Below, in pieces: positions 1 to 41,492 of a stretch of DNA of 41,492 bases; the first letter of the stretch is position 1, and each line of letters opens with the position of its first letter. The stretch comes from an uncultured bacterium (GTDB lineage: Bacteria > Planctomycetota > Phycisphaerae > Phycisphaerales > SM1A02), in contig CAIKXA010000028.1 in the NCBI GenBank assembly GCA_903831295.1, positions 1-41,492 of the forward strand, in the 5' to 3' direction. The position numbers and the translations under genes are program-made. The notes beneath the pieces were generated by a model. It was not told where the DNA came from. It made no database searches and saw nothing but the letters and a program-made list of their open reading frames with translations.

Positions 1-958
1 GCCACGCACGTAAATGCGCGGCATTGTCTTGCCACGGAAATTGCTTAAATTCGGCGCGCAGTGGCTCATTGGCGGTGCGCGGAAAATTACTCAGCACGTT
101 GTAGCCAAAGTCGCGCCAACCAAGCTCGGCGCGAAATTTTTCGGCGTTGTCGCGAAATGTTTTTGTCTCATCGTTCATGCGCGTTTGCGTTGCCAGCCAC
201 ACGCGGCGCACGGAAATTTCACCAAAGTGCAAATGCGCGCTCAACAAACTTGTGCCGCGAACGCCTGGAACATCGCGGCCCACGCTGTAGTCGCCAACCG
301 CTTGCTTTAAAAATGCCCGCACGTTGGCCGCGCCGCCAGCCTCGCCAGGCGTCCACGCGTCGGCAAGGCCTTTTATCCATGGCTTGTTGGGTAGCAATTG
401 TAAATCGGAAAGTTCAAGCGACTTGGGCCATTGCGTTGGCGGCGTGATTTTTGTGGGCGCGGTGCGCGGCGCATCAGGCGCGGCAAGCGAGCGACAATTT
501 TTCCAGAAGGGCGTGAATACTTTGTAGGCCAAACCGCTGCCTGTACGAATGACATCTGGATTAAACAACAAAGAAGATTCAAAGCGATGCAGCGAAATTC
601 CGCGCGACTGCGCCGCGGTTTGCAAGGCTTCTTCTTGCTCGCGCACCCATGGCTCATAGCGGCGGTTGAAAGTGATTGATGTGGCACCACTTTCTTTGGC
701 AAGCGCCATTAACTCTTTCACAGTGTCGCCACTGCGCAAGATCAAGCGCGAACCCTTGGCGCGCAGCGATGCGTCAAGCGACTTGAGGGATTCATGCAGC
801 CACCATTTGCTTGCGCCAGCGGGCGCCCATTTGCCTTCACGCGCAATGTCTAGGCAATACACCGGAATCACGGCGTTGCCAGCGGCCACGGCAAAACCTA
901 ATGCGGGTTGATCATCAAGTCGCAAATCAAGTTGAAACCAAACAATGGTCGCGCTCAT
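1..958 (-). CDS. phrB: Deoxyribodipyrimidine photolyase / cryptochrome family, C-terminus cut by window edge
   Basis: Light-driven repair of cyclobutane pyrimidine dimers with FAD and an antenna chromophore is the family role. The minus-strand reading frame starts MSATIVWFQLDLRLDDQPAL, which is the N-terminal photolyase alpha/beta (Rossmann-like) domain, and continues to ELGWRDFGYNVLSNFPR, the start of the helical FAD-binding domain. It runs off the left edge, so the C-terminal FAD pocket and catalytic tryptophans cannot be seen. About 319 residues are present, while the family usually has 430-500. The start ATG (958-956) shares one base with the TAA of the upstream epimerase gene (TAATG), so the two are almost certainly co-transcribed and translationally coupled. 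A cryptochrome without repair activity cannot be excluded from this part. Confidence 0.93.
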   Translation of the reverse strand, partial: MSATIVWFQLDLRLDDQPALGFAVAAGNAVIPVYCLDIAREGKWAPAGASKWWLHESLKSLDASLRAKGSRLILRSGDTVKELMALAKESGATSITFNRRYEPWVREQEEALQTAAQSRGISLHRFESSLLFNPDVIRTGSGLAYKVFTPFWKNCRSLAAPDAPRTAPTKITPPTQWPKSLELSDLQLLPNKPWIKGLADAWTPGEAGGAANVRAFLKQAVGDYSVGRDVPGVRGTSLLSAHLHFGEISVRRVWLATQTRMNDETKTFRDNAEKFRAELGWRDFGYNVLSNFPRTANEPLRAEFKQFPWQDNAAHLRAW

Positions 959-2415
959 TATTTTTCCGTGGTTGAAGTGGAATTCTTTTTCATTCTGCCC
1001 AATTCAAATCGCAATACGGATTCTAATTTGGGAAAGTCAAAACGGAATCCATGCTCAAGTAATTTCTTTGGTTGCACAAACGCGCCCTGCAAAAGTAATT
1101 CTTCGCCCATCTCGCCAAAGATGGCGCGCACAACAAATGCTGGAAGTGGCGCCAAGAATGGCCGATGTAGCACGCGCGCAAGCACGCGCCCAAAGTCGCG
1201 GTTGGATAGTGGCGCAGGCGCGGTGGCATTCAGTGCGCCAGAAATATTTTCATTGTCAATCGCAAATGTGATCGCGGCGATCAAATCATCCAGCGCAATC
1301 CAGCTCATACCTTGGCGACCGCCTGCAATTGGACCGCCCGCGCCCAACAGAAATGGCGTGAGCAATTTCGCAAGCACGCCGCCTTGCGCGCTAATGACAA
1401 TGCCAATGCGCATGTGCACAACGCGAATACCCGCGTCGCTTGCGGCTTGCGTTGCCGACTCCCATTCCTTGCAAATTTGCGCCAAAAATCCCTCGCCAAG
1501 CGCGGAAGTTTCATCAAAAGGTTTGTCATCTCCTGCGCCGTAAAAGCCAACTCCGCTGGCGCAGATCAACACCTTTGGTTTATTTTTCAAACGCGCAAGC
1601 GCTTGGCACAACTGACGCGTTCCATCCACACGGCTGGAAAGAATGAGTTTCTTGCGCTGCTCGGTCCAGCGACCGCCTGCGATATTTTCACCTGCCAAAT
1701 GCACCACAGCGTCGCAGCCTTCCAATTTGGCAAGATCAAATTCGCCGCTGGTTTGATTCCAGAAAATATCGCTGTCGCGCGCACTATTTGTTGTGCGAAC
1801 AATGCGCCGCACAGTTTCGCCGGCGCAACTTAAAAAACCGGCGAGTTGCCGACCAACCATTCCAGTGGCGCCACTGATGGCCACGGTTTTGGTGGAGTGA
1901 CTTGGTCTCTCTGCGCCTCGGCGCAAATCATTGAACGTGCGCGCATGACGAAATTGAAATTGCCGGTTGAGTTCGCCGCGAATAAATCCAGCGCCAAACC
2001 AGCGACCAAGCGGCGGAAAGGGCTCTTGATAATTCACGCAATCTTCCAGCGTGCTCTTACCAGATTCAAGCGGTTGAAAGCGATGCTCGTGCACCCATTT
2101 GTGAAACGGGCCCTTCTGTTGCGTGTCGCGAAAGCCTTTGCCCGGCTCCACGCGGTCATGAATGGCGTGCCAATGAATTTTCACGGGGCCCTTGCGCAAC
2201 TCAATCACAACCAAGCTGCCATTGGCAAGTGGACCGGAAGTGCGGATCACGCGCGCATTTTCCCACGGCGGTATCAAGCGAGTGAGCGCGCCTTCACGAA
2301 AATGCCACGCCGACAATTCATCGGCGGACACGGGCATTTCACTTCGTTGATTGAGCGTGGACATGGTGGGATGAAACTGTAGGTCAATTTTACACTTGAG
2401 CATGCGCGTTGGCAT
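958..2415 (-). CDS. SRPBCC domain fused to TIGR01777-type NAD(P)-dependent epimerase
   Basis: Two-domain protein of 485 residues. Residues about 5-160 look like a START/SRPBCC domain (RLIPPWENARV and FRDTQQKGPFHKWVHEHRF are typical of the version found in front of these epimerases). Residues about 176-480 are a TIGR01777 (YfcH-like) short-chain dehydrogenase with the nucleotide-binding motif SGATGMVGRQL, then VVHLAGENIAGGRW and the active-site region ASGVGFYG. The substrate of the family is unknown. This fusion is known in several phyla, and such genes often lie beside photolyase genes, as here. The start is uncertain: ATG at 2415, 2403 and 2364 are all possible and none has a clear ribosome binding site. 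Confidence 0.9.
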   Translation of the reverse strand: MPTRMLKCKIDLQFHPTMSTLNQRSEMPVSADELSAWHFREGALTRLIPPWENARVIRTSGPLANGSLVVIELRKGPVKIHWHAIHDRVEPGKGFRDTQQKGPFHKWVHEHRFQPLESGKSTLEDCVNYQEPFPPLGRWFGAGFIRGELNRQFQFRHARTFNDLRRGAERPSHSTKTVAISGATGMVGRQLAGFLSCAGETVRRIVRTTNSARDSDIFWNQTSGEFDLAKLEGCDAVVHLAGENIAGGRWTEQRKKLILSSRVDGTRQLCQALARLKNKPKVLICASGVGFYGAGDDKPFDETSALGEGFLAQICKEWESATQAASDAGIRVVHMRIGIVISAQGGVLAKLLTPFLLGAGGPIAGGRQGMSWIALDDLIAAITFAIDNENISGALNATAPAPLSNRDFGRVLARVLHRPFLAPLPAFVVRAIFGEMGEELLLQGAFVQPKKLLEHGFRFDFPKLESVLRFELGRMKKNSTSTTEK

Positions 2416-2532
2416 TTAAAAAATCACATGACTTTTTTCCATCGCAAGCGCTTTATGCTTCGCCGATGCTTCTTGAATGGATGCAGCAACTCCAAACACA
2501 AATATCCAAAGTCATCGTAGCATTCACCACAC

Positions 2533-3111
2533 ATGGACCACTCCGCAATGATCGATCTGCGTTTGTCAGAAAGCCGCAAAGCCATTGACGCATTGGCCGC
2601 GCAGAAAGTGCGCGTGAATACTGCGATTGAATTGCTTACCAACACGCTCAAAGCCGGAGGAACGGTGTTCACCTGCGGCAATGGTGGTTCCGCCGCGGAG
2701 GCGCTGCACTTGGCGGAGGAATTGACCGGCCGCTACAAAATAAATCGCGCCGCGCTTCGGGCAATTTCATTGTGCGCCGACCCAACCGCGCTGACATGTA
2801 TTGCCAATGATTTTGGCTTTGAACAAGTGTTCGCGCGCCAACTCGAGGCGCTTGGACGCGCCGGTGATTTGCTGGTTGTGTTTTCCACCAGTGGCAAAAG
2901 CCCCAACTTGCTGCGCGTTCTAGAAGTGGCCAAGCGCTTGAACATTTCCACATTGGGACTTCTTGGCCGCGACGGCGGTCCAGCCTTGGCGCACTTCACC
3001 CACGCGCTTGTGATTGAAGGCGTGGACGGCGCCGCCATTCAAGAGGCGCATCAAATGATCATGCATATCTTGTGCGAGGCGTGCGAACACTTCAGCGCTC
3101 CTGTGCGTTGA
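2533..3111 (+). CDS. gmhA: Phosphoheptose isomerase-like SIS-domain protein (GmhA/DiaA family)
   Basis: 192 residues forming a single SIS (sugar isomerase) domain. The family converts sedoheptulose 7-phosphate to D-glycero-heptose 7-phosphate for lipopolysaccharide or S-layer sugars. Recognisable motifs are CGNGGSAAEALHLAEEL (about residues 48-64), IANDFGFEQVFARQLEALG, the phosphate-binding FSTSGKSPN, GLLGRDGG, and the zinc-ligand helix IQEAHQMIMHILCE. All signature parts of GmhA are present. DiaA, a replication-initiation regulator with the same fold, is an alternative, because no other heptose gene lies nearby. The start at 2533 is the first in-frame ATG; ATG 2560 is another option. The gene is monocistronic or leads the following gene, 63 nt downstream. 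Confidence 0.88.
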   Translation: MDHSAMIDLRLSESRKAIDALAAQKVRVNTAIELLTNTLKAGGTVFTCGNGGSAAEALHLAEELTGRYKINRAALRAISLCADPTALTCIANDFGFEQVFARQLEALGRAGDLLVVFSTSGKSPNLLRVLEVAKRLNISTLGLLGRDGGPALAHFTHALVIEGVDGAAIQEAHQMIMHILCEACEHFSAPVR

Positions 3112-3174
3112 CGGCTTTCACATGACGCGTCTGACAGATCTTGTATCTACACTTTTTGCAACTACAAAGCAACA

Positions 3175-4431
3175 ATGACAACTTCCAATCCATCATCTGA
3201 TAATACAACTGGCGATTCGTACAACTCTTCAAGCAGCGCTTCCGCCGTGCGAACAGGATCGCTCTTTGGAACCATCATGTGCCGCGGAATTGTTCCCGCG
3301 TGGTTGTTCACCGGCGCGTTGGTGAAATTGCTTGACGGCACCCCCGCGCTGCTGCCCAAGCCAGTACGCGGCATCTACACATGGATGGCTAACTTGTATG
3401 GCATGGGCGCGGAGGCGGACTTAACGCGCTTCTTTGACATAGCGCTACGCGGCACAATTTCAATGGAATTCACGCTGGCGGCCGCCATGCTCTTGTTGCC
3501 AAAATTCAGCCGCGCCCTGGCCGCGTTGGTGTTGATGCTCTTTGTGGGCATTCTTACAAGCGTGGTTATTTCTGGCGACGCAAGTTGTGGATGCTTTGGA
3601 AGCAAAGGCCCGCCACCTATCGTGGTGTTGATCATTGACGCAACATTGTTGGCGTGCGTGTTGTTGTTCAAGCCCCGGATTCCAACAACACAAGCCAAAC
3701 GAACTGGCGCGCTTGCGGGCGCGTGGGTTGCGACAAGCGCGTTCGCGGTGGCGATCACTTTTGGTTTGCCCGCAAAGATGATGGTGCAGGCGCAACCTAT
3801 TGAAAACTCGCCACCACCAACCACAGCAACTGCCTCGACAACAATTCCTAAGCCAACGACAACGAGTGCAACAAACACAAGTGCAGCTACACCAACAATT
3901 CCTGCGCCAACGACTCCAGCAAACACAAGCGCGGCCGCGCCCATTTCAAAGCAATTGCCCGCGCAAACTCCCGCAACCGCGTCATCAAGCGCGCCGTCAA
4001 GCGCATGGCCTAAACCGCCCGTGCAACTACAGCCTTATTACATGCCGCAAGTGGAGCAATGGGTTGGCAAGCCGCTGCGATCGCAACCATTGGCGGCGTT
4101 GATTCAGCAACCACTGCCCGCGAATTTGGAGCAAGGTCGATGGATTGTCATGTTCTATCGCAAAGATTGCGACCACTGCCACGAGGTGCTTGAAAAACAT
4201 TTCATGGTGAAACTGCCAGCGCCCACGTTGCTTGTTTCCATTCCAGACACTAATCCTGCGTCAGAGTTGCCAAATCCATGCTCCGAGTGCATCGAGACGT
4301 CGTTCATTAAGGGCCCAGAATATGTTGTTGGCACGCCCATTCTTCTGTCCATAGAGAATGGCATTGTGAAACGCGTGTGCATTGACTCAGAGAATCGCGA
4401 AAGCTTGGAAGCGACGTTGCAGTTTCGTTAA
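3175..4431 (+). CDS. Membrane protein: MauE/DoxX-like domain plus C-terminal thioredoxin-like domain
   Basis: 418 residues. After a Ser/Thr-rich N-terminus come about four to five hydrophobic segments (about residues 35-180) carrying CGCFG near residue 137, the pair of cysteines typical of MauE-like membrane proteins that feed electrons to disulfide chemistry. A fifth segment around residues 182-202 is followed by a low-complexity Pro/Thr/Ala/Ser linker (about 210-290). The C-terminal part has the thioredoxin-like context WIVMFYRKDCDHC, with a CxxC near residue 332 and a later CSEC. I infer one polypeptide that passes electrons from a membrane CxC pair to a periplasmic CxxC domain. The actual partner is unknown. 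It is followed by a 126-nt gap and the convergent tilS. Confidence 0.8.
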   Translation: MTTSNPSSDNTTGDSYNSSSSASAVRTGSLFGTIMCRGIVPAWLFTGALVKLLDGTPALLPKPVRGIYTWMANLYGMGAEADLTRFFDIALRGTISMEFTLAAAMLLLPKFSRALAALVLMLFVGILTSVVISGDASCGCFGSKGPPPIVVLIIDATLLACVLLFKPRIPTTQAKRTGALAGAWVATSAFAVAITFGLPAKMMVQAQPIENSPPPTTATASTTIPKPTTTSATNTSAATPTIPAPTTPANTSAAAPISKQLPAQTPATASSSAPSSAWPKPPVQLQPYYMPQVEQWVGKPLRSQPLAALIQQPLPANLEQGRWIVMFYRKDCDHCHEVLEKHFMVKLPAPTLLVSIPDTNPASELPNPCSECIETSFIKGPEYVVGTPILLSIENGIVKRVCIDSENRESLEATLQFR

Positions 4432-4538
4432 GACGTTGACAAACACGCACTCAACGACCAGCCGTTGGGTCACACAAAAGAATCCGCAACCTATTTGTGC
4501 GCGAAGCGATGAACAGTTTCCAACGCGATTGGATTTTT

Positions 4539-4561
4539 ATAAGTTTCAAGCGCAAACTTAT
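4539..4561. terminator. AT-rich hairpin between convergent genes, overlapping the tilS stop
   Basis: ATAAGTTT (4539-4546) and AAACTTAT (4554-4561) form an 8-bp stem with a 7-nt loop. It lies between the MauE-thioredoxin gene and the convergent tilS, whose stop codon is inside it. It has no strong T-run, so it may be a weak bidirectional terminator only. Confidence 0.35.
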
Positions 4562-5550
4562 TTGCATGCGTTCAACCGAACATCATGCGCGCTCACGCTG
4601 AGTGAATTTTTTCCAACGTGAAACACGCGCGGTTTGCTCACTCGATCGCGGATGGCGGCAACGACTATTTCTAATTCGCGCTCGTTCGCTTCAACGTCAA
4701 AGCGCTTCAGTGCCGTTGCAAGAAGCGCCGGTCCGTGGGCGCGCAACTGCTCGCGAGGCCATGGACCAACTCCAACCATCACGTGGCGCGCAGTTTTCTG
4801 CAGTAATCGACCGCTTTCACGCAAACGCCTGCCCGCTCGACTTGCGCGAACCGCGGCTCCTTTGTGAATGGACTCAAGCACAGGAAGAATTTGCGCGCGA
4901 ATGCGGGCGCGCGGCTTGGCCACATTGGCGTTGGTGGGGTCTTCGCACCAGGGAATATATGCGTGCGTCAACAGCGATCGTAAATCTTCGCGCGACACTT
5001 CAAGCAAAGGCCGCAATAAAATCACGCCAGATTTTAATTTTCGCCGCGTGCGCATTCCTCCAATCGCTTTTGGTCCAGCGCCGCGGGCCAACCGAAGCAA
5101 CATTGTTTCAAGTTGATCTTGCGCATGATGTGCCGTGAGCAGAGCAACAGCCCCCGCTTTCAGCGCCGCTTGGCTCAACGCCTCGTACCGATGCTTGCGC
5201 GCGCGATCAGCAACGCCAGCGCCCGCATTTGGATGAACCTGCAAAATGCTGCAAGGCACATCCATCCACGCAGCCAATCGCTGCGCAAACTCCACTTCAA
5301 GCTGGGCCTCATCGCGCAAATTGTGATTCACGGTGGCAACGCACATGTTCCAATTTCCTCGGCGTAAGACTGCCTTGGTTAACAATGCAAGCGCCGTGGA
5401 ATCCGCCCCACCACTGGCGGCAATGCAGATCATTGATCCCCTTGGGATTGCCTTGAGCGCCTTGGTCAACACCGCCGCGCACGGATGGCGCGACGCTTTG
5501 AGCAAAGCGTCAGCAAGCGGCGGAAATTCTGTCTGTTGTGCAGGCGTCAT
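4558..5550 (-). CDS. tilS: tRNA(Ile)-lysidine synthase
   Basis: TilS attaches lysine to C34 of the CAU-anticodon tRNA-Ile, so that it reads AUA and is charged with isoleucine. The protein has 330 residues. The PP-loop ATP-binding motif SGGADSTALALL lies near residues 45-56, followed by VNHNLRDEA, the HHAQDQLETMLLRLARGAG block and PWCEDPTNAN, all signature segments of the family. The long C-terminal domain of the E. coli enzyme is shortened here, as in Aquifex-type enzymes. The ATG start at 5550 follows the stop of the cobalamin-fold gene by 23 nt on the same strand, so both may be on one transcript. Confidence 0.95.
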   Translation of the reverse strand: MTPAQQTEFPPLADALLKASRHPCAAVLTKALKAIPRGSMICIAASGGADSTALALLTKAVLRRGNWNMCVATVNHNLRDEAQLEVEFAQRLAAWMDVPCSILQVHPNAGAGVADRARKHRYEALSQAALKAGAVALLTAHHAQDQLETMLLRLARGAGPKAIGGMRTRRKLKSGVILLRPLLEVSREDLRSLLTHAYIPWCEDPTNANVAKPRARIRAQILPVLESIHKGAAVRASRAGRRLRESGRLLQKTARHVMVGVGPWPREQLRAHGPALLATALKRFDVEANERELEIVVAAIRDRVSKPRVFHVGKNSLSVSAHDVRLNACK

Positions 5551-5573
5551 GCTTGCAATGTTAGTCGAGCACC

Positions 5574-6326
5574 TTACGCAACCGCGCGCATTGATCTTTG
5601 CTTGGTAGCGCTTGCCACTGGCGAACTCGCGATTTCCTTTTTTGGCTCTTGCAGTGTTGACACAAGATGCGCCGGACTTTTCGCCACACGACTGGCGCCA
5701 ATTTCCTCGGCCAAACCATCGGCGCGATTGAACACGCCGCCACCCACCACAATTTCCATGCCAGGCAACGCGTTCACGCCTTTGACCGCGTCAATGATGG
5801 CGCGAATGCTTGGGGCGTCGCTTGCCGCCGATGCGAAGAGCACCAAGAAATCTGGTCGACGCTGATGAACCTCTCCAAGAATTTCGTCATGCGACACACC
5901 ACCGCCGCCAAAAGTCACTTCAAATCCAGCGGCTTCAAGCAAGTCCGCCGCAAGTTGCCCGCCCAAATCTTCGTTTTCATTTGGTCCGCAGAACAACATC
6001 ACGCGTTGTCCGTTGCGTTGCTGACGATGGTATCCAAGTTGCAAGTGATCAACCACGTTGCGCAATGCGCGGGTTGCATAGTTGAAAGCCACTTGCTCAA
6101 TTTGATCCTTGCGTGAAAGCTTGTGCAGCGTTTCATGAATCGGCCACGCAACGCACTCCGCCATGGTCTCGCTAGAAACACCGCCAGCCAATGCGCGCGC
6201 AATAATTGCGCGAACGTCTTCGCGATTGCCTTCAATTAATTTTGGAAGAAGCCGATCGACAATCATGTCGGGCGAAAATTCGTTTGTGATTTCTGAAGTT
6301 GAATTGTTGTTCTTTGTTGCGTTCAT
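5574..6326 (-). CDS. Cobalamin-binding-fold regulator-like protein lacking the usual cobalamin ligands
   Basis: 250 residues from the ATG at 6326, chosen because GGAAG lies 8 nt upstream; an open frame continues to ATG 6425 and beyond. Residues about 20-100 resemble the four-helix cap (B12-binding_2), and about 106-215 the Rossmann-like B12-binding domain with GGGGVSHDEI and EIVVGGGVFN. The cap motif W-x9-E-H of CarH/LitR photoreceptors reads S71...F81-N82, and the DxHxxG loop reads E-N-E-D-L-G with Glu119 where the cobalt-ligating His should be. The MerR-type DNA-binding domain usual in CarH is absent in every frame I checked upstream. It probably regulates or senses without classic base-off/His-on cobalamin. 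It is divergent from ubiE. Confidence 0.75.
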   Translation of the reverse strand: MNATKNNNSTSEITNEFSPDMIVDRLLPKLIEGNREDVRAIIARALAGGVSSETMAECVAWPIHETLHKLSRKDQIEQVAFNYATRALRNVVDHLQLGYHRQQRNGQRVMLFCGPNENEDLGGQLAADLLEAAGFEVTFGGGGVSHDEILGEVHQRRPDFLVLFASAASDAPSIRAIIDAVKGVNALPGMEIVVGGGVFNRADGLAEEIGASRVAKSPAHLVSTLQEPKKEIASSPVASATKQRSMRAVA

Positions 6327-6471
6327 GATTGTGTCTTCCAAAGTGATTCGTGTAGACCTCTTGTCGAGCGAATCGAGTTGCTTCACCGCAAATCCGTGCG
6401 GCGAGAACAAATCGGACACATGCATACACAACCGCCAACACTTGCTGATAAATGAATATCGGAACCTGCAA

Positions 6472-6491
6472 TATGTGTTATACGACACATA
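6472..6491. promoter_or_regulatory. Perfect palindrome, candidate operator between divergent genes
   Basis: TATGTGT (6472-6478), six bases, then ACACATA (6485-6491) is a perfect 7+7 inverted repeat in the 250-nt region between the cobalamin-fold gene (minus) and ubiE (plus). The size and 6-nt spacer fit a dimeric helix-turn-helix regulator. No such protein is encoded next to it, so the binder is unknown. Confidence 0.5.
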
Positions 6492-6577
6492 GGCTTGAAT
6501 TTCAGCCTAAAAACAGGGTTTACGAGCCTTGTCCGCTGGCAACAAAATGAATGGCAACTCACCGTAGGATCAATGCT

Positions 6578-7354
6578 ATGACAAATGTTGGTCCTTCTTG
6601 GACCTCGGACCAATTAAATAGCGACCCGCACGCCAATCCAGAGAAGGCGACGCGCGTGCAAAGCATGTTCAGCGCCATCGCGCCAAGTTACGACCTGAAC
6701 AATCGCATTCATTCATTTGGTTTGGATCAATCATGGCGCAAGCGCACTGTGCGTGAAGTGGCCGCGCGCTTAGGTTCGCTGCGCGACAAAAATATTCTTG
6801 ATGTGGCTTGCGGCACGGGCGACCTCACCGAATTGTTTTACAAAGCTGGCGCCAATACCACTGGCGGCGACTACACACCAGCCATGTTGGAGATTGCCGA
6901 GATCAAGTCGCGCAAACTGAACAACTCAAGCGATCGCATTCGCTATGTCAACGCCGACGCCACAAAACTTGCATTCGACAACGCGACATTCGATGTAGTC
7001 ACCATCGCGTTTGGATTGCGCAATGTTTCCAACCCTGACAAAGCCATCGCGGAATTTTTTCGAGTGCTTCGTCCGGGCGGCGTGCTTGCCATTCTGGAAT
7101 TTGATCAACCGCCATCAAAGTTTGTTCGATTTTTTCACAACCTTTACACCGAGCGCATCATGCCGTTCACCGCGACACTGATCGCGCGCGATCGCTCTGG
7201 CGCGTACAAGTATTTGCCGCGCAGCGTTGCCACATTTCTTTCTCCACAGGGAATTGCTCAATTTGCCGCGTCTTCTGGCTTTGAACACATCCAGCACCAC
7301 TCGCTGACATTTGGCACATGCGCCCTCACGCTGGCCACGCGTCCTCTCGTATGA
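6578..7354 (+). CDS. ubiE: Demethylmenaquinone / ubiquinone C-methyltransferase (MenG/UbiE)
   Basis: SAM-dependent C-methylation in quinone synthesis; in a planctomycete this is expected to be the last step to menaquinone. Family signatures: VQSMFSAIAPSYDLNN near the N-terminus, the SAM motif ILDVACGTGDLTE, YVNADATKLAF, FGLRNVSNPDKAI, LRPGGVLAILEFDQP and the YKYLPRSVATF segment before the C-terminus. The ATG at 6578 has AGGAT seven bases upstream and gives 258 residues; the ATG at 6551 would add nine. The next gene begins 12 nt after its stop, so 6578-8910 is probably one operon. The quinone would serve the complex I subunits encoded further on, but they are not linked to it. Confidence 0.95.
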   Translation: MTNVGPSWTSDQLNSDPHANPEKATRVQSMFSAIAPSYDLNNRIHSFGLDQSWRKRTVREVAARLGSLRDKNILDVACGTGDLTELFYKAGANTTGGDYTPAMLEIAEIKSRKLNNSSDRIRYVNADATKLAFDNATFDVVTIAFGLRNVSNPDKAIAEFFRVLRPGGVLAILEFDQPPSKFVRFFHNLYTERIMPFTATLIARDRSGAYKYLPRSVATFLSPQGIAQFAASSGFEHIQHHSLTFGTCALTLATRPLV

Positions 7355-7366
7355 TGAAATTGAACA

Positions 7367-8260
7367 ATGCCATTTGATTCGCTCACCTATGCGTGGAATC
7401 ACTCCGAACTGCTTCGGCCCGCGCTTGAAGGCCGGTTTGCCGCTGACGCGCATTCTGGTTGGAGCCGTCTTGACACCAGCTTTGACACACTCGCGGAAGC
7501 CGTTCGCCCACTCAGTGGCGCGATTGTGTGCGGCATTCATTGCGTGACTCTTGGCGTGTGTGTTCCGCACGCGGACATCGCTTCGGCTGTTTCGCGCGAT
7601 CCATTTCGGCTTGTTGGTTTCGCCGGCATCGATCCAGTGGCGCAGGATTGGAGTCAACAACTCGCCGTGGCCCGCTCATTCAACTTGCAAGGAATTTGCG
7701 TGGCGCCCGCCGCGCAAGGCATGCATCCATCGCATCCTGAGGCCATGAAATTGTGGGAGCGCTGCCAAGCCGAAGGCCGACCCGTGATCTCGCTTCCATT
7801 AGGTACGTCCATCGGCAGCGCGCCAATTGATTTTGCCCGACCAAGCGCGTGGGATGAACCAGCGCGGCAATTTCCAAAATTAAAAATTGTCATTGGCGGA
7901 TTTGGTTGGCCATGGACGGATGAATGCCTGGCTATGTTGACGCGTCATCCGCAACTGTTCACCGAAACTTCCATGCTGGTCGCTCGACCTTGGCGATTGT
8001 TGCCGGCGCTTGCCGACGCCCAGTCACTTGGAGTGCTGGAACAAATTTTGCCTGGCAGCGGATTTCCATTTCACACGCCAAGCGCGGCTTTGCAAAGCAT
8101 TTTGACCGTAAATCGCTGGGCAAATGAGGCTGGCCCACGCCTCAGCCCGGTGTCTCTGCGCGCAATCACAGAACGCAATATCTTCAGCACATTGGGAATC
8201 AGCCCACCGCTGTTGGCGCCCAAAGAATTGACTTCAGCAAATCTAGAACAACCCCTTTGA
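7367..8260 (+). CDS. Amidohydrolase-2-like TIM-barrel protein with metal ligands missing
   Basis: 297 residues with the architecture of the amidohydrolase-related family PF04909: VGFAGIDPV, then LQGICVAPAAQG, a FPKLKIVIGG strand, and ILPGSGFPF near residue 230. In active members these places read as an H-x-H near the N-terminus, PVxIHxG, IVxxHxG and GSDfP. Here they read no HxH, PVISLPLG (139-146), IGGFG (176-180) and GSGFP (230-234). All the expected metal-binding His/Asp are therefore replaced, while the fold seems intact. I infer a pseudoenzyme or a barrel reused for another role. It lies 12 nt after ubiE and overlaps the following lipoprotein gene by TTGA. Confidence 0.72.
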   Translation: MPFDSLTYAWNHSELLRPALEGRFAADAHSGWSRLDTSFDTLAEAVRPLSGAIVCGIHCVTLGVCVPHADIASAVSRDPFRLVGFAGIDPVAQDWSQQLAVARSFNLQGICVAPAAQGMHPSHPEAMKLWERCQAEGRPVISLPLGTSIGSAPIDFARPSAWDEPARQFPKLKIVIGGFGWPWTDECLAMLTRHPQLFTETSMLVARPWRLLPALADAQSLGVLEQILPGSGFPFHTPSAALQSILTVNRWANEAGPRLSPVSLRAITERNIFSTLGISPPLLAPKELTSANLEQPL

Positions 8261-8910
8261 AAAAATCCCCACGAATATATTTTGCCCTTGCGTGCACCTT
8301 GCTCGTGGCTAGCGTGTTGCAAGGTTGCTACACAATTCAGTGGCCGTGGTCCAAGGGAACACGCTTGACCACCGCCGGCTTGGCCGCCAATCCAATCAAA
8401 CTTCCATTTGAACCCAAGCAATGCGTTTACACCGTTGAGCCCGCGCAGACAACATTTTTTCTGAGCGACTTCACGCCAGATGAACTTGCCGCGGGCGGTG
8501 ACTTAACTGGACAAGTGATCAACATTCAATTGCTGTGGGAGCCACGTCCTGGCTACACGCCGCTTGATCCCACCACCACCAACGTGTCCATTCGACTTTT
8601 GGTTTTTTCAAATGGCGAGGTGGGCATGTACGGCGGCGGCGGATTCGCTTGGCCACGTGGAACTGCTGGCGAAACAAATATGCAACTGCGCATGACGGGA
8701 AGCAATCTTTCCCTGATCGCCAAGACAAAGGGATTTGTGGATTTACTCAGCCCCGGCGAAATGTTGGGCAGCGTGGACGCGACTTTCAATGAGCAAGCAG
8801 CCATTGTTCTGCGACGAACAGCCAGCCAACTTATTTCGAACAAGCTGGGCGTGGTGCGATGGGTGGATTCAGCGCCGATGTCTGATTTGAATTTGGCGGC
8901 GGCGGATTAA
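8257..8910 (+). CDS. Hypothetical lipoprotein
   Basis: 217 residues. It starts at TTG 8257, which overlaps the TGA of the preceding gene (TTGA). The N-terminus MKKSPRIYFALACTLLVAS is a lipoprotein signal peptide ending in LQGC, with the acylated cysteine near residue 24. The rest is soluble, with a beta-rich look (VINIQLLWEPRPGYTPLDP, VSIRLLVFSNGEVGMYGGGG) and a helix near the C-terminus. I do not recognise a family. Its position suggests co-expression with ubiE and the amidohydrolase-like gene. Its stop shares the bases TTAA (8907-8910) with the stop of the convergent Nudix gene. Confidence 0.8.
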   Translation: MKKSPRIYFALACTLLVASVLQGCYTIQWPWSKGTRLTTAGLAANPIKLPFEPKQCVYTVEPAQTTFFLSDFTPDELAAGGDLTGQVINIQLLWEPRPGYTPLDPTTTNVSIRLLVFSNGEVGMYGGGGFAWPRGTAGETNMQLRMTGSNLSLIAKTKGFVDLLSPGEMLGSVDATFNEQAAIVLRRTASQLISNKLGVVRWVDSAPMSDLNLAAAD

Positions 8911-9644
8911 ACCGCGCCTGTAATTCCCACAATTCTCCGCGCAATCTCAAGCATTTGCCGCGTGCATGCGGACATGGGCTCTGGCATGTCCGCAACAGCA
9001 ACCATTTCGAGTTTTTGATATTCCCAATTTGGCGGCGCATCGGGCGGTTGCGTCATGGCAAGTTCATGCGCAATTTCCCAAGTGGCAACCACTGGATCAA
9101 GAAACAATGCATGCGCGATGGCGCGGCTCTTGGCTTGCACGCCACACTCCTCCAATAATTCGCGCTCAATGCCAACGGCGGCGTCCTCATCTGGCTCAAC
9201 GCTGCCGGCGGGTGCGAACTCCCATTGATTGGGATAGCTGGCGCAATTGGCGGCGCGCAAACCAACAAGGCACTTACCGTTGCAGTGCGCAACAGCGCGC
9301 GTGCCAAGGCCCACAAAGCCGCTCTTGATTCCCGCAAGTCGCACCGCGTTCATGCGATAGATTGTGCGAGCAACATGGATGGTTGCTCCGCCGTGGCCGT
9401 CGCGATGAACTCCCACAACATGAAACACCGGACCGTCGCTGAGCTTGGGATTGCGCTGGCACAATTCACTCCACGTATCATCGATCAGATTCGATTCACA
9501 CTCGGGAACAAATGGTTCGCTCCCCACAAGAATTCGTGGCGGGCGTCGAAGCCAGATCAAACGCTGCGTTACATTGGTGATGTGCGGATCAATGCTCACA
9601 AAAATCTCGCGGCACTCACTGCGCGGGCGCCGCGCCAGGATCAT
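8907..9644 (-). CDS. Nudix hydrolase
   Basis: Nudix enzymes hydrolyse nucleoside diphosphates linked to another group. The Nudix box is complete: G-x5-E-x7-R-E-L-x-E-E-x-G-V, seen as GSVEPDED, then ERELLEECGV, around residues 150-172. It is preceded by CASYPNQWEFAPA, which resembles the substrate-contacting strand of ADP-ribose/NADH-type members, but the substrate cannot be assigned. About 100 residues lie before the Nudix domain. The start is uncertain: ATG 9644 overlaps the POT transporter gene by 29 nt, while GTG 9599 begins just after that gene's stop, has GAG six bases upstream and may be the real start (230 residues). Confidence 0.85.
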   Translation of the reverse strand: MILARRPRSECREIFVSIDPHITNVTQRLIWLRRPPRILVGSEPFVPECESNLIDDTWSELCQRNPKLSDGPVFHVVGVHRDGHGGATIHVARTIYRMNAVRLAGIKSGFVGLGTRAVAHCNGKCLVGLRAANCASYPNQWEFAPAGSVEPDEDAAVGIERELLEECGVQAKSRAIAHALFLDPVVATWEIAHELAMTQPPDAPPNWEYQKLEMVAVADMPEPMSACTRQMLEIARRIVGITGAV

Positions 9645-11226
9645 CCTGCAAATATTCTCGTGGCTTGTACAGCACCACAACAAAGATGAACAACACCGTG
9701 GCGCCAATCATGACTTTGGTGAAAAACCAGTAGTAATTGGCTCCAATCAGCGTTGAATTTCCACTGGCGTCCATGGTGAAACGGTTCACCGCCGCGGTGA
9801 ATAAATTTCCAAGCGACACCGACAATAAATAGAAACTCATGATGAGCGACTTCATTTGTGGTGGCGCCTGCGTGTAACTGAACTCAAGACAGGTGATGGA
9901 TACCAACACCTCGGCAGCGGTGATCACAACGTAGGCAAGAAGTTGCCAGCCAACCGTCGGCCAATTTGCGCGCTGCGTTGTTCCGTCTTTCATAACCGCC
10001 ACGCCAGCTTTAATGATGGGCTTGGCCATCGCGGTGTATGGCGGATTGTCAGTTGGTTTCGCGCAGGCGGTTTCCAATTCAACCGCACAGGAATTCTGCT
10101 CCTCAGCGCGCATGGCTTTGCAAGTGGCGGCCACATCCACATCTCCACGCAACACCATTGGCAGGATGGTTTCGTCAAAGCGGGCCTCTTCTTTTTCAAT
10201 CAAGCCTTGCGCATACGCGGCGATGGCGAATGACACCACTGTGAGCGCGAACCCAATCAGTATTTTTCGCAGAGGCGTGAGCTTGATCACCTTTGACGCC
10301 AGTGGATAAATCACGTAGGCGAATAGTGGAATGTAAATTAGAATGAGCAGTGGATTGATGGCCTGCACTTGGCTTTCTAGCCAAACGATCCCCATAAAAT
10401 GCAAATTCATTTGCTGGGCTTGCTCAACCCAGGCGGAGCCGCCTTGGTCATACAGCGACCAAAACATGGCCACAAACAAATACAGTGGTACCAATTTAAA
10501 AATAGATTTCAACCCAGAGAAGCCAAAGGTTTCGCCAAAATAGCGCAGGCCGCGCGGCTGAATGTGGGTGAATTTGTTGCGACCCATCCAAAATACAAAC
10601 GTGGCCAGCGCCATTAAAATTCCGGGCACGCCAAAGGCCCAACCAGCTCCGTAATTTTTCAGCAACCACGGAGTGAAAAGCGTGGAAAAGAAAGAACCAA
10701 AGTTGATCGCGAAATAAAACCAGCCGAATATTTTTTCTATGAGATGTTTGTTGGCGTGTCCAAATTGATCACCCACATGCGCGCTGACGCACGGCTTAAT
10801 TCCACCAGAACCAATCGCGATCAATACAAGTCCAGCCACCATCCAACCTTTGGGATCCAAGGTTGCACTCAGCGCGGCCGAAGGCAAATCGATTAGCGCC
10901 AAACACAAATGCCCCGCGCAATACACCACGGACAGCGCGAGAATAGTGACATACTTCCCCAGGAACGCGTCGGCAATGATTGCGCCAATGACTGGAAAGA
11001 AATAGGCGCTTGCAACAAACAGATGCATCCACTCGCGCGCCTGAGTGTCGGTCATGTAGTTGGGCTGGCCTTGCGCCGACAACAAATACTGCGTCATGAA
11101 CACCACCAGAATGGTCTTCATTCCATAGAACGAGAAACGCTCGGCGGCTTCGTTGCCAACGATATATGGAATTCCTGCGGGAATTCCCTTGGTTTCAATG
11201 GGCGCGGTGCGATAGGTTGTGCTCAT
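9616..11226 (-). CDS. Proton-dependent oligopeptide transporter, POT/PTR family
   Basis: Inner-membrane proton symporter of di- and tripeptides in the major facilitator superfamily. From the ATG at 11226 it has 536 residues. The proton-coupling motif NEAAERFSFYGMKTILVVFM (ExxERF) lies near residue 25, followed by VIGAIIADAFLGKY and IGSGGIKPCVSAHVGDQF, both POT signatures. About 12-14 hydrophobic helices can be seen, with a larger charged loop near residues 350-430 (EKEEARFDETILPM to MKDGTTQRANW). The ATG at 11226 is preferred because MSTTYRTAPIE leads straight into the conserved start of the family; the frame extends 22 codons further upstream. The asparaginase-like gene lies 72 nt upstream, so peptide uptake and asparagine breakdown may be linked. 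Confidence 0.93.
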   Translation of the reverse strand: MSTTYRTAPIETKGIPAGIPYIVGNEAAERFSFYGMKTILVVFMTQYLLSAQGQPNYMTDTQAREWMHLFVASAYFFPVIGAIIADAFLGKYVTILALSVVYCAGHLCLALIDLPSAALSATLDPKGWMVAGLVLIAIGSGGIKPCVSAHVGDQFGHANKHLIEKIFGWFYFAINFGSFFSTLFTPWLLKNYGAGWAFGVPGILMALATFVFWMGRNKFTHIQPRGLRYFGETFGFSGLKSIFKLVPLYLFVAMFWSLYDQGGSAWVEQAQQMNLHFMGIVWLESQVQAINPLLILIYIPLFAYVIYPLASKVIKLTPLRKILIGFALTVVSFAIAAYAQGLIEKEEARFDETILPMVLRGDVDVAATCKAMRAEEQNSCAVELETACAKPTDNPPYTAMAKPIIKAGVAVMKDGTTQRANWPTVGWQLLAYVVITAAEVLVSITCLEFSYTQAPPQMKSLIMSFYLLSVSLGNLFTAAVNRFTMDASGNSTLIGANYYWFFTKVMIGATVLFIFVVVLYKPREYLQDDPGAAPAQ

Positions 11227-11298
11227 AGGTGGCACAAGTGTAAAGAAATTTTCACGAGCGCGTGCGAATGAGACCCCCGCTCTTTGAAGCAAATGAAT

Positions 11299-11817
11299 TT
11301 AAGATTTTTTCACAAACGTCATGGTGTCTAGGTCTTTGACGACGCCAGGAAATTGCAACACATGATTGTGCATGACCACATACACGCCAGGCGAAACAAT
11401 TTGCACGGCCAGCAATGCCTCGGTGAGATTTTGCGTGGCGTCGGTCTTGCGAAGTTCCCACGGACGCATGGCTCCAGTAAAAATAACGGGCTTCATTGGC
11501 GCGCCACTTGCCAGCAACCGCTCCAATGTGCGCTCGCCACTTTTGGCCAGGCGATCGGTGCCATGCACAACAATCACGCCATCGTGGCTCTGGCATTGCT
11601 TCACCACTTCGGCGGCGATCAAGTCGTGGTCAACATCGCTCATCTCCAAACTGTCCTTGTTCATCAGCGCCACGCGCGTCACGGAATCCACGCCGCGCAA
11701 TTCAAGTTGCGTCAACATGACATCAAGCACGCTAACGTGATTCTTCAGCGTGCCGCCAAGCTCCTCGTAAGTCTTCTCAATGGTGCCGCCGGTGGAAATA
11801 AGCGCGATTCGTTTCAT
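11299..11817 (-). CDS. Short asparaginase-domain protein (N-terminal domain only)
   Basis: 172 residues matching only the N-terminal domain of bacterial L-asparaginases (about 330 residues in full). ISTGGTIEKTY carries the nucleophilic threonine, VVHGTDRL holds the second Thr-Asp pair, and FTGAMRPWELRKTDATQNL follows. HGTDTL of the classical enzymes reads HGTDRL here. The C-terminal domain is absent, and the next gene starts only 72 nt downstream with no remnant of it, so this is a naturally short family member and not a truncation. Activity on asparagine is plausible but not proven. ATG start at 11817. Confidence 0.87.
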   Translation of the reverse strand: MKRIALISTGGTIEKTYEELGGTLKNHVSVLDVMLTQLELRGVDSVTRVALMNKDSLEMSDVDHDLIAAEVVKQCQSHDGVIVVHGTDRLAKSGERTLERLLASGAPMKPVIFTGAMRPWELRKTDATQNLTEALLAVQIVSPGVYVVMHNHVLQFPGVVKDLDTMTFVKKS

Positions 11818-11881
11818 GACTGATGAGCATAGAAAGATTCAAGAAATTGACTGTCTTGAATATTTAAAAAGCAGCCATGGA

Positions 11882-14308
11882 TCAACCTTCAATCAATCGA
11901 TCCTCTGGCGCCAAACATGAAATATCCGAGCAAACCTGCATGTGCACGCTTAATCGCAATGGCCGCGGCGTGGGTCGCGGTGTGATCACACTCACCTGAA
12001 TCACGCACTTGCCTTGATAGCAAACAGAATCATCGGCGCGGCGCGTCGGCTTGGGGAACATGCATTTCAACGTCACGCCACTGTCGCATGCGGAAATATG
12101 AATTGGACTGAACGATGCAGCTGCGGAAGGTGTGGCGATTGCGGAAGCATTGGCGATTGCGGAAGTCGCGTCAATCTCGTGCGCCGCCACATGGTGACCC
12201 GCGTCAATGTCAATGCGCAATTCAAATTCATCAAACGAGTGATTCATGGCGACCAACTCCATGCGAACAGGCGAAGAAGCGGCGCCTCCAGGCACACGAC
12301 CAGGTAGCAACACGCGCAACTCATGCGCCGCCATTAAAGACCGCGCCGCGGAAGTTGCCTTCTGCGCAATTGCGCCACTGGCACGGTCAAGTCCGTCGAA
12401 GGCGCGCTCCGCCCACATTTTATTGCGCGTCAACTGCGCTAACGTAACTAAACATTGCGTGATCACACCAGCGCCAGAAGGAACCGCGCCATCATCAACG
12501 CCGCCGATAGCCGCAATACGACCGCTGTCGTTTGCAAGCGCCTCCACCCAACCCGAATCAGCGCGCCAAAATTTCTCACAAGCGCTTTGCACAATGACCG
12601 TGGCATGCGCCAACCAACGTGGGTCATTGGTGGCCCGAGCCAACGCCAACAAACCAGCCGAAAAGCAGGCGTAATCCTCTAGAAAACCAGGACCGCTCAC
12701 AATGCCATCTTTGGCGGAGCGATACAGGGTGTCGTGTGCAATTGCAGGATTGGACACATTCATCGCGGTGGAATTCACGGGCGAATGCTGATCATTTGGC
12801 GCACTTAATTGCGTCAACACATCATCAGCCGCGCGCGCCGCTGCTTCAATCCAACGCGGCTCGTTGCACAAGCGTCCAGCTTCGGCAAGACCTTCAATAG
12901 CTAAACCATTCCACCCCGCAATAAGCGTGTGGTCCATGCGCGGAGATTTCCTAAGCGCGCGCTCCGCAAGCAATGCTTGACGAACCGCGGTGTACCGCGC
13001 TGACCACTGGGCAAGCTCCATATTTAATTTCTGCGCCAACAACTGCGGCCGCGCCCGCAACACTAAAACAAATTTGGGTTCATCTTCCGGATGGTGTGGA
13101 TCTCGAAAGTTGGGCGATGCATCTAGACCAAACGCATCAACGGCCAAAGGCAAATCTTTTTCAAGTCCAGCCCGCTGTAGTGCGCGCGCAACCTCATGCT
13201 TGGACCAAATATAATTCTGTCCCTCTCGTCCATCCACTTCCGCATCAATTGCCGCCATGAAACCGCCACTTGGCAAGCGCATAACCCCGAGTAAAAAGTC
13301 CGCGAGCTCGCGCGTGACCGCCGTAAAAAATTCGTCGCCACCCACACTGGCTTGCCGCGCGTACAACAAAAGCAACTGCCCTTGGTCGTACAACATCTTT
13401 TCAAAGTGTGGAACTGTCCACGTTGCGTCCACTGCGTAGCGGTGAAAGCCGCCATCAAGTTGGTCGCGCACCCCGCCCAACGCCATTGCATCAAGTGTTC
13501 GAACCAACGCAGGTTGAGCCATTTCCCCGCAGACTGACTGCAAAAATAGCGGCCATGAAGGCTGCGGAAATTTAGGCGCGCCACCAAAGCCGCCGTTGAC
13601 CGTGTCATGAAATGTAAGCAACGCGCGCGCGGTGTTTAATTCCATGTCCTCATCCAGTGGCTTGCGATGCGCTCCAAGTTGCAACTCTTGTTCAATTAAG
13701 CGCGTGAGTTCGTTGGCCTGCGCTTCTATGTCGGTGCGCTTGTGAAGCCACGCGTCCGACATGCGCGAGAGCAATTGCGGAAAACTAATTCGTCCATGCG
13801 CGGGGGTTGGAGGAAAATAAGTGCCCGCAAAAAATGGACGCAATGTTTTGGGCTCTAGAAATACATGCAGCGGCCAACCACCACTTGACCGACCTTCGGT
13901 GATGGCTGTGAACACTTGGCACGCGGTCATCCACAGTGCGTCAAGATCTGGTCGTTGCTCGCGGTCCACCTTCACACACACAAACTTCTCGCCCATCAAG
14001 CGCGCGATGTCGGGGTTCTCAAAACATTCGCGCTCCATCACGTGGCACCAATAGCACGTGCTGTATCCAGTGCTCACCAACAATGGCACATTGCGAAGGC
14101 GCGCTTGCGCAATGGCCGCGTCACCCCACGGATACCACGGGACTGGATTGAACGCGTGCTGCAATAGATATGGACTTTTTTCATTGGCTAAATTATTCGG
14201 GGCATGCCCCGCCCCAACGTTCAACTTTGCGGGAAATTCCCCAGGCGTTGCTGCAAGTTTCTGTGCCTGAGAAGATTGATCCGGGCGATGTTTGCGTGCG
14301 TCATCCAT
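11882..14308 (-). CDS. YyaL/DUF255 thioredoxin-domain protein with C-terminal DsbD-like domain
   Basis: 808 residues from the ATG at 14308. Residues about 38-200 are the DUF255 thioredoxin-like domain: NEKSPYLLQHAFNPVPWYPW, then STCYWCHVMERECFEN with a CxxC, then VKVDREQRPDLD and GGWPLHVFLEP. Residues about 230-670 form the (alpha/alpha)-barrel part (GGFGGAPKFPQP, GGFHRYAVDATWTVPHFEKM, DHTLIAGWNGLAIEGLAEAG). The last 100 residues contain HVAAHEIDA and end in MQVCSDISCLAPEDR, which resembles the N-terminal immunoglobulin-like domain of DsbD (YQxCxxxxCLxP). The ATG shares one base with the pheA stop (TAATG), so it is translationally coupled to pheA. The function of the family is unknown. Confidence 0.88.
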   Translation of the reverse strand: MDDARKHRPDQSSQAQKLAATPGEFPAKLNVGAGHAPNNLANEKSPYLLQHAFNPVPWYPWGDAAIAQARLRNVPLLVSTGYSTCYWCHVMERECFENPDIARLMGEKFVCVKVDREQRPDLDALWMTACQVFTAITEGRSSGGWPLHVFLEPKTLRPFFAGTYFPPTPAHGRISFPQLLSRMSDAWLHKRTDIEAQANELTRLIEQELQLGAHRKPLDEDMELNTARALLTFHDTVNGGFGGAPKFPQPSWPLFLQSVCGEMAQPALVRTLDAMALGGVRDQLDGGFHRYAVDATWTVPHFEKMLYDQGQLLLLYARQASVGGDEFFTAVTRELADFLLGVMRLPSGGFMAAIDAEVDGREGQNYIWSKHEVARALQRAGLEKDLPLAVDAFGLDASPNFRDPHHPEDEPKFVLVLRARPQLLAQKLNMELAQWSARYTAVRQALLAERALRKSPRMDHTLIAGWNGLAIEGLAEAGRLCNEPRWIEAAARAADDVLTQLSAPNDQHSPVNSTAMNVSNPAIAHDTLYRSAKDGIVSGPGFLEDYACFSAGLLALARATNDPRWLAHATVIVQSACEKFWRADSGWVEALANDSGRIAAIGGVDDGAVPSGAGVITQCLVTLAQLTRNKMWAERAFDGLDRASGAIAQKATSAARSLMAAHELRVLLPGRVPGGAASSPVRMELVAMNHSFDEFELRIDIDAGHHVAAHEIDATSAIANASAIATPSAAASFSPIHISACDSGVTLKCMFPKPTRRADDSVCYQGKCVIQVSVITPRPTPRPLRLSVHMQVCSDISCLAPEDRLIEG

Positions 14309-15183
14309 TACGATGGCCTTTGAGCGGCGGGATAACTGCCCAAGACTTGCAGGGTAGAAACGTGCTCGCGAGCCGTGTTTAAGGCATTTTTCAGCGAATC
14401 GTCCATTTGATGCGCATCGGCGTCCACGAAGAAAGTGTAGGTCCAATTTTCGCGGCCACTTGGCCTCTTTTCAATATGGCTGAGGTTCACGCCATGCTTG
14501 CGAAATGAATCCAACACATCAACCAAGGCGCCCGGTCGATTGGCGGTGGCGAACATGATTGTGGTGCGATCGTTTCCACTTGGCGGGGCGATATCGGCGC
14601 CCAAAATTAAAAATCGCGTGATATTGTTGGCGCGATCTTCGATGTCCTGAAAGTGCGCGCTCAAGCCAAACATCGACCCCGCCACCGTGGAGGCGATGGC
14701 CGCCGAACTTGAATCACGTGCAGCTTCCTCGGCAGCGGCGGCGGTACTACTTACGGCAATCAAGGGCGTATTGGGAAATCGTTGCGCGAGCCACTTGCGG
14801 CACTGCGCAAACACTTCGCCACGCGAAAAGATCCGAACAATCTCATCGGGAGATCCCTTTGACAACACGCAATGGTTCACCACCACTAAAGTTTCACCGC
14901 AAATACTTGTGCCGCGCTCTTGAAATGCGTCCAGCGTTTCCACAATGCTTCCACCAATCGCGTTTTCATATGGAACTACGCCGTGACTGCACAGTCCGCG
15001 ATCGACCATTTCAAAAACGCTTTCAATGCTTGGCAGTTCAATCAATTCCACGCCAACGCCAAAATGCGCAAGCGTTGCGATATGGCTAAATGTTCCCTTG
15101 GGTCCAAGAAATCCCACCCGCGCCACAACGGGAACATCAACGGGCGCTGCAATAATCGGGGGAAATTTTTTGGGGTCACTCAT
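14308..15183 (-). CDS. pheA: Prephenate dehydratase with ACT domain
   Basis: Converts prephenate to phenylpyruvate in phenylalanine synthesis. The product has 291 residues from ATG 15183 (a TTG six bases earlier is unlikely). VGFLGPKGTFSHIA opens the catalytic domain, followed by VVPYENAIGGSIVETLD, AAIASTVAGSMFGL, and the catalytic NNITRFLILG. The C-terminal ACT domain has RPGALVDVLDSFRKHGVNL and SHIEKRPSG, the phenylalanine-sensing motif (ESRP in most enzymes, EKRP here). No chorismate mutase domain is fused. Feedback inhibition by phenylalanine is expected from the ACT domain. It is the first gene of a two-gene unit with the DUF255 gene. Confidence 0.95.
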   Translation of the reverse strand: MSDPKKFPPIIAAPVDVPVVARVGFLGPKGTFSHIATLAHFGVGVELIELPSIESVFEMVDRGLCSHGVVPYENAIGGSIVETLDAFQERGTSICGETLVVVNHCVLSKGSPDEIVRIFSRGEVFAQCRKWLAQRFPNTPLIAVSSTAAAAEEAARDSSSAAIASTVAGSMFGLSAHFQDIEDRANNITRFLILGADIAPPSGNDRTTIMFATANRPGALVDVLDSFRKHGVNLSHIEKRPSGRENWTYTFFVDADAHQMDDSLKNALNTAREHVSTLQVLGSYPAAQRPS

Positions 15184-15222
15184 GTACAACCACTTTCAAA
15201 TAATCCGACGGCAAATACCTTC

Positions 15223-15287
15223 GATGAGAGAATCTTAGGCAAATTCCAATTGAATCCACTAAAAAAACAGAGCTTGAATCTCTCATC
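15223..15287. repeat. 9-bp inverted repeat upstream of pheA
   Basis: GATGAGAGA (15223-15231) and TCTCTCATC (15279-15287) are perfect inverted copies 47 nt apart, in the gap between pheA (minus) and the membrane-protein gene (plus). It could be a looped operator or a long-range mRNA stem, or chance. Confidence 0.3.
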
Positions 15288-15325
15288 AAGTGGCGATCAG
15301 CATAACCGTGAGCCGATAGAAGATC

Positions 15326-16090
15326 GTGGTTATTCCCCTGCTCGCGCTTTCTTGGCTTGGCTCTTTGCTTTCCATCGGTAGCGGTGCGGTGCTGTGGGCA
15401 TTTGGCGGCCGCATTGTTCGACGCGTGGTGGTTGTGGCGGGATTTGTGAGTGGCATTCCGGCCGGCGTCTTTCTTGTCGAATGGTACGGCATCATTTGGA
15501 TGCCACCTTGGTGCAGCGCCATCATCGGCGCGTTCGCTGGCGTCATCATCGCGTTGCTTGCGTATCGATTTGCGCTAGCCATCACGGTAATGATTGTTGC
15601 CGCTTTGGCTGCGGTAATTATTTCCGCCGCCATCATTGATCGCGGTTTGATCGCCGCCGATCAAGCAAGAGCTATCGCCGAACATCGCGCTGTTGGATTT
15701 ACCGAGGCGATCGCCGCAGCGTGGGCACCCAACGAAAGCGAAGAGGTCACATTCAAAGACCAAACACTTGATGCCGCCAACAGATTTTGGAGCACGCTGG
15801 ATCCACCAGAGCGCACGCTGTTTGGCGCGTCCATTCTTGCCGCAAGCTCAATTGGTTTATTTCTTGGATTGTTCATGCGACGCAGCGCCGAGATCGCCGT
15901 CACTGCAACGGCTGGAAGCTTGCTGATTTCTTGGGGGCTCTCGCAGTTGTGGGGCGAAGGTTCGCCTCGACTTCCAGCCTGGGCATTTGCCACAACAGCG
16001 CTTAGTTTTGTTGGTTTTTTCACACAATCATTTTTTGCGAACTTGCCCCAATCAAAGGCGGCGCAAAAATCCGCCAAAGCTGGCGCCTGA
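15326..16090 (+). CDS. Hypothetical multi-pass membrane protein
   Basis: 254 residues, start GTG 15326. Four to five hydrophobic segments fall in residues 1-105 (IPLLALSWLGSLLSIGSGAV; RRVVVVAGFVSGIPAGVFLV; AIIGAFAGVIIALLAYRF; IVAALAAVIISAAII). A soluble stretch follows (about 108-165, rich in Ala/Glu), then three more segments (about 168-240) and a short Lys/Ala tail. The Gly-rich first half resembles DUF4203/TMEM198-like proteins, but I cannot assign it with confidence. The gene is 52-58 nt upstream of an SRPBCC gene on the same strand. Confidence 0.78.
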   Translation: MVIPLLALSWLGSLLSIGSGAVLWAFGGRIVRRVVVVAGFVSGIPAGVFLVEWYGIIWMPPWCSAIIGAFAGVIIALLAYRFALAITVMIVAALAAVIISAAIIDRGLIAADQARAIAEHRAVGFTEAIAAAWAPNESEEVTFKDQTLDAANRFWSTLDPPERTLFGASILAASSIGLFLGLFMRRSAEIAVTATAGSLLISWGLSQLWGEGSPRLPAWAFATTALSFVGFFTQSFFANLPQSKAAQKSAKAGA

Positions 16091-16148
16091 CTGCAACGCA
16101 CATATTTGCAACTGAGCCACAAATTCAACTCTGCGATAGGCTTTGATT

Positions 16149-16610
16149 GTGGTACGAAAAGAGAACAACGGTATTTGGATCACGCTCAAGGAAACCATCG
16201 CCGCCCACCACGAGGATGTCTTTGCATGTCTCACCACCGCCGACGGGCTGACTCGTTGGCTCACACTTGCCGCCGAAGTTGATTTGCGCAAAGGCGGCAC
16301 CATGAAGTTGGGTTGGGATTCCAAGTTCCGTCGCTCATTTGAAGTTCCAATTCTTGATTTTGATCCTGGCGGCAAAGTAACTTGGGGTTGGCCCATTGGC
16401 TTGGAAGACGACTCAGTTCCAATTGAGTGGGTTGTTACCCCAGAATCTGAAGAGGGCGCGCGCGTGATCCATCGGCACGGACCATTTCTTGATAATTCCG
16501 AGATGCTGCTTGTTGCCGCCAACGACGCTGAAAGTTGGCGTTGGTATATGTGCAATCTTCGAACTGTTCTGGAAGCAAAAGTCGATATGAGAAAAGAACG
16601 TCCGCTTTAA
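16149..16610 (+). CDS. SRPBCC / AHSA1-like domain protein
   Basis: About 153 residues, a single START-like domain. HHEDVFACLTTADGLTRWLT, then AEVDLRKGGTMKLGW, FDPGGKVTWGW and a C-terminal helix (LVAANDAESWRWYMCNLRTV) match the Activator-of-Hsp90-ATPase-homologue-1-like group of ligand-binding proteins. No ligand is known. The start could be GTG 16149 or TTG 16143. The following membrane-protein gene starts 17 nt downstream, so they are probably co-transcribed. Confidence 0.83.
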   Translation: MVRKENNGIWITLKETIAAHHEDVFACLTTADGLTRWLTLAAEVDLRKGGTMKLGWDSKFRRSFEVPILDFDPGGKVTWGWPIGLEDDSVPIEWVVTPESEEGARVIHRHGPFLDNSEMLLVAANDAESWRWYMCNLRTVLEAKVDMRKERPL

Positions 16611-16627
16611 TTTAGAAAAGGAAACAC

Positions 16628-17077
16628 ATGCCCCCACTTCGCACCATCTGGTTTGCCTGCATCTCGCTCAGTTATTCCATTTTGCTGTTTGGAACAGCCA
16701 TGATCATGCCACGGCTTACGAGTCAAGGTGGTCTTGGATTTGGCCAAATGATTCTCCCTGGTTCGCTCGCAACTTTGACTTTAACGCTGACCATCATGTG
16801 CCTTTTGATCAAACGCAACTACAAAGTCGGAATGGTTGGAATCCACTTAGCGCTTCTTATGCCCCTCATCACCACCAGTCTTCTTTCCTTCAAAGCATGG
16901 AATTTGTATCAAGAAAGCACAGCTGCGAACTCTCTGACGAGCCAAGCTACGTTGTTGGGCATGACCTCCATCACAAGCATTTATGTATTCGTGACCATGA
17001 TGTTGATTCGTCCCAAGAAGGAAGAAGCCCCCAGCACAATGGACTTGGAAGAAAAAACGATCACGAGCGCGCAATAA
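16628..17077 (+). CDS. Hypothetical membrane protein with four predicted helices
   Basis: 149 residues with four hydrophobic segments (about 8-28, 42-62, 69-89, 108-128) and a charged C-terminal tail (RPKKEEAPSTMDLEEK). The start ATG 16628 is supported by a good ribosome binding site, AAAGGAAA, about five bases upstream. I recognise no family. It is probably co-expressed with the preceding SRPBCC gene. Confidence 0.75.
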   Translation: MPPLRTIWFACISLSYSILLFGTAMIMPRLTSQGGLGFGQMILPGSLATLTLTLTIMCLLIKRNYKVGMVGIHLALLMPLITTSLLSFKAWNLYQESTAANSLTSQATLLGMTSITSIYVFVTMMLIRPKKEEAPSTMDLEEKTITSAQ

Positions 17078-17148
17078 TTCTCGGCGCATTCTTTCCAAGC
17101 GCGTTGTAAAAACAATTCGAGATGTGACGCGACCAAGGGCGCAAAAAT

Positions 17149-17709
17149 TTATCCAAACAAGGCGCGCAACAGCAACTGAGTAAGTCCCGCCGCCACACCC
17201 GCGGCAAGATCATCAATCACAATTCCAGCACCGCCGTGAAATTTCTGCAAGCCACGAATTGGGGGCGGCTTGAGAATGTCAAACGCGCGGAACAAAAGAA
17301 ACGCGCTGCCTGCGGTGATCAGTCCATTATGTAAAGACGCCATGCCGCCCGCGGCAAGCCCCGGAGTCCACACCAACACAAGCGCCACTGCCTGCCCCGC
17401 AACTTCATCTATCACAACTTGCGATGGATCTTTTTTTCGAATCGCGCGCTCAGCCGCATCGCCCCACATCAAACACATCACCGTTGCAACAAACGCTACG
17501 CCCAACATGGTGGCCATCCACACGGAGTGCGAAACTCCAGACCAAGCTAAAAATGCAGCCAAAATCACTGGCGGAAGGCTTCCCCACGTGCCCGATGCTG
17601 GCCACATGTGTCCTAGTCCGCAGGCGGTCACGCCGCACCAACGCACAACGCCAAGCGATCTCAGTAACGCCTGTGGGCTCATTAATTTTTTTTGTTTCAG
17701 CCAACTCAC
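17149..17709 (-). CDS. pgpA: Phosphatidylglycerophosphatase A
   Basis: Membrane phosphatase that removes the phosphate from phosphatidylglycerol phosphate. The product has 186 residues. Signature segments: GLGHMWPASGTWGSLPPV (GLGxxPxxPGTxGS), KDPSQVVIDEVAGQ, and FRAFDILKPPPIRGLQKF followed by GGAGIVIDDLAAGV with the catalytic acidic pair. The gene directly follows pgsA on the same strand (34-61 nt gap), so synthesis and dephosphorylation of phosphatidylglycerol phosphate are co-encoded. GTG 17709 or ATG 17682 may be the start; neither has a strong ribosome binding site. Confidence 0.95.
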   Translation of the reverse strand: MSWLKQKKLMSPQALLRSLGVVRWCGVTACGLGHMWPASGTWGSLPPVILAAFLAWSGVSHSVWMATMLGVAFVATVMCLMWGDAAERAIRKKDPSQVVIDEVAGQAVALVLVWTPGLAAGGMASLHNGLITAGSAFLLFRAFDILKPPPIRGLQKFHGGAGIVIDDLAAGVAAGLTQLLLRALFG

Positions 17710-17743
17710 AGCGCACCCGCAAAATATTTATTTACTTCGTAGA

Positions 17744-18406
17744 TCAATGGGGCGCCCTTGCATTGGTATTTCCATTGTCCGGACCTCGCAACAACGACCC
17801 CGCGCGCCAAAGCGCTGGAATGCCGCTCAACGCGGTCAACACCACCGCCATCCATAACACCACTTGATGGCCCACCCGGCAAAAATCGTAATTCATGATC
17901 CAAGTTTCACTGGCGGCGAACACGCACCATGGACCGGCGACGCTTTGCATGAACATTTTGGCCTTGCCAAATCGATCCGCTGGAAATGGCTTTCCCATGC
18001 CCTCCAAAAATCCGCGCACGCTGGTCACCAACAATTCACGCGCCACCATGACAACCACCATCCACGCGGCAACGCCGCTTCCAACAATTCGTGAATCTGT
18101 TGAACCGGCCGCCAATCCTGGCGCCGCCAAGAAAATAAAAGTTCCAAGTATTAAAACTTTGTCCACAAAAGGATCCATCACGCGGCCATAGGCGGTCACC
18201 ACATTCCAGCGCCGCGCAAGCCAGCCGTCCAGTACATCTGACAGCGCTGCAGTGACAAAAATCCCGCACACCCACCAACCCAGCGCACCGCGATCCAGAA
18301 GCGGGGTTCGACTGAGAATGTCCAAAAGCACAAGTGTCGCTGCGGCAAAAAGCAACCTCACCGAGGTGATGGCGTTGGGCAGAATTTTCCACCACTGCGT
18401 AAGCAT
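17744..18406 (-). CDS. pgsA: CDP-diacylglycerol-glycerol-3-phosphate 3-phosphatidyltransferase
   Basis: Integral membrane enzyme making phosphatidylglycerol phosphate from CDP-diacylglycerol. It has 220 residues from ATG 18406, where ILPNAITSVRLL, the usual N-terminus, begins. The CDP-alcohol phosphotransferase motif is complete: D-G-x2-A-R-x8-G-x3-D-x3-D, seen as DGWLARRWNVVTAYGRVMDP plus the final FVDK. Several hydrophobic helices follow, with RELLVTSVRG typical of PgsA. It leads the pgsA-pgpA pair and is divergent from nuoJ across a 310-nt gap. Confidence 0.94.
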   Translation of the reverse strand: MLTQWWKILPNAITSVRLLFAAATLVLLDILSRTPLLDRGALGWWVCGIFVTAALSDVLDGWLARRWNVVTAYGRVMDPFVDKVLILGTFIFLAAPGLAAGSTDSRIVGSGVAAWMVVVMVARELLVTSVRGFLEGMGKPFPADRFGKAKMFMQSVAGPWCVFAASETWIMNYDFCRVGHQVVLWMAVVLTALSGIPALWRAGSLLRGPDNGNTNARAPH

Positions 18407-18716
18407 TGTGGCACTGTAACCCACTCGGACAGGGGCGGTTGAATGAGTTGTTACAAACCCCAAGCCACATTGAATTTGCAACCAAAGCCCGACAAAATAA
18501 ATATAAATTTCCTTGTCAATTTGCGCGCAAAATCACCAATGCTGCATCCTGCCAACGCCACAGGGCGGCGCCACAAAATCAAGTCTAAAAAATCATTTCC
18601 ACTGCTTGCGATGAGCCCAAACGCCGCTTACTCTCCCTCGCTCACCGCAGGAAGGAGTCCTGCGATTCACTCCACAAACTTAAACGCACTGAACGCGAAT
18701 CACCCGTCCACACTCA
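18407..18716. promoter_or_regulatory. Divergent intergenic region pgsA / nuoJ with SD-like hairpin
   Basis: 310 nt without a convincing gene. It must hold the promoters of pgsA (minus) and of the nuoJKLMN operon (plus). The one clear structure is a hairpin, CGCAGGA (18646-18652), loop AGGAG, TCCTGCG (18658-18664), in the nuoJ leader about 50 nt before the start codon. The loop is a Shine-Dalgarno sequence without a start codon at a usable distance. An AT-rich stretch lies at about 18496-18515. Confidence 0.5.
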
Positions 18717-19703
18717 ATGCCACTTCTTCCTTTCTATATCGCAAGCGCCGTCGCAGCATTTGGGTTGCTTTATATTTTGCGACCAAGCAAACCTTCGCTG
18801 CGTCGCGGCGGCGCCGTTGTGGCGCTAGCGGGCGCGGGAATTTTCATAAGTGAAGCTCTGCGACTTGCGGGTCCCCCATCAGCTGGCGTTCCAATCGCTC
18901 TTCTTATTGCGCTTGTTGTGATTGGCTTGTACGCCGCGGTGCGAGTGATCACCCATCCGCGGCCCGTGTTCGCGGCGTTGTATTTCATTGTCACCGTGGT
19001 GGCCTCAGCCGTTATTTTCCTGCTTTTACAAGCGGAATTCATGGCATTTGCACTGATTATTGTGTATGCCGGCGCGATCTTAATCACCTATATGTTCGTG
19101 CTCATGTTGGCGGATCAAGGTCCGCGCGATTCCATTGGCCACATTGATGATGACAGTGATTACGACCGTGTTCCACGCGAGCCCATGGCCGCGGTGTTGG
19201 TTGGATTTATTTTATTGGGAACGCTCGCGGCGGTTGTGGAGCGCATACCAAGCACCGCAGTTCTTGCTGAGTCAAGCCTTGAGCAAAAAGTGGCGCGCCA
19301 ACAATCTGAAGCCCTTGTGATGATGCCCAAGCATTTGCTGAACATTGTCAAGCGCGGCGACTCCACCGCTGTCTCGGTCACTGTGGCTCCAAACGCCGCA
19401 ATTCATGGCAGCATTGTGCAAACGCAAGTGACGCAAGCCGACGGCACTGTGAAAAATGTCGCGGTGGACGCGGCGGGAAAAATTGACAACACGCAGATGG
19501 TCGGCCTTGATCTTGTGGCGCGCTATCCAGCGAGCTTGGAACTGGCGGGAATCATCTTGCTCATGGCCATGTTTGGCGCGGTGGTTTTAGCGCGCCGTCA
19601 AATTGAATTTGGCGAGGACGAAGCGCGCGACGCCGCCGGTCTTCGCCGCATTGTTCTTGATGTTCCCGATCACGAGCGCGCCGCTCCCGGAGGCCGCGCA
19701 TGA
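18717..19703 (+). CDS. nuoJ: NADH-quinone oxidoreductase subunit J, extended
   Basis: Membrane subunit of respiratory complex I. The conserved core lies in about residues 59-136: IGLYAAVRVITHPRPVFAAL, the third-helix FALIIVYAGAI and YMFVLMLADQG. The protein has 328 residues, against 165-200 in most bacteria. The extra length comes from about 55 N-terminal residues with one or two added hydrophobic segments, and from a soluble insertion (about residues 180-285) between the fourth helix (AVLVGFILLGTLAAVV) and the last helix (GIILLMAMFGAVVLARRQIE). The stop overlaps the nuoK start (ATGA). The gene begins an operon of its own: the NADH-side genes nuoA-I are not upstream of it. Confidence 0.93.
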   Translation: MPLLPFYIASAVAAFGLLYILRPSKPSLRRGGAVVALAGAGIFISEALRLAGPPSAGVPIALLIALVVIGLYAAVRVITHPRPVFAALYFIVTVVASAVIFLLLQAEFMAFALIIVYAGAILITYMFVLMLADQGPRDSIGHIDDDSDYDRVPREPMAAVLVGFILLGTLAAVVERIPSTAVLAESSLEQKVARQQSEALVMMPKHLLNIVKRGDSTAVSVTVAPNAAIHGSIVQTQVTQADGTVKNVAVDAAGKIDNTQMVGLDLVARYPASLELAGIILLMAMFGAVVLARRQIEFGEDEARDAAGLRRIVLDVPDHERAAPGGRA

Positions 19704-20038
19704 CACATCTTTTAGCGGCCAGTCAATTCGGCGCTTCTCACGCGGTCACAATCACATTGGCCATGAGCGCGCTTCTGTTCACCATTGGACTGGTTGGATT
19801 TCTAGTGCGACGCAACATGATTCTTATGTTCCTGTGCACTGAAATCATGTTCCAAGCCGCGGCTCTGGCCTTCATTGCATTTGGAAGAATGCGCATGGAT
19901 ACGGGCGGACAAATCTTTGTTATTTTTATTTTGACCATCGCCGCGGCCGAGGCGGCCCTGGCGCTTGGACTTGTCATTCTTCTATTTCGCCGCAAAGAAA
20001 CGCTTAGTTCAGAGGCGTGGTCGGAGTTGCACGAATGA
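19700..20038 (+). CDS. nuoK: NADH-quinone oxidoreductase subunit K
   Basis: 112 residues, the usual NuoK/ND4L length. Three membrane helices: ITLAMSALLFTIGLVGFLV, ILMFLCTEIMFQAAALAFIA and IFVIFILTIAAAEAALALGL. The two conserved membrane glutamates of the proton path are present (in CTEIMF and AAAEAAL). It overlaps nuoJ and nuoL by ATGA at both ends, so translation is coupled. Confidence 0.96.
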   Translation: MTHLLAASQFGASHAVTITLAMSALLFTIGLVGFLVRRNMILMFLCTEIMFQAAALAFIAFGRMRMDTGGQIFVIFILTIAAAEAALALGLVILLFRRKETLSSEAWSELHE

Positions 20039-22230
20039 TTCCCATGCTTTCAATCACAGACACACACGCAGATTCACCAGCGCACGCGGTGGTCACGGCC
20101 ATCGTGAACGCAATCCCATCGCCAGAACTTGGATGGACTGGCTGGATTCTTTTGCTTCCAGCAATTTCAGTTGTGTTGACCGGCTTGTGCTGCGCGTTGC
20201 GCGTAAAAAGCAAACTTCCAGGCTGGATCACCGTGCTGGCGCTCGCAGGCTCATTCGCGCTTGTGTTGAAATTATATTTCTTGCGCGGCGACGCGGGTGC
20301 GCCAGTCGTTGTGCACTTGTGGGACTGGATGAATTTCAGCTGGGGTGATCAAAACAAATGGCACGCACTGCAAGCAGATGTCAGCTTGTATGTGGACAGC
20401 CTCACGTTGTTCTGGCTGCTCTTTGTCACTGGCCTTGGAACGCTCATCGCCATTTACGCGACTGAATATATGGAGGCCGATGTTGGCAAGGGCTACGCGC
20501 GCTTCTTCAACGGCGTGAGTATTTTCATTTTGGCCATGTGCACATTGGTCATGGCTGACAACTTGATTTTGCTGTATTTAGGCTGGGAAGGCGTGGGTTT
20601 GGCTAGCTACTTATTGGTTGGCTACTACTACAAAAAACCATCCGCCGTGGCCGCGGGCAAGAAGGCGTTCATTGTCAATCGCGTAGGCGACCTTGGCTTA
20701 GCCGTTGGTATTTGGTTGATCTGGGTCAACTACGGAACAATTGAATTCAACACGCTCTTTCAAGTCTGGCAAGACATGGAGCGTGGCGTTGGTGGTTTCG
20801 ACAAGTCGCTGATTCCATATTGCCTGATGCTTGGCGCGTTTGGAAAAAGCGCGCAGCTTCCGTTGTACGTCTGGTTGCCAGACGCCATGGAAGGACCAAC
20901 TCCAGTATCCGCGCTTATTCACGCCGCAACCATGGTGACCGCTGGCGTGTACTTGATCGCCCGCACATATCCGCTGTTCACCTTGCATCCAGACGCGCTT
21001 GCAACCGTTGCGTGGGTTGGCGGATTAACGGCCCTCTTCTCCGCCACCATTGGCATGGCGCAATATGATTTCAAACGCGTCTTCGCCTACAGCACCATTA
21101 GCCAACTGGGATACATGTTCATGGGCTTGGGTGTTGGAACAACTTTTGGCGCGGCCTATCACACGCTTACACACGCTTTCTTCAAGGCTTTGTTGTTCCT
21201 CACAGCGGGCGCCATCATGCACGGCTTCGCGGGACAACTTGATTTGCGCAAACTGTCTGGTCTGCGCAAAGTTCCTGGCTTCAAAATTGTTTCATGGACG
21301 ATGCTCATTGGCTGTCTGTGGCTTTCTGCCTTTCCATATTCAGCGGGAATGCTGTCAAAAGACGTCATTTTGGTGCAGGCTCTCGGTGGCAAGGACCACG
21401 GATTTGTGTGGCTGGGTTGGATTGGCTTGATCACCGCGGGCATGACGGCCTACTACGCGTTCCGTGTGTGGTTCCGCGTGTGCGCTGGTCCGGTGTTCTA
21501 CATGCCGGGCGAAGAAACACACGATGACCATGACACGCATGACGCGCATCACGATGATCACGGCGCGCAAATTGCCCACTCCGCCCCCGCCGCAAATAGC
21601 TCGCATGAATTTCACCCGCACGCCCCACGCTGGGCGATGAACGGCGTGCTCATTGTGATCATGCTTGGCGCGTTCGCCACTGGCATTCCTGGCTACATGG
21701 AAATGCGCGGTCAATCCAATTGGGCGCAAGTCATGATGGCGCACTCGTCCGCTTTCGCCGGAAGCGTGCAGGCGCATGTCACTGATGCGGTGAACTTTGG
21801 AATGAATCCACATCAGTTGGTGGAGCTCTTTGGCACCATCGCTTCGCTTGGTGGAATCGCGATCGCCATGTACTTCCATTTACTGCAACGCAAGTCCGCG
21901 GACAAACTTCGCGCGTGGTTGTTGGCGCACAATTCCATTCGCTGGATTCCAGTGGCCATGGAGAACAAGTGGTATGTCGATGAGTTCTATCACGCGTGCA
22001 TTCGTGGACCAGCATGGATCGCCGGACAGATTCTGCACTTCACAGACAAGCACGTGGTTGACGGCTTGATGGTCAATGGAATCGGCCGAATTCCAGCCGC
22101 GCTCGGACGCCTGTTTCAGCCGCTTTATAACGGTGTTTTACAGGGTTACGCCACCACCATGGCTGGCGGCGCCGCCCTTGTTGTGGCATGGGTTGTCTAT
22201 CGCTGGCTCACCAGTGGAGTGGGAGCATGA
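20035..22230 (+). CDS. nuoL: NADH-quinone oxidoreductase subunit L
   Basis: 731-residue antiporter-like proton-pumping subunit of complex I. The start ATG 20035 overlaps the nuoK stop (ATGA). Signature segments are GWEGVGLASYLLVGYYYKKP, FGKSAQLPLYVWLPDAMEGP, VSALIHAATMVTAGVYLIAR and YDFKRVFAYSTISQLGYMFM, with the membrane Lys, Glu and His of the family. The C-terminal half has a histidine- and aspartate-rich loop (about residues 493-535, EETHDDHDTHDAHHDDHGAQ) before the final part that carries the long lateral helix. Confidence 0.97.
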   Translation: MIPMLSITDTHADSPAHAVVTAIVNAIPSPELGWTGWILLLPAISVVLTGLCCALRVKSKLPGWITVLALAGSFALVLKLYFLRGDAGAPVVVHLWDWMNFSWGDQNKWHALQADVSLYVDSLTLFWLLFVTGLGTLIAIYATEYMEADVGKGYARFFNGVSIFILAMCTLVMADNLILLYLGWEGVGLASYLLVGYYYKKPSAVAAGKKAFIVNRVGDLGLAVGIWLIWVNYGTIEFNTLFQVWQDMERGVGGFDKSLIPYCLMLGAFGKSAQLPLYVWLPDAMEGPTPVSALIHAATMVTAGVYLIARTYPLFTLHPDALATVAWVGGLTALFSATIGMAQYDFKRVFAYSTISQLGYMFMGLGVGTTFGAAYHTLTHAFFKALLFLTAGAIMHGFAGQLDLRKLSGLRKVPGFKIVSWTMLIGCLWLSAFPYSAGMLSKDVILVQALGGKDHGFVWLGWIGLITAGMTAYYAFRVWFRVCAGPVFYMPGEETHDDHDTHDAHHDDHGAQIAHSAPAANSSHEFHPHAPRWAMNGVLIVIMLGAFATGIPGYMEMRGQSNWAQVMMAHSSAFAGSVQAHVTDAVNFGMNPHQLVELFGTIASLGGIAIAMYFHLLQRKSADKLRAWLLAHNSIRWIPVAMENKWYVDEFYHACIRGPAWIAGQILHFTDKHVVDGLMVNGIGRIPAALGRLFQPLYNGVLQGYATTMAGGAALVVAWVVYRWLTSGVGA

Positions 22231-23879
22231 TTCAATATCTTCTTCTACTTCTTCCAATCATCAGCGCGTTGGTGATTGTCCTAAGTTCGCAGCGCGCCGC
22301 CAAATGGATCGCGCTCATTGGATCAACCGCTTCGCTGATTGTCGCCGCCGTATTCGCGGTTCAATTTCCACATTGGACCACGGGCGGATTTTGGCCTGAT
22401 CTAAATACCTCGCCAATTCTTGGCAACTTCGGTGTTGATCTAAAAATTGGCGTTGACTCCGTCAGCCTTATGTTGGTGTTGCTCACCGTGTTCCTCACGC
22501 CGCTTGCAATCGCCGGAAGTTTCAGCGCTATCACAACGCGCATGCGCGAGTACTACGCGTGGTTCATGATCCTTGAAGCCAGCATGCTGCTGGCATTCAT
22601 GAGCCGAGACATTATTTTCTTCTACGTGGGATATGAATTCACTCTCATCCCCATGTTCTTCCTGATCAGCATTTGGGGCGGCCCAATGCGCGGACCTGCG
22701 GCGATCAAGTTCTTCATCTTCACATTCTTGGGCAGCGTGTTCACACTCACCTCGGTCATCTTCGTGGCGGTGCGCCACTTCGACAGCACTGGAACATGGA
22801 CATTCGCCATTGCGGACTTGGTGAAATTCTCCTCAACACAACTCAGCGCCAGGGAACAATTCTGGGTGTTCGTTGGCTTGATGAGCGGCTTTGCAATCAA
22901 GACTCCATTCTTTCCAACGCATGCGTGGCTGCCACTGGCGCATGATCAAGCTCCAACCGGCGGAAGCGTGGTTTTAGCTGGAATCCTGCTGAAATTGGGC
23001 ACATACGGAGTGTTCCGATTCGCCCTTCCCATGGCGCCAATCGGCGCGGTGGAATGCTCCACTTTCTTCGCCATTTTGGGAATCATCGCCATTCTGTACA
23101 TGAGCTTGGTGTGCTGGGTGCAGACCGACATCAAGAAGTTGATCGCCTATTCATCCGTCAGCCACATGGGTTTCGTGGTGCTTGGTTTGTTCGCGCTTAA
23201 TCCAATTGGCTTGCAAGGCGCGGTGATGTACATGGTCAACCACGGCCTCAGTACTGGCGCGTTGTTCTTGTGCATTGGAATGATGTACGAGCGCTACCAC
23301 ACCAAGGACATGGAACAACTTGGCGGACTGGTTTCCAAAATGCCAGTGTGGAGTTTCTTCATGATCATCTTCACTCTTTCAAGCGTGGGCTTGCCTGGCT
23401 TGAATGGTTTCGTGGGTGAATTCTTGTGCTTGATGGGCGCGTTCGTGGCTGAGCATGATCAGCCCGCTGGTTATCCCGGCGTGCTTGGTCCTTGGTACGC
23501 GGTCGTGGCCGCCATTGGATTAATTTTGGGCGCCATGTACTTGCTCATCATGCTGGGAAAAATTGTGTGGGGCTCGTTGCGCGAGCCGCACGGCCAAGAA
23601 CACGCGCAAGATCATGCTCAAGATCATGGCCAATCTCATGCACAGCACGCCGAGATTCAATTACCAACAGACTTAAACTTCCGCGAGATCGCAATCTTGG
23701 CTCCAATCGCATTGGCGTGCCTTGCGATTGGCTTGTATCCAAAGCCGCTCTTGAACGCTGTTGAACCTTGCGTCAAGGATGCGTTGGTGAATTATCCCGC
23801 GGTGATTGATCAATACAACGCCAAGCGTGGGCTTGTGAATCCTGGCACGCCCGTGAAACAAGCGGAGGCCAAACCATGA
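22227..23879 (+). CDS. nuoM: NADH-quinone oxidoreductase subunit M
   Basis: 550-residue antiporter-like subunit of complex I, starting at ATG 22227 within the nuoL stop (ATGA). Signature segments include GVDSVSLMLVLLTVFLTPL, YVGYEFTLIPMFFLI with the conserved Glu, IKTPFFPTHAWLPLAHDQAP, GGSVVLAGILLKLGTYG and DIKKLIAYSSVSHMGFVVLG. A histidine-rich loop (REPHGQEHAQDHAQDHGQSH, about residues 452-478) precedes the last helices. The stop overlaps the nuoN start by ATGA. Confidence 0.97.
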   Translation: MIQYLLLLLPIISALVIVLSSQRAAKWIALIGSTASLIVAAVFAVQFPHWTTGGFWPDLNTSPILGNFGVDLKIGVDSVSLMLVLLTVFLTPLAIAGSFSAITTRMREYYAWFMILEASMLLAFMSRDIIFFYVGYEFTLIPMFFLISIWGGPMRGPAAIKFFIFTFLGSVFTLTSVIFVAVRHFDSTGTWTFAIADLVKFSSTQLSAREQFWVFVGLMSGFAIKTPFFPTHAWLPLAHDQAPTGGSVVLAGILLKLGTYGVFRFALPMAPIGAVECSTFFAILGIIAILYMSLVCWVQTDIKKLIAYSSVSHMGFVVLGLFALNPIGLQGAVMYMVNHGLSTGALFLCIGMMYERYHTKDMEQLGGLVSKMPVWSFFMIIFTLSSVGLPGLNGFVGEFLCLMGAFVAEHDQPAGYPGVLGPWYAVVAAIGLILGAMYLLIMLGKIVWGSLREPHGQEHAQDHAQDHGQSHAQHAEIQLPTDLNFREIAILAPIALACLAIGLYPKPLLNAVEPCVKDALVNYPAVIDQYNAKRGLVNPGTPVKQAEAKP

Positions 23880-25558
23880 GTTCTTTCCTTCCAATGGGGC
23901 CAAAAATACTTGTATTGACCCCTGAAATCATCGTTTTTGGTGGAAGCGTTGTCACCAGCATTATTGGCTTAAGCCGCAGCAAAACTTTGCGAAAGTCCGT
24001 GCCACTTCTTGCGGCGATCACATTGCTCGCCTCATTGGTGGCTCTTGCAATGGGCTATTCACACGAGTCCGCAGAGCAAGCCGGCGTGCTTATGCCGCAC
24101 TTCAACAAGATCATCAAGGCGATTATTTTGGTGGTGGGCATTGGCCTTGTCGCGATTTCAGTTGGTCATATTGATCGCCGCATGGAAGAGGCCGTGGCTC
24201 GTGGCGCAACAACATTTGATCCCATGCGCGTGGTGCGTGGAGAATTTTATTCATTCATGTTGCTCAGCATTTGTGGAGCCATGCTTATTCCAGGCAGCCC
24301 AGATTTAATTTGGCTTTTCTTGGCGCTTGAGCTGACAAGTTTGCCAACCTACATCATGGTTGCCATGAGCCGCGGAACACGCCGCGCTCAAGAAGCCGCC
24401 GTGAAATATTTCTTCCTTGGCGCCATGAGCACGGCCATCTTCTTATACGGCTTCGCGCTTATCTATGGAAGCACTGGATCGCTCCAACTTTCAACCATCC
24501 GCGAGGTGTTCGCCGATCAATCAGCGCGTGGCGGTATTGACACGCTGGGAATCACAGGACTCATTCTTTGCATTCTTGGCTTCTGCTACAAGTTGGCCGC
24601 CGCACCAATGCATTTCTATGCGCCAGATGTGTATGAAGGCGCCGCCAATCCTGTCACAGGCTTCCTCTCGTTCATTCCTAAAATCGCTGGTTTTTCGGCG
24701 CTTGCCGTGCTTTTAAGCACCGTGGGTTGGTCTAGCCACGCGGGCTTCTCGGAAACCGGTGCGCCTATCAATGGATTACCCGCGCCAATTCTTGCCACGC
24801 TATGGATGATCTGCGCGCTCACCATGACGCTTGGAAATATCGGAGCCCTCTTACAAAAATCCGTCAAGAGAATGTTGGCTTACAGCAGCATCTCTCACTC
24901 GGGCTACATGGTTCTTGCGATCATCGCCGGACCTGGTCTAGGCTTTGAGGCGCTGCTGTTTTATCTGATCAGCTATGGCGTCACCAATCTTGCGATCTTT
25001 GGCGCGCTTTCAGGATTGCAAAAACGCGGCGAAGATGTTGAAAGTTTCGAGGAACTCAGCGGCATTGGTCGCCGCTATCCCGGACTCGCCGCATGGCTTG
25101 CGATTGGATCTGGCTCGCTCATGGGAATGCCACCACTTCTTGGTTTCTGGGCGAAGCTGATGTTGTTCATGGCGGGTGTTCAAGCTGGACACACACCACT
25201 GGTCATCATCGCCGCCATCAACAGCGCCGTGAGCGTTTGGTATTACCTGAGACTGATTGGCGTTCCATCTTTGTCACCGCCAGGCACATCTTCCGAAGGC
25301 GTGACCAAGGGACCAAGTTCATGGCCACGATTCGCTGGCGCCGTTGCCTCCGTGGCGGTCATTCTTTTGCCTTTGTTTGCCTCTCGCATTCTTGGCAATA
25401 GCGCTGAATTTGCGCCCACAAACGCCAAACCAACCTCTGCCACCACCCCCACGGCGCCAGTCGCTACCCCCAAGCAGACCACTGAAAATTCCCGGCAAGA
25501 AACACCGCGCCAAGACAATACGCAAATTGCGCTACACTCTTCGCCCACGCGGCTGTAG
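23876..25558 (+). CDS. nuoN: NADH-quinone oxidoreductase subunit N
   Basis: 560-residue third antiporter-like subunit of complex I. MLLSICGAMLIPGSPDLIWL, LELTSLPTYIMVAMSRG, EAAVKYFFLGAMSTAIFLYG, FYAPDVYEGAANPVTGFLSF and RMLAYSSISHSGYMVLAI are NuoN signatures. After the last helix (about residue 510) comes a tail of about 45 residues, rich in Pro, Thr and Ala, not usual for NuoN. The stop TAG (25556-25558) lies inside the tRNA-Arg gene, which begins at 25549. nuoN is the last gene of the nuoJKLMN chain. Confidence 0.96.
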   Translation: MSSFLPMGPKILVLTPEIIVFGGSVVTSIIGLSRSKTLRKSVPLLAAITLLASLVALAMGYSHESAEQAGVLMPHFNKIIKAIILVVGIGLVAISVGHIDRRMEEAVARGATTFDPMRVVRGEFYSFMLLSICGAMLIPGSPDLIWLFLALELTSLPTYIMVAMSRGTRRAQEAAVKYFFLGAMSTAIFLYGFALIYGSTGSLQLSTIREVFADQSARGGIDTLGITGLILCILGFCYKLAAAPMHFYAPDVYEGAANPVTGFLSFIPKIAGFSALAVLLSTVGWSSHAGFSETGAPINGLPAPILATLWMICALTMTLGNIGALLQKSVKRMLAYSSISHSGYMVLAIIAGPGLGFEALLFYLISYGVTNLAIFGALSGLQKRGEDVESFEELSGIGRRYPGLAAWLAIGSGSLMGMPPLLGFWAKLMLFMAGVQAGHTPLVIIAAINSAVSVWYYLRLIGVPSLSPPGTSSEGVTKGPSSWPRFAGAVASVAVILLPLFASRILGNSAEFAPTNAKPTSATTPTAPVATPKQTTENSRQETPRQDNTQIALHSSPTRL

Positions 25559-25622
25559 CTCAATTGGATAGAGCACAAGCCTACGAAGCTTGGGGTTGCA
25601 GGTTCGAGTCCTGCCAGCCGCG
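25549..25622 (+). tRNA. tRNA-Arg (anticodon ACG)
   Basis: A full cloverleaf can be drawn: acceptor stem GCGGCTG / CAGCCGC, D arm GCTC...GAGC, anticodon stem CAAGC / GCTTG with loop CTACGAA (anticodon ACG, to be edited to ICG by TadA), a short variable loop GGGTT, and T arm GCAGG-TTCGAGT-CCTGC. The discriminator base is G, and no CCA is encoded. The first ten bases are also the last codons and stop of nuoN, so the tRNA is probably cut from the nuo transcript or has a promoter inside nuoN. Confidence 0.96.
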
Positions 25623-25726
25623 CTTACTTTATTCCGCGTGAATTTGAAATCGGTCCGCTTGCAAGTCATAGCGGCGCTCACGGCAACGCATGGGGAACAC
25701 ACTCACAAACTCTTGAGGAATTCCAG

Positions 25727-27499
25727 ATGAGCGCCAACGCATCGATCGCCACTTTATTTAACCAGATCGCCGACGCTCTAGAAGTGCTGGGAGAAAATCA
25801 GTTCAAGGTCATGGCGCACCGCAAGGCAGCGCGCATTCTTGAGGATCTTTCAGACGATGTCGCTGAACTCTGCAAGAGCGATCCGGATAAATTAAAATCC
25901 ATTGATGGCCTTGGCGCGTCGAGCGTGCAGAAGATCCAGGAGTTTGTGGCCACGGGGAAAATAAAAGCGCACGATGAAGTTTTGGCCAAACTGCCGCCTG
26001 GATTGATCGATGTGTTGCGCGTGCCTGGTCTTGGACCCAAGACCGTGAAGTTGCTTTGGGATCAAGGCGGCGTAACTGATTTGACCACGCTGAAATCGCA
26101 ACTGGCCAGTGGCGCGCTGGAGAAGTTGCCGCGCATGGGCGCCAAAACATTGCAAAATATAGCGGAAAACCTTGCATTTTTAGAGACCGCCGGCGATCGG
26201 GCCCGCCTGGGCGACGCCATGCCCATCGCGGAAACTTTTGTCACGCAACTGCGAGCCATCAAAGGTGTCACGCAAGCCGAGTTCGCTGGAAGTTTGCGCA
26301 GAGGCCGCGAGACCATTGGCGATATCGACTTGTTGGTGGCCACGGAACATCCCGCTCCTGTCATGCAGTATTTCTGCTCTCACCCGCTGGTGGCCAAAGT
26401 GCTTGTTTCGGGCGACACCAAATCAAGCGTGCGTTTGAACAATGGCATGCAAGTTGACCTTCGCGCCGTGCCAGCCATGAACTGGGGCGCGGCGCTGTTG
26501 TACTTCACCGGAAGCAAGGACCACAACGTCATCTTGCGCGAGCGCGCCATTGAGCGCTCAATGCGATTGAACGAATATGGATTGTTCGCCGACGACGGCG
26601 ACGAAACCCCACCGCAACAGCGCGGCGTGAAACCCGTGGCTTCAAAAACCGAACAAGAGATTTACATCAAGCTTGGGTTGGAGTGGATCGCCCCAGAGTT
26701 GCGCGAATCTCACGGCGAGTTTGACAACAATCTCACAAAACATCTCGTTTGCGCTGGCGACATCCGCCGTGAATTACATTGCCACACCACGGCCAGCGAC
26801 GGCTTTCTGTCCATCGAGCAACTGATTGAAACCGCCAAAAGCCGCGGCTTTGACGCCATTGCCATTACGGATCACAGTCGATCAAGCGCGCAGGCAAACG
26901 GACTTTCCGTGGAGCGCCTGCGCGAGCATGCCGCCAACATTCGCGCGGCCAGCGCAAAAATAAAAGGCATTCATGTTTTGGTTGGAAGTGAAGTGGACAT
27001 TCTTGCCGACGGACATTTGGATTATCCAGACGATGTTCTGGCCGAACTTGATTGGGTGGTGGCCAGTCCGCACACCGCGCTCAAGCAAACGCCAGAGGCC
27101 GCCACCGCGCGCCTTCTTGCAGCAATCGCCAATCCATTTGTGCATGTGATTGGCCACCCTACGGGACGCATTCTGAATGGCAGACCTGGCCTTGAACCAA
27201 ACATGAAATTGGTCATTGCCGCCGCCGCCAAGGCGGGAGTGGCGTTGGAAATAAATTGCAATCCCGCGCGTCTTGATTTGCGTGACGCTCTTGTTCGCGC
27301 GGCGCATGAAGGCGGCGCAATGATTTCCATCAACACGGACGCCCATGATGGCGAACACTTTGATTTTCTACGCTACGGAATTCTCACCGCTCGGCGCGCC
27401 GGACTAACTGCCGCGGGTTGCGTAAACGCATGGCCCTGGAAACAATTTGAAACGTGGCGCTTGTCACGCGGACGCGCCAAGTCATTAAAGAATTCGTAA
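25727..27499 (+). CDS. polX: Family X DNA polymerase with PHP domain (PolX)
   Basis: 590-residue repair polymerase with 3'-5' exonuclease activity in the C-terminal PHP domain (family knowledge). Residues 1-80 are the 8-kDa-like domain; helix-hairpin-helix motifs are SIDGLGASSVQKI, RVPGLGPKTVKLLW and LPRMGAKTLQNIAENL. The polymerase palm shows FAGSLRRGRETIGDIDLLVA, with the two catalytic aspartates in DID, and MQVDLRAVP with the third. The PHP domain follows from about residue 345: ELHCHTTASDGFLSIEQL, AITDHSRSS, GSEVDIL, VASPHTAL, VIGHPTGR and SINTDAHDGEHF hold the metal ligands. The start ATG 25727 has a strong ribosome binding site, GAGGAA, seven bases upstream. Confidence 0.95.
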   Translation: MSANASIATLFNQIADALEVLGENQFKVMAHRKAARILEDLSDDVAELCKSDPDKLKSIDGLGASSVQKIQEFVATGKIKAHDEVLAKLPPGLIDVLRVPGLGPKTVKLLWDQGGVTDLTTLKSQLASGALEKLPRMGAKTLQNIAENLAFLETAGDRARLGDAMPIAETFVTQLRAIKGVTQAEFAGSLRRGRETIGDIDLLVATEHPAPVMQYFCSHPLVAKVLVSGDTKSSVRLNNGMQVDLRAVPAMNWGAALLYFTGSKDHNVILRERAIERSMRLNEYGLFADDGDETPPQQRGVKPVASKTEQEIYIKLGLEWIAPELRESHGEFDNNLTKHLVCAGDIRRELHCHTTASDGFLSIEQLIETAKSRGFDAIAITDHSRSSAQANGLSVERLREHAANIRAASAKIKGIHVLVGSEVDILADGHLDYPDDVLAELDWVVASPHTALKQTPEAATARLLAAIANPFVHVIGHPTGRILNGRPGLEPNMKLVIAAAAKAGVALEINCNPARLDLRDALVRAAHEGGAMISINTDAHDGEHFDFLRYGILTARRAGLTAAGCVNAWPWKQFETWRLSRGRAKSLKNS

Positions 27500-27528
27500 T
27501 TGCCCACTTCACCGCGCGCCAAGCAGCG

Positions 27529-28269
27529 TCAACGGTGATTCGCTGCAACGCCTTCATGCACGCGGTCACCAGGCATAAGCAAAGTGTTCACAGCGTCAAA
27601 GAATCGCCTTCCTAGGCGCTCTTGTTCGGCGGCGTTGGCTTCAGTTTGTAAACGCAGGGTGTTCACATCAATGCCTGCGCTCTGAAACTTGGCCGTGGAT
27701 CCGTTGATCTGTTTCAATATGGTCGCGCGATTCCACTCGGGGTGAAATTGAATGCCGTAACTGCGAAGACCAACCGAAAAAACTTGAATGGGGCACGCCT
27801 CGCTGCCCGCCAAAATTTGTCCGCCCGCGGGCAACTTTGTGACCTCATCGGAGTGCCAACACATTTTTAAACTCGACCAAGGTTGACCCGCAAACAAAGC
27901 GTCCTCGCGGCCAACGTTGTTCAGTTTCACAGTTTGCCAGCCCAGTTCTGATTTTTTCATGGCCTGAGTTTCGCCGCCCAAGGCTGAAGCCAACAATTGC
28001 GCGCCCAAGCACAGTCCAAGCACTGGAACATTGGCGTCATGCGCCATTTTCATGAATGCTTTTTCGGCGGCCATCCAAGGCGCGTCATTCAAGTGCACGG
28101 TCTCCGGTCCACCAAGGGAAATCACGCCGTGCACATCGTCCAAGTCGGCGGGCACAATTCCACCGGCGTTCAGTTGAATCACGCGCAGACGTTGGCCGTG
28201 GTGGCGCAGCGAATCCATAAGTAAATCGGCGGGGCAATCGGACGAATGTTGAAGAATGACAATGGCCAT
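27529..28269 (-). CDS. Class I glutamine amidotransferase (GMP synthase-like, stand-alone)
   Basis: 246 residues from ATG 28269. This is a stand-alone class I glutamine amidotransferase domain: GVISLGGPETVHLND, the nucleophile elbow VLGLCLGAQLLASALGG with catalytic Cys, and YGIQFHPEWN with the His and Glu of the triad. The family of solo GMP-synthase-like domains includes enzymes that release ammonia for unknown partners and gamma-glutamyl hydrolases, so the substrate is open. A longer frame reaches 28485 but would overlap yraN heavily. It is divergent from yraN with a 31-nt gap. Confidence 0.88.
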   Translation of the reverse strand: MAIVILQHSSDCPADLLMDSLRHHGQRLRVIQLNAGGIVPADLDDVHGVISLGGPETVHLNDAPWMAAEKAFMKMAHDANVPVLGLCLGAQLLASALGGETQAMKKSELGWQTVKLNNVGREDALFAGQPWSSLKMCWHSDEVTKLPAGGQILAGSEACPIQVFSVGLRSYGIQFHPEWNRATILKQINGSTAKFQSAGIDVNTLRLQTEANAAEQERLGRRFFDAVNTLLMPGDRVHEGVAANHR

Positions 28270-28300
28270 AGTGGAGCAAAGATAGCACAAGAAAAACCGC

Positions 28301-28846
28301 ATGCTTTGCGCAACTTCATCCGCACGCCGGGACAATGCCTGCGTGAATAAGCCCATTTCAAAACATGACGCGGCGCAACCAACAAACCTGCTCGCGCCGA
28401 ATGAATTCAGGGGCAGCGCGCCCAACCGCCCCACCGCCACGCACTCCGCACAATTTCGCGCTGAAAAATCCAACGCCCGCATCAACTCCGGAAAAAATGC
28501 GGAGGAGGCGGCCGCTCAATATTTGGAATCAAAAGGCTACAACATCATCGCGCGCAATCTGCGCCTGGGACACTTGGAAATTGACCTGTTGGCCACGCTT
28601 GCGAACACCAACTTGCTGATTGTGATCGAGGTCAAAGCCCGCCGCACAGGAACGCACGCGCCTGAATTGCGCGTGGACTGGCGCAAGCAACGCCATCTCA
28701 TTCTTGCGGCGCAGATGCTTTTGTCCCGAAGAATGTTTCATGGCAAGCAAATTCAGTTTGACGTGGTCGCCGTTGAGATGGACCAACTTCAGAAACCTAT
28801 GAACCTTCGCCATATACAGCGGGCCTTCGACGCGAATATGCGCTGA
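28301..28846 (+). CDS. yraN: YraN / UPF0102 family, endonuclease-like fold
   Basis: 181 residues from ATG 28301; GTG 28343 is another possible start. The family domain begins near residue 63: NSGKNAEEAAAQYLESKGYN, then IIARNLRLGHLEIDLLATLA and LLIVIEVKARRTG, the restriction-endonuclease-like core with E-x-D and E-V-K. The Gly-Glu-Ile-Asp of most members reads L-E-I-D here. About 60 N-terminal residues before the domain are polar and look disordered, which may mean that the true start is further in. The biological role of the family is unknown. Confidence 0.87.
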   Translation: MLCATSSARRDNACVNKPISKHDAAQPTNLLAPNEFRGSAPNRPTATHSAQFRAEKSNARINSGKNAEEAAAQYLESKGYNIIARNLRLGHLEIDLLATLANTNLLIVIEVKARRTGTHAPELRVDWRKQRHLILAAQMLLSRRMFHGKQIQFDVVAVEMDQLQKPMNLRHIQRAFDANMR

Positions 28847-28946
28847 ATGATTTGGGCAATGCGGGCGGTCATTGTTGTTGAAAATGTGTTTGGCGCACAT
28901 GCTCCGAACGTGCTTCACACAACAAAGTGGATCGCTCTTGCGGCGC

Positions 28947-30251
28947 TCAACGGAAATAGCGCGTCAGCGTGATTGACACCAATCGCAATTTCATGGCCTC
29001 AAGATCGGAGGCCACCCAGCGCGTGCGCAAGTTGGTGTAGTAGCGCTGTTGCTCCATTCCATAGCGTTGATTCTCAATTTGTCGCCTCAGTTGCATTTGC
29101 AACGGAGGATCAAAAATCGACCTGGCTTTCTCCTGCTGCGTTGAAATCAGCGTCATCCACACAACTTGTGTCTTGGTCTCGATTGGTCCATCGACCTTGT
29201 TCAATTCAAGACCCTTGATCCGCGTCTTCATGTCATCCACAAGATCAGGAATCGCGTCGATGCCGCCTTTGGGAATGGTCATCTCGCGCCAAAAACCACC
29301 ATCCGAAATTTTAAGATCCGCGGCCACTTGGCTGAACGATTTGCCTTGCGCAAAGCTTGCCTTCACCTGATCCACTTGCGTTTGGTTGGATTTCAAAACG
29401 GCGATGCGACCAATGCGAATCGTTGGAAGCGGATTATACGTGGCGCTATTTTGATCGTACAAACGCTCCACGTCGCGCCAACTCACGATGGTGCGCGGCC
29501 GAATGCGTCGATTTAAAAGATCGCCGGCAAGCGCCTGATTTTTTTGGCGGTTCATAAATTCCTCGATCGTCGTGCCGGGAAATTCTTCCTCAATACTGCG
29601 CTGGGCGTCGGCGCGGCTTCCACCACGCGTGGCGATTTCTTTTTCCTGCAAGTCCTTCAACCACGCCAACACGCCTTCCTGGGCATCTGCTGGAATCATG
29701 GCTTCTGCCTCGGAAATAATCAGCAAATTGTTCACGTATTGGTCAAAGGCTTCGCTAATCATTTGCACAACTTGGTTGCGCGCTTTCACGCGGTCTGGAT
29801 CGGCGGCGATAGTGATAATGCGGTCTTCACGAGTCTTCAGGAATTCGCTGGCGTAAAGCGGCTTGCCATTGACTTGACCCACAAGCGAATCAACCGGCCA
29901 CTTTTGATTGACGGGAAGTTGCGCGTCTATTTTCTCAGGCAACTTTTGCGTCATCGTGGTTCCATCTGGAGCCGTGGAAACCACCTCAGTTTTTTGCGTG
30001 CTCACTTGATTTCCGTTGGCCACATCCATGGTTGCGTCATCGGTTTCCACCTTGGGCGGCTCAAGGTCCGCGTCCGGAATTTGCACAATGCTGGGGTTCA
30101 CATCCGCGGGCAGATTCCCTTGGCTAAACGCCATGGAATTCACCTCAACGGCGCCCTTAGGTGTGCTGTCGGTCGACATGCACCCCGCCACAAAAATCAC
30201 GCTGATGATTTGAATGGCATTACGCAATGGATTCAAGCGCCTCAATCGCAT
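28947..30251 (-). CDS. SurA/PrsA-like lipoprotein, peptidyl-prolyl isomerase-type chaperone
   Basis: 434 residues. The N-terminus (MRLRRLNPLRNAIQIISVIF) is a lipoprotein signal with VAGC, acylated Cys near residue 24. A low-complexity stretch follows to about residue 120. Then SLVGQVNGKPLYASEFLKTR and a long helical part (about 125-270) match the SurA N-terminal chaperone domain, which folds outer-membrane proteins. FAQGKSFSQVAADLKISDGG and FWREMTIPKGGIDAIP resemble a degenerate parvulin domain. The catalytic residues of parvulins are not clearly kept, so I infer a chaperone more than an isomerase. The ATG 30251 is divergent from the DUF1844 gene. Confidence 0.8.
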   Translation of the reverse strand: MRLRRLNPLRNAIQIISVIFVAGCMSTDSTPKGAVEVNSMAFSQGNLPADVNPSIVQIPDADLEPPKVETDDATMDVANGNQVSTQKTEVVSTAPDGTTMTQKLPEKIDAQLPVNQKWPVDSLVGQVNGKPLYASEFLKTREDRIITIAADPDRVKARNQVVQMISEAFDQYVNNLLIISEAEAMIPADAQEGVLAWLKDLQEKEIATRGGSRADAQRSIEEEFPGTTIEEFMNRQKNQALAGDLLNRRIRPRTIVSWRDVERLYDQNSATYNPLPTIRIGRIAVLKSNQTQVDQVKASFAQGKSFSQVAADLKISDGGFWREMTIPKGGIDAIPDLVDDMKTRIKGLELNKVDGPIETKTQVVWMTLISTQQEKARSIFDPPLQMQLRRQIENQRYGMEQQRYYTNLRTRWVASDLEAMKLRLVSITLTRYFR

Positions 30252-30311
30252 GCGTGAAGTCTAATCAATTGCATTCGACTTGGTGCCATCGCGGCGTATA
30301 CTAAATTTACA

Positions 30312-30791
30312 ATGAGCGACAACAACACTCCAGAAATTCAAGTTGATTCGGATTGGAAAGCCCAAGCGCAAGCCGAGAAAGCGCGCTTGAGTCAACAGGA
30401 GGAAAGTCGCCCAGCGAAGCCGGGAAAAGATGAATTGCCACCCGCGGATTTCCGCAGTTTAGTGGGCTTGTTAGCTTCGCAAGCCATTGGAGGATTGGGT
30501 GGCTACACCGATCCGCAAGGCCGCGTCATGGTGGACATCATGGGTGCGAAGTTTGCGATAGATCTTATTGGTGTGCTTCAAGAAAAAACCAAGGGAAATC
30601 TCCTGCCTGAAGAGGAAGCCGAACTCAGCGAAGTGCTCGGCGAGTTGCGTTCACGCTTTGTGCAAATTGCGCAGGCCGTGGCGGCGCGCATGAAGAGTGG
30701 TCAAGGTGTTGAAAGTATGAGCGCTGGCGCCCCAGCTGGTTCACGCAAGGCTCCAGACGCGGGAGCTGGTCCCAAGTTGATCATTCCGTAA
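30312..30791 (+). CDS. DUF1844 protein
   Basis: 159 residues, soluble. The DUF1844 domain lies at about residues 45-120: DFRSLVGLLASQAIGGLGGY, AKFAIDLIGVLQEKTKGNL and EEAELSEVLGELRSRFVQIA. The N-terminus is charged and the C-terminus is Gly/Ala-rich; both look disordered. The family's function is unknown. The gene ends 10 nt before the stop of the convergent UbiA-type gene. Confidence 0.88.
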   Translation: MSDNNTPEIQVDSDWKAQAQAEKARLSQQEESRPAKPGKDELPPADFRSLVGLLASQAIGGLGGYTDPQGRVMVDIMGAKFAIDLIGVLQEKTKGNLLPEEEAELSEVLGELRSRFVQIAQAVAARMKSGQGVESMSAGAPAGSRKAPDAGAGPKLIIP

Positions 30792-30801
30792 TCAACTTCG
30801 A

Positions 30802-31749
30802 CTAGCGAAACAACATCGCGGACAGTAGACGCTCCATTGGCGGGTAATACAAAGACAAGTACGCGCCAAGAAAATACAAAACGATCACACCAAGTAGAAC
30901 GCGGTCCTCGGTCAATGTCTGCAACGGCTTGTCGGACAAGCCCAAGTTGGCGCGGCGATAGAAGCGGTGAATGCTGATGGCCACAAATGGCGTGAGCAAG
31001 GCAAGTCCAAACGCGCGGCTTCCATAGAGACCATTGGCGTGCTCCGACAGCGTGTACATGAGGTAAGTCACAAGCACCAAGCACGCGCTCAGTGCCAGCA
31101 ACCAATTTAATTCGTCGCGCGTGTCGTAACCAGCGCGGGATTTCCAATGCATGATTTCGCCGTGTTTGACGGCATTTTCAGCCGATGCCTTGTCGCACAA
31201 CCTCTTGGTGAAACCCAGAAACAGCGTGAGGAAGAACACGCACAGCACCAACCAAATTGAAATCTGCACTTGAATGCTTGTGGCCCCCGCCGCCGCGCGC
31301 AAACAAAAACCCGACGCCACAATTGCCACATCCACAAATGGCGTCACTTTGAAATACAAGTTGTAAAGCAATTGCAGTCCGACATAACTCAATAGGATTA
31401 CGCCCGTGTTGGCGTTCACGCGCCAAGCAAGTAGCGCGCCCACCAACACAAGCAACGCCCCCGCGCCTAATGCGGCTGGCACACGAATGGCGCCACTGGC
31501 AACGGGGCGCATGCGCTTGATCGGATGCTTGCGATCCTCAGCGGCGTCAAGCGCGTCATTGATGGCGTAGATGCCACTGGCAGTCAAGCAAAATGCAAGC
31601 AACGCAACAAGCAGCGCGCCCCACTTTTGTACAACAACATCCGAGGGAATATCCCGACCTTGGCTTGAAAGCCAAAAGACCATTGGCAACAAAACAAATA
31701 TATTTTTTACCCAGTCACCGGGGCGCAATAAAGAAACCCATTTCGTCAT
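30802..31749 (-). CDS. UbiA-superfamily prenyltransferase, decaprenyl-phosphate phosphoribosyltransferase-like
   Basis: 315 residues with about nine hydrophobic helices. LLRPGDWVKNIFVLLPMVFW at the N-terminus, IYAINDALDAAEDRKHPIKR (first Asp-rich motif, NDxxDxxxDRxHP) and MRPVASG, then the second motif region TPFVDVAIVASGFCLRAAAG, match the subgroup that includes DPPR synthase of mycobacteria (UbiA family). This suggests transfer of a phosphoribosyl or similar group to a polyprenyl phosphate for cell-envelope sugars, but the substrate is inferred from similarity only. ATG 31749. The 178-nt gap upstream (31750-31927) holds nothing else I recognise. Confidence 0.88.
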   Translation of the reverse strand: MTKWVSLLRPGDWVKNIFVLLPMVFWLSSQGRDIPSDVVVQKWGALLVALLAFCLTASGIYAINDALDAAEDRKHPIKRMRPVASGAIRVPAALGAGALLVLVGALLAWRVNANTGVILLSYVGLQLLYNLYFKVTPFVDVAIVASGFCLRAAAGATSIQVQISIWLVLCVFFLTLFLGFTKRLCDKASAENAVKHGEIMHWKSRAGYDTRDELNWLLALSACLVLVTYLMYTLSEHANGLYGSRAFGLALLTPFVAISIHRFYRRANLGLSDKPLQTLTEDRVLLGVIVLYFLGAYLSLYYPPMERLLSAMLFR

Positions 31750-31927
31750 GCGCTATTCATCGGACAAATGAGCGCGCGCTCGACAGACTTTAAGCGACTT
31801 TAAAGATGAAATCGCATTGCAAAGCTAATCACCACACGGGTTATATTCTTGTTGTTCCCCAAACCACGCTCGTATTGAAATGCCAGCTTTAAAGGCTGCA
31901 TTTTGAGTATTTGCAACGAGCGCCAAA

Positions 31928-32755
31928 TCAAGAAACAGTGCAGGTCTTGCGCTCGTCGCCCGCTTCAACGCGTTCAATCTTCAGAGCCAAGCCCGTATCG
32001 CTGCTCACTTCAATCAGCACGCCCGACACGCGGACCTCGCCGCCAGAAACTTCATATTGAACAGGCAAGGCCGTGGTCATGTGGTGCACCACGCGGCTGG
32101 CGTCGCGGCCAATCACTCCGTCACATGGCCCGCACATTCCAACATCCGTAATGAACGCGGTGCCGCCGGAAAGAATGCGCGCATCCGCCGTGGGCACATG
32201 CGTGTGCGAACCAATCACAGCGGCAACGCGTCCATCAAGGTGGTGCGCAAGCGCGGCCTTCTCGCTGGTCACTTCCATATGTGCCTCAACAATCACAAGC
32301 GGACGCTTTTCTGGGAGTTCTTTCAGCACACGGTCGGCCGTGGCGAAAGGATCATCCGCGGGCAGCGGAAAATAAATCCGTCCAAGCATGGTGGTCACAA
32401 ACACATCGCGCGGCCGACCCGCCGCCGCCGCAATGCGAACCCAACGTTTGCCAGGCGCGCGATCGGACAAATTTGCAGGTCTGCACACGGGAATAGATGG
32501 GTCCTCCAGAGCCGAAGTGATTTTGGGATCACGGTAGACATGGTCGCCCAAAGTCACGGCGTCGGCGCCAGCGTCGCGCAATGCCTGCAACAAATCAGGG
32601 GTAATTCCCGATCCATTACGAATATTTTCGCCATTGATAATCACCACATCGGCGGAATATTTTTCCCGCAGCGTTGGCAAGTGCTTGGCCACAGCGGCTC
32701 GCCCAGGAGCTCCCACCACATCACCAAGAAATAAGATTCGCATTGGACGTGCCAT
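31928..32755 (-). CDS. YmdB-type metallophosphoesterase (TIGR00282)
   Basis: 275 residues. MRILFLGDVVGAPGR, VVIINGENIRNGSGI, VTLGDHVYRD, EAHMEVTSEKAALAHHLDGR, VIGSHTHVPTADARIL and TAFITDVGMCGPCDGVIG are the metal-ligand motifs of the YmdB family, whose Bacillus member hydrolyses 2',3'-cyclic nucleotides and affects biofilm and sporulation. The usual DFHAE reads EAHME, but the metal-binding His and Glu remain. Start at ATG 32755 or 32743. It is divergent from the DUF3553 gene across 68 nt. Confidence 0.92.
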   Translation of the reverse strand: MARPMRILFLGDVVGAPGRAAVAKHLPTLREKYSADVVIINGENIRNGSGITPDLLQALRDAGADAVTLGDHVYRDPKITSALEDPSIPVCRPANLSDRAPGKRWVRIAAAAGRPRDVFVTTMLGRIYFPLPADDPFATADRVLKELPEKRPLVIVEAHMEVTSEKAALAHHLDGRVAAVIGSHTHVPTADARILSGGTAFITDVGMCGPCDGVIGRDASRVVHHMTTALPVQYEVSGGEVRVSGVLIEVSSDTGLALKIERVEAGDERKTCTVS

Positions 32756-32823
32756 ACTGGTTACACTCTACCGCAAGCGCGGAGTTTCCATTGGTGAAAT
32801 TTCTCGCTCATTGACATTCAACC

Positions 32824-33459
32824 ATGAGCACAACGGCATTTCATAATGGCGACAAGGTTCGCCATAACGCTCGCCCCGAATGGGGAATTGGTTCTATTTT
32901 GAAAGTTGAAATGCTCACGCGCGAAGGCAAGCCCGATCAACGCCTGTGGATTCGCTTTCCAAACATTGGAACCAAGACGCTGTTAGCCAGCGCGGCGGAT
33001 TTGGAAATCACCAATGAAATCGTGGCGGATGTGGCGCAGTCAATTCACTCGCGGCCAACGCTGGCTCAGGTGGAAATGAAGCGCGAAGGCGGATGGCTTG
33101 GCGCAGCTGGCGCCGACAAACCCGAAGCCGTGATGACCGCGCTCACGCCTCAAGCCACTGATCCATTTTTAAGTTTGCGCAAGCGTTTGGAAGTCACGCT
33201 TTCGCAATATCGTTTCGAGGCCACGGGCGCACGCCTAGTGGATTGGGCCGTTGCGCAAAGTGGAATTGACGATCCGTTGAGCCGATTCAATCGACAAGAA
33301 CTTGAGCAATTCCACGCCAAATGGCGCTTTGATCTTGACGCTCATTTGGGCAAGTTGCTTATGGAATGTCGCCGCGAGCCCGATGTATTGGCTGGCGAAC
33401 TTTCCAAAGCGCCTCCACTGGCCCAACGTGCCGTGCAGAAAATTCGCGGCATGCGCTAA
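32824..33459 (+). CDS. DUF3553 protein
   Basis: 211 residues. The N-terminal 60 residues (FHNGDKVRHNARPEWGIGSI) are the DUF3553 beta-domain, similar to the CarD/SH3-like domains found at the C-terminus of UvrD-type helicases. The rest is helical, with no family I recognise (TDPFLSLRKRLEVTLSQYRF, DDPLSRFNRQELEQFHAKWR). It might bind nucleic acid or RNA polymerase, but that is an inference from the fold. Confidence 0.82.
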   Translation: MSTTAFHNGDKVRHNARPEWGIGSILKVEMLTREGKPDQRLWIRFPNIGTKTLLASAADLEITNEIVADVAQSIHSRPTLAQVEMKREGGWLGAAGADKPEAVMTALTPQATDPFLSLRKRLEVTLSQYRFEATGARLVDWAVAQSGIDDPLSRFNRQELEQFHAKWRFDLDAHLGKLLMECRREPDVLAGELSKAPPLAQRAVQKIRGMR

Positions 33460-33630
33460 GCGCGTTGCTCTGCTTCCCAATCACCAATTTATTTGATTCA
33501 AAGATCGATAGATTCAGTTTGTCGCGCTGTTCCGTCTGCGCAGGCTCGCGACTATGAATTCGCCATTGGACGGCACACAAAACTTGCCAAGACGTTTTTT
33601 ATTATTGATATTCAAGGCGGAGGGCACATT

Positions 33631-33864
33631 ATGAATGACACTTCGATGGAAAACAAAATGAAGGAAGCAATTGAATCGCTCTACACCACATGCTTGGGTG
33701 CGGATGGCGTGGCGCAGCAACAGCGCATTCCCGCTCGCGAAGCGATCGACGCACTGCGCATGCTTTGCGCGTACCAAACATTCGACATAGAAGCCACGCG
33801 CCGCGAGAACACTGGTCTTCGAGCTCTGATCAAGGGCAAACGAAAACCACGGCGCAAAGACTGA
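33631..33864 (+). CDS. Small hypothetical protein
   Basis: 77 residues from ATG 33631, which has a good ribosome binding site (GGAGGG about eight bases upstream). It is a helical, charged protein (MNDTSMENKMKEAIESLYTT, ALRMLCAYQTFDIEATRREN) with a basic C-terminus KGKRKPRRKD. No family recognised. The basic tail may bind nucleic acid. The 170 nt before it (33460-33630) hold nothing recognisable. Confidence 0.7.
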   Translation: MNDTSMENKMKEAIESLYTTCLGADGVAQQQRIPAREAIDALRMLCAYQTFDIEATRRENTGLRALIKGKRKPRRKD

Positions 33865-33916
33865 AACTCATTTGATTGAAGAACCACGCACTCGGGTGAA
33901 CGAGCTTCATGAATTT

Positions 33917-36900
33917 TCAGCGCGTAACCCCAAGCCACAGCGCCTCAAGATCGCGCTCGCGTATGGGCGGAGTCAAGCCATGCCCCGCTCCCCAAGGCAA
34001 CAGGCGCGCAAAGCGAACGCTCCACTTGAATTGACTCCATGTTGATGCCTCGCAACGCCTTGGCCGCTCCTGCGCCAACCGCGGCTTCCATAGCGAATCA
34101 AATTGATCACGCTGCGCGCGCAATACCCCCGCACCTTCCAGTTGCGCCACGCGAGCGCGGTGCGCCTTGATCAACGTTGAAGCCACCAGCAAATAATTCA
34201 GCGGCATGTCTTGCAGCCAATCGCGCCGAAGTAAATCGTCGCGCTCGCTTTGCGCATCTTGAAGAATTGGCGCCCACGACGCCGGCGCGGGGCGCTTCAA
34301 TTCCGAATCAAGCGCCAACACTTCGTTGGCAAGAGCCGCCACGGCATGAAGGACGCGCTGCGTGGCTCCAAGGATTTTTTTATCCACGCTCTCAATCTGC
34401 TGGTTAAATTCATCACGTGTTGGAAGCGCCTCTTTGCCTTCAAGCAAAATCAACTCCGCAATACGCACAACCAATTGATGTTTCCAAGTATCTGAACTAC
34501 TGCCAGCCACGGATTGAATGGCCGTAAATTCGCCGTGAAAATCCAAATGATGCTCAATTGCGCCGTGATTCAGTTGCAACACCAACTCGCACAACGCGTG
34601 CAACTGACTTTCATACGCCTCTTGAAGCGTGGCGAATTGGCGCAAACGTACGCCTTGATCATTGTGAACTTCTTGATCAATTGCATGCTTACCAATTGTC
34701 GCGCCAACCTTCACATTCTCAGAATCATGGCGCACATTGTCGCGGCTCTTGAAATGCTCTTGAACATCAGACATTTCAAGCGCGGCCCAAGCACGCACTT
34801 GACCCACTTGATGGCCAATGTTCACCGGCATTGGCAACACCGCGGGCAAAGGCGCGATCCACCACGCAAACTCTTTGCCTATAGGCAAGCCATTTGTGGT
34901 GCGCGCAATGACTTCGCGGCGTGCAAGATCCGATTGCGCGGCAAATTTTTTCACAAGCTGCGCAGCGTCTCGACCTGTTGCCAACACACGTCCATCGCTC
35001 TCAATCACTTCAATACGCGCGCTGAAGTGCGCCGGCACATTTGCAAGCGCGAAATCTTCCACACGCACTTCAAGTCCACTGGCGCGCTTTAATTCACGCG
35101 CAAGCAATTCAAGCAGCGAACCAGAACCCACTTGGTGCTGCTCTAAAAACGCTTGAATAACAGCCTCCACTGGTTGAAATCGCGCGCGTACACGCTTGGG
35201 CAAACTGCGAATAAGCGCCTCTATTTTTTCCGCTATCAATCCCGGCACCAACCACTCAAGCCGATCGCAATCCAAATCCTGCAACTCAAGCAACGGCACG
35301 CGCACGGTCACTCCATCCGCATCGGCGCCCGGCTCATGCTGGTAATGCACATTCACCACATGACACCCAACATCCAATTGCAATGGCCACTTCGCCTCAT
35401 GCGAATCCGCAAGTGGCTCCACAAAGAAATCGGATTGCGACATGCGCAAGATTTCCGGCTTACGTCGCTCAATCACGGCGCGCCACTTCTCAAACGACGC
35501 GCGATTGAAAATAGTCAGAGGCACCACCGAGTCGTAAAATTGAAACTTGCGATCAGCGTTGGCCAGTAAATTTGCCTGTCGACGCGCGCGCGCGATTGAG
35601 TTCACCTGATCTTCAATCTTGAGATTGTGCGCTAAAAAATCTGCCTTCACGCCAAGTTGATCCTCCACCAATGCGCTGCGAATAAAAATCACGCGCGCCT
35701 CTACTTGATTGTCAACTCCATACGGCACGCGCCGACGAGGAATAAGATCAAGCTCGCCAAAACTCACGCGCTCCCACGCCGCCACTTGACCAGTGTCGCG
35801 TATGTAATGCGGCTCGCTGGTGGAACGCTTCACAAGATGCGACGCCATTTTTTCGATCCACGTTGGCTGAACTTTTCCCGCCAAGCGGCCAAGCCGCCTA
35901 CCAGTGTCCACCACTTCCCCAACAACAATCCATTCGCAATTTCGCCGCGCCAAACTAGAGCGCGCATGAATGGCAAACGTTTGCCCGTCGCTTAATTTGT
36001 ATTGACCATCCACGCCGCGGCGCGCGACCTGCGTTGCAAAACCAGCCAGCACAGCTTCATGCACCGCTCGAGTGGGAGGAGTCGCCGCGTCGCTGCCAAC
36101 TTCCGCGCGCAAACGATCGCGCACAAACCATTCCAATTGCCGTCGAACATCGCTCCACTCGCGCAACCTGCGCTGCGATAAAAAATGTTCCTTGCACCAA
36201 CGACGCAACGCGCTTGAACCCAGCGTGTCGCGCGCCTCTTTCCACGCCGTCCACAATTTCAACGCAGACATGTAGTCGCCATCTAGGTCGGCAAATTGTT
36301 GATGCGACAAGTCCGCCAGTTGCGCCTGATCCGCCGGCCGATCGCGCGGATCCGCCACCGAAAGAAACGCCGCAATGGTGAGCGCGGCGGCCGCGCAATT
36401 CAGCTCAAGCCCCGCAACCACCACGCGCGCAACCCGCGGATCAACAGGCATTTTCGCCATTTTCTTACCAACGCCACTGAGGCGACCGTGCCGATCCGTG
36501 GCTCCAATTTCAAACAGCGTGCGCTCGCCTTCTTCAATTTGACGCGCGCCCGGCGGATCCAGAAACGGAAATGTTGACGGCTCGCCCAAACCTAAATCAC
36601 GCATGCGCAGAATCACACCAGCAAGCGAAGTGCGTTTTATTTCTGGCGGCGTCGCAACGGAGCGCGCCTGAAAATCCTGCAAGTTGCCCAGGCGCACGCA
36701 CACACCCGCGGCCATGCGACCCGCCCGACCGCGCCGCTGCTCTAGTGATGCTTGGCTCGCTGGCTCCACCAACAATCGCTCTATGCGCGACTTTGGCGAG
36801 AAGCGACTCATGCGAACCAAACCGCTGTCGACCACAAACCGCACGCCTGGAACGGTCAAACTACTTTCAGCAACATTGGTGGCCAACGTCACGCGGCGCG

Positions 36901-37768
36901 TCTTGGCGGGCGCAAAAACTTCATCTTGCTGCGCGTCGCCCAAGCGCCCGTACAACGGAAGAATTTCAACCTCACGCGCTCCAGCGCGACCACGAAGCGT
37001 GTGTGCCACCTCCAAAATCTCGCGCTCGCCAGGCAAAAACGCAAGAACATCGCCAGGACCCTCCACCAAACATGCTTCAATCGCGTCGGCCATAAAAATG
37101 GGATCCGCATGATCCTCCGCAGGAATATCGCGCCAACGAACTTCCACAGGAAACGCGCGGCCAGCCACGCGAATCACGGGGCAACCACCAAATGCCTCGC
37201 TAAAGCGATCCGCCTCAAAAGTTGCGCTGGTCAAGATCACCTTGAAATCTTTTCGCGCCGCAACAATGCGTCGCAGCGCGCCAAGCAGAAAGTCAATGTT
37301 CAAACTGCGCTCATGCGCTTCGTCGACAATAATTGCGTCATAGCGCATCAGCAGCGGATCTTGCGCAAGTTGCGCCAAAATAATTCCGTCGGTGGCCACG
37401 CGCACAAGCGTGCCCGCATCCGCGCGCTGCTCAAAGCGGATTTGGTAGCCCACCAACGTTCCCAGCGGCACGCCCAACTCCGTCGCCAAACGCGTTGCCG
37501 CCGCGCGCGTTGCAATGCGTCGCGGTTGCGTGTGCGCAATTTCGCCAGCCACGCCGCATCCAATTTCAAGCAGCATCTTGGGCAGTTGCGTGGTCTTACC
37601 GCTGCCAGTTTCCGCCTCCACTACCACAACTTGATTGCCACGCAACGCCGCAAGTATGTCCACGCGCGCCGCCGTGATCGGCAGCGGCTCTGGATAGTTC
37701 AACGCCGGAACGCTGGCTCGCCGCGCGGCCTGGTTCTCTTGGCTTCGCTGATGGGGATTCGGACGCAC
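33917..37768 (-). CDS. hrpA: ATP-dependent RNA helicase HrpA (DEAH box)
   Basis: 1283 residues, full HrpA length. Walker A EAETGSGKTTQLPKMLLEIG (about residues 51-70), DEAH in IIVDEAHERSLNID, motif III SATFEADRF, and motif VI QRRGRAGRM place it in the DEAH helicases. The RecA2, winged-helix/ratchet (AFLSVADPRDRPADQAQLAD) and OB-like regions follow, then the long DUF3418 C-terminal part specific to HrpA. In E. coli HrpA rescues stalled ribosomes and processes mRNA. The GTG start at 37768 is the only good one; the true start may be slightly further in. An intrinsic terminator lies 100 nt upstream on the same strand (37873-37909), so hrpA must have its own promoter in 37769-37872, or be read through it. 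Confidence 0.95.
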   Translation of the reverse strand: MRPNPHQRSQENQAARRASVPALNYPEPLPITAARVDILAALRGNQVVVVEAETGSGKTTQLPKMLLEIGCGVAGEIAHTQPRRIATRAAATRLATELGVPLGTLVGYQIRFEQRADAGTLVRVATDGIILAQLAQDPLLMRYDAIIVDEAHERSLNIDFLLGALRRIVAARKDFKVILTSATFEADRFSEAFGGCPVIRVAGRAFPVEVRWRDIPAEDHADPIFMADAIEACLVEGPGDVLAFLPGEREILEVAHTLRGRAGAREVEILPLYGRLGDAQQDEVFAPAKTRRVTLATNVAESSLTVPGVRFVVDSGLVRMSRFSPKSRIERLLVEPASQASLEQRRGRAGRMAAGVCVRLGNLQDFQARSVATPPEIKRTSLAGVILRMRDLGLGEPSTFPFLDPPGARQIEEGERTLFEIGATDRHGRLSGVGKKMAKMPVDPRVARVVVAGLELNCAAAALTIAAFLSVADPRDRPADQAQLADLSHQQFADLDGDYMSALKLWTAWKEARDTLGSSALRRWCKEHFLSQRRLREWSDVRRQLEWFVRDRLRAEVGSDAATPPTRAVHEAVLAGFATQVARRGVDGQYKLSDGQTFAIHARSSLARRNCEWIVVGEVVDTGRRLGRLAGKVQPTWIEKMASHLVKRSTSEPHYIRDTGQVAAWERVSFGELDLIPRRRVPYGVDNQVEARVIFIRSALVEDQLGVKADFLAHNLKIEDQVNSIARARRQANLLANADRKFQFYDSVVPLTIFNRASFEKWRAVIERRKPEILRMSQSDFFVEPLADSHEAKWPLQLDVGCHVVNVHYQHEPGADADGVTVRVPLLELQDLDCDRLEWLVPGLIAEKIEALIRSLPKRVRARFQPVEAVIQAFLEQHQVGSGSLLELLARELKRASGLEVRVEDFALANVPAHFSARIEVIESDGRVLATGRDAAQLVKKFAAQSDLARREVIARTTNGLPIGKEFAWWIAPLPAVLPMPVNIGHQVGQVRAWAALEMSDVQEHFKSRDNVRHDSENVKVGATIGKHAIDQEVHNDQGVRLRQFATLQEAYESQLHALCELVLQLNHGAIEHHLDFHGEFTAIQSVAGSSSDTWKHQLVVRIAELILLEGKEALPTRDEFNQQIESVDKKILGATQRVLHAVAALANEVLALDSELKRPAPASWAPILQDAQSERDDLLRRDWLQDMPLNYLLVASTLIKAHRARVAQLEGAGVLRAQRDQFDSLWKPRLAQERPRRCEASTWSQFKWSVRFARLLPWGAGHGLTPPIRERDLEALWLGVTR

Positions 37769-37872
37769 GCGCCAATAGTAGAGCCGCCGAAATTACAAAC
37801 CACATTCAATTCAAGCTCACGAAACAGCGGCGAATTAAGCAAATCCACAACACTCAAAACACACAACTATAT

Positions 37873-37909
37873 AAAAAGCAAAACCCCGACGAAAAGGGTT
37901 ACGTCGGGG
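37873..37909 (-). terminator. Intrinsic terminator on the minus strand
   Basis: CCCCGACG (37884-37891) and CGTCGGGG (37902-37909) make a perfect 8-bp GC-rich stem with a 10-nt loop. Read on the minus strand, it is followed by TTTTGCTTTTTAT. There is no annotated minus-strand gene upstream of it, which points to an unannotated short transcript. Confidence 0.85.
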
Positions 37910-37973
37910 TAAGGTCGAGAAAGGGGGTCGACCACATGCTTGATTTGAAAGTGTCAGCACGACACTCTCTACA
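37873..37973 (-). ncRNA. Candidate small RNA, about 100 nt, with three hairpins
   Basis: Predicted from three facts: a promoter-like element at 37972-38012 pointing this way, no good ORF, and an intrinsic terminator at the far end. Reading 5' to 3' on the minus strand, hairpin 1 is AGTGTC-N5-GACACT (37966-37950), hairpin 2 GGTCGA-N9-TCGACC (37933-37913), and hairpin 3 is the terminator stem (37909-37884). The only ORF is 12 codons from ATG 37937 without a ribosome binding site; its stop TAA lies in the terminator loop. An alternative is an attenuated leader of hrpA. The expected 5' end is near 37973, by analogy with promoter spacing. Confidence 0.55.
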
Positions 37974-38012
37974 TATATGTAAACGTAAAAAACAGGTGAC
38001 CTTGATCACGCA
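37972..38012 (-). promoter_or_regulatory. Repeated two-box element, copy C (minus strand)
   Basis: Reads CGTGATC (38010-38004), 17 nt, ACGTTTA (37986-37980), then CATATATG. The whole 41 nt match copy B (40866-40906) at all but about four bases, in opposite orientation. Box size and spacing are like a -35/-10 pair. Unlike A and B, this copy also contains GTGA-N6-TCAC (38009-37996), the core of a CRP/FNR-type site. Confidence 0.6.
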
Positions 38013-38100
38013 CTTTCACATTTTTGCATATTTATTTTATTTGCCAAAAAAAGGACTCAAAACAAACAATTTGAACTATTTATTAAAAAATTGTTCAGAT
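38013..38100. other. AT-rich spacer between two divergent promoter-like elements
   Basis: 88 nt, very AT-rich (runs such as TTTATTTTATTTG and TATTAAAAAATTG), between copy C (minus) and copy A (plus). I see no ORF or clear palindrome. The A/T tracts may act as upstream (UP) elements for both sides. Confidence 0.35.
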
Positions 38101-38131
38101 CGTGATCGTCAACAGGCAAAAATTACGTTTA
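38101..38131 (+). promoter_or_regulatory. Repeated two-box element, copy A
   Basis: CGTGATC (38101-38107), 17 nt, ACGTTTA (38125-38131): same boxes and same spacing as copies B and C, but with an unrelated spacer apart from GTCA. The start codon of the next gene (38139) follows the second box by seven bases. If ACGTTTA is the -10 box, transcription would start at or next to the A of the ATG. Confidence 0.6.
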
Positions 38132-38138
38132 TATCTAT

Positions 38139-38675
38139 ATGAAGAGCATTACAAAGTATCACCAGTCGCAGGTTGAAACTGCGGACCTACAAATCACGCA
38201 AGCCGAACTCCTTTTGTGGCTGCCGAATCAGCCGCAAATTCGCCGCGAGATTCTTCATGTTTCACAAGACAGCCAGGTGTACAACCTGCTACCAAACCCA
38301 AAATTAACTGGCGGAATTAGTTTAAATCTTTGCCAAAAGCATTTTCACGCAAGTTTGTCCGGTCCGGATCGAGCAGACCTTGAAATCGAGTGTATTGTGC
38401 ATGAAGGCTCCACCATGACGCTGCCAATATGGGCCGTGGCTCAAGGACCAGACGCCGACGCGAATTTGTGGGACAGCTTTGGCCGACTTGTGGTGCCAGA
38501 TCTTTTAACCCGCGGCATTGATGCGGCAGACATTTTCTTAAATGCAGGCAAGTACATGATCATTGCCAGCGTCACGGGCAACACAACCATGGTGCTTGGC
38601 GCTGGCGTGGCCATGAGCGAAGTAACCCTTCCACTCACCGCACCCGTTCGCAGCAGATCCCGCTCCGCGAGTTAA
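38139..38675 (+). CDS. Orphan hypothetical protein, possibly from a leaderless mRNA
   Basis: 178 residues, no signal peptide, no membrane helix. The first 60 residues are polar (HQSQVETADLQITQAELLLW). The rest alternates hydrophobic and polar residues as in a beta-rich fold (GGISLNLCQKHFHASLSG, MTLPIWAVAQGPDADANLWD, AGKYMIIASVTGNTTMVLGA) and it ends in an Arg/Ser tail. I recognise no family. There is no ribosome binding site: the seven bases before the ATG are the continuation of promoter-like element A. The gene is closed by a hairpin terminator at 38715-38740, so it forms a one-gene unit next to the kinase/sigma pair. Confidence 0.75.
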   Translation: MKSITKYHQSQVETADLQITQAELLLWLPNQPQIRREILHVSQDSQVYNLLPNPKLTGGISLNLCQKHFHASLSGPDRADLEIECIVHEGSTMTLPIWAVAQGPDADANLWDSFGRLVVPDLLTRGIDAADIFLNAGKYMIIASVTGNTTMVLGAGVAMSEVTLPLTAPVRSRSRSAS

Positions 38676-38714
38676 CACTCGAAGGCAATTCACGCGACAT
38701 CTTTTAAAAGCAAT

Positions 38715-38740
38715 AAAAACGCCGTATTTGTGGCGTTTTT
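38715..38740. terminator. Bidirectional intrinsic terminator
   Basis: AAAAACGCC (38715-38723), loop GTATTTGT, GGCGTTTTT (38732-38740). A 9-bp stem with A-run on one side and T-run on the other works on both strands: for the orphan gene ending at 38675 and for the kinase gene ending at 38814. Confidence 0.85.
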
Positions 38741-38813
38741 ACATTTGCAAAATTTCAAACCAAAGCTCACTCACATCCATTGCGCTTGGTTGATTCCCCC
38801 CCGCTATTTTCAA

Positions 38814-39884
38814 TTACACAATCGCCAAAGTTGCAAGCACTGTGTCCAGCGCCTCATCAAAGGCGCGAACTGTCTGCGGCCTTGCGCTTGGAGCAATCGA
38901 CAACGCCTGGCTCAAAAGGTCGCTGATTGGACCAGCCAACTCAGGTCGCACTTCTTCAAGGCGAACGCGCTCATCCATAAGCACAGCCTTGAGCAAGCCA
39001 GCAGCGCTCTTGCCGTCGGCTTCATATGGCAACCGACCTGCGAGCATTTCATAAAGCAACAAAGCAACTTGATACACATCGCTGGTCACACCAATGCGAT
39101 CACTGCGACCATCGGTTTGCTCGGGGCTCATGTATGCGAATGTTCCCACCAAGTGACCTGTCTCCGTGCGGAAACCAGTGCGGCGACCTTCTTCATTGGT
39201 AAGGCGGGCCACGCCAAAGTCAACAAGTTTAATGTGACCATCCGCGGTCACCATAACGTTGTGAGGCTTAATGTCGCGGTGAATCACGCCAGCGTCATGC
39301 GCATGCGCCAAGGCCGCAAGAATTTCTTGAATCAGAACAATGCTGCGCGCGGGAGTTGGGCTGTGGGCCTTGGTCCACATGTCTAGCGACATGCCGCTGA
39401 TAAATTCCATCACCAAGTACGTGTTGCCATTCACGGAACCTGTTTCCACAACCTGCACAATGCCCGAATGTGAAAGCCGTGACAAGGCGCGGCATTCTTG
39501 GCGAAATCGCTGCAACACTTGGCTACCCGCGCCATGCGAGCGAACCATTTTAATAGCCACGCGACGGCCAGTTGAACTATTCGTTGCGCTATACACGCTG
39601 CCCGCGCCACCGGAACCCAACACGCTGTCAATGGTGTAGCCAGAAATCTCTGGCAGTGGTTCTTCATGCTCAACAGCGATTGCGGCAGCGTCGGCAGGCA
39701 TGACCATGTCATTTGAGATCATGTCACCTTCAAGCAAGCCTTCTACTTCCGCACGAATGCCGGCATCGGGGCAGGCAAAATCCATGAACGCTTTGCGCTG
39801 TGGAGCCGACATGCATGACACAGTGTCAAAGAGACCACGAACAATCATCCAACGATTTGGAAGATTTTGCGGGCAAAGGCTCAC
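38814..39884 (-). CDS. Serine/threonine protein kinase (PknB-type, cytoplasmic)
   Basis: 356 residues starting at GTG 39884, which overlaps the sigma factor stop (GTGA). Residues about 14-55 (LFDTVSCMSAPQRKAF; IRAEVEGLLEGD) are the helical N-terminal segment usual in planctomycete and acidobacterial kinases paired with ECF-like sigma factors. The kinase domain is complete: Gly loop GSGGAGSVYSA (90-100), Lys112 in VAIKMV, HRDIKPHNV (202-210), VDFGVARL (221-228), GTFAYMSPEQ (247-256) and SDVYQVALLLYEMLAGRLPY. There is no transmembrane segment and no sensor domain, so the input signal must come through the N-terminal segment or a partner. ATG 39848 is another start. Likely substrate by context: the sigma factor. 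Confidence 0.93.
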   Translation of the reverse strand: MSLCPQNLPNRWMIVRGLFDTVSCMSAPQRKAFMDFACPDAGIRAEVEGLLEGDMISNDMVMPADAAAIAVEHEEPLPEISGYTIDSVLGSGGAGSVYSATNSSTGRRVAIKMVRSHGAGSQVLQRFRQECRALSRLSHSGIVQVVETGSVNGNTYLVMEFISGMSLDMWTKAHSPTPARSIVLIQEILAALAHAHDAGVIHRDIKPHNVMVTADGHIKLVDFGVARLTNEEGRRTGFRTETGHLVGTFAYMSPEQTDGRSDRIGVTSDVYQVALLLYEMLAGRLPYEADGKSAAGLLKAVLMDERVRLEEVRPELAGPISDLLSQALSIAPSARPQTVRAFDEALDTVLATLAIV

Positions 39885-40492
39885 TGAGTCACCTCCGCGG
39901 AACTGTCATCAATTGTGCCAATCACATTGCTCGCGCTTGGTCGCAAAGCACCAGTGCGAACGCGAACATCGTAATCCGTCTGCAGCCATGCTTTGGCGAA
40001 GCGCCAATCGCGGGTCACTGTCGCGCTGCTTAAATCCAACAAGCGCGCAATGTGTTCTGGTTCCAAACCACCAAAGATGCGCAATTCTGCTACTTGGGCA
40101 CTGCGAGGATCTTCCTTGGCCAAGCTTTGCAACGCATCTTCCAAAGCAAGAATGCCGCCGGAATCAACTGTCGCGTCAAATGGTTCAAATACATCCGTGC
40201 TGGCTTTGAAGCTCTGTCCACCACGCTTCTTGGCGAGGCGACGGCGCGCATGATCGCCCAAGACGGAACGAAGCACAGTGGCTGCGGTGGCCAGAAAGTG
40301 CTCTTCTGTTTTAAATTCACTTGAATCACGTTCCGCCAATTTAATGAATGCTTCATGCACAACCGCGGTTGGTTGCAATGTGTGGCCGCGAGGTTGCGAA
40401 CGCATATGCAAAGCGCTCAGCTCCTTCAAGCGAACATAAATACTTTCAAACAGATCTGAAAGTGGCAAAGTTGTCTGTTGGGAATCGGACAC
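39881..40492 (-). CDS. ECF-like RNA polymerase sigma factor (TIGR02999 type)
   Basis: 203 residues. Region 2: GHTLQPTAVVHEAFIKLAER, then HFLATAATVLRSVLGDHARR, then RLAKKRGG. Region 4: LEDALQSLAKEDPRSAQVAE, LRIFGGLEPEHIARLLDLSS with the helix-turn-helix, and TVTRDWRFAKAWL. These are the signatures of the ECF-like subfamily found mainly in planctomycetes and acidobacteria, often with a Ser/Thr kinase next door. There is no anti-sigma gene; the coupled kinase probably takes the control role. The start is GTG 40492, supported by GGAG about seven bases upstream. The C-terminal tail (about residues 182-203) is an extra, polar and possibly phosphorylated segment. Confidence 0.92.
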   Translation of the reverse strand: MSDSQQTTLPLSDLFESIYVRLKELSALHMRSQPRGHTLQPTAVVHEAFIKLAERDSSEFKTEEHFLATAATVLRSVLGDHARRRLAKKRGGQSFKASTDVFEPFDATVDSGGILALEDALQSLAKEDPRSAQVAELRIFGGLEPEHIARLLDLSSATVTRDWRFAKAWLQTDYDVRVRTGALRPSASNVIGTIDDSSAEVTQ

Positions 40493-40865
40493 AGGGGAAC
40501 TCCAAAAAACATATTAGTTTTAATTCTTCTGGAAACGCCCAGAGTCTTCAAAACCCGGAACTAACCCCTAACCATCCGACCATCCCTTGTATCTCCGACT
40601 CCTTGAACATACACCAATTACCAAACAAAGCAAGACAGTGTCGATAAATAGATTTTTATTATTTGGATCTGAACACATAAAGTGCCATTGAGATGCCTTA
40701 GGGGTGTATTTGGAATTAAAAAATTTAAAAAATATGGCGTATAACCCCCACCTTGCGCACCGAATTTAAGTTTTTGTGGCCTGTGGTCAAAGTCCCCACG
40801 AGCAAAGTGCATGGCTTTGCGGCAACAAATGAGCCATTTACAAAATATTTATAAATATCGCGTAT
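40493..40865. promoter_or_regulatory. Upstream region of the sigma factor, AT-rich with short direct repeats
   Basis: 373 nt without a convincing gene. Near 40561 there are short direct repeats (CTAACC-CCTAACC, then CCATCC-GACCATCC). At 40716-40735 lies an A-tract cluster (AATTAAAAAATTTAAAAAAT), flanked by TAGGGGT and ATAACCCCC. The sigma promoter must be here, but I cannot place it. The CGTGATC-N17-ACGTTTA element is not present on the minus strand in this gap, so there is no sign of autoregulation through it. Confidence 0.4.
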
Positions 40866-40906
40866 TGCGTGATCAAGGTCAGTCATTTTTTACGTTTACA
40901 TATATG
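40866..40906 (+). promoter_or_regulatory. Repeated two-box element, copy B
   Basis: CGTGATC (40868-40874), 17 nt, ACGTTTA (40892-40898), then CATATATG. Nearly identical over 41 nt to copy C in opposite orientation. It points to the secreted-protein gene at 41068, so the expected 5' end is near 40905 and the leader is about 160 nt. Confidence 0.62.
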
Positions 40907-41067
40907 GAAGACCTGTTTTGGTGCAGTGGGAACTGCCACCGAACCAGCAATCCAAGACTGCTTGGATTTGGGCCGCAGACCGACGGATTCGGTGAATTGG
41001 AAAGCTTCAGCGTTGAAGCTATTGCCAATGATTCTTACTGGTTTTTGCATTATTTAAGGATTCACCA
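40907..41067 (+). promoter_or_regulatory. Structured 5' leader with four consecutive hairpins
   Basis: Stem-loops in order: GGTGCAGT-GGGA-ACTGcCACC (40920-40940, a GNRA-type tetraloop and one bulged C); AATCCAAG-ACTG-CTTGGATT (40949-40968, 8 bp); ACCGA-CGGAT-TCGGT (40979-40993); AGCTTCA-GCGT-TGAAGCT (41003-41020), enclosed by ATTGG (40996-41000) and CCAAT (41025-41029). A 76-codon frame runs through from ATG 40904 and overlaps the next gene; it has no family likeness and I take it as chance. The leader may be a riboregulator or a stabiliser of an abundant mRNA. It matches no riboswitch class that I know. Confidence 0.55.
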
Positions 41068-41492
41068 ATGTTCAAATTCGCCTCTAATCGATCCTCTTTG
41101 GCTGTTTATCTACTTGCCTGCTCAGGCTTTATAGCTTCTGGCGCAAGCGCCAACCCTGGCGTGATTTACAATGACGCCATTGGCGACATTTCTATTAACC
41201 TTGCAACAGGCGGCGGAACGCTTGACCTTGTGTCAATGGAAGTTTCGCACACCGCGACTGACATTCAGTTTAAGTTGACCGTGAACGGCAACATCGGCGA
41301 CACCAATTGGGGCAAGTTCATGGTTGGTATTGCCAACAACAAGGGCAACGGCACCAGCAGCAGCGATGGTTGGGCTCGTCCAATCACCATGAGTGCAAAT
41401 GGCGGCATGACCAATTGGCTTGGCTCATGGGTTGATAGCGGCGGCGGCGCGGAAAATTACAGCAAGCAAGCATCTTGGGGCTTAACTGGCGC
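41068..41492 (+). CDS. Secreted protein, C-terminus beyond the window
   Basis: Partial, 141 residues visible. The start ATG 41068 has AAGGA eight bases upstream. The signal peptide runs SLAVYLLACSGFIASGASA with cleavage before NPGVIYNDAIGD. The mature part is Gly/Asn/Ser-rich and beta-like (GGTLDLVSMEVSHTATDIQF, NWGKFMVGIANNKGNG, MTNWLGSWVDSGGGAENYSK). It resembles extracellular planctomycete proteins that end in a PEP-CTERM-type sorting signal, but the end that would show this is cut off. Codon use has more runs of AAC/GGC/ACC than the neighbours, as in strongly expressed genes. Preceded by copy B and the structured leader. Confidence 0.82.
   Translation, partial: MFKFASNRSSLAVYLLACSGFIASGASANPGVIYNDAIGDISINLATGGGTLDLVSMEVSHTATDIQFKLTVNGNIGDTNWGKFMVGIANNKGNGTSSSDGWARPITMSANGGMTNWLGSWVDSGGGAENYSKQASWGLTG

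Follow-up and report, generated by a model that had tools for sequence, protein, structure and literature searches.

A putative kinase-switched ECF sigma factor, its candidate TGA-N20-CGTTT promoter and a companion small RNA at exosortase-type surface-protein genes of a freshwater planctomycete genus

Results

Genes and Elements at the Locus

The window, that is, the whole analyzed stretch of 41,492 nt, carried a pair of sigma factor and kinase genes, which lay between three copies of a two-box element and were accompanied by a predicted small RNA, an orphan protein gene and a PEP-CTERM-like gene (Table 1).

Table 1. Features of the locus, with positions in the window.
Feature	Position	Strand	Basis and remarks
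Conserved small RNA, ~100 nt, intrinsic terminator, C/U-rich loops	37873..37974	-	Predicted; model R1 match, alignment and covariation
Small-RNA promoter	37980..38010	-	Predicted; -35 CGTGATC 38004-38010, -10 ACGTTTA 37980-37986
Orphan-gene promoter, back to back with the small-RNA promoter	38101..38131	+	Predicted; exact motif and TGA-N20-CGTTT conservation
Orphan protein, 178 aa, near-leaderless start	38139..38675	+	Assigned to no family in Pfam or NCBIfam
Hanks-type Ser/Thr kinase, 356 aa	38814..39884	-	All catalytic motifs present; no strong membrane segment
ECF sigma factor, 203 aa, QPTA replacing DAED	39881..40492	-	Profile matches (PF07638 / TIGR02999)
Promoter of the PEP-CTERM-like gene adjoining the sigma gene	40868..40898	+	Predicted; exact motif
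GNRA-tetraloop hairpin (GCAGTGGGAACTGC) in the 5' leader of the PEP-CTERM-like gene	40923..40936	+	
ORF, 3' part beyond the contig end	41068..41490	+	N-terminus signal-peptide-like (by eye)

The sigma factor scored 130.3 bits against PF07638 (cut-off 21.1) and 170.7 bits against TIGR02999 (cut-off 126.15), and a PDB sequence search with it returned no relative at E <= 0.01. The stretch HTLQPTA was invariant in all nine orthologues; its QPTA, whose Thr is T42 of the sigma factor, was set opposite DAED/QTTA by eye, against the motif given in the accessible part of PMC13147305. A Ser/Thr kinase adjoined the sigma gene in eight of the nine genomes carrying the sigma factor at an identity of at least 67% (G000, G002, G003, G004, G007, G010, G012 and G015), and in G006 the kinase beside it was truncated.

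The small RNA matched no family in an Rfam scan of positions 37600-41492. A search with its model recovered it in 11 of 16 congeners and in none of 45 other genomes at E < 0.005; seven matches beyond the genus at E 0.005-0.05 were taken as chance, in a search run with stricter filters, by which weak matches can be lost. Nine of the 11 genomes also had the sigma factor at an identity of at least 67%, although the sigma, kinase, orphan and small RNA are neighbors and their joint presence is therefore not independent evidence. The other two had a contig break where the sigma gene would lie: in G005 the C-terminus of the kinase was found at the contig start, and in G011 the contig began 165 nt before the site. 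The orphan protein was predicted to adopt a mostly beta fold (mean pLDDT 79.7), and a Foldseek comparison of this structure with the PDB gave no confident match (best E 0.01, TM-score to the query of at most 0.34 among the matches listed).

The Element in the Window and in Divergent Congeners

A previous sequence-only reading had reported CGTGATC-N17-ACGTTTA three times around the sigma/kinase pair, with a spacing of 17 nt. This was confirmed by a search of the whole window, in which the three exact copies were the only ones, while gene positions and family matches upheld the placement of an ECF sigma/kinase pair between them. The remaining four window matches had three mismatches each, giving seven matches with up to three mismatches versus a mean of 2.7 over 100 shuffles, one of which reached seven. 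By our own arithmetic, about 3e-4 exact occurrences of 14 specified bases would be expected by chance in 41 kb on both strands. The copies at 37980 (-) and 40868 (+) had CGTGATCAAGGTCA-N4-TTTTTTACGTTTACATATATG in common; boxes aside, the copy at 38101 shared little with the other two (CGTGATCGTCAACAGGCAAAAATTACGTTTA). In G007 and G004, the genes after the site corresponding to the 40868 copy carried PEP-CTERM-like tails. Hairpins of the same GNRA-tetraloop kind were found in 5/8 leaders scanned, the one in Table 1 included.

The part of the motif that survived in evolution was shorter, namely TGA-N20-CGTTT. It was found at exact spacing on both strands, facing the small RNA and the orphan gene, in all nine small RNA-orphan intergenic regions tested, which supported the proposed two-box promoter format with fixed spacing. 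The spacing persisted in GC-rich congeners whose sigma factors were 69-71% identical, and the simulated chance of the element in three GC-rich intergenic regions was 0.3-0.8% per strand. The predicted start codon of the orphan gene followed the box by 7 or 9 nt in 9/9 genomes, the distance that a -10 element would require. The assignment of CGT to the -10 box was likewise supported. In G006, TGAGGG-N17-CGTTGC was kept before the small RNA (by eye). What the sequence itself establishes is the motif, together with its spacing, positions and conservation.

No TGA-N20-CGTTT was found upstream of the sigma gene itself, so there was no autoregulation to point to. A more distant sigma factor, 61% identical, was accompanied in L248 by a kinase and an orphan-like gene; no small-RNA match was found there, and a scan of 340 nt at the start of the orphan-like gene gave no TGA-N20-CGTT.

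Genome-Wide Sites and Predicted Targets

The small RNA, the orphan protein and a secreted protein, named as targets by the sequence-only reading, were supported as such, but the notion of a local regulon was not: the element occurred genome-wide, mainly 5' of genes for exosortase-type (PEP-CTERM-like) proteins. The source genome contained nine exact copies; when up to two mismatches were allowed it gave 23 matches, against 14 with the reversed control, rather than hundreds of copies inside genes. In eight congeneric genomes, 52 sites with at most one mismatch were collected. Thirty preceded genes with PEP-CTERM-like tails (28 genes), eight preceded the small RNA, 14 had less than 700 nt of contig left, and none lay elsewhere; the tail-gene class includes two sites first classed as "other", one of which precedes a gene with ~16 residues past the tail. 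The 11 two-mismatch sites of the same genomes lay before tail genes (six), near contig ends (three) or before neither kind of target (two). The mean pairwise identity of 11 source-genome sites fell from 0.81 in the core to 0.52 and 0.57 in the immediate flanks and to 0.33 and 0.27 at a greater distance.

The tail consisted of P.PG, a hydrophobic stretch and Arg, and the proteins were therefore termed PEP-CTERM-like. Of ten proteins scored with TIGR02595 (cut-off 16 bits), one was above the cut-off, six reached 11.0-15.6 bits and three gave no match, and PF07589 placed 0/10 above its cut-off. The leaders of these genes were ~130-290 nt long in the source-genome cases measured. Exosortase PF09721 was above the cut-off in 14 of 16 congeners, including G000 (C67); the same search found none in G010 and G012 and only a fragment in G003.

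Another 75 tail ORFs were examined for TGA[CGT]GG-N17-CGTTT in their upstream regions, which gave five matches (two of them in G008), versus one in total for eleven other spacings. Whole-genome searches with the GC-form gave 3-4 matches in G003, G010, G012 and G008 and 0-1 in the other 12, with 0-1 match per genome for the reversed control. Only 1/9, 1/5 and 1/2 of the tail ORFs examined in GC-rich sigma-bearing genomes had TGA-N20-CGTTT. G006 has the sigma factor, yet none of its ten tail ORFs examined had the element, and the GC-form gave no match in the whole genome.

Discussion

It is proposed that the element serves an alternative (ECF) sigma factor as its promoter, in which TGAY at -35 (in the own clade the longer GCGTGATCAAGGTCA or GCGTGACTG...) and CGTTT at -10 are separated by a fixed spacer, and that its reader would be the ECF sigma factor whose gene lies between the copies. 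Since this factor has QPTA where the RNA-polymerase-binding motif would normally read DAED, it would probably show little or no activity when unphosphorylated, and would be switched on by the soluble Ser/Thr kinase encoded with it. Such a regulon would comprise a subset of exosortase-sorted (PEP-CTERM-like) genes, the ~100-nt small RNA and the small, near-leaderless, mostly beta protein. We infer all three steps, namely transcription from the element, its reading by this sigma factor and activation of the latter by the kinase, and consider this account as a whole fairly probable.

The element might serve the surface-protein set but be read by another sigma factor, for instance a second kinase-linked one or one of the general ECF factors found in the genus, with the sigma factor of the window just lying nearby. 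The sequence-only reading had expected no motif in relatives without the sigma factor, and on paper the motif does persist without it in two fragmented assemblies, where assembly gaps are possible. In G013 (92% complete, 80 contigs), two tail genes were preceded by three sites in all, one of which had two mismatches, but no sigma orthologue at E <= 0.001, no kinase at E <= 1e-40 and no small RNA was found. In G008 (91% complete, 700 contigs), sites of the GC-form stood upstream of two tail genes and of an ORF truncated at the contig end; searches of this genome found neither a sigma orthologue nor the small RNA. A gene adjoining the cluster in G004, which was searched for in order to tell loss from a gap in G013, was found only in G000 and G004. 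A second PF07638 sigma factor (117-126 bits) is common to G003, G008, G010 and G012; a kinase adjoins it in all of these but G012, and in G003 it shares a contig with the exosortase fragment. However, the 46.6 kb retrieved around this second factor in the four genomes contained no TGA-N20-CGTTT, and the next best PF07638 matches in AT-clade genomes reached just 74-81 bits. The only PF07638 match of G013 was a weaker, general ECF factor, but such factors also occur in promoter-less genomes, e.g., G014 and G001. Moreover, two or three copies of the element flanked the sigma gene of the window wherever the cluster was intact, and the small RNA occurred in no sigma-less genome except at contig breaks. 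Reading by another sigma factor is regarded as unlikely.

The -35 area of the AT-clade forms a partial dyad, as an activator site would, and GTGA-N6-TCAC is, we presume, CRP/FNR-like in form. An activator working with a housekeeping-type sigma factor would account for the imperfect palindromes GTGATCAAGGTCAC, GTGACTGAGGTCAC and GTGACTGTCGACAC and for forms like CTTGATC-N16-TACGTT, which resemble a weak sigma-70 promoter. The right half of the dyad is missing, however, in several sites (GTCAGTC, GTCATAT, GGTGGGG) and throughout the GC-rich clade; what persists in this clade is TGA and CGTTT with their fixed spacing. A housekeeping promoter was rejected, since the sigma-70 -10 box TAnnnT is not kept in that clade (GCGTTT, TCGTTT), and the activator model appears distinctly improbable. 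Units of promoter plus leader are repeated in almost identical form, and contig ends hold many of the copies, as would suit a multi-copy repeat or mobile cassette whose copies resemble each other through recent duplication, not function. Against this, dissimilar leaders as well as the small RNA and the orphan gene lie downstream of the element, and its spacing is kept across a clade whose sequence has otherwise changed. The identity of the core far exceeds that of the flanks; on this ground a plain repeat was rejected, and duplication is considered a very remote explanation.

The putatively kinase-switched sigma factor of the window is the preferred reader of the element. We lean towards the broader view that a regulon of exosortase-sorted surface proteins in this freshwater planctomycete genus has this factor as its dedicated regulator, which would act via a new promoter class, TGA-N20-CGTTT, and co-express a new small RNA with a possible role in tuning these proteins. 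The data suggest that one kinase-controlled regulator may turn on a set of surface proteins in a freshwater planctomycete.

Planctomycetes encode many ECF sigma factors, kinase-linked groups among them, and to our knowledge few of these factors have assigned targets. One such ECF sigma factor becomes directly testable here, given a promoter whose spacing is exact, a list of targets and a conserved small RNA that accompanies them. In the literature searched, most subscription journals being outside its scope, no report linking such a sigma factor or promoter to an exosortase-type set was found.

Comparison with Known Systems

Judged by the replacement of DAED with a motif holding a conserved Thr and by the adjacent kinase, the sigma factor is ECF43-like and probably kinase-activated. 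According to the accessible parts of PMC13147305 and PMC8999054, ECF43 sigma factors operate with Hanks kinases, as in EcfP/PknT of Vibrio and EcfK/PknS of Xanthomonas, and likewise combine a neighboring Ser/Thr kinase with an uncharged, Thr-containing motif in place of DAED. That motif is QTTA in ECF43 and QPTA here; PknS is a transmembrane protein, whereas the present kinase lacks a strong membrane segment. The ECF43 systems described in these parts serve type VI secretion or polymyxin resistance, whereas exosortase substrates and a small RNA are the targets predicted here. In typical ECF promoters, as stated in the part of PMC8103513 available, the -35 box contains AAC and the -10 box CGT; the present element shares with them CGT at -10 and a fixed spacing, but its -35 is TGA(C/T/G), without the AAC hallmark.

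In the accessible text of PMC1569441, a PEP-CTERM regulon with a sigma-54 -24/-12 promoter and PrsK/PrsR/PrsT was described, and its authors reported it from Proteobacteria only. In both systems the genes for exosortase substrates, with long non-coding stretches before them, are marked by a common upstream element, which points to one dedicated regulator; the sigma-54 motif and response regulator of that regulon contrast with an ECF-type TGA/CGTTT promoter in a planctomycete. The same authors stated that further PEP-CTERM regulators and motifs remain to be found, and the system proposed here is a candidate answer from outside the sigma-54 class. If true, it would represent a non-sigma-54 route to PEP-CTERM co-regulation outside Proteobacteria.

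The promoter-like element and its occurrence

A pattern search of the window recovered, exact and in place, all three copies of CGTGATC-N17-ACGTTTA described in the sequence-only reading. The assembly holding the window's contig C28 (own genome G000; 2.48 Mb, 84% complete) contained 23 matches (9 exact, 4 with one mismatch and 10 with two), and the reversed pattern, used as the control, gave 14 at the same tolerance; three of the matches with two mismatches looked like the remaining sites across the core. The consensus of the aligned sites was TTGC[GT]TGATCAAGRTCA..TTTTTTACGTTTACAT, and mean identity over 11 own-genome sites was 81% in the core, 52-57% in the immediate flanks and 27-33% farther out. 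The extended pattern yielded 14 sites in the own genome (control 0) and was matched in 6 of 61 genomes, every one of the same genus. With the looser pattern GTGA-N14-TTTTTACGTTTA at up to two mismatches, 8 of the 16 congeners were matched (control 0-2 per genome), G004 and G013 being gained; the -35 part was TGACTG in most G004 sites.

Features with coordinates in the window and in fetched loci
Feature	Sequence	Position	Strand
DEAH-type helicase with DUF3418, adjoining the small RNA	window	33917-37768	
Small RNA	window	37873-37974	-
Element copy	window	38010-37980	-
Element copy	window	38101-38131	+
Orphan gene	window	38139-38675	+
Kinase gene	window	38814-39884	-
Sigma gene	window	39881-40492	-
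Element copy	window	40868-40898	+
GNRA hairpin in 5' leader	window	40923-40936	
Tandem promoter copies	L022	3929 and 4393	
Truncated kinase region	L167 (G006 C3)	5686-6670	

Genes downstream of the sites

All 52 sites with at most one mismatch from the looser-pattern search (eight congeners) were classified by the downstream feature: 30 preceded genes with PEP-CTERM-like C-termini (tail genes), 8 the small RNA, 14 a contig end (20-652 nt remaining) and none any other feature. A scripted first tally had given 28, 8, 14 and 2 "other" sites, the last two being reassigned to tail genes because their tails fell outside the limits of the script: the gene on C43 of G004 was long, with its tail beyond those limits, and on C131 of G007 about 16 residues followed the tail. 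Behind the 30 sites stood 28 genes (27 in a gene count plus the G007 C131 gene). The 11 two-mismatch sites lay before tail genes (6), a contig end (3) or other features (2). Tail proteins scored near the TIGR02595 cut-off (1 of 10 above), whereas none of the 10 reached the PF07589 cut-off; an exosortase was found in 14 of the 16 congeners. The own genome had 26 tails vs 8 tail genes behind a site (up to two mismatches) and 6 more sites running off contigs; therefore, the set takes in only some of the tail proteins.

Among 75 further tail ORFs, drawn from those listed in the tail search and including a few spurious ones, TGA[CGT]GG-N17-CGTTT was upstream of 5 (one each in G003, G010 and G012, two in G008) and matched once at eleven other spacings combined; the looser TGA-N20-CGTTT was upstream of 6, with 0-3 at eight neighbouring spacings. 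TGABGG-N16-KCGTTTY was matched 17 times in the whole genomes of the 16 congeners (4 each in G003 and G010, 3 each in G012 and G008, a single match apiece in G001, G002 and G004, and no match in nine genomes; control 0-1 per genome). Six matches were small-RNA and orphan promoters, four lay before tail genes, one (G008 C302:717) before an ORF truncated where its contig stops, and six over long ORFs or without an assigned gene.

Tandem promoter copies about 460-510 nt apart were observed in locus L022, on C43 and C104 of G004 and on C40 of G013, with a near-identical leader (GGATAGCGAGTTGAAGCG...) behind the first copy. Short GNRA-tetraloop hairpins (GCAGTGGGAACTGC, GCGGTGCGAACCGC, AAGGCGAAAGCCTT) occurred in 5 of 8 scanned 5' leaders of the set, including those in the window and in loci L021 and L028.

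The small RNA and the orphan gene

TGA-N20-CGTTT was present at exact spacing on both strands of all nine small RNA-orphan intergenic regions tested (G000, G002, G003, G004, G005, G007, G010, G012 and G015); G011, with a contig lacking the orphan gene, lay outside this set, and the G006 region was read by eye. Other spacings (k 5-40) occurred on the orphan strand in one of the nine regions and on the small-RNA strand in five, in the latter case at 30 (one also at 40). The two genes were still back to back in G003, G010 and G012, with sigma factors 69-71% identical, and the chance of the core form in these GC-rich regions was 0.3-0.8% per strand in first-order simulated sequence. An in-frame ATG or GTG of the orphan gene lay 7 nt after the box in six genomes and 9 nt in three, being the first in-frame start in eight of nine (G003 has a TTG immediately after the box); later starts were present in seven of nine. 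Should the box be a -10 element and translation begin at this codon, the mRNA would be leaderless or nearly so.

The small RNA of about 100 nt had a largely invariant terminator stem and C/U-rich loops. Two-sided changes in at least one of nine sequences were recorded for 12 of 26 predicted pairs, and several predicted pairs of the 5' hairpin were broken. A peptide gene is unlikely, since the first ATG in G000 directly precedes TAG. In G002 the region was found twice, near-identical, on different contigs of one assembly (L089 on C389, L099 on C27), either a duplication or an assembly artefact.

Co-inheritance and alternative readings

The small-RNA model matched 11 of the 16 congeners at E ≤ 7e-15, and its search of 45 other genomes returned nothing below E 0.005. 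The sigma factor was found at 67-100% identity in nine of those 11; the G005 contig starts within the kinase gene, and the small-RNA contig of G011 begins 165 nt upstream of the small-RNA promoter. Neither gene was found in G001, G008, G009, G013 and G014, and, as the two sit close together, their joint loss is no independent evidence. Among sigma-less, better assemblies, TGA-N20-CGTTT preceded 0 of 6 tail ORFs in G001, 0 of 4 in G009 and 1 of 12 in G014.

G013 and G008 are serious exceptions to recognition of the promoter by this sigma factor, and G006 is a lesser one. In G006 the kinase gene breaks off at about 100 codons, which, provided that the assembly is correct, would be a natural kinase loss; the sigma factor and the small RNA are kept there, and the orphan gene was not found in that genome. 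AT-rich clade contigs end near the sigma cluster (3.2-5.3 kb contigs in G002, G005, G007 and G015), which makes assembly gaps plausible, as an argument and not as proof. The strongest rival for the GC-rich clade is that a second ECF sigma factor, common to G003, G008, G010 and G012, reads the promoter instead; a search of the 46.6 kb retrieved around this second gene showed no linked promoter. It was considered reasonably probable that the element is an ECF promoter read by the window's sigma factor, probably kinase-activated, and controls a subset of the tail genes, the small RNA and the orphan gene.

A second PF07638 sigma factor, a large kinase protein and an exosortase fragment shared one contig in G003 (L341, C215). 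A search of 340 nt at the start of the orphan-like gene of locus L248 found no TGA-N20-CGTT.

Sigma factor, kinase and related systems

The window's sigma gene matched PF07638 and TIGR02999, and a search for TGA-N20-CGTTT before it found none. The adjoining Hanks-type kinase had complete catalytic motifs, and a scan of its protein sequence found no strong hydrophobic segment. We lean, somewhat less firmly, towards a kinase-switched ECF sigma factor as the dedicated regulator of an exosortase-sorted surface-protein regulon via TGA-N20-CGTTT, co-expressing the small RNA.

The sigma factor carries QPTA where DAED is expected and resembles in this ECF43 proteins, in which QTTA replaces DAED (PMC13147305, PMC8999054). 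By analogy, this likeness suggests that phosphorylation of the QPTA threonine would activate the sigma factor. The sigma-54 element of Proteobacteria (PMC1569441) is a precedent for a single promoter uniting exosortase substrates.
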